Positions 1 to 22,206 of a DNA stretch of 22,206 bases are shown piece by piece. The stretch's first letter is position 1, and each line of letters begins with the position of its first letter. The DNA is from a virus: IMG/VR virus record IMGVR_UViG_3300015374_000074, positions 1 to 22,206 of that record; one strand, 5' to 3'. The position numbers were made by a program, and so were the translations under genes. The notes beneath the pieces were generated by a model that was not told the DNA's origin, did not search any database, and saw only the letters and a program-made list of their open reading frames with translations.

Positions 1-718
1 CGATGGTGCCGGTGATCGGCGGCGCGATGGCCGTGCCGGCGAGCGTCTGCCCGGCATGGGTGGCCGTCTGGGCGATGGTGCCGGTAACGCCGGTCGACGC
101 CTCTTTGATCTCCCACAGGATGCCGATGCTATCGGTGCCGGTCGAGGTCCAGCTGACCGACTGCGCCGCGCTCGCGGCATCGGTGAACAGGGTGTGGCGC
201 AGATTGGTCGTCGGCGCCGAGTTGATGATCGAGGTATAGCCTTGCGCGCTCGGTGTCGCGGTCGGCGCGGCGCCGGCATTTTGCGCGTTCAGCGCGAGGC
301 CCAGTGACACTGACGCCAGGGCGGACGGCGCCGTCACCGCCGGATCGCCAGCGGTATTCTGGTTGATCCCGATATTGCTGGTGTCGGTGCTGGCGCCGGT
401 ATAGGCGACCAGCATCAGCGAGCAACCGATGGCGCCGGCCGAGGTAACCGTCGCCGTCATCGCTGCCGGCGAGGAACCGGCCACCCAGTAGTAGGTCGCG
501 GTTTTTAAATTGCCGGCGCCGACCGAGAGATTGGTGCCGCTGACCAGCGTCCACGTATTCCCGGCGCTGTCGGTGATCGTCGGGATCGCCGCCGCGCCGG
601 TCCGCGCGTTCAAAAACGCGATGTGCAAGGCCGACGCTGTCGGCGTGAAGCTCGCCGAAGTGAAAGAAGTCGCCGCGGCGCCGCTGTTAACATGGATCGT
701 GACAGCGGAAATCGCCAT
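1..718 (-). CDS. Virion/tail-associated protein, C-terminus beyond left edge
   Basis: The reading frame opens at ATG 718 and stays open to the window edge, giving about 239 residues without a stop. A strong AGGAGG-type ribosome site lies about 8-10 bases upstream of the ATG. The protein is rich in Ala, Thr, Ser and Gly with few charged residues and begins MAISAVTIHVNSGAAATSF. Alternating small and beta-branched residues suggest a beta-sandwich or fibre-like fold, as in many phage tail or head-decoration proteins. It is the last visible gene of the packaging/virion block and follows two similar small genes. No catalytic motif is seen. The virion role is inferred from composition and position; the family is not recognised. 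Confidence 0.75.
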   Translation of the reverse strand, partial: MAISAVTIHVNSGAAATSFTSASFTPTASALHIAFLNARTGAAAIPTITDSAGNTWTLVSGTNLSVGAGNLKTATYYWVAGSSPAAMTATVTSAGAIGCSLMLVAYTGASTDTSNIGINQNTAGDPAVTAPSALASVSLGLALNAQNAGAAPTATPSAQGYTSIINSAPTTNLRHTLFTDAASAAQSVSWTSTGTDSIGILWEIKEASTGVTGTIAQTATHAGQTLAGTAIAPPITGTI

Positions 719-731
719 GCCGCGCGCCCTC

Positions 732-980
732 CTAGGCTGTGAACGTCCCGATGCTCGAGAAGTTGGTGGCGCCCTGCAGGGTCGCGAACGCCGCCTGGGC
801 GCCCGGAAGATTGTTGTAGGTGGTGCCCATCTTCACATTCAGCCACGCCAACAGGCGGCCGTTGAAGTCGCCGGTGGTGATGCCCGCCGCTTCGAAACGG
901 GCGATCCAGTCGCCGTTATAATCGAAGGCCTTGCCGGTGACGGCGCGCAGCGAGGCCTGCCGGAGACCTTGGTTGCTCAT
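732..980 (-). CDS. Small hypothetical virion-block protein
   Basis: Encodes 82 residues beginning MSNQGLRQASLRAVTGKAFD. The start is set by a 4-base ATGA overlap with the stop of the preceding 142-residue gene, so a longer in-frame start at 1004 is less likely. The N-terminal half looks helical, with WIARFEAAGITTGDFNGRLL; the C-terminal half is Ala/Thr/Gly rich. No known domain or membrane segment is seen. Tight coupling to its neighbour and position downstream of the portal suggest a structural or assembly role, but this is inference only. Confidence 0.75.
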   Translation of the reverse strand: MSNQGLRQASLRAVTGKAFDYNGDWIARFEAAGITTGDFNGRLLAWLNVKMGTTYNNLPGAQAAFATLQGATNFSSIGTFTA

Positions 981-1405
981 GTTTCTGGCATCGTGAAGGT
1001 CCACGAGGTGACGGCGACATTGCCGCCGGCGACGATGGACGTGGTGTTCAACTGAAGGTCGAAGCTCGATGTGGTGCCGACCGAACCGTCGATCACTGCC
1101 GTGCCGGAACCATTGATGGCGCGGAACCAGGTCGCGGTGCCGGTGGCGTCGGCGGACGAATCGGCGGTGATGCTCGATGCGGTGGCGCGCCCGCCCGGAT
1201 TGGCGTCGGCGGCATTGCCGAAGGCCGGGTTCGACAGGGTGAGTTCGGCCAGGAGCACCTGCGAGGACACCGCCGTATCGGGATCGTTCGGCTGGGTGCC
1301 GTCGTAAATCCGCAGTTTGCCGGCGCCGCCGATATCGAGGCGGTCGACGATGGCGTCGCAGGCAGCGATGGCCGCGGCATTAGAGATTCGGGTTTGCAGC
1401 GCCAT
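977..1405 (-). CDS. Virion-associated hypothetical protein (beta-rich)
   Basis: A 142-residue protein starting MALQTRISNAAAIAACDAIV, with a GGAGGAGG ribosome site about 6 bases upstream. A short N-terminal helix is followed by IGGAGKLRIYDGTQP and then a Thr/Ser/Ala-rich stretch likely to form beta strands, ending VAVTSWTFTMPET. Proteins with this start and composition are common in phage structural blocks; I do not know a named family. It overlaps the portal gene end by 26 bases and the next gene by 4, so the three are probably translationally coupled. It could be a decoration, tail-tube-adapter or fibre-associated protein. Confidence 0.75.
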   Translation of the reverse strand: MALQTRISNAAAIAACDAIVDRLDIGGAGKLRIYDGTQPNDPDTAVSSQVLLAELTLSNPAFGNAADANPGGRATASSITADSSADATGTATWFRAINGSGTAVIDGSVGTTSSFDLQLNTTSIVAGGNVAVTSWTFTMPET

Positions 1406-3746
1406 TCTGGCCTCCTCCGGCTATCTGCGGTTGCGCGGTGTAAGTGCGCCCATCGGGCGTAGTGATCGTTTTCGGCGCCTGGATCGCCTGCATGAGTTGG
1501 GCATTGCTCTGCATGATCAGTTGCCCGATCTGCTGCATGGCGGCCTGGAAGGCCTGGGCAATCTGGTCGATGGGGTCGAGCATCTGTTGCCCTTCGGCAA
1601 TTTCGGGCGGAATTTCTGGTGCCGCGGCGCCGTTGGTCGGACCAGCCGGGCGCTTTGCCGCCAGGGTCATGATGGCCTGATTGCGACTGTTGCGCAGGCC
1701 TTGGCTCGCCTCCGCTTGGCTCTGCTGCAGCTTCTGCTGCGCCGCCATCTCGGCCTGCTGCTGCGCCGCCTGGGCCGCCTGCGCTTGCTGGTCGAGCGTC
1801 TGCATGTGCTGCTGCTGCCCGAATTGCAGTTCTTGCTGGCTCTGCTGGCCGGCGAGCGCCAATTGGTGATTGAGCTTCTGCGCCTCCAGTGCCTGCTGCT
1901 GTTCGAATTTCTGCTGGTTCTGCGCCAGATCCATGTCGTGCATCTGCTGCTTGTGGGCGAGTTCGGCCTGCATGCCCTGCTGCTTGAGGCCGTGCTCCTG
2001 CTGCATCATCTGGCCGCGCATCTGCATCTCCTGCTGCGTCGCCTGTGCCTTGACCTCTTCCGGCGACGGTTGCGGCGGCGCTTGAGCCGCTGCCTGCGCC
2101 TTCTGCTCGAGCGACTGGATGGTCTTCTCGATGGTGTCTTCCAATTCCCTCGCCGTGCGGAAGCCGCGCGTCACGAACAGCATGATCTGGCCGATCAGCG
2201 GCAGCAGGTCGGGTACCGCCTGCGCCATCGGCATCGCCTCCTTCATCATGCCGCCGATGGCGGTGGCGAACTCGATGCGGCGCTGCTTTTCGGTGTTCTC
2301 GTCGGGCTGGATGGTCGAGTCGGTTTCGATGTCGATCCTAAACGATCTCAGCCGGTCGTCTTTGAGCAACTGGAAGGCGGCGATGAGGTCTTCCTGCTGC
2401 TGCTGATATTCCGGCGTCAGCATGTTGGCCATTTCGAGCAATTGCTGGGGCTCGAAAGCTTCGGCCATGATCTCGCAGGAAATGTGCAGAAGATCGCGGG
2501 CGAAGCGCTGGATATCCTGCTGCCGGTCGCGGATGCGTAAAGACCCGGTCTGCGTCTTGATTTCCTGGGCGCCCAGAGTTTCGTTCGGATCCGTCGCACC
2601 CCTGAGAATGTCGCTCAACCCGGTGATCTGGTAAACATCGTCGATCAGCTGCCGACGCAGTTCAACGCACGCCGTGATGGTGTCGGCCACCTGTTTGATC
2701 GGCAGGAAGATGATGGCGTTGGCGCCGCCGCGCTCCCCGAAAGCCGCCCACGATTCGATGCCGATCATTTTATTCTCGACATTGGGACTGAGCGCCGTCT
2801 CGATAGCTTGGGTGCTATCCTCCGCGCCCTTGGGGTAGAAGCCGACCAGTTTCAGACTATCGGTCAGCGACGCGATGCGCCGCGTCAGATCGTCGATTTC
2901 CTCCGCTTGGTCCTGATAATAGCGATAGTCGGGAATCGGAATCAGGCTGTCCGAGGTCAGCGTCGCGAACAGCGGCCGCGGGCACGGCCAGAAGTCCTTC
3001 AACGTGTAGAGCGGGTCCGCGACCTCGAGCGGCCTCTTGCCGCTGGGCGCGATGAAATAGACCTTCGATGCGGTGCGGTCCCAAATTTCCCAGACGGAAT
3101 ATTTTCCCTCCAGCGCTTTCTTCTCGGCATCGGTGAGGCCCTGCTTGGGGACATTGTCCGGTGACATGCCGCCGAGGTCCGAATCCGACAGGCCCTTGAA
3201 TCGCTCCTTCATCTCGGGCTTGGAGAAATAGCTGCGCTTGCCGACCCACGTGACCTCAGACCAATTTCTCCCCGGCTTGAATAAAAAATCCCGCCAGTGG
3301 ATGTAATCGAAGGCCAGCATGTCCTCGTTGGCGCGGCGCACCCAGACGATGCCGCGACCTGGCAGGATCACGTCGTCGCGGGCGAGCTTCATTGCGTCAT
3401 CCAGCTTGCCGCATTCGAATTGGTACGCCGCGACGCGCTCGAGCAAGGTGCCGACGAGCATCCCCGGGGGATCCTTGTCTTTGAAGCGGCGCGAGATCTC
3501 GGGCTTCGGGGTCTGCGCGTACAAGGCCGGCTTCAGGATTTCCGCATTGCTCCAGAGCATGGCGAACTTGCGTCTGGCCGAGCGCGTCTGATCGCCCTGC
3601 TTGCGATACAAGCGGATGATCTTGTCGGCCGCTTCGTAGAACTCCTGATTGTATTTATTGGCGCGCTCTAATTCTCTGAGCCAGCGTGCCTGAATGTCGG
3701 CGGGCTTGTCGGTTGATTTTGGCTGATCTTGCGGCTCTTCGGCCAT
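1380..3746 (-). CDS. Phage portal protein with long Gln-rich C-terminal tail
   Basis: At 788 residues this matches the size of large podovirus-type (P22-like) portals, which form the dodecameric DNA gate at one capsid vertex and bind terminase. The N-terminus carries basic helical segments (AADKIIRLYRKQGDQTRSARRKFAMLW) split by the usual portal clip/stem regions; residues about 390-420 include the conserved-looking ITGLSDILRGATDPNETLGAQ typical of these portals. Residues about 545-685 are an unusual Gln/Ala/Met-rich helix, likely coiled coil. It follows the large terminase and a small HTH gene, the expected order. No clear ribosome site precedes ATG 3746, and translation may depend on coupling to the overlapping upstream gene. 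The portal call is strong; the P22-like assignment is moderate. Confidence 0.92.
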   Translation of the reverse strand: MAEEPQDQPKSTDKPADIQARWLRELERANKYNQEFYEAADKIIRLYRKQGDQTRSARRKFAMLWSNAEILKPALYAQTPKPEISRRFKDKDPPGMLVGTLLERVAAYQFECGKLDDAMKLARDDVILPGRGIVWVRRANEDMLAFDYIHWRDFLFKPGRNWSEVTWVGKRSYFSKPEMKERFKGLSDSDLGGMSPDNVPKQGLTDAEKKALEGKYSVWEIWDRTASKVYFIAPSGKRPLEVADPLYTLKDFWPCPRPLFATLTSDSLIPIPDYRYYQDQAEEIDDLTRRIASLTDSLKLVGFYPKGAEDSTQAIETALSPNVENKMIGIESWAAFGERGGANAIIFLPIKQVADTITACVELRRQLIDDVYQITGLSDILRGATDPNETLGAQEIKTQTGSLRIRDRQQDIQRFARDLLHISCEIMAEAFEPQQLLEMANMLTPEYQQQQEDLIAAFQLLKDDRLRSFRIDIETDSTIQPDENTEKQRRIEFATAIGGMMKEAMPMAQAVPDLLPLIGQIMLFVTRGFRTARELEDTIEKTIQSLEQKAQAAAQAPPQPSPEEVKAQATQQEMQMRGQMMQQEHGLKQQGMQAELAHKQQMHDMDLAQNQQKFEQQQALEAQKLNHQLALAGQQSQQELQFGQQQHMQTLDQQAQAAQAAQQQAEMAAQQKLQQSQAEASQGLRNSRNQAIMTLAAKRPAGPTNGAAAPEIPPEIAEGQQMLDPIDQIAQAFQAAMQQIGQLIMQSNAQLMQAIQAPKTITTPDGRTYTAQPQIAGGGQNGAANPNL

Positions 3747-3933
3747 CGTGCGGTGTCAATCCGAATTGGCGGCAAATCTGCCGGATACGTTCGCGGCTGA
3801 CGCCATACTCGTCAGCCAGTTTCTGCAGCGTGACACCGGCGCTGCGTGCCCGCACCATAGGCGCGGCCCTTTCCGCCGTCCAGTAAGGCTTGCCCTTGCG
3901 GGTGCGGGGATGCTCGCCATTGCCATATTTCAT
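3655..3933 (-). CDS. Small HTH protein (sigma-70 region 4-like)
   Basis: A 92-residue basic protein beginning MKYGNGEHPRTRKGKPYW. Residues about 36-58, LQKLADEYGVSRERIRQICR, read as a helix-turn-helix closely resembling sigma-70 region 4, where SRERIRQI is the recognition helix. The C-terminal 30 residues are Arg/Lys-rich. The ATGA overlap with the large terminase stop fixes the start; a longer in-frame start at 3972 would sit inside terL. Its last 92 bases overlap the portal gene in another frame. It may be a DNA-binding regulator of late genes or a packaging-associated DNA-binding protein; it lacks the other sigma domains, so it is not a full sigma factor. Confidence 0.8.
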   Translation of the reverse strand: MKYGNGEHPRTRKGKPYWTAERAAPMVRARSAGVTLQKLADEYGVSRERIRQICRQFGLTPHDGRRAARSAKINRQARRHSGTLAQRIRARQ

Positions 3934-5351
3934 ACGCGGATACCTCGCTCGGGCCGGTCGTTCAGCTTCCACAGGTCATTGAGCGTCAGTTCCGGCAAAT
4001 CCCGGCGCTTGGCCTCCACCGGCGGATCCGCACGCACCGTCCGCCATGCCATGGCGAGATACCTGAACGCATCGGCAAAATGGCTGGTCCAGTCGTGCAG
4101 CGGGGTATCCTTGAACACCTTTTTCTCTTCGTCATACTCCACCCGGTAGAGGCGCAACGCCTCCAGTGCCTCGCCGCACTGGGGCTCATTGAACCACGCC
4201 AGCGGGATGGCAAGGCGGGCCGCGGCGATGCCGTCGTCGACCTTGTGGGCGGGCACCAGCACCGGCTTGCGGCCGAGCCTTATGAAGGTCTCGATGCGGG
4301 TCTTGCCGGAGCCGAGTTCGCGCACCCGGGCATCGTGGGGCACATAGTCGAGGCCCCATTTGCATTGCGGGGCATGGGCGCCCTTCCACTTTTCGAGCTT
4401 CGCCACCACGTCCTCGATCACCTCGTCGTGAGCGCCGGAAATACCGGCCAGGACGCGGAGTTCATTGCCGGAGACCTGGTAGAGCCACACGGCCATATTG
4501 GCGCCTTTTCCCAAATCCCAAGCTGAGTTGAGAGGCAGCGCCGGGTCGGCCATGAGGGGCACGAGCCGCCCGGCGCGCTCCGCTTTGGCTATCGCCTTGG
4601 CGAACATGGCCCCTAGCACGGCGGCTTCGAACGAGCAGTAATACTCCTGCTCGATTAAGGCGTCGCCGGCGTCGAGACCATAGAGGCCATGATATTCGCG
4701 GCGCTGCACCTCGACCAGATTGTGCGGGAATTCGGTGTCCTCGACCGTCAGCACCTCGCTAAACCAGCCATCCGGGTTAGCCGGCGACCATGGGTTATCG
4801 CGCGCCATCTGCAGCATGCGAAACGCGTGATTGCCGCGGCCGCGAGGGGTGGTGATGAACGAGGCCCAGCCGCCGTTCTGGGCCAGGATCGGGGCGAGAT
4901 AGGCCCAGGCAGCCGGGTTGGAGAGGGCGAATTCCGAGAACGTGATGCCGACCGGCGGCGAACCGACGAGCGAATCGGGATCATCTGATCCGACTAATTT
5001 CCACGTCGAGCCATTGATCAGTCGGATAAACATGTCGTGTTCCAGCGTCGTCTCACGCAGTTCACGCGGAAAGGCTTCGTCAATTCTACGCTGGCCGGTC
5101 GCCGGATTAATTGCTTCCCAGATCGCCTTGCGGGCTTGCGAATACTGTGGGAGCGCATGCCAATAGTTGCCCTTGCGCTGCCAAGCCGCGACCATCGTCT
5201 TGTGTAACTGCACGTCATCTTTGCCGGCACGCCGGTGCCAGATGAGCAATTCGCGCTTGCAGCCCATCTGCCAAGCCCGCCAGCTATTCCTCTGGTACGG
5301 CCTTGCCTCCCACTGGTTGGGCAGGCGAATCCATTTCGTCGGCGTGTCCAT
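3930..5351 (-). CDS. terL: Terminase large subunit
   Basis: A 473-residue packaging motor ATPase and nuclease. Residues 40-45 (RRAGKD) form the Walker A-like loop in the variant typical of one terminase group, followed by the Walker B/catalytic Glu region GITFSEFAL and the coupling motif ITTPRGRGNHAF. The nuclease half shows the acidic metal-binding start AWDLGKGANMAVW and the C-terminal LHDWTSHFADAFRYLAMAW. A GAGGA ribosome site lies about 7-8 bases upstream of ATG 5351. The gene overlaps the end of the small terminase by 68 bases and is followed by the HTH gene with an ATGA overlap. Length is normal for the family. Confidence 0.96.
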   Translation of the reverse strand: MDTPTKWIRLPNQWEARPYQRNSWRAWQMGCKRELLIWHRRAGKDDVQLHKTMVAAWQRKGNYWHALPQYSQARKAIWEAINPATGQRRIDEAFPRELRETTLEHDMFIRLINGSTWKLVGSDDPDSLVGSPPVGITFSEFALSNPAAWAYLAPILAQNGGWASFITTPRGRGNHAFRMLQMARDNPWSPANPDGWFSEVLTVEDTEFPHNLVEVQRREYHGLYGLDAGDALIEQEYYCSFEAAVLGAMFAKAIAKAERAGRLVPLMADPALPLNSAWDLGKGANMAVWLYQVSGNELRVLAGISGAHDEVIEDVVAKLEKWKGAHAPQCKWGLDYVPHDARVRELGSGKTRIETFIRLGRKPVLVPAHKVDDGIAAARLAIPLAWFNEPQCGEALEALRLYRVEYDEEKKVFKDTPLHDWTSHFADAFRYLAMAWRTVRADPPVEAKRRDLPELTLNDLWKLNDRPERGIRV

Positions 5352-5676
5352 TGATTGTCCTCAACGGCGGATCCAGATAGCTGACGATCTGTACCCCTAT
5401 CTGCTGCATCGGGGTGCCGCTATTGCGCACTTCCAGCGGCAGCAGGCGCGGATAGATCGTCGACCAGAATAGTGTTTCATTGGCCGGGGTATCGAGCGCC
5501 CATGTGGCCAGCCGCTTCCAGCCGCCGATCTCTTCCGCCGCCTGCATGATGGTATCGCGCGCCGCGATGGTCATCTTGTTCGGTATGCCCTTCGGTCTGC
5601 CAGGTCCGGCGACATGGCGCGGAGGCGGCAAGCGCTTCGCCGGCTTGGGCGGCGCCGGCACATGGTCTTTGGCCAT
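5284..5676 (-). CDS. terS: Terminase small subunit (GRPKGxPNK type)
   Basis: A 130-residue protein with the basic motif GRPKGIPNK at residues 26-34, typical of a common group of phage small terminases that recognise the packaging site. A helical region follows (MTIAARDTIMQAAEEIGGWK). The start at ATG 5676 gives MAKDHVPAPPKP; a TTG start at 5709 would place the coding start on top of the -35 box, so I prefer 5676. There is little sign of a Shine-Dalgarno sequence, and a TAAAAC -10-like box ends only five bases before the ATG, so a leaderless message is possible. It overlaps terL by 68 bases and starts the packaging operon. Confidence 0.85.
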   Translation of the reverse strand: MAKDHVPAPPKPAKRLPPPRHVAGPGRPKGIPNKMTIAARDTIMQAAEEIGGWKRLATWALDTPANETLFWSTIYPRLLPLEVRNSGTPMQQIGVQIVSYLDPPLRTINGHADEMDSPAQPVGGKAVPEE

Positions 5677-5681
5677 GCCGG

Positions 5682-5709
5682 GTTTTATCGCACGTCTGCC
5701 CGGTGTCAA
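5682..5709 (-). promoter_or_regulatory. Putative promoter for terS operon
   Basis: On the minus strand TTGACA (5709-5704) is followed after 16 bases by TAAAAC (5687-5682). The predicted transcription start would fall at or next to the A of the terS ATG (5676). The -35 box is part of a GGTGTCAA octamer shared with other promoters of the window. Confidence 0.45.
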
Positions 5710-5732
5710 AGCTTGTCAGGCCGGTTGACACC
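5702..5732. repeat. Inverted octamer pair GGTGTCAA / TTGACACC (operator candidate)
   Basis: GGTGTCAA at 5702-5709 faces TTGACACC at 5725-5732 across a 15-base gap, between the divergent terS and PP-loop genes. Each copy supplies the -35 TTGACA of one of the two divergent promoters. The same octamers recur at 9227-9245 and 13795-13802. A shared operator is inferred. Confidence 0.6.
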
Positions 5733-5753
5733 CGCAGGTCAGGTCCGTAGCGT
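5725..5753 (+). promoter_or_regulatory. Putative promoter for the PP-loop/methyltransferase operon
   Basis: TTGACA at 5725-5730 is followed after 17 bases by TAGCGT at 5748-5753. The ribosome site GAAGGAG and ATG 5777 follow. The segment just after the -35, ACCCGCAGGT, is the exact reverse complement of the ACCTGCGGGT found after the -35 at 13795. Confidence 0.55.
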
Positions 5754-5776
5754 CGTTCAACGAAGGAGATTTCCCC

Positions 5777-6562
5777 ATGCTCACTGTCATCTCGCTCGGC
5801 GCCGGCGTCCAGTCCACGACGATGGCCTTGATGGTCAAGCATGGCGATCTGCCGCCGGTCGACGGCGCCATCTTCGCTGATACCGGCTGGGAGCCGAAGA
5901 AGGTCTATGCCCATCTCGACTGGCTCGAGACCGTCCTGCCGTTTCCGGTTCACCGCGTCTCGGCCGGGGATCTGCGCGCCAATGCGATGAGCCGCAGCAA
6001 TACAACCGGCGGTCGTTTTTCTGTCATCCCTTGGTACGTATTGCACGCCAATGGCGACGAGGGCATCGGCCGCCGCCAATGCACCAAGGAGTACAAAATC
6101 ACCCCGATTTTGCGGAAGGTGCGCGAACTCCTGGGCGGCAAGACGCCGAAAAGCGGGGCAACCATGCTGATCGGCATTTCGATGGATGAGGCGATCCGCA
6201 TGAAGCCGAGCCGGGTCCAGTATATCGTCAACCAGTGGCCACTCATCGACAAGCGCATGAACCGCCGCGATTGCCTGAAATGGCTGGCCGATCGGCAATA
6301 TCCGACACCGCCGAAATCCGCCTGCATCGGCTGCCCGTATACCCCCGATAGCCGCTGGCGCGATTTGCGCGACAACTCGCCGGAGGAATGGCGCGATGCC
6401 GTCGAGGTCGACCGCGCCATCCGCCATTTGCCGAAAATGCGGGCCGAGCAATACATGCATAGCCAGCGGGTGCCGCTCGACCAAGCCGACCTGCGCACCC
6501 ATGACGAAATAGGCCAGCCCGACCTGTTCAACAATGAATGCGAAGGCATGTGCGGTGTCTAA
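5777..6562 (+). CDS. PAPS-reductase-like PP-loop protein with Cys cluster
   Basis: A 261-residue member of the adenine-nucleotide alpha-hydrolase / PAPS reductase superfamily. Residues 6-16 (SLGAGVQSTTM) are the modified PP-loop that binds ATP or an adenylyl group; FADTGWEPKKVY at 33-44 is the second family signature. Cys102 in RRQCTKEYK, Cys183/Cys186 in CIGCPY and Cys255/Cys259 in ECEGMCGV could hold an iron-sulfur cluster or carry sulfur, as in DndC-type and tRNA-thiolation enzymes. GAAGGAG precedes the ATG by about 8 bases. It shares an operon, with an 8-base overlap, with a DNA methyltransferase, hinting at nucleic-acid modification; true PAPS reduction is less likely because no sulfur-assimilation genes are nearby. 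The substrate is unknown. Confidence 0.88.
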   Translation: MLTVISLGAGVQSTTMALMVKHGDLPPVDGAIFADTGWEPKKVYAHLDWLETVLPFPVHRVSAGDLRANAMSRSNTTGGRFSVIPWYVLHANGDEGIGRRQCTKEYKITPILRKVRELLGGKTPKSGATMLIGISMDEAIRMKPSRVQYIVNQWPLIDKRMNRRDCLKWLADRQYPTPPKSACIGCPYTPDSRWRDLRDNSPEEWRDAVEVDRAIRHLPKMRAEQYMHSQRVPLDQADLRTHDEIGQPDLFNNECEGMCGV

Positions 6563-7094
6563 ACGCGCTCCCGGCATGCCACCGCGCTCGCTCTGGCCGA
6601 CGCCGCGCGAAGCGGTCCTCCCGCTGCTGCCGCATCTCGAGCCGGATTCGCGTTTCGTCGAGCCCTGCGCCGGCGATGGTGCTCTCGTCCGGCATCTGCA
6701 GAAGGCGCGCGGCGGCTGGCACTGCGTCGCTGCCTGGGACATCGAGCCGCGTGGCCCCGGCATCGAGCGTGGCGATGCCATGACCATGATCCCGCCGGAA
6801 GACGCCGAATACTTCATCACCAACCCGCCGTGGGAGCGCGATGTCCTGCATCCGCTGATCGAGCACCTGTCGGCGCAGCTGCCGACGTGGCTGCTGTTCG
6901 ATGCCGACTGGATGCATACGCGGCAATCGGCGCCCTACATGCGCTGGTGCCACGTCATCGTCTCGGTCGGGCGGGTGCAGTGGATCCCCGGCAGTGACAA
7001 TGTCGGCAAGGACAATTCGGCTTGGTATCTGTTCGACCGCATCCGCAAGCTGACGAAATACGGGACAGTTTTCCGTGGCCGGGACGCCGGGTGA
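6555..7094 (+). CDS. SAM-dependent N6-adenine-type DNA methyltransferase
   Basis: About 179 residues when read from GTG 6555, which has AAGG eight bases upstream and an 8-base overlap with the preceding gene; an ATG at 6534 is an alternative. EPCAGDGA at about residues 36-43 is the SAM-binding motif I, and TNPPW at 89-93 is the catalytic motif IV of amino-methyltransferases (usually DPPY/NPPY; here Trp ends it). The short length and lack of a clear target-recognition domain suggest a minimal phage enzyme. It probably modifies adenines to evade restriction, or acts together with the PP-loop protein. Methylation of RNA or protein cannot be excluded, since NPPY-type motifs also occur there. Confidence 0.85.
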   Translation: MSKRAPGMPPRSLWPTPREAVLPLLPHLEPDSRFVEPCAGDGALVRHLQKARGGWHCVAAWDIEPRGPGIERGDAMTMIPPEDAEYFITNPPWERDVLHPLIEHLSAQLPTWLLFDADWMHTRQSAPYMRWCHVIVSVGRVQWIPGSDNVGKDNSAWYLFDRIRKLTKYGTVFRGRDAG

Positions 7095-7111
7095 TTGCTA
7101 AACTGCGGGTG

Positions 7112-7179
7112 TCAGGGGCCGGATTCAACGCAACCCATGCCGTCCCAAGCCGGGGTAAGCCTCAACCCCCGGCCCCTGA
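7112..7179. terminator. Large hairpin between convergent operons
   Basis: TCAGGGGCCGG (7112-7122) and CCGGCCCCTGA (7169-7179) are perfect 11-bp inverted arms. Inside, CCGGGGT (7150-7156) can pair with ACCCCCGG (7165-7172) with one bulge, giving alternative folds. It lies between the ends of a plus operon (stop 7094) and a minus operon (stop 7162). There is no T-run, so a bidirectional structural block or processing site is possible. Confidence 0.5.
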
Positions 7180-7350
7180 TCCCTCCTCCCTGATCTTCGC
7201 GCGCTCTTCCTGCCGCGTCCTTTGCATGAGCCATTCGAGGTAGTCAGCCATCTGGCGCGCGTTCAGCCGCAACAAGGCCTCGATGAAGTCATCGTCGAAG
7301 CAATGCCGGTATTGCGGGGCAACGCGGTCGCGGATGTCGCGGCTCTTCAT
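7162..7350 (-). CDS. Small hypothetical protein
   Basis: A 62-residue charged protein, MKSRDIRDRVAPQYRHCFDD at the start and a helical, Arg/Glu-rich second half (ADYLEWLMQRTRQEERAKIR). Its ATG lies one base after the stop of the upstream gene (TGA-A-ATG), so it is probably translationally coupled. It is the last gene of the C5-methyltransferase operon, and its stop codon lies inside the inner arm of a large hairpin. No family is recognised. Confidence 0.65.
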   Translation of the reverse strand: MKSRDIRDRVAPQYRHCFDDDFIEALLRLNARQMADYLEWLMQRTRQEERAKIREEGSGAGG

Positions 7351-7351
7351 T

Positions 7352-7738
7352 TCAGCCCATAATCTTGTTCAGTGCCGCCTCGACGAGCGCGCGCAGCCCT
7401 TCATGTTCGCGCAGGTACGCCGAGCGGCCCATGGTACAGTCGCATTGGCCGGCGCCGCCTAGGCCCTCCGGATAGGGCGCGCTGCCATATGGCGTCACCC
7501 GCATGTGGACGCGCCGGTAGGCATCCTCGCGCCGTGAGCGCTGAATCAGGTCAATGATGGCCGCCTCGCGCGCCTGATAGCTGCTCAACTGATCCTGCAG
7601 AGCGATGATCTCGCGGCGCATCTGCAGATTGTCGGCATGCAGGCACTCGATCTCGATCTCGTCGCCGGGATCATTCGGTGCCGGCTTCGTCTCGCCGGGA
7701 TCGCTGGGCTTCGGCTTTGTGTCATCAAACGGTGTCAT
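7352..7738 (-). CDS. Hypothetical protein with Pro-rich N-terminus and coiled coil
   Basis: 128 residues. The N-terminus has an imperfect repeat (KPKPSDPGETKPAPNDPGDE), likely disordered, followed by a predicted coiled coil (about residues 30-70, LQMRREIIALQDQLSSYQAR). The C-terminal third holds GAGQCDCTMG, with a paired Cys that could bind metal. It begins by an ATGA overlap with the 61-residue gene upstream and is followed one base later by the 62-residue gene. Function is unknown; membership in the methyltransferase operon suggests an accessory role. Confidence 0.72.
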   Translation of the reverse strand: MTPFDDTKPKPSDPGETKPAPNDPGDEIEIECLHADNLQMRREIIALQDQLSSYQAREAAIIDLIQRSRREDAYRRVHMRVTPYGSAPYPEGLGGAGQCDCTMGRSAYLREHEGLRALVEAALNKIMG

Positions 7739-7920
7739 GGTTCAGGCTCCTCCTTGGTTGATTTCGGCGGCCATAGCCGCATGATGTCCTCGCGCTTGAA
7801 ATACACGTCCTTGTAGATCGCGCCGGAGACGCCGACGATGCACAGTTGACCGTCGATTTCCGCGATGCGGGAGCCAGGTCCGCACTCTTCCGGCGGAATT
7901 ACCACTCGTTTCTTGCTCAT
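7735..7920 (-). CDS. Small hypothetical protein in methyltransferase operon
   Basis: 61 residues starting MSKKRVVIPPEECGPGSRIA. The start is fixed by an ATGA overlap with the stop of the cytosine methyltransferase, and the end by an ATGA overlap with the next gene. A short beta-rich core (IAEIDGQLCIVGVSGAIYKD) is followed by a charged tail. No domain recognised. The chain of three coupled overlaps downstream of the methyltransferase argues that these proteins are made together. Confidence 0.75.
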   Translation of the reverse strand: MSKKRVVIPPEECGPGSRIAEIDGQLCIVGVSGAIYKDVYFKREDIMRLWPPKSTKEEPEP

Positions 7921-9200
7921 GCGATGTCCTCCACCATATCGATGCGCTGGCAGATCCAGCGAACGCAGTTGACCGCCATGCCATTGCCGAGCGCCTTGTA
8001 GCGCGGGCCATCCGATTTGCGCCCCGGCAGGTCCGTGTAGCCATCCGGCAAGCCCATCAGGCGCTCGCACTCAAGCGGCGTCAGGCGCCGCACCGACGCC
8101 ATTGAGGCGACAGCAGGCGGGTGCGCCTTGGCGTTGAGGCCGTGGCAGGGATCGCCCGCTTGCGGCTTTGAGCGGTTGTCCCGGCTGGTGACCTGCGTCG
8201 TGTCGAAGGCGATCAGCGGCGTTCCGCGCCCGCTGCCGTCCTCGCTGGCATCGAAACCATCGGCGCGCAGCGAATGCGCGATGAGCGGCGCTCCGCGTCC
8301 GGTGCCGTCTTCAGTCGCGCAGCGGCATTGCGTGGAAAGGGAATGCGCGACGAACGTCTCGCTCTCGAAATCGAGGCGCCCATGCGGCCCGCCATGGGAA
8401 TTCCTGGCGGTGGCAACATCTATCGGGCCGCTGGTGTTGTTGCCGCCGAAAGCGATGTAGGCGCCATGGCCGTCCAGATCATTCTGGCGCTCGAGGCTAT
8501 GGCCGAGCGGCCCGGCGGCGCCCGCGATCAATCCGCCGTCGCAGTCGTCGCAGTCGAAGTCGGTGCCGAGACCGCCACCGCCGCGAGTGCGCGCTGCAAT
8601 GGTAGGGGCAAGGTCTTTCCCCGCTTCGCGGCGCGGCGCAGGATCCCCCGACAGGCTTTGGCGCTCAAGTAGTACCGCTGCGGCGCGTCGCCAGTCAGGA
8701 TGTCCGATAACGAACACACGCCGCCGGCGCTGCGGAACGGCTCGAGGATGGCTGTCCACTCGGACAAACTGAGCGTCAAGCACTCGCCAGGTCGCATGAT
8801 ACCCGAGTTCTGCCAAGCCCCGGAGCAGGGTGCCAAAGTCTGATCCACCGTTGGATGACAGGACACCGGGGACGTTCTCCCAGACCAGCCAGCGGGGCCG
8901 ATAGCGGCGAGCGATGGCAAGATAGGTGAGCATGAGGTTGCCACGTGGATCATCCAATCCCGCTCGCAGTCCGGCGATGCTGAAACTTTGGCAGGGGGTT
9001 CCGCCGGCCAAAACGTCAATTGCGTGGTCGGGCCAGGACTCATAGTTGCGGATGTCTCCATGGTTGGGGATGCCTGGATAGTGGTGGCGAATCACCGCCG
9101 AGGGGAATTTCTCGTTCTCAGCAAAGAACACCGGCGCCCAGCTGCTCGGCACGCCAGCGGAGAAGCACTCGATGCCTGAACAGACGGTGGCGTAGCGCAT
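7917..9200 (-). CDS. DNA (cytosine-5) methyltransferase
   Basis: A 427-residue C5-cytosine methyltransferase, which transfers a methyl group from SAM to cytosine in DNA. Visible motifs: SAM-binding CSGIECFSAG (7-16), the catalytic PCQ loop GGTPCQSFS with Cys70, ENVPG (108-112), QRRRRVFVIG (157-166), and the C-terminal RRLTPLECERLMG (371-383) and ALGNGMAVNC (403-412). The variable target-recognition region (about 170-365) is long, Gly/Asp-rich and holds a repeat, EDGTGRGAPLIA (297-308) and EDGSGRGTPLIA (320-331). No restriction endonuclease is seen nearby, so it is probably a solitary phage enzyme protecting against host restriction. It is transcribed divergently from 9306. Confidence 0.96.
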   Translation of the reverse strand: MRYATVCSGIECFSAGVPSSWAPVFFAENEKFPSAVIRHHYPGIPNHGDIRNYESWPDHAIDVLAGGTPCQSFSIAGLRAGLDDPRGNLMLTYLAIARRYRPRWLVWENVPGVLSSNGGSDFGTLLRGLAELGYHATWRVLDAQFVRVDSHPRAVPQRRRRVFVIGHPDWRRAAAVLLERQSLSGDPAPRREAGKDLAPTIAARTRGGGGLGTDFDCDDCDGGLIAGAAGPLGHSLERQNDLDGHGAYIAFGGNNTSGPIDVATARNSHGGPHGRLDFESETFVAHSLSTQCRCATEDGTGRGAPLIAHSLRADGFDASEDGSGRGTPLIAFDTTQVTSRDNRSKPQAGDPCHGLNAKAHPPAVASMASVRRLTPLECERLMGLPDGYTDLPGRKSDGPRYKALGNGMAVNCVRWICQRIDMVEDIA

Positions 9201-9225
9201 GCGGCATCTTCGCTGCCTTACCCAT

Positions 9226-9246
9226 AGGTGTCAATCGTTGACACCT
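9226..9246. promoter_or_regulatory. Perfect 9-bp inverted repeat, divergent operator/promoter
   Basis: AGGTGTCAA (9226-9234) and TTGACACCT (9238-9246) are perfect inverted arms around TCG. The site lies between the divergent methyltransferase (start 9200) and the 9306 gene. Each arm contains a TTGACA -35 box, one for each direction, so a dimeric regulator bound here could control both. Confidence 0.7.
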
Positions 9247-9266
9247 GCAAGCAGACCCCCTATCTG
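9238..9266 (+). promoter_or_regulatory. Putative promoter for the 9306-10158 operon
   Basis: TTGACA (9238-9243), a 17-base spacer and TATCTG (9261-9266), about 40 bases before the start codon at 9306. Confidence 0.6.
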
Positions 9267-9289
9267 TTGACCACGGGCAATGGAGCCCG

Positions 9290-9298
9290 ACATGGAGA
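9290..9298 (+). promoter_or_regulatory. ACATGGAGA leader / ribosome site
   Basis: ACATGGAGA followed by ACACCCA and then ATG 9306. The ATG inside the leader is out of frame here, which supports the GGAGA acting as ribosome site for 9306. The same leader precedes 13860, 17493 and 17680. Confidence 0.65.
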
Positions 9299-9305
9299 AC
9301 ACCCA

Positions 9306-9758
9306 ATGCTGACCTTCCCGCAGTTCCAACAGAGCAAGAAATGGTCCGACAATGTCCACGCCGAGCTCAACGGCCACTATGGCGACGATCCGGTCATCCC
9401 CGGCTTCATCTATGACGACGGCCACATCGAGAAGCACGACGACGACTACTATCTGGTCATCGGGCGCGAGGCTTGGCTCGACAAAGACCTGACCAAACTG
9501 GAGCGCATCCTGTGGTCGCAGTGGTATCTGGCGGAACTCAATGATGAGGAGGCGCATCTGCGTAAGGACGACGGCACCCTCGATGACTACATCGTCGGCG
9601 CTTGCGATTCCTATGGCATCGAGGTCGATGGCGATGCCTTCGCGGCGTTGTTCTCGGGCCGCGAGGAATGGTTGCCTGAGATCGTGGAAGGTATGATGCG
9701 GGCCTACCTGATGGAGCGCCGCCGCCGCATTCTGATGGGGGATTATTCCAATGCCTGA
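9306..9758 (+). CDS. Hypothetical acidic phage protein
   Basis: 150 residues from ATG 9306, beginning MLTFPQFQQSKKWSDNVHAE. I chose 9306 over an in-frame upstream TTG at 9228 because the latter lies inside the promoter and because the ACATGGAGA leader is correctly spaced from 9306. The protein is acidic and Tyr/Trp-rich (YDDGHIEKHDDDYYLVIGRE), with a basic end (MERRRRILMGDYSNA). No transmembrane segment or known domain. It is the first gene of a two-gene operon and overlaps the next by 8 bases. Function unknown; its promoter is controlled by the operator shared with the divergent cytosine methyltransferase. Confidence 0.82.
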   Translation: MLTFPQFQQSKKWSDNVHAELNGHYGDDPVIPGFIYDDGHIEKHDDDYYLVIGREAWLDKDLTKLERILWSQWYLAELNDEEAHLRKDDGTLDDYIVGACDSYGIEVDGDAFAALFSGREEWLPEIVEGMMRAYLMERRRRILMGDYSNA

Positions 9759-10158
9759 TCAACCGAGCTTCGACAGCTTCGTCGCCTTCAAGTCGGCACA
9801 ATGCGATTACTACCGCTCACTGCACGACAATCCGGGATTTCAGGGCGCCGCGGCCCGGCTCGCCCTGACCATCCGCTTCCAGATGTTCGAATGGCTGGAT
9901 GGCGAGATGCGCCGCAAGACCCGGCCCGATCACCTGCTCGATGCCATGGCGACGATGCTGGCCACGTCGGCCGGCGAGTTGACACAGTCGGTTCGCCATA
10001 CCTGTGAGCGCCAAGTCAACGGCGAACCGCCGCCCTTGGGCATGTGGGGCGAGATGGTCAAACACGTCTTTGAGCAGGAGTTCGACAGCATCATAAACGC
10101 CGAGCGCGACGGCTTCGTGATCGAGGTCAAGGGCGGCAAGTCGCTGCGCGACGCATGA
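9751..10158 (+). CDS. Hypothetical helical protein
   Basis: 135 residues, MPDQPSFDSFVAFKSAQCDY at the start, mostly helical with FQMFEWLDGEMRRKTRPDHL and a conserved-looking middle. It overlaps its upstream neighbour by 8 bases and is followed by an intrinsic terminator that ends the operon. No domain is recognised, and I see no signal peptide or membrane segment. Confidence 0.78.
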   Translation: MPDQPSFDSFVAFKSAQCDYYRSLHDNPGFQGAAARLALTIRFQMFEWLDGEMRRKTRPDHLLDAMATMLATSAGELTQSVRHTCERQVNGEPPPLGMWGEMVKHVFEQEFDSIINAERDGFVIEVKGGKSLRDA

Positions 10159-10203
10159 GTTAATCGGTCCGAAATAACGCGTACTGCACATCGGGCCGGT
10201 TGG

Positions 10204-10238
10204 GCGGCGAGGTTTCATCCATGGGCCTCGCCGCTTTT
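10204..10238 (+). terminator. Intrinsic (Rho-independent) terminator
   Basis: GCGGCGAGG (10204-10212) and CCTCGCCGC (10226-10234) form a perfect 9-bp GC-rich stem with a 13-base loop, followed by TTTT (10235-10238). It lies 46 bases after the stop of the 9751-10158 gene. Confidence 0.85.
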
Positions 10239-10280
10239 GATTCCGGCCGGAAACTGGTGTTTTCCTATTTCCGGCCTTTC

Positions 10281-10374
10281 CGGTTGACATGGTCAGATCA
10301 GAATTTTCCCGGATCTGATTTGACCATTCGGGCGTCAAGCGAAATCCGCAATTTTCGCGAAATAGTGTCAACCG
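10281..10374. repeat. Nested inverted repeats with TTGAC half-sites
   Basis: Outer arms CGGTTGACA (10281-10289) and TGTCAACCG (10366-10374) are perfect inverted copies. Between them, 14-base arms at 10289-10302 (ATGGTCAGATCAGA) and 10314-10327 (TCTGATTTGACCAT) pair at 13 of 14 positions around an 11-base loop. Further TTGAC/GTCAA half-sites lie at about 10334 and 10391. Confidence 0.65.
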
Positions 10375-10460
10375 AAATGCGGGGCAGCCGTTGACGCTTA
10401 ATTGGCAGATTTGCCATTTAACCGTAGCAGGCGACGCAACTGGGCCAGTTGGCGCGCGTC

Positions 10461-10487
10461 TGTTGCCCATGTTGCCCATGTTGCCCG
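10461..10487. repeat. Triplicated 9-mer TGTTGCCCA
   Basis: Three adjacent copies: TGTTGCCCA (10461-10469), TGTTGCCCA (10470-10478), TGTTGCCCG (10479-10487). Confidence 0.85.
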
Positions 10488-10539
10488 GCATCTGGGGCCG
10501 CGCCGTCTTGAATCAAGATTGCGAATGAACCGGGAACAA

Positions 10540-10566
10540 GCGGACGCTGCGGACGGTGCGGACGCA
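10540..10566. repeat. Triplicated 9-mer GCGGACGST
   Basis: GCGGACGCT (10540-10548), GCGGACGGT (10549-10557), GCGGACGCA (10558-10566). Confidence 0.8.
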
Positions 10567-10585
10567 GGTTTGCCGGGTGATTCTG

Positions 10586-10612
10586 GTGAACGACGTGAAC
10601 GAGGTGAAGGAT
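10586..10612. repeat. Triplicated 9-mer GTGAACGAS
   Basis: GTGAACGAC (10586-10594), GTGAACGAG (10595-10603), GTGAAGGAT (10604-10612). The GTGAAC core resembles the type I iterons (GGTGAACAG) bound by the phage P4 alpha replication protein, as I recall them; homology is not shown. Confidence 0.75.
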
Positions 10613-10696
10613 TTGCTATGCGCGCTCCCTACGCGCGACAGACCTGGCGCTCCGTTCCTGATTCATTCACGGAAAGTTAGAATAGCCCCCTTGATT

Positions 10697-11014
10697 TTAA
10701 CCGCCGCGCAGTTCTTTCAGCGTGTGGTCCACGATTACCCGGATATCGGTTAATTCGAACGCGGCCACCGGGATCTGGGCCAGGATGCCCTCCAGTGCCT
10801 CAAACGCGATGACCATATGGGCATGCTGCTCCAGCATCTCGGCGGTGATTTCGATCACCTTCCGGATCGAGCGGATTTCCTCGAGCATATCGCGCTCGCT
10901 CCGTGGGCTTCCTGTGGGCATGGCGGGCTCCTTGGCGGGCTTCGGCCGGCGCTTGTAGGCCAGATGGCGGGCGCGCGAGCGCAAGGCCTGTTGGGCTTTG
11001 GAATAGCGTTTCAT
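10697..11014 (-). CDS. Hypothetical helical protein
   Basis: 105 residues from ATG 11014, which overlaps the stop of the upstream gene as ATGA; a longer in-frame ORF from 11215 is rejected because it lies over the neighbour. The N-terminal 35 residues are very basic (MKRYSKAQQALRSRARHLAY), the rest amphipathic helix (DMLEEIRSIRKVIEITAEML). It is the last gene of the VapE operon. No family recognised. A nucleic-acid-binding accessory role is possible from the basic N-terminus. Confidence 0.72.
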   Translation of the reverse strand: MKRYSKAQQALRSRARHLAYKRRPKPAKEPAMPTGSPRSERDMLEEIRSIRKVIEITAEMLEQHAHMVIAFEALEGILAQIPVAAFELTDIRVIVDHTLKELRGG

Positions 11015-11439
11015 AGCATCGAGGGCTGCTTGATGTGGCGGAAGGCCTCGATCTGCCGGGCCAGCGTCGCCAGGCGCTGCCGGCGCTCGTTGAGATCGGC
11101 CTTGCGGCGCGCGTAGCGGGCCAGCATCGGGCCATGCTGGCGGCGCAGGGCATCGAGGCGGGCGCGAATCCGCTCGCGCTTCTCCTTGGCCGCCGGCGTC
11201 ATGTCGACCAGCCACTGGAGCTTGGAAGGCTCCTCCTCGAGGTGGCGGGCGGCATATTGCGGATTGCCCCAGGCACGCCCGAGTTCCTGCAGCAGGTGAT
11301 CGCGCTCGGAGAGCACCGGCTCGGCCTCGAGTTGGGCGGCGGAAAGCCGGAGGCTGGCGTCGGCGGTTTCGGCCATGAGGGCATCGAAGTCAGCGACGAG
11401 GCGCTGGTAGTCGGCCAGGGTGAAGAGCTTTGAGGGCAT
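11011..11439 (-). CDS. Hypothetical coiled-coil protein
   Basis: 142 residues rich in Ala, Leu, Arg and Glu, with two likely coiled-coil stretches: about residues 5-55 (LADYQRLVADFDALMAETAD) and 85-135 (KEKRERIRARLDALRRQHGP). No catalytic motif. It starts at ATG 11439 with a weak ribosome site and is coupled to the following gene by ATGA. An iteron-rich 226-base gap separates it from vapE upstream, so it may be expressed from the same message. Function unknown. Confidence 0.75.
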   Translation of the reverse strand: MPSKLFTLADYQRLVADFDALMAETADASLRLSAAQLEAEPVLSERDHLLQELGRAWGNPQYAARHLEEEPSKLQWLVDMTPAAKEKRERIRARLDALRRQHGPMLARYARRKADLNERRQRLATLARQIEAFRHIKQPSML

Positions 11440-11484
11440 AAGTGTCCCAAAATGGCACAGGTCGGGGTTCTTAAAGGGTGCCGG

Positions 11485-11668
11485 GTGTCATGTGTGTCAC
11501 GTGTGCCATGTGTGTCGGGGTACTTCCTATATTATCCTCTTTCTCTCTCTCTCTCTCTCTCTCTAATAAGGAAAGACATGTCACACGTGTCACTAGACAC
11601 TTAAGTAATCGGCACGGCACGAAAAAGGGATGTCAAGCCGACGTGTCACCACGCGTCACCACGTGTCA
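11485..11668. repeat. Iteron-flanked AT/CT-rich segment, candidate replication origin
   Basis: Left side: GTGTCATGT (11485), GTGTCACGT (11494), GTGCCATGT (11503) and a degenerate GTGTCGGGG (11512), a strict 9-base period. Right side, in the same orientation: ATGTCA at 11578 and 11630, GTGTCA at 11587, 11643 and 11663, GCGTCA at 11653. Between them lies an AT-rich stretch (CTATATTAT) and a 23-base TC dinucleotide tract (11542-11564). The last iteron includes the vapE stop codon. Origins with iterons on both sides of an AT-rich core, next to a helicase/initiator gene, are known from SaPI-type islands; the origin call here is inference. Confidence 0.6.
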
Positions 11669-12976
11669 CAAGCCCTCCAAATCTTTCAGGTCACGCTGCG
11701 CCCTCTCGCGCGTCCAGTATCTTTCATGCCTGGAGCGCTTCCGCTCCCAGCCGAGCTTCTTCATGATGGCGCCGATGCGCTTATAGACGGGGCCGGAGAG
11801 ATTGAAATTGCTGATGTCGAGCCATTCGCAGATGTCTTCGCGTTTAACGATTGTCCAATCATCGCTCTGCTTGGCGATGATCTCCTCCCATGCATCCGCC
11901 TCCTGGCGGGCTTCCTGCTCGGCCAGGATGAAGCGCTCAAAGATGGGCGCCGGCCAATGCCGCTTCTTTTGGATCATGATCCAGTCGGCTGCTTCCGCGA
12001 ACAGCTGATCGCGGTCGCGCGTGAGCCCTTCAAGGTCGATGGTGCCGCATTTGACCGGCCAGAAGCGGCGTCCGCCGGTGGTGTCGCGCAGGTAGGTGTC
12101 CTCGTTGGTGGTGCCGATCAGGACGCAGGATCGGCGCTCCTGGCCGGGCAATTTGGCATAGGGGCGGCGGTAGTCTTCGACCTGGCGGCTCAGAAACGAT
12201 TTGAGGCGGTTGATTTCGCCGCGATTGTGGGAGGCGAGTTCTGAGTCCTCCACCAACCATTTGCCGGCCAGGAATGCCGAGACATCCTTATCGTTGTGGC
12301 CGTCCAAGGCGGGCATGTTATCGCCAAACCAGTCGCCGCCGAGGATGCGGCAGGCTTGGCTCTTGCCGATGCCTTGGGCGCCCTCGAGCACGACCATGTA
12401 GTCGCATTTGCAACCCGGATCGTAGATGCGGGCGACCATCGAACCGAGAAAGCAGCGCGAGATTTCCTGCAGGTAGTCGACGCTGTTCGCCGTGGCATCG
12501 AAATAGTGGGAAAACAGGTAGCTCATCCGGTACTCGCCATCCCAGACGAGGCTGTCGAGATACTGGATAACCGGATGGACGCCGATTTGCTGGCATCGGT
12601 AATCGACGGCATTGCGGATGAGTTCTAGCCCGATGGTCGGGAATTCGAAGTGCTGCACGTAGATCTGGGTATGCAGATAGTCGGCATCGGTGAGGCGGAC
12701 ATAGCCGGTGAGCGCTTCGCCGTCGAATTCGGCCATGCCTGGGATCCATTGCAGAAGCACCGGGGCTTGGTCCATCTCATTGAAGCCGAAGCAATGGCTG
12801 AGGAACGGATCCTCCGCAAAGAGGATCTTCAGGTTGTGGAGGTTTTTAAGCGGCTTGCCCTTGGCGCCGCACTGAAACCTGGCGCGCCAATCATTCGCGG
12901 AGAGGGCCTTCGCACGGGTTTGGGCAATCCGGGCGAAGGGGTCTTCGATCCGGCCAAGGCGGACAATGTCGGGCAT
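11666..12976 (-). CDS. VapE-family (virulence-associated E) SF3-like helicase/ATPase
   Basis: 436 residues. The ATPase domain shows Walker A EGAQGIGKS (198-206), the acidic strand WLVEDSEL (240-247) and the family signature GTTNEDTYLRD followed by GGRRFWPV (288-308). These match the VapE/PF05272 group found in phages and phage satellites, where they act in DNA replication, often with a primase. No primase motif is visible in the N-terminal 130 residues, so this is a helicase-only form. The C-terminus (KREDICEWLDISNFNLSGPV onward) resembles a winged-helix DNA-binding region that could bind the adjacent iterons. AAGGA precedes ATG 12976. It follows the VRR-NUC gene by 83 bases. Confidence 0.92.
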   Translation of the reverse strand: MPDIVRLGRIEDPFARIAQTRAKALSANDWRARFQCGAKGKPLKNLHNLKILFAEDPFLSHCFGFNEMDQAPVLLQWIPGMAEFDGEALTGYVRLTDADYLHTQIYVQHFEFPTIGLELIRNAVDYRCQQIGVHPVIQYLDSLVWDGEYRMSYLFSHYFDATANSVDYLQEISRCFLGSMVARIYDPGCKCDYMVVLEGAQGIGKSQACRILGGDWFGDNMPALDGHNDKDVSAFLAGKWLVEDSELASHNRGEINRLKSFLSRQVEDYRRPYAKLPGQERRSCVLIGTTNEDTYLRDTTGGRRFWPVKCGTIDLEGLTRDRDQLFAEAADWIMIQKKRHWPAPIFERFILAEQEARQEADAWEEIIAKQSDDWTIVKREDICEWLDISNFNLSGPVYKRIGAIMKKLGWERKRSRHERYWTRERAQRDLKDLEGL

Positions 12977-13059
12977 GAGAGCGATTCCTTGGGGCTGAAA
13001 CCGTCATCTTAAGCCGCCATGCCTTGCTCGCAAGCAGCCCAAAACGCGAATATCCACCG

Positions 13060-13515
13060 CTAAGAAGCGCTGTCCCGTTTTGGCACAATGGCGGCGCTGG
13101 TCCGGATGCGCAGCATGTCCCAATTTTCCAGAATCGTCAGGGCGTCCCCGAAACTGCGGGCGACCGCGGCATCGCCGCCGGTGGCCAGCACCAGGGTCTG
13201 GAAGCGCACTTGCTCGGGTGTCGTGCGCCCGGCCTTGGTCTTCAGTTCAAGGGCGAACAGACGGTTTCGAAAGATGAACAGCAGGTCGGAGATCCCCGGC
13301 CTGACCCCCATGGCCTTCAGCTTGCGGGCGGTCTCTACGGAGCGCAGTTCGCCGTTCGGCGTATGCCACCAAAACAGATTTGGTTTACCGAATAACTCAA
13401 GATGGTGAACGACGGCGATATGGATGGAGGATTCCTTGGCGTCTGACTGCTGCTTGCGCCATTCCTTGACGGAATAGGTGAGGTCGAAGAGCTTCGGCTG
13501 CTTAGGCCGGGCCAT
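13060..13515 (-). CDS. VRR-NUC domain nuclease
   Basis: 151 residues of the PD-(D/E)XK superfamily. Visible pattern: TPNGELRS (52-59), GVRPGISDLLF with Asp77, ELK with Glu90 and Lys92, and GRTTPEQ with Gln102, the order expected of stand-alone phage VRR-NUC proteins. These probably cut branched or flap DNA during replication or recombination; related stand-alone enzymes act as Holliday-junction resolvases. The ATG overlaps the TGA of the upstream regulator by one base (TGATG). It lies upstream of vapE in the same direction, which supports a replication role. Confidence 0.93.
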   Translation of the reverse strand: MARPKQPKLFDLTYSVKEWRKQQSDAKESSIHIAVVHHLELFGKPNLFWWHTPNGELRSVETARKLKAMGVRPGISDLLFIFRNRLFALELKTKAGRTTPEQVRFQTLVLATGGDAAVARSFGDALTILENWDMLRIRTSAAIVPKRDSAS

Positions 13516-13730
13516 CAGAACAGGTCGGGGCGCAATTCGCGGGCCGAGACGCGGCCTTGCGTCGCCTTATCGATGGCGAGCGCCATCTTGGGCGAGATGC
13601 CGTCATGCAGGCGGCCGGTGCGGGCTTTCCAGATGGCGTGCTGGGAATAGCCGGTGGCTTCGGCCAGGGCGCGCTCCGACGAGAACAGGGCAATGGCGTC
13701 TTCGATGGATTTGGTGGCGGGTTTCTTCAT
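13515..13730 (-). CDS. Cro/YdaS-like HTH regulator
   Basis: 71 residues. FSSERALAEATGYSQHAIWK is a helix-turn-helix typical of Cro/YdaS proteins, and the C-terminal ARELRPDLF is the ending commonly seen in that family. An AAGGA ribosome site lies about 6-7 bases before ATG 13730. As the first gene of the replication operon, divergent from the recombination operon, it is well placed to be the Cro-like switch acting on the 13731-13859 region, where a TTGACACC site lies. No partner repressor gene was identified next to it. Confidence 0.88.
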   Translation of the reverse strand: MKKPATKSIEDAIALFSSERALAEATGYSQHAIWKARTGRLHDGISPKMALAIDKATQGRVSARELRPDLF

Positions 13731-13760
13731 CGCGGGTTCCTTGGCGTTTCCCGGATTCAG

Positions 13761-13766
13761 ATAATA
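13761..13766 (-). promoter_or_regulatory. Putative -10 box for the cro/VRR-NUC/vapE operon
   Basis: TATTAT on the minus strand, about 30 bases before ATG 13730. The -35 is weak (CTGTTG at 17 bases), so an activator may be needed. Confidence 0.4.
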
Positions 13767-13794
13767 CGAACCCGGCCTGCGGGCAACAGGGCGA

Positions 13795-13823
13795 TTGACA
13801 CCTGCGGGTCAAGGGGGGCATGA
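13795..13823 (+). promoter_or_regulatory. Putative operator/promoter of the recombination operon
   Basis: TTGACACC at 13795-13802 provides a -35 box (TTGACA); a 17-base spacer leads to a poor -10 (GCATGA). The stretch ACCTGCGGGT (13800-13809) is the exact reverse complement of ACCCGCAGGT at 5730-5739. Confidence 0.5.
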
Positions 13824-13845
13824 AGGTGATGGGCGCTTCCGCCCC

Positions 13846-13854
13846 ACATGGAGA
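13846..13854 (+). promoter_or_regulatory. ACATGGAGA leader / ribosome site
   Basis: ACATGGAGA followed by ACCGA then ATG 13860. An in-frame ATG at 13848 lies within the leader; I take 13860 as the start because the GGAGA is then well placed. Confidence 0.6.
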
Positions 13855-13859
13855 ACCGA

Positions 13860-14870
13860 ATGCCTGATACCTTTGAACCTGGCGTGCAATATTTTTACCC
13901 GGTGGCCGATTACCACCGCGATCCGTGCCCGGAGCCGTCGCTGTCGTCGACGAGCGCCAAGACCGTCATCAACGAGTGCTTGCACAAGGCGTGGCTGCAG
14001 CACCCGCGCTATGGCGGCATGGGGACTGAGCAGGACGACAGGATGTCGCTCGGCACCGCCGCCCACACCCTGCTGTTCGAACGCGGCCAAGGCCTCGTCG
14101 AGGTCAAGGCCAATGACTGGCGCACCAATGCCGCCAAGGACCAGCGTCAGGAAATCCTCAGCCAGGGCAAAACGCCGATCCTGTCGAAGCATATGCAACT
14201 GGCCGCCGACATGGCGCAGGCCATCACTGATCAATTGGCCATGCATCATCTGGCGCCGGTTTTTTTCGGTGAGGAAATGACCGGCTGGTCGAAATCCGAC
14301 GAGGTGGCGCTGTTCTGGCGCGAGGTGATCGACGGACGCCCGATCTGGTGCCGCAATCTGCTCGACCGCCTGTGCATCTCGAAAAATCGCTGGGTGATCT
14401 TCGATCTGAAAACCACTGAGCGCTCGGTGGCGCCGCATGGCCTCGCCGCCTATGCCGCCGGACAGGGCCACGACATCCAAGCCGCCATGGCGGTACGCGG
14501 CCTGCAGAACCTGATCTCGACGCCGATCACCGACCGGTTGGAGTTCTACTACGTGTATGCGGAGACGGAGCCGCCGCATCTGGTCACGGTCGGCAAGGTA
14601 TCCCAGGCGATGCTGGTGCTCGGCTCAAAGAAAGTCGCGCAGGCGATGGCCCTGTGGTCGCGGGCTCAGAAGGACAACAATTTCCCCGGCTATCCGCGCA
14701 CGTCGGTCGAACTGCTGCCGCCGCCCTATGCCGAGACCGCTTGGCTCAACCGTGAACTGAATGATCCCGGCCTCGTCGCCACCGATAACGATCCGTTCCT
14801 GACCGCCAGCCCATGGGTTCCGCACAATCCCGAGACCGGCGAATTGCTCAAGCAGACTGAACAAGAGTGA
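13860..14870 (+). CDS. PD-(D/E)XK exonuclease (DUF3799/RecE-like)
   Basis: 336 residues from ATG 13860. The N-terminal SLSSTSAKTVINECLHKAW and GTAAHTLLFE (65-74) are typical of the DUF3799/exonuclease VIII type. The nuclease core shows Asp169 in LLDR and DLK (182-184) in WVIFDLKTT, then a Gln/Tyr-rich helix (LAAYAAGQGHDIQAAM). Such enzymes resect double-strand ends to give single strands for annealing. It begins the operon that also holds an ATPase of the Sak4 type, and ends just before the next gene's AAAGGAG ribosome site. The start at 13848 would add four residues. Confidence 0.9.
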   Translation: MPDTFEPGVQYFYPVADYHRDPCPEPSLSSTSAKTVINECLHKAWLQHPRYGGMGTEQDDRMSLGTAAHTLLFERGQGLVEVKANDWRTNAAKDQRQEILSQGKTPILSKHMQLAADMAQAITDQLAMHHLAPVFFGEEMTGWSKSDEVALFWREVIDGRPIWCRNLLDRLCISKNRWVIFDLKTTERSVAPHGLAAYAAGQGHDIQAAMAVRGLQNLISTPITDRLEFYYVYAETEPPHLVTVGKVSQAMLVLGSKKVAQAMALWSRAQKDNNFPGYPRTSVELLPPPYAETAWLNRELNDPGLVATDNDPFLTASPWVPHNPETGELLKQTEQE

Positions 14871-14884
14871 AAGGAGAACTCCTA

Positions 14885-15571
14885 ATGGAAGACGAACTGT
14901 CGAAGATCGAAATGGAATTGAGTGCCATGGTGGCGCGACTCAAGGCGGCACGTGAAGCGCGTGAAGTGAAGCCGGAAGTCTCGGCGCCCCTGTTTGAGGG
15001 CGCACCCCCCGATGCGGAATGGCTGGCCGGGCTCGCCAGGACCATCGCGGCTTGGGAAGGTGACGGCCCCTCCATCGAGACCATGCTCACGGCGCTGAAG
15101 AAAATTAAGCGTCATGGCAATTCCATGCACAAGGCGAACAAGATTGCCGTGGCCATGGCCGGCGGCGCCTTGGGCACCGTTGAGCGCTTTTGGCAATGGC
15201 AGTTGCACTATCATGAGGCGCTGGACGCTGCCATCGAGCGCGAAATCCTGAAGACCAATGACCGCGACCGGCTTGTCCGGCTTGAGAGCGTCATGGACGA
15301 CAACGAAACCATCGTCACCGGACTGCGCGCCTTGGCGGGACAGAGCAATCATCCGATGCTGACCGAGACTATACGCGTCGTGCTCAATTGCGGCCACAAG
15401 ATGCCGCGCAATGAACCGTTCCGGCGCCTGATGATCGCTCGTCTTCAATGGCTGTACTTCGCACAGAACGACGAGCCGGATCCTTATACCGGCGAGTCGA
15501 TGCAGTGGCCGGGCAATCCCTATCCATATTGCCCGCCGTTTCTGGAATTGCGCCAGGAGGCGAATGACTGA
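14885..15571 (+). CDS. Hypothetical protein of the recombination operon
   Basis: 228 residues from ATG 14885, which has AAAGGAG eight bases upstream; an in-frame GTG at 14867 lies too early, in front of that site. The N-terminus is a coiled coil (LSKIEMELSAMVARLKAARE), followed by a helical middle (TMLTALKKIKRHGNSMHKAN) and a C-terminal part with Trp/Tyr/Pro residues (PYTGESMQWPGNPYPYCPPF). No known domain. Position between the exonuclease and the ATPase, with TGATG coupling to the latter, suggests a partner in recombination or replication, for example a DNA-binding or loading factor; this is a guess from context. Confidence 0.78.
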   Translation: MEDELSKIEMELSAMVARLKAAREAREVKPEVSAPLFEGAPPDAEWLAGLARTIAAWEGDGPSIETMLTALKKIKRHGNSMHKANKIAVAMAGGALGTVERFWQWQLHYHEALDAAIEREILKTNDRDRLVRLESVMDDNETIVTGLRALAGQSNHPMLTETIRVVLNCGHKMPRNEPFRRLMIARLQWLYFAQNDEPDPYTGESMQWPGNPYPYCPPFLELRQEAND

Positions 15572-16608
15572 TGGATACCCTCCCGATCCCCAGCGAATTC
15601 GCTGATGCCGAGCAATATGATGCCACGTTGCTGCTCGGCATCGCCGGGCCTTCCGGCTCCGGCAAGACGATGTCGGCCCTGCGCATCGCCCGCGGTCTTG
15701 CCGGGCCGAACGGCATCATTGCCGTCATCGACACCGAGAATGGCCGGGCCTTGCACTATGCGTCGCGCTTCCGATTCAAGCACGCCCATCTCAGCGCCCC
15801 GTTCTCGCCGGCGCGTTATGTCGAAATGATTCGCAAGGCGGCGACATTTGCCGATGTGATCATCGTCGACTCTGCCTCGCACGAGCACGAAGGCGAGGGC
15901 GGTGTACTGGAAATGCAGGTGGCCGAGTTTGCTCGCATGGGCAACAAAGAGTCATCCAAGTTTGCGTCGTGGATCCGCCCCAAGGCCGAGCACAAGCATT
16001 TGGAACTGGTGGCCGAGCAGATCAACAAGCACATCATATTTTGCTTCCGAGCGCAGGAAAAGCTCGAGTTGTACAAGGATGACAGGGGCAAGTTGCAGAC
16101 GCGCAACCGAGGCTGGCAGCCCATCGCGACGAAAGGCTTTGAATACCGGATGACGGCGATGCTGGTGCTGCCGCCGAACAGCGAAGGCCGGCCGCAACTC
16201 GACGCCGAGGCGCGCAAGATGCCGGTGTATCTGCGCTCGCTGTTCGGTGACGGCGAGCAATTGTCGGAGGAGACCGGCGCCAAGCTTCTGGCGTGGTCAC
16301 GCAATGAAGTGCCGAAAGAGCCGGAAATGGCCCCCGACCGCTGGACCCAGGCGGTCGAGTTCGCCAGGTCGGAGGGCAAGCAGGGCGTTGCAATTTTCGC
16401 ACAATCGTGTTCGGACGACGAAAAGGCCTATCTGCGCAAGCATATACGCGATCTCGCAATACACTATCCAAGCAGAGGAGAAGACGATGGACGTGGAACA
16501 GATGTTGACCGACCTGCAGAGGGGCCTGAACCAGAGGAATCTGGCGCACCGGGAGCAGATCTCGGCGGCGATGAACGGGATCCAGACGGCGCTGGTGCGC
16601 TTTCATGA
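15571..16608 (+). CDS. RecA-like AAA ATPase (Sak4 / AAA_24 type)
   Basis: 345 residues. Walker A is GPSGSGKT (26-33) and Walker B VIIVD (96-100) followed by SASHEHEGEGG, as in phage AAA_24/Sak4 recombinases, which promote single-strand annealing or assist replication. The ATG shares one base with the preceding stop (TGATG). The last about 41 residues, after the helix ending HYPSRGE, are Asp/Glu/Gly/Pro-rich and lie over the start of the next gene in another frame; the ATPase fold is complete without them. This tail may be a real acidic tail, or an extension by stop-codon loss. Confidence 0.88.
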   Translation: MDTLPIPSEFADAEQYDATLLLGIAGPSGSGKTMSALRIARGLAGPNGIIAVIDTENGRALHYASRFRFKHAHLSAPFSPARYVEMIRKAATFADVIIVDSASHEHEGEGGVLEMQVAEFARMGNKESSKFASWIRPKAEHKHLELVAEQINKHIIFCFRAQEKLELYKDDRGKLQTRNRGWQPIATKGFEYRMTAMLVLPPNSEGRPQLDAEARKMPVYLRSLFGDGEQLSEETGAKLLAWSRNEVPKEPEMAPDRWTQAVEFARSEGKQGVAIFAQSCSDDEKAYLRKHIRDLAIHYPSRGEDDGRGTDVDRPAEGPEPEESGAPGADLGGDERDPDGAGALS

Positions 16609-16780
16609 GGCGTTGGACCGCATGGCCGAGACCGAGATGACGTTGCTGAACGAGCGCTCGGCGGCGCTGGCCGAATTGCAGGAACAGATCCGCCAGCACA
16701 CCTCGACCTTGCTTCTGGTGCGCGACATGCACCCGGTGCTGATCGAGGCGCCGAAGCGCCGCAATGGCGAAGCTCACTGA
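16487..16780 (+). CDS. Hypothetical coiled-coil protein
   Basis: 97 residues from ATG 16487, preceded by GAGGAG with suitable spacing. It starts MDVEQMLTDLQRGLNQRNLA and is almost fully helical with heptad-like hydrophobic spacing. The first 122 bases overlap the 3' end of the ATPase gene in another reading frame. No domain recognised. The good ribosome site and the sensible amphipathic sequence argue that it is real. Confidence 0.72.
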   Translation: MDVEQMLTDLQRGLNQRNLAHREQISAAMNGIQTALVRFHEALDRMAETEMTLLNERSAALAELQEQIRQHTSTLLLVRDMHPVLIEAPKRRNGEAH

Positions 16781-16792
16781 AGGGAGAGAAAT

Positions 16793-17137
16793 ATGAATCC
16801 ACTAAACCGAATGCTGATCACTTGCATGGTGCCTACGGCGCGCCTGAACGAGATCCTGACCTACCTCGAGGACCGTGGCGGCGATCACTTCATTGTCCGC
16901 CCGGTGCGCGCAACGACGGGAAACAATGGCGAAGCGCCGAAGCGCCTCTCGCAAGGCGAATTCTTGCGCACTTATTTCAAGAATAATCCCGGCAAGATCG
17001 ATTTGCCCAAATTTCACAGTGCTTGGGCGAAGGCCGGCTACAGCCCGACCTCGCGCCATTCGGCGCTGTTTAATGCCGTCAAGAGCAAATACATCAAGAA
17101 GACGGCGAAGGCCACCTACATCGCGCTGGTGCCGTGA
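16793..17137 (+). CDS. Hypothetical protein, possible winged-helix C-terminus
   Basis: 114 residues with GGGAGA upstream of ATG 16793. The N-terminus (ITCMVPTARLNEILTYLEDR) may be a small regulatory fold; the C-terminal half (GEFLRTYFKNNPGKIDLPKF and AGYSPTSRHSALFNAVK) resembles the basic winged-helix-like domains of some phage proteins. It is coupled to the next gene by TGATG. Function unknown; a DNA-binding role is suggested by the basic C-terminus only. Confidence 0.72.
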   Translation: MNPLNRMLITCMVPTARLNEILTYLEDRGGDHFIVRPVRATTGNNGEAPKRLSQGEFLRTYFKNNPGKIDLPKFHSAWAKAGYSPTSRHSALFNAVKSKYIKKTAKATYIALVP

Positions 17138-17430
17138 TGGCGAAGAAGCAAAAGACATATTTGAGTTATTCGTTCACCGGCAAGGATCCGATCATCGAGC
17201 GCATGCGCGGCGTGCTGGCCGCCGAGAAGATGACCTACGCCGCGGCGCATAAGGCCTCCGGCGTTGCTACCTCGACCTTGCGCAACTGGTTCAAGGGCAA
17301 GACCAGAAGGCCGCAATTCGCCACCATCATGGCGGCGATGCGCGGCGCCGATCACGACCTGGTGGTGGTCAGGCGCGGCGCCAAGGTGGTGCCGATGCTC
17401 GGCCATAACAGTAAGAAACGTGTCGCCTGA
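17137..17430 (+). CDS. XRE-like HTH protein
   Basis: 97 residues, starting at ATG 17137 in a TGATG overlap; a GTG at 17134 is the alternative. The segment MTYAAAHKASGVATSTLRNW reads as a helix-turn-helix of the XRE/Cro type, followed by FKGKTRRPQFATIMAAMRGA. The C-terminus is basic. It lies just upstream of a promoter for the next small-gene operon, so it may be a local repressor. Confidence 0.75.
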   Translation: MAKKQKTYLSYSFTGKDPIIERMRGVLAAEKMTYAAAHKASGVATSTLRNWFKGKTRRPQFATIMAAMRGADHDLVVVRRGAKVVPMLGHNSKKRVA

Positions 17431-17434
17431 CCAC

Positions 17435-17463
17435 TTGACAAAGCGCACCGATTTACCCATATA
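17435..17463 (+). promoter_or_regulatory. Putative promoter of the small-gene operon
   Basis: TTGACA (17435-17440), 17-base spacer, CATATA (17458-17463). A TATAGG two bases later is an alternative -10. It begins a run of six small genes from 17493. Confidence 0.6.
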
Positions 17464-17475
17464 GGGGTGGTCAAC

Positions 17476-17484
17476 ACATGGAGA
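17476..17484 (+). promoter_or_regulatory. ACATGGAGA leader / ribosome site
   Basis: ACATGGAGA followed by CCACCCAA and ATG 17493. The block 17476-17497 matches 17663-17684 at 21 of 22 bases. Confidence 0.65.
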
Positions 17485-17492
17485 CCACCCAA

Positions 17493-17657
17493 ATGGCCAA
17501 GGCCATCTACAAAAACCTCAAGCTGAGCCTCACCCCCGCCCAAGTGCGGGCTCTCCTGACCGCCATCGACCGCACCCGGTGCGACATGGGTTCAGATGAG
17601 TGGAACTCAGATCTCGATCTCAATCTGGAAGCAGTTGAGAAGCTTCTGAACTCTTAA
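17493..17657 (+). CDS. Small hypothetical protein (54 aa)
   Basis: 54 residues, MAKAIYKNLKLSLTPAQVRA at the start and DLDLNLEAVEKLLNS at the end; TAA at 17655-17657. It is preceded by a promoter and the ACATGGAGA leader, which supports its being expressed. Two helices are likely (SLTPAQVRALLTAIDR and LNLEAVEKLL). No family recognised. Confidence 0.7.
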   Translation: MAKAIYKNLKLSLTPAQVRALLTAIDRTRCDMGSDEWNSDLDLNLEAVEKLLNS

Positions 17658-17662
17658 CCCTC

Positions 17663-17671
17663 ACATGGAGA
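17663..17671 (+). promoter_or_regulatory. ACATGGAGA leader / ribosome site
   Basis: ACATGGAGA followed by CCACCCTA and ATG 17680; a near-copy of the leader at 17476, suggesting that a leader-plus-gene unit was duplicated. Confidence 0.65.
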
Positions 17672-17679
17672 CCACCCTA

Positions 17680-18015
17680 ATGGCTACCCAGAAAGAGATC
17701 GACGCCTACAACGACCTGTGCCGCAGCCTGCAGGCGCTTTATCCGCATGGCCTGCCGAAGAACGTCAAGGCCATGGTCGATGACCGATATATCGCCCTCT
17801 ACGCGGGCGCCACCGGCGACCAACTCGACAACCGCGAGGTGCCGGTCGCGCAACTCACCTACAACATCGACATCACCCGCAACCGCGAGGGCAACGCGAT
17901 GGTTCGCGTCACCGTGTGCGACCGCGGCGACATCATCGAGACGGAAGATTTCTATTCGGTCGACAACGCCGACGAGTGGCTGCACACCACCTATCCCAGC
18001 GCCGAGAAGGAGTGA
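17680..18015 (+). CDS. Hypothetical protein
   Basis: 111 residues from ATG 17680; an in-frame ATG at 17665 lies inside the leader. An N-terminal helix (KEIDAYNDLCRSLQALYPHG) is followed by beta-like strands (LTYNIDITRNREGNAMVRVT) and an acidic end. No domain recognised. It belongs to the small-gene operon and ends three bases before the next start. Confidence 0.78.
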   Translation: MATQKEIDAYNDLCRSLQALYPHGLPKNVKAMVDDRYIALYAGATGDQLDNREVPVAQLTYNIDITRNREGNAMVRVTVCDRGDIIETEDFYSVDNADEWLHTTYPSAEKE

Positions 18016-18018
18016 GCA

Positions 18019-18222
18019 ATGACCAGTCGCGAATGGATACAAGCGGCAATCGAGAACGATAAAGCCGGTCTGATCGATGGCATAAAGTTTCTCTACAATT
18101 GCTATGAGGCTGACGTTGACGACGACGGCGATATTTGGATCGCAGGCCCACAAGCGGGTCATTGGCTGGATGAGGACGGACTGTCTCACGTCGCCCGCGC
18201 TCTGAAGACGGGGGATATCTGA
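18019..18222 (+). CDS. Small acidic hypothetical protein
   Basis: 67 residues, with GGAG about 7 bases upstream. Begins MTSREWIQAAIENDKAGLID and has an Asp-rich loop (EADVDDDGDIWIAG) that could bind calcium or simply be a turn. Its stop TGA shares a base with the next ATG (TGATG). Function unknown. Confidence 0.7.
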   Translation: MTSREWIQAAIENDKAGLIDGIKFLYNCYEADVDDDGDIWIAGPQAGHWLDEDGLSHVARALKTGDI

Positions 18223-18323
18223 TGTCGCCCGAACTCGCTCCCCTGCTGATGATCATGCTCACCTTGCTCGCCTGCGGGCTCGGCTGGGCACTGATCGAGC
18301 TTTTCGAAAGGATGGATAAATGA
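18222..18323 (+). CDS. 33-aa single-pass membrane microprotein
   Basis: 33 residues: MSPELAPLLMIMLTLLACGL then GWALIELFERMDK. A single hydrophobic helix of about 20 residues spans PLLMIM to LIEL, with a charged C-terminus. It starts in a TGATG overlap with the gene before and ends in an ATGA overlap with the HTH gene after, so coupling at both ends favours it being real. Possible roles include a small holin-like, spanin-accessory or host-membrane-acting peptide; no family recognised. Confidence 0.6.
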   Translation: MSPELAPLLMIMLTLLACGLGWALIELFERMDK

Positions 18324-18532
18324 GCGACGCCATCATGACCGCCACCGATCTCGAGCGGATGCTCAAGCGCATGGGCTGGTCGCGCCGCCGAGCCGCCATC
18401 GAACTCGGCATCACCCAGGACCGGCTGCGCCGTTACCTGCGCCGTGAGGTGCCTATCCCGCGACTGGTCGAACTGGCTTGCATGACGCTGGTTTCCGGCG
18501 AGCCCGATAAATGGAACTGGAGATACTGGTGA
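18320..18532 (+). CDS. Small HTH protein (XRE-like)
   Basis: 70 residues with AAAGGATGG upstream. ATDLERMLKRMGWSRRRAAI and ELGITQDRLRRYLRREVPIP form a helix-turn-helix of the XRE type with a basic recognition helix. It is coupled on both sides. Likely a DNA-binding regulator; the target is unknown. Confidence 0.75.
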   Translation: MSDAIMTATDLERMLKRMGWSRRRAAIELGITQDRLRRYLRREVPIPRLVELACMTLVSGEPDKWNWRYW

Positions 18533-18774
18533 AACGAATCGAATTCCACAAGGCTTTGGGCCGGGGCAACATGTCCCGGCACAATCGTTGGTGGATCATC
18601 AAGGCCGGCGATCCGCGCTGGTGCGGCATCGTCTACTATCTGCCGTCACGCCGCATCCATTATGCCGAGACGCTGGCCCGCGCCGAAGACTACTTCAGTC
18701 GACCGTCGCGAGCGCCGCTGCCGGTGTTTCGGCCTTCGCTGGCACGCCCTCCAGCGCCGCCACCGACCAGTTGA
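18529..18774 (+). CDS. Small hypothetical protein
   Basis: 81 residues when started at GTG 18529, which overlaps the previous stop as GTGA and has GGAG six bases upstream; an in-frame ATG at 18511 is an alternative. Trp/Tyr/His/Arg-rich (HNRWWIIKAGDPRWCGIVYY). The last about 25 residues are Pro/Ala/Arg-rich and overlap the end of the oppositely oriented 18695-19147 gene by 80 bases. No family recognised; the tail may be an extension past an older stop. Confidence 0.62.
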   Translation: MKRIEFHKALGRGNMSRHNRWWIIKAGDPRWCGIVYYLPSRRIHYAETLARAEDYFSRPSRAPLPVFRPSLARPPAPPPTS

Positions 18775-19147
18775 CCTTGCCGGTATCGGCATAGTGCCGG
18801 ATCACGCGAGAGGCCTGCTTGGCCGTTACATCGCCATAGATCGACAAGTCCGGGTGGAATAGCCGCGTGGCATCGTCGAGCGGCACACCCAGCCAAAGCC
18901 TCGCGACATGAATCGGGTTGATGTCGGCCAATGGTCGATGGGTCTGGCCGGCGACATGGATGGTCCAGGCGCAGATGCAGCTTTCCCACTGGCTGAGATC
19001 GAACTTGCCTTCCGGCAACTGCTCGAGCAGGTCGGCCATGTAGATCAGGCGGTCGATGCGCGGCTCCGGCTGGCGCTTGTCGTCCTTGTAGTCGCGGATG
19101 TCGGGCAGCATGACCTGCGCCACTGCCACTGAGGTGATGTCTTTCAT
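18695..19147 (-). CDS. Hypothetical protein with C-x-C-AW-x-x-H-x-AG motif
   Basis: 150 residues, with AAAGGAG six bases upstream of ATG 19147. The centre, CICAWTIHVAG followed by ARLWLGVPLDDATRLFHP, resembles a group of small phage and actinobacterial proteins carrying C-x-AGW-x-x-H-x-AG and an LLGL...LF region; the function of that group is unknown to me. It is the last gene of the right-hand virion-like block and overlaps the opposite gene's end by 80 bases. Confidence 0.75.
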   Translation of the reverse strand: MKDITSVAVAQVMLPDIRDYKDDKRQPEPRIDRLIYMADLLEQLPEGKFDLSQWESCICAWTIHVAGQTHRPLADINPIHVARLWLGVPLDDATRLFHPDLSIYGDVTAKQASRVIRHYADTGKVNWSVAALEGVPAKAETPAAALATVD

Positions 19148-19174
19148 GGGCTTCTCCTTTGCCCCCTATATAGG

Positions 19175-20977
19175 TCATCCGACCGCCGTCTGCGCCCCTG
19201 CCGCCTCGTTCTGGGCGAGCGGGATCTTGCGCTGGATCAGCAGCTTGAACACCTCCTCTTTCGGGATGCCGAGCAGTTGCGAGGTGACATCGATGCGGTC
19301 ATTAAGGAGCGTCGGTATAGATTTCACTTCGCTCATCAGGCCGGTCTTGTCGCCGGAACCGAACCATCCCATCGATTGCGCTTCCGCCGGCGAGACGCCC
19401 AGGATCTCGGCCGCCCGGCTATAGACATCCGAGAACGGCGCATATTCGGTCTGCATGTCATAGGGCACCTGTGGCCCTTGCGGCCCGACCGGCCCGGAGG
19501 TCTGCCCTTCCAGCGTATCGTTGACCCAGCTTTTCGCATCGAAGCTCGCCGGATCGTTCTTATAGGCTTCGCGGAATTCCGGCTTGATGAGCGATTCAGG
19601 GATCGAGCCGGGCTTGACCGCGTTCATGGCATCGAGGGCGCCGCGAATGGCGTGGGTGTCGACAGTGACGCCCGCCAGGTTGCCGCGCGAATTCTCGGCA
19701 AAGGTCGAGGGCTTCGGGTTGGAATATGGATTGAGGCCGGGCGCCTCGTTGCGCGGCATGACCGGATTGCCCAACTGGCTGGGCAGCGTCGGCCCCTGGC
19801 CTTGCGGGCCATAGACATCATCGAGCAGCTGCTTGTGGATGCCGGTCCTGATGTTGCCAGTCTTTTCGTGGGCGCTCTCGCCCACCATCATCGGATAGCC
19901 GCGATCATTGAGACCGCCGGCCTCTGCGTCGAAGACCGGATTGACCGGCTGATGCGCCGGGATGCCGGCCTCCTCGCGCGCCATGGCCAGCGAGGCATTG
20001 CGCATATTGAAATCGGTGGTCGTGCGCGGCGAGGTGGCGGCGTAGTTCTTGGCGAAGTCCTGCAGCCAGGAGTCCATCTGCTCGCGGCTGATTCCGAGTT
20101 CCATGCCCTTCTTGATGATCGGCCCGACATTGTAAAAATACTGCGCTTCGGTGCCCATGTAGGGCTTCATGCGGCGGGCCAGTTCCTGCGCCACCGCTTC
20201 CTGATTATCGGCCAGCGTCTGCATGCGGCCCTTGCGCGGGTAGGGCTTGCCCTCCGGCGGGCGCGGCACAAAGGTCGGCTTCTGCTCCGGCATATAGGCC
20301 GGGTCCGTGTAGCTCTGCGGCGAGGTATCGAAGAAGCCGGTGCCGAGCGGCTGGGCGCGCTGCTCTTCCGGCAGGTCCATCTGCGCCGCGCGTTGCGCCA
20401 GCACCTTGTCGCCCATCTCGCCCAGGCTGCGCTGCGGAATCAGGATATCCGCCGCCGGCCCGGTGGCAATCTTGCCAAGCTTCTTGGCCTTCTTGCCGGC
20501 CTTGCCGACCTCCCCCAGCACTTCGGCCGTCTTCGCCATCTTGCCTTCCGGCAGGATGACACCAGCGAGCGTCCCGACTGGATCTTTGACAATGGTCTGC
20601 TTCGCCTTCTCCGGCGTACTCCACGGCTCCCACATGCTCCGCGCCATGTCAGCGACGGCTTGCCGATCCGGTGAATCCGTCCCCGACAGATAATCCCAGG
20701 CGCCCCGGAGGACCGTGCCGTAGCCCTTGGCCATCTGCGCCTGATCTTCGAGCGAGGGCTTGGCGAGGAGGTCTTTGGCGACGTTCCAAGCCGAGCTTGG
20801 CAGGTTGGCGCCGGCCTCCCCCAAAGACGAAGACCGGCTGCTGTTGGCGAGATAGTCCTCGACCATAGCTCTCAGGTCATAGCGGGATGCCGGCACATCC
20901 GGGGCGGCAATACGCCCGAATCCGCGTCCTTGCAGGGCCGCAGCCTTGCGCTGGGCTTCCGTCCGAGGTGCCGGCAT
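19175..20977 (-). CDS. Large virion-associated candidate (DUF7178-like region)
   Basis: 600 residues starting MPAPRTEAQRKAAALQGRGF, with AGGAG about 8 bases upstream. The middle (about 265-340) includes EAQYFYNVGPIIKKGMELGI and later AKNYAATSP and NMRNASLAMAREEAG; a downstream VTVDTHAIRGAL (about 435) fits the DTH-R pattern of a phage domain family that I recall as DUF7178. Large proteins of this sort are often internal virion proteins in podoviruses. Ala/Gly/Pro-rich linkers are frequent. It stands between the 54-aa gene and the 150-aa gene. Role as a virion or ejection protein is inference. Confidence 0.8.
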   Translation of the reverse strand: MPAPRTEAQRKAAALQGRGFGRIAAPDVPASRYDLRAMVEDYLANSSRSSSLGEAGANLPSSAWNVAKDLLAKPSLEDQAQMAKGYGTVLRGAWDYLSGTDSPDRQAVADMARSMWEPWSTPEKAKQTIVKDPVGTLAGVILPEGKMAKTAEVLGEVGKAGKKAKKLGKIATGPAADILIPQRSLGEMGDKVLAQRAAQMDLPEEQRAQPLGTGFFDTSPQSYTDPAYMPEQKPTFVPRPPEGKPYPRKGRMQTLADNQEAVAQELARRMKPYMGTEAQYFYNVGPIIKKGMELGISREQMDSWLQDFAKNYAATSPRTTTDFNMRNASLAMAREEAGIPAHQPVNPVFDAEAGGLNDRGYPMMVGESAHEKTGNIRTGIHKQLLDDVYGPQGQGPTLPSQLGNPVMPRNEAPGLNPYSNPKPSTFAENSRGNLAGVTVDTHAIRGALDAMNAVKPGSIPESLIKPEFREAYKNDPASFDAKSWVNDTLEGQTSGPVGPQGPQVPYDMQTEYAPFSDVYSRAAEILGVSPAEAQSMGWFGSGDKTGLMSEVKSIPTLLNDRIDVTSQLLGIPKEEVFKLLIQRKIPLAQNEAAGAQTAVG

Positions 20978-20986
20978 CTCGCTCTC

Positions 20987-21151
20987 CTATTCGCGCCCTG
21001 ACTGTTCGCGAGCCTCGCGCTGCTTGCGTTCCTCCGGCGTCTCGGGCTTCCCGGTGGCCGGATTGATGCGCGGATCCTGATTCGGTTTGTCCTGATCCTG
21101 CTTCGGCTTGTTCGGATCGTCGGCTTTTGGTTTGTTGGGATCGTCGGCCAT
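20987..21151 (-). CDS. 54-aa charged repeat protein
   Basis: 54 residues from ATG 21151 with AAAGGAG about 6 bases upstream; a longer in-frame start at 21361 is rejected because it covers the lyase gene. The sequence is nearly all Asp, Pro, Lys, Gln and Glu, with a tandem ADDPNKPK repeat, and is probably disordered. It lies between the pectate-lyase-like gene and the 600-residue gene. Role unknown; a scaffold-like or linker peptide is possible. Confidence 0.68.
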   Translation of the reverse strand: MADDPNKPKADDPNKPKQDQDKPNQDPRINPATGKPETPEERKQREAREQSGRE

Positions 21152-21165
21152 GCACTGCTCCTTTC

Positions 21166-22206
21166 CTACGGTTGAAGGCTGCTCACAAACATCTCGAGGT
21201 TGGTATAGCCCGAGGCGTCGATGGCGTTCGGATCGCCGCCATGCGCCGCTTCCCAGGCATCCGACATGCCATCGCCGTCGGCGTCCGGGTAGGGCGTCCC
21301 CGCATCCAGCGTCGGCCACGGCAGCGGATCGCACTGCTGGGCGGTCGATGAGGACGAGCATATCGGGACATCGCCGGTCCCGGTGCGGTAGTCCTCGACG
21401 ATCTTGGCATCGGCGCTGTCGCGGTGACGGGGGAATGCCCCGGCATTGGCCAGGACATAGGCCTCCACTTCGGATGCCGGCATCGCCGGGCCGGTCATGC
21501 CAATGAGTGGCGTGCTGAGTGTCCCATTGACGGCCGGATCGTCGACCAGCGGATGCGCGTAGCAGTCGGTGCTCTCGTCCAGATGCGCGTCATTGGGATT
21601 TTGCACGCCATTGATTGGCGGCCCGCCGAGCAGATTGCTCGAGAAGCCGATCATGATGTTGTCTTGAATGCAGATATGCAGCGGATCGGCGAGCGTCGAG
21701 CAGGTGACGCCGGGAATACCGTGGTTCTGCTCACAGGTGCCGCTCATCATGTTGCGGTCGTCGAAAAACCAGCTGTCGACGGGGAAGATGTCGTGCTGGA
21801 CATTGTTGTTCAATCTTTTCTTGCTCTTTGGACCAAATTTGAAAACGTTCCCGACCACATTGGCCCACTGCTCGCCGCGCCCGTCCCACTGATCCCACCA
21901 CGCTTCCGAGCAATTATAGACGACGTTGTTCCTGAACTCGTACTCGCCGCTGATACCGCCGCCGTCGCGGATGCCTCCGGCAGTCAAGGCGCCGCCGACC
22001 GAATTCGGACACCTTATCGTATTGCTGGCGATCAGATTGCCAATCATGGCCACGCCAGCCGAACGTTCATTCGGACCCTTGCTATGATTCCGCAGGCCCT
22101 CATAGATCATCGAGTTGCTGATCGTCACGCGATCAACCGGCGACGGCGTTTCCTTGGTCGCCAGTCCGGTGATCGGCGACACATCGATGCCTTCATCGGT
22201 CGACCA
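21166..22206 (-). CDS. Pectate-lyase-like beta-helix protein, N-terminus beyond right edge
   Basis: 346 residues are visible and the frame stays open to the window end, so the start lies outside. The visible part begins WSTDEGIDVSPITG, then VTISNSMIYEGLRNHSKGPN and MIGNLIASNTIRCPNSVGG, matching the PL1-type pectate lyase pattern as I know it. The C-terminus DADGDGMSDAWEAAHGGDPN plus SGYTNLEMF is the calcium-binding tail often found on secreted bacterial pectate lyases. The enzyme would cleave polygalacturonate or a similar polymer by beta-elimination. Phage relatives are tail depolymerases, but the bacterial-type tail suggests capture from a secreted enzyme. Activity and location are inferred. 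Confidence 0.85.
   Translation of the reverse strand, partial: WSTDEGIDVSPITGLATKETPSPVDRVTISNSMIYEGLRNHSKGPNERSAGVAMIGNLIASNTIRCPNSVGGALTAGGIRDGGGISGEYEFRNNVVYNCSEAWWDQWDGRGEQWANVVGNVFKFGPKSKKRLNNNVQHDIFPVDSWFFDDRNMMSGTCEQNHGIPGVTCSTLADPLHICIQDNIMIGFSSNLLGGPPINGVQNPNDAHLDESTDCYAHPLVDDPAVNGTLSTPLIGMTGPAMPASEVEAYVLANAGAFPRHRDSADAKIVEDYRTGTGDVPICSSSSTAQQCDPLPWPTLDAGTPYPDADGDGMSDAWEAAHGGDPNAIDASGYTNLEMFVSSLQP

Follow-up and report, generated by a model that had tools for sequence, protein, structure and literature searches.

A phage PHROG 424 protein labelled as PAPS reductase is closest in sequence to SspD and lambda NinC, and its gene travels without the methyltransferase gene that it overlaps

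SspABCD is described as a system that makes single-stranded DNA phosphorothioation (PMC8092258), and its SspD protein, taken here together with the BREX type 4 PAPS reductase, is the Ssp counterpart of DndC, a protein reported to bind a 4Fe-4S cluster through three of its cysteines and perhaps to carry sulfur on another cysteine dyad (PMC10853773). Phage-borne copies of genes of this kind are not new to the literature, those in mycobacterial prophages having already been likened to DndC (PMC8092301), and phage copies have been read as sulfate reduction genes (PMC10434257, PMC6145125, PMC9144972). As for ninC of phage lambda, it is given as nonessential in one source (PMC10695390) and classed as poorly understood in another (PMC3224144).

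The DNA analysed here (the window) is 22,206 bases long and makes up an entire IMG/VR virus record. Its predicted genes include those for a terminase large subunit, a portal protein, a VapE-like helicase, a DUF3799/exonuclease VIII-like nuclease and an AAA_24-type ATPase, by which it is a tailed phage, whole or in part. A sibling of this virus is represented by a 4,906-base contig (L410, IMGVR_UViG_3300015373_000426) that is 100% identical to window positions 1159-6064. An earlier, sequence-only reading had pointed to two genes on the plus strand, and both open reading frames exist. Gene 1 (5777-6562, +), which on inspection of the sequence is preceded by a Shine-Dalgarno-like AAGGAG (5763-5768, +), encodes a PP-loop protein of 261 residues. 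Gene 2 lies in a longer frame (6534-7094, +), but since its relatives begin with MGKRS, its start is most likely the GTG at 6555 (V8 of the long frame), which gives a protein of 179 residues (6555-7094, +) and, with the gene 1 stop at 6560-6562, bears out the 8-base overlap that had been noted. The promoter that the two genes were said to share found no counterpart, as a consensus scan of 5500-7400 on both strands, limited to the sigma-70 type, gave no sigma-70-like site. Co-transcription is nevertheless plausible, because both genes are on the plus strand between minus-strand genes (on the terminase side and, on the other, a C5 DNA methyltransferase). The product of this last gene, a C5-cytosine methyltransferase (7917-9200, -), has an unusual repeated glycine-rich insert ('AHSL..DG.GRG.PLIA') at about residues 190-360, and its residues 16-309 additionally match PHROG 864, labelled DNA primase.

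Over its whole length (residues 1-261), the gene 1 protein matches PHROG 424, which is labelled phosphoadenosine phosphosulfate reductase (2e-48), and it also matches the PADLOC profile for SspD (2e-14); the NCBIfam DndC profile gave no match at E 0.1, and Pfam PF01507 is matched weakly, by 14 of 22 close family members at E up to 1. When a profile built from 37 dereplicated family members (the integrated elements among them drawn from the 57 of 80 loci carrying both ECEGMCG and [LI]SLGAGVQS) was compared by hhalign with four families (SspD, NinC, CysH and DndC), SspD came out as the nearest (E 7.9e-16, probability 98.6), followed by lambda NinC (1.1e-7, with a NinC profile of two dereplicated sequences only), CysH (E 0.0017, probability 15.6, from a set chosen with the pattern [EKR]C[GA][LI]H in which some rows have doubtful starts) and DndC (E 0.013). 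A maximum-likelihood tree of 62 rows gathers 38 mobile-element sequences in a single clade (99/97), which is separate from SspD itself and falls with SspD and NinC on one side of the tree, DndC and CysH lying on the other (95/90; the DndC-CysH join is a possible long-branch artefact); lambda NinC groups with SspD (95/79), outside the clade of the window protein. Profile comparison and tree together thus place gene 1, as far as sequence goes, closest to SspD and lambda NinC and not to CysH. The likeness to a PP-loop iron-sulfur protein of the DndC kind that had been proposed is therefore upheld, through the nearest profile (SspD) and equivalent core cysteines, whereas the idea of an undescribed system is not, since PHROG 424, to which gene 1 belongs as a typical member, is a known and widespread family.

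The same reading had recommended structure prediction and comparison. The AlphaFold2 model of the gene 1 protein (mean pLDDT 85, final 11 residues disordered) has CysH and APS reductases as its top Foldseek matches in the PDB (E 1.3e-4). VIA-align returned PAPS reductases, the nitrile synthetase ArtA, the PP-ATPase MesJ, LarE and NcsA at Z 12.4 to 10.4, with neither an SspD nor a DndC chain among the chains listed, which tells against neither of them, and because these neighbours lie within about two Z units of each other, the fold alone cannot pick a function. The best solved chain by profile for the gene 1 family is PptA (PDB 21fy, 3e-6), which shares the CxxC region, in a match that spans about 110 positions only. 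PptA is also all that an SspD matches at E 0.01 (3.8e-5), and chain C of 21fy is the only solved chain clearly matched by both SspD and the mobile family.

The cysteines are more telling. The five that had been singled out (102, 183, 186, 255 and 259) are all there, and the count was one short, Cys 166 being the sixth. Their conservation was followed in an alignment of 26 sequences, namely the gene 1 protein, 22 family members (16 from phages, five from plasmids, and lambda NinC) and three SspD; the 16 phages were hand-picked from 49 records found by tblastn, which makes for a fairer test of conservation than loci found by motif. Cys 102 (6080-6082, +), within RQCT..YK..P, and Cys 183-x-x-Cys 186 (6323-6334, +) are cysteine in 26 of 26, the three SspD included. 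A C-terminal pair, here Cys 255 and Cys 259 (NECEGMCG, 6539-6553, +) in the tail that is disordered in the model, is present in 24 of 26 as counted by eye from the tails, the other two being PARCL1pr, which has CxC, and an Oscillospirales row that contains neither the PP-loop region nor the pair; in phiGD20-1 the pair's first cysteine falls just beyond the stretch compared. The spacing of this pair varies: proteobacterial members and several others have CxxxC, actinophages CxxxxC, lambda NinC CSESC and SspD CxxC. Cys 166 (6272-6274, +) is kept in close relatives only, among which all six cysteines are invariant, and is absent from two Vibrio phages, lambda NinC and SspD.

Comparison of these positions with the patterns of SspD (C88, C173/C176, C274/C277), APS-type CysH (CC, CxxC and the single cysteine of ECGLH) and DndC (C145, C270/C273 and two more) shows that the predicted gene 1 protein has the layout of SspD, with three core cysteines and a C-terminal pair, and not that of CysH. 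What it shares with SspD is a PP-loop fold, the RxCT..xK..P cysteine, the CxxC and the C-terminal pair. With CysH and APS reductases it has in common the fold, a C-x80-CxxC spacing and a cysteine in the C-terminal tail, but the profile match is weak, ECGLH is absent (the tail reads NECEGMCGV), and in place of the CC..RK..PL of the APS-reductase type there is C102-T103. DndC, larger and with extra cysteines, has in common with gene 1 the CT..LK cysteine and the CxxC, although by sequence it is a weak match. Lambda NinC (Orf290) has five equal cysteine positions and yet is only 20% identical to the gene 1 protein. By analogy, the cluster and sulfur-dyad roles described for the DndC cysteines (PMC10853773) may carry over to gene 1.

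The PP-loop that had been recognised in gene 1 is also present, but as a variant, S6-L-G-A-G-V-Q-S13 (residues 6-13; 5792-5815, +), rather than the canonical SGGxDS, Gln taking the place of the Asp. All 22 readable family members have Gln, Asn or Thr in place of this Asp (lambda NinC has SGGRTS), whereas all three SspD keep it, the SspD loop reading SGGKDS against GAGVQS in gene 1. Since the loss is family-wide, ATP activation may differ from that in SspD and DndC or be absent.

Where the family occurs provides further clues about what it might do. A gene 1 homologue was found in 183 plasmid records, of which 110 are from Agrobacterium. The bacterial-genome loci analysed (L162-L241, the best 80 of 452) were selected by two motifs, ECEGMCG and [LI]SLGAGVQS, so conservation of these motifs among them is partly by construction. 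In these high-GC loci, where neighbour clustering was swamped by antisense ORFs, ArdC was searched for directly. Of these best 80 of 452 loci, 55 have a same-strand ArdC homologue upstream, and in 51 of the 80 its stop is inside or abuts the gene 1 frame; within the set, ArdC identity drops to 36% while the gene 1 homologue stays at 65% at least. Dereplication leaves the link in 21 of 40 loci at 90% and in 1 of 13 clusters at 70%, and it is thus essentially that of one clade. On the plasmids pTi_CFBP4442 and pAt_Tul002, the gene 1 homologue overlaps the end of the ArdC gene by one base, and the ArdC protein of pTi_CFBP4442 carries the ArdC N-terminal and zincin domains. Tight overlapping ArdC/PHROG 424 pairs of this sort are seen on alphaproteobacterial plasmids and integrated elements (L162-L241; L242:9024-10888). 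Papers joining ArdC with PAPS reductase or PP-loop proteins were not found among the matches listed, and the word 'PAPS' is absent from the polyvalent-protein paper (PMC5512222), so the link between ArdC and PHROG 424 may be unreported within the literature searched.

ArdC is described as an antirestriction, ssDNA-binding protein (PMC7213743), and ssDNA-binding genes are common next to the phage copies too. An SSB-like or NinB-like gene, searched for with one seed protein per family, abuts gene 1 in 28 of 80 viral loci (the best 80 of 480), or in 12 of 37 after dereplication, and in phage lambda, whose NinC belongs to PHROG 424 (1.2e-89), ninC directly follows NinB, a neighbour found in some gene 1 relatives as well. 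The lambda gene (L251:3082-3954) encodes the SspD-like cysteine layout that NinC and the window protein have in common. Taken with the single-stranded DNA phosphorothioation made by SspABCD, the ArdC, SSB and NinB neighbours and the NinB-NinC order suggest, at the level of sequence and gene order, an ssDNA-linked task for the family, although ssDNA-binding neighbours could merely mark a position in replication modules, and ArdC, NinB or SSB were not recognised beside gene 1 in the window.

Partners of known systems are another matter. SspA, SspB and SspC were not found at gene 1 family loci, nor were dnd partners at gene 1 loci: when 229 neighbour ORFs from 18 Dnd/Ssp loci were compared, one matched family loci (seven phage loci, none in the window), whereas 91 of the 229 matched another Ssp/Dnd locus in a control. 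The earlier remark that no other dnd genes are seen agrees with this. A sulfur donor was not found near the gene 1 family; in Mycobacterium phage phiT46-1 (L388:3983-5527), an NrdH-like glutaredoxin, a possible thiol donor, is encoded two genes downstream of a PAPS-reductase-like gene. The family is sporadic: in a single-phylum sample of 299 genomes, 6 have it (the genome at the centre of the search included). It is therefore not a conserved metabolic gene, while PF01507 genes above the cut-off are present in all seven bacterial genomes tested.

Gene 2 is a methyltransferase gene, as had been proposed. It matches PHROG 799, a family of phage DNA methyltransferases (2.1e-30), its motifs I (FVEPCAGDG, 6654-6680, +) and IV (NPPW, 6822-6833, +, residues 97-100 of the long frame) are invariant or nearly so among relatives, and its model contains a methyltransferase domain with an M.TaqI-like catalytic fold (VIA-align Z 13.8, Foldseek 6e-7). 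With 179 residues it differs from M.TaqI in having no room for a target-recognition domain, and the NPPW motif alone is compatible with RNA or protein methylation too. From these sequence features, it is a putative orphan adenine-type methyltransferase gene, separate from gene 1.

Do the two genes nevertheless form a unit? The sequence-only reading had joined them in one modification cassette, and a reduced cassette combining sulfur and methylation would fit the 8-base overlap on one strand, the enclosure of the pair by opposite-strand genes, the DNA methylases annotated less than 6 kb from three phage copies of the gene 1 family, and a Streptomyces plasmid (L250:3486-5677) in which a DNA cytosine methyltransferase gene overlaps a PHROG 424 gene by 4 bases and a DnaB-like gene comes next. 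However, a scan of viral contigs found a gene 2 homologue near one of the 80 best of 480 gene 1 relatives (L002, on the opposite strand and about 2.5 kb off) and a gene 1 homologue near none of the 80 best of 181 gene 2 relatives. Truncated loci do not account for the missing partners, since the flank reaches 700 nt or more downstream in 72 of the 80 gene 1 loci and exceeds 900 nt upstream in 67 of the 80 gene 2 loci. Among annotated phages, 49 records with gene 1 and 39 with gene 2 have no accession in common (the lists being compared by eye), megablast of the gene pair region against phage records gave no match, and terminase-related phages have a homologue of either gene at none of 79 loci, L410 set aside. 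A DNA methyltransferase motif was counted near gene 1 in 1 of 37 loci and near the terminase in 1 of 79, but the motif was too strict and this count is set aside. The closest gene 1 relative (L001) matches the window at 87% nucleotide identity over 778 nt that cover gene 1 and otherwise in four short segments only, and a gene 2 homologue was not found in the stretch of L001 analysed. Between these two 90%-identical copies dN/dS is 0.137, so gene 1 is a genuine gene under purifying selection, which travels alone. The genes do not recur together, which is one of the two outcomes that the sequence-only reading had named as refuting it, and a conserved gene 1-gene 2 modification unit is rejected; the cassette is largely refuted as a conserved unit, and as an explanation of this locus it is highly improbable.

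What, then, does gene 1 do? The reading that we prefer, tentatively, is that it encodes a stand-alone SspD-like sulfur-transfer enzyme of a mobile-element family, which would protect or modify the DNA of the element. In such an enzyme (i) the three core cysteines would bind a [4Fe-4S] cluster, leaving a site open, (ii) the mobile C-terminal dithiol would take sulfur from a host cysteine desulfurase or from thioredoxin/glutaredoxin, (iii) the dithiol would hand this sulfur to a substrate activated within the nucleotide pocket and (iv) that substrate would be the DNA of the incoming element, or a nucleotide bound for DNA, probably while single-stranded, the benefit presumably being protection from host restriction. 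Chance mosaicism may have brought gene 2 next to gene 1; alternatively, gene 2 may be a second anti-restriction gene that is co-expressed with gene 1. Counted in favour of this sulfur-transfer reading are the SspD profile and tree, the conserved cysteines, the adjacency to ArdC and SSB/NinB, the NinB-NinC order, the dN/dS value, the PF01507 genes of the hosts and the sporadic presence; counted against it are the lost PP-loop Asp, an ArdC link confined to one clade, a window without ArdC, NinB or SSB, and the lack of a nearby sulfur donor or Ssp/Dnd partner. It has a more specific version, to which we give a low chance, in which phages and conjugative elements use the SspD-like enzyme, with an ssDNA-binding partner (ArdC, NinB or SSB) and a host cysteine desulfurase, to put sulfur into their own single-stranded DNA or otherwise mark it.

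Each of the alternatives explains part of the same evidence. That gene 1 encodes CysH (PAPS/APS reductase) and serves sulfate assimilation as an auxiliary metabolic gene is what the PHROG 424 label, the top Foldseek matches, the weak PF01507 matches and a mobile cysteine tail resembling that of CysH would lead one to expect, but it is very unlikely, because ECGLH is absent, the core is CT..xK..P with three cysteines rather than CC..RK..PL with four, profile and tree favour SspD, all seven bacterial hosts tested have PF01507 genes of their own, and the neighbours inspected are replication, recombination or antirestriction genes. A three-cysteine cluster with an open site suits tRNA thiolases, and LarE (with its [4Fe-4S]), NcsA and TtuA are among the structural neighbours (Z about 10-11), so that gene 1 might instead thiolate RNA or a cofactor in the manner of TtcA, NcsA or LarE, for example to protect tRNA during infection. 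This is rather unlikely in view of the closeness to SspD, in a comparison that covered SspD, NinC, CysH and DndC, and of the inspected annotated neighbours, which include no tRNA-modification gene except in one Arthrobacter phage, where a DpdA-like gene lies 1.3 kb downstream. An SspD-like shape that has lost its PP-loop Asp and is encoded on mobile elements next to an antirestriction gene could also be a decoy, that is, an inhibitor of host Ssp/Dnd or of another PP-loop enzyme that performs no chemistry itself; this is quite unlikely, since six cysteines invariant in close relatives and a dN/dS of 0.137 argue that redox or sulfur chemistry has been retained.

In conclusion, the gene pair is not a system, and the useful result is the family-level reading, namely that of a stand-alone SspD-like sulfur enzyme for DNA protection. 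Phage 'PAPS reductase/cysH' genes are taken as auxiliary sulfur metabolism in papers such as PMC10434257 and PMC9144972, while the SspD-like sequence, the missing CysH motif, the ssDNA-binding and antirestriction neighbours and the PF01507 genes in seven of seven hosts point elsewhere. If this family-level reading is right, one class of genes annotated as auxiliary metabolic has been misread, and the dispensable ninC of lambda offers a ready test of PHROG 424 function. Were the more specific version to hold as well, with elements marking their own single-stranded DNA, an unrecognised anti-restriction modification would lie behind many phage 'cysH' genes, and perhaps behind lambda ninC too.

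Follow-up and report, generated by a model that had tools for sequence, protein, structure and literature searches.

The window analysed in this study is a whole IMG/VR record (IMGVR_UViG_3300015374_000074), a linear viral contig of 22,206 bases in which no tRNA gene was found. One of its ends carries the 3′ part of a gene whose predicted product is a polysaccharide lyase (Table 1). The reading frame closes with a stop codon at 21166-21168 and is open at its 5′ end, where it is cut by the end of the contig. The fragment represents only the second half of the lyase and starts three residues ahead of the first active-site aspartate; it lacks the N-terminal domains altogether, as well as the first half of the beta-helix. 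Since it matches PHROG 27797 “pectate lyase” in a profile search (8.8e-8) and the Pfam model TSP3_bac (8e-6), the frame is not a chance one. Over its whole length, the fragment is 87-88% identical to genes in two other viral contigs, L002 (IMGVR_UViG_3300009177_000151; designated L067 where the same contig is read whole) and L003 (IMG/VR contig 3300025941_000623). The dN/dS ratio between the window and L002 (0.111/0.856, about 0.13 by NG86) indicates purifying selection on the lyase protein among the phages. A sequence-only reading of the window had proposed a PL1-like lyase with a calcium-binding tail, and these matches bear it out.

The same reading had placed the gene directly upstream of virion-like genes. 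This holds only loosely for the window, where p54 and p600 come next and the clear virion genes lie at the other end, but it does describe L067, in which the lyase is located between the portal and capsid genes. Within the phage collection, relatives of p600 were found only in the hypothetical proteins of the two Roseobacter phages given in Table 1, and none were found among the viral contigs. Upstream of the terminase gene, the window also harbors a PAPS-reductase-like gene (5777-6562), which is grouped with two DNA methyltransferase-like genes, 6534-7094 (+) and 7917-9200 (-).

Table 1. Positions of the lyase fragment, its predicted functional sites and other genes of the window.
Feature	Position	Strand	Remark
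Lyase gene, 3′ part	21166..22206	(-)	346 residues, equivalent to residues 367-711 of the complete 711-aa L002 relative
Active-site Asp codon	22195..22197	(-)	window residue 4, D370 of L002; invariant in the family
HxKG-segment Lys codon	22078..22080	(-)	window residue 43, K408 of L002
Putative catalytic-base Arg codon	22012..22014	(-)	window residue 65, R430 of L002; aligned to the Arg in SRTP of PfPL1
TSP3_bac calcium-binding motif DADGDGMSDAW (predicted)	21226..21285	(-)	residues 308-327
p54, Pro/Lys/Asp-rich ORF of 54 aa	20990..21151	(-)	next downstream of the lyase, same strand
p600, ORF of 600 aa	19175..20977	(-)	downstream of the lyase; related to hypothetical proteins of Roseobacter phages CRP-3 and CRP-212
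Terminase large subunit	3930-5351	(-)	clear virion gene, contig end opposite the lyase
Portal	1380-3746	(-)	clear virion gene, contig end opposite the lyase
phrog_3758 virion protein	977-1405	(-)	L067 homologue among the genes surrounding the lyase
p90	732-1004	(-)	L067 homologue among the genes surrounding the lyase
Start of p563-like gene	2-718	(-)	L067 homologue among the genes surrounding the lyase

Family, fold and active site of the lyase

The closest solved structure by sequence is that of PfPL1 (PDB 9buj, 1.9e-10), a pectin-active lyase of PL1 subfamily 2 (PMC11229556). For comparison with the PDB, an AlphaFold model of residues 214-711 was used (pLDDT 74.7, pTM 0.83), the second of two models; the first, built for the full protein, modelled residues 1-212 poorly, and nothing is claimed for that part. 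PfPL1 was the best match of the second model (2.8e-14), followed by VexL (7e-11) and by the related pollen allergen Jun a 1. All 13 PDB hits below 1e-3 were PL1-type pectate or pectin lyases, VexL or Jun a 1, and the first tailspike fold appeared at 0.015. Among predicted viral structures, only three proteins matched below 1e-3; the first two have lengths of 658 and 1094, which fit lyases of Cellulophaga phages.

In 18-22 sequences of the family, neither D370 nor R430 varies. The arginine aligned to R430 is residue 220 of the PfPL1 chain, which fits the Arg220 that is part of the mechanism proposed for this enzyme (PMC11229556). The name PelZ would be wrong for the phage protein, as the L002 sequence matches the PelZ equivalog model at 1.6e-37 but far under its curated cut-off (129 vs 840 bits). 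No match of the L002 protein to Pfam Pectate_lyase_4 was obtained up to E 0.1, and two bacterial homologues (L006 and L007) match this model only below its cut-off, so “PL1_2-type”, which does not imply formal Pfam membership, is the appropriate description. These comparisons predict a polysaccharide lyase that is of the PL1 subfamily-2 type and carries a TSP3 calcium-binding tail. The predicted tail is a family trait, PfPL1 also terminating in a pseudo-EF-hand.

Listed subfamily-2 lyases include PfPL1, PelZ of Dickeya and BT_4115/4116/4119 of Bacteroides (PMC11229556). The phage protein, a predicted lyase, resembles them in its beta-helix core, catalytic arginine, C-terminal pseudo-EF-hand calcium site and signal peptide. 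In contrast to these, it is phage-encoded and possesses extra FN3 and Ig domains. VexL (PDB 6fi2), a periplasmic Vi-antigen depolymerase, has the PL1 fold in common with it but is bacterial, belongs to PL1 subfamily 13 and acts on capsule, and its sequence similarity is weak (E 0.036).

Complete relatives and the genome slot

In both L002 and L003, the lyase gene is complete, comprises 711 codons and has the start MRKALLLAGIASMALTSSALA. The start codon in L002 is well fixed, since it is the first start of the frame and at most 17 codons past the upstream stop (711 of 728 codons). The L002 protein consists of a predicted signal peptide (1-21), an fn3 domain (25-97), a Big_9 Ig domain (115-192), a Pro-Asp linker up to about residue 213, the lyase core (213-494 by PHROG 27797, 1.2e-37) and the TSP3 tail (673-692), with domains assigned by Pfam. 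The signal peptide was called from its classical pattern, MRK followed by ALLLAGIASMALT and then SSALA ahead of VKPPP. In a crude feature count, the lyase start ranked top among the 41 genes of L067 and the window, albeit narrowly (2.2 vs 1.85 for a virion gene). Residues 1-212 contain the signal peptide, fn3 and Ig domains, and the search of the full-length protein gave no virion-attachment domain. A weak match to PHROG phrog_4971 “major tail protein” (3.1e-7) covers residues 12-93 only and corresponds to the fn3 domain. For the window protein itself, the N-terminus and export are inferred from these relatives; in the search for the missing 5′ part of its gene, the sole near-identical contig (L073) spanned the portal region, not the lyase. 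At L003:3-402, an ORF resembling part of a parallel beta-helix is fused in frame, at about base 402, to the C-terminal part of the portal, whereas the L067 sequence remains portal at this point; this join is either an assembly chimera or an insertion.

Viral contigs related to the window were fetched by portal similarity (n=36), and by simple ORF picking 19 of them also hold a scaffold-position gene and a capsid gene downstream of the portal. Rhizobium phage RHph_I3_18 and Bradyrhizobium phage ppBjS10J-1, both relatives by portal and terminase, share this module but have no lyase between portal and capsid. The gene order in L067 is portal, two tail-fibre-like genes, a phrog_3758-like gene, p563, p83, lyase, p90, an HNH gene, the scaffold-position gene and capsid. 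In the close relative L074, p563 is followed by p80 (35% identical to p83), an unrelated 152-aa gene and p90. The slot that holds the lyase thus varies in content between relatives. None of the 14 larger relatives carries the lyase anywhere on its contig; with a query of the same lyase family, this search tool did find the lyase in L002, L003 and L004. The gene therefore shows the features expected of a moron, lying inside a phage genome and missing at the same place in relatives, most of which are incomplete contigs. A scan for promoters and terminators around the lyase in L067, in which the promoter models were of the sigma-70 type only, gave nothing above chance, so the gene is probably read with the late operon.

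The DNA similarity between the window and L067 ends at the lyase stop codon, after which the window continues with p54 and p600, a pattern consistent with a cassette transferred as one block. The gene order of L067 had also suggested that the window is a simple circular permutation; this was dropped because the window contains no homologues of the scaffold-position, capsid and tail genes of L067 and because p90 is placed differently. It lies between the phrog_3758 protein and p563 in the window (732-1405) and after the lyase in L067 (L067:3614-8442), so that the two phages differ by a shuffling of this region.

Several further features were observed in the other contigs. The major capsid gene of L067 is split into three pieces (L067:10251-12631; 10251-10496, 11182-11748 and 12479-12631), whereas L074, L078 and L090 have it in one piece. 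The sequence of the first gap scores 34.7 bits (E 1.4e-6) against the Rfam group I intron model RF00028, short of the gathering score (50), and a LAGLIDADG-like ORF lies within this gap. The portal-scaffold region of L106 (L106:7806-8788) encodes two small proteins with signal-peptide-like starts. An unrelated phage contig, L004, harbors a 626-aa lyase of the same family between its terminase and portal genes (L004:6819-8699), for which an internal GTG start at codon 30 would yield a signal-peptide-like N-terminus.

The closest phage isolates, with 39-47% protein identity, are the only guide to the hosts, which are probably soil alphaproteobacteria of a rhizobia-like kind. From their IMG identifiers, we take the contigs to come from soil or rhizosphere samples.

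Proposed function, substrate and place of the enzyme in infection

We consider it likely that the gene is cargo of the moron type in a tailed phage, probably of soil alphaproteobacteria, and that it encodes an exported lyase of the PL1 subfamily-2 type directed at pectin-like polymers. Of the three options in the sequence-only reading, which were a captured tail depolymerase, a secreted auxiliary enzyme and a prophage border, the secreted enzyme is best supported by the signal peptide of the relatives, by their FN3 and Ig domains, which are common in exported enzymes of bacteria, and by the absence of a detected tail-binding domain. The lyase would be made late in infection together with the virion genes, exported by the host Sec system, and would come to act outside the cell as a free enzyme, either straight after export or once the cell has lysed. 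In the reaction, R430 would abstract the proton at C5 of a uronic acid, with chain cleavage by beta-elimination. The most likely substrate would be a homogalacturonan-like (pectic) polymer, with an acidic exopolysaccharide made by the host or by neighbouring cells in second place. The phage may benefit through a loosened matrix around infected cells and the spread of its progeny, or the host may be fed before lysis.

Regarding the substrate, the bacterial homologues show two types of gene neighbourhood, as judged by simple ORF picking, namely exopolysaccharide synthesis and uronate utilisation. The exopolysaccharide clade, mostly from Sphingomonadaceae together with Rhizobium, Sinorhizobium and Sphingobium plasmid copies, is found beside Wzy, Wzz, flippase and glycosyltransferase genes, and the utilisation clade beside TonB receptors, LacI regulators, TRAP transporters, KduI and UxaC. 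It is possible, though in our judgement the less probable case, that the phage enzyme follows the same export route but that its target, in place of plant pectin, is an acidic exopolysaccharide or a capsule belonging to the host or to cells nearby. The Sphingomonadaceae and rhizobial homologues that are nearest in the larger tree do sit in such synthesis clusters, and VexL works on the Vi capsule polymer. The phage branch adjoins the exopolysaccharide clade in the tree with weak support (80/8) and falls outside the utilisation clade (99/99), but AU tests rejected none of three placements of this branch. Furthermore, the HxKG segment is lost in 18 of 18 members of the core exopolysaccharide clade, whereas its lysine is retained in all 16 members of the utilisation clade and in the phage lyase, and PfPL1, the best match by both structure and sequence, is pectin-active. 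On the grounds of the active site and the PfPL1 match, pectin-like polymers appear slightly ahead of exopolysaccharide, and judged from the active site a plant polysaccharide is a plausible substrate. A clade of secreted PL1-like lyases, mostly from Sphingomonadaceae (L171-L184, L006 and L007), is encoded in exopolysaccharide-synthesis clusters and no longer has the HxKG segment of the active site; it is possibly a separate subfamily of exopolysaccharide lyases that is now labelled pectate lyase.

A second alternative, which we regard as unlikely, is that the lyase resides in or on the virion despite its signal peptide and clears host capsule or exopolysaccharide at adsorption. An ordinary tailspike was rejected, as neither an attachment domain nor a tailspike fold match was detected. 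With beta-helix tailspikes and depolymerases, the lyase shares the parallel beta-helix and the predicted cleavage of polysaccharides; it differs from them in its signal peptide and in the poor structural matches (0.015 or worse), and the FN3-Ig-linker architecture is that of exported enzymes. In L067, the lyase does lie among virion genes and near two tail-fibre-like genes, and a podovirus from Manatee Spring with a related terminase encodes a bare 458-aa homologue, devoid of a signal peptide, adjoining its capsid gene. Homologous lyases also occur in Cellulophaga phages (phi39:1 gp26, phiSM gp9, Nekkels_1 gp55 and phi13:1 gp024). They belong to the same family, lie among structural genes and mostly have signal-peptide-like starts, but they are only about 30-34% identical, in the core only, and have different N-terminal parts. 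In addition, they lack the HxKG lysine and the proline after the catalytic arginine, whereas the window and L002 keep K408.

At least two of these Cellulophaga phage lyases are annotated as virion proteins by MS/MS. One is phi13:1 gp024, which has a fibre-type N-terminus. The other is phi39:1 gp26, which like its neighbour gp25 (L133:2273-5820) combines a signal-peptide-like start with a virion annotation by MS/MS; such starts are unexpected for proteins assembled in the cytoplasm. Conversely, phiSM gp9 has a signal-peptide-like start and no MS note, unlike its neighbours gp6, gp7, gp8, gp15 and gp16. Signal peptides on such lyases were also noted by the authors of the Nekkels study (PMC8776804). 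The proposal that the N-terminus would distinguish a secreted enzyme (signal peptide) from a tailspike (virion-binding domain) was followed up in the relatives; the outcome favours export but is not clean in view of phi39:1. Given the annotation of gp26, a signal peptide argues for export and is no proof of absence from virions. The captured tail depolymerase is accordingly the less likely option, with the phi39:1 cousin speaking for it. It is also conceivable, if rather improbable, that the lyase first leaves the cytoplasm through Sec and only afterwards attaches to the exterior of the phage particle, be it in the periplasm or once the cell has lysed, which would yield virions coated with a secreted enzyme; phi39:1 gp25 and gp26 would be the same case.

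That the window spans a prophage border, the lyase being a gene of the adjoining bacterial chromosome, might be suggested by its position at the contig end and by its family being common in bacteria, but this is highly improbable and was rejected on the gene order in the relatives, as phage genes flank the lyase on both sides in two other viral contigs. In addition, the G+C content of the last 1-kb bin (0.618) equals that of the rest of the contig, no integrase is among the annotated genes of the window, and no bacterial homologue above 46% identity was found in about 1,080 sampled genomes. Most of the sampling concerned Sphingomonadaceae and their surroundings, and the donor may belong to another lineage. 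The AU tests on one versus several origins of the phage lyases gave p values of 0.36 with the Cellulophaga phages and 0.18 with L004.

Implications for viral pectate lyases

PL1 pectate lyases of soil viruses have been listed as auxiliary genes, “not validated” (PMC12713726), and a PL3 pectate lyase was reported from mangrove soil viruses (PMC6460857). The present gene resembles these in being a pectate-lyase-type gene on a presumed soil viral contig. The earlier cases are family annotations, likened here by description, whereas full architecture, genome slot and selection are documented in this study. Literature searches for exported phage depolymerases found nothing direct. Phage PL1 lyases as such are already known, and the present lyase adds an unusual architecture; further additions are its genome slot, the purifying selection and cautions on virion association and substrate.

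A domain match alone is often enough for a viral pectate lyase to be classed as an auxiliary metabolic gene, although many beta-helix lyases are tail parts. The comparison with the Cellulophaga phages shows that a signal peptide cannot safely be assumed to mean that a protein is not in the virion. Likewise, the split of the bacterial relatives between exopolysaccharide synthesis and uronate utilisation cautions against equating “pectate lyase” with “plant pectin”. In the present case, the full-length gene, its slot, the conserved active site and the architecture of the relatives point to an exported enzyme in relatives of rhizobia phages, which makes this lyase a good candidate for a direct test.
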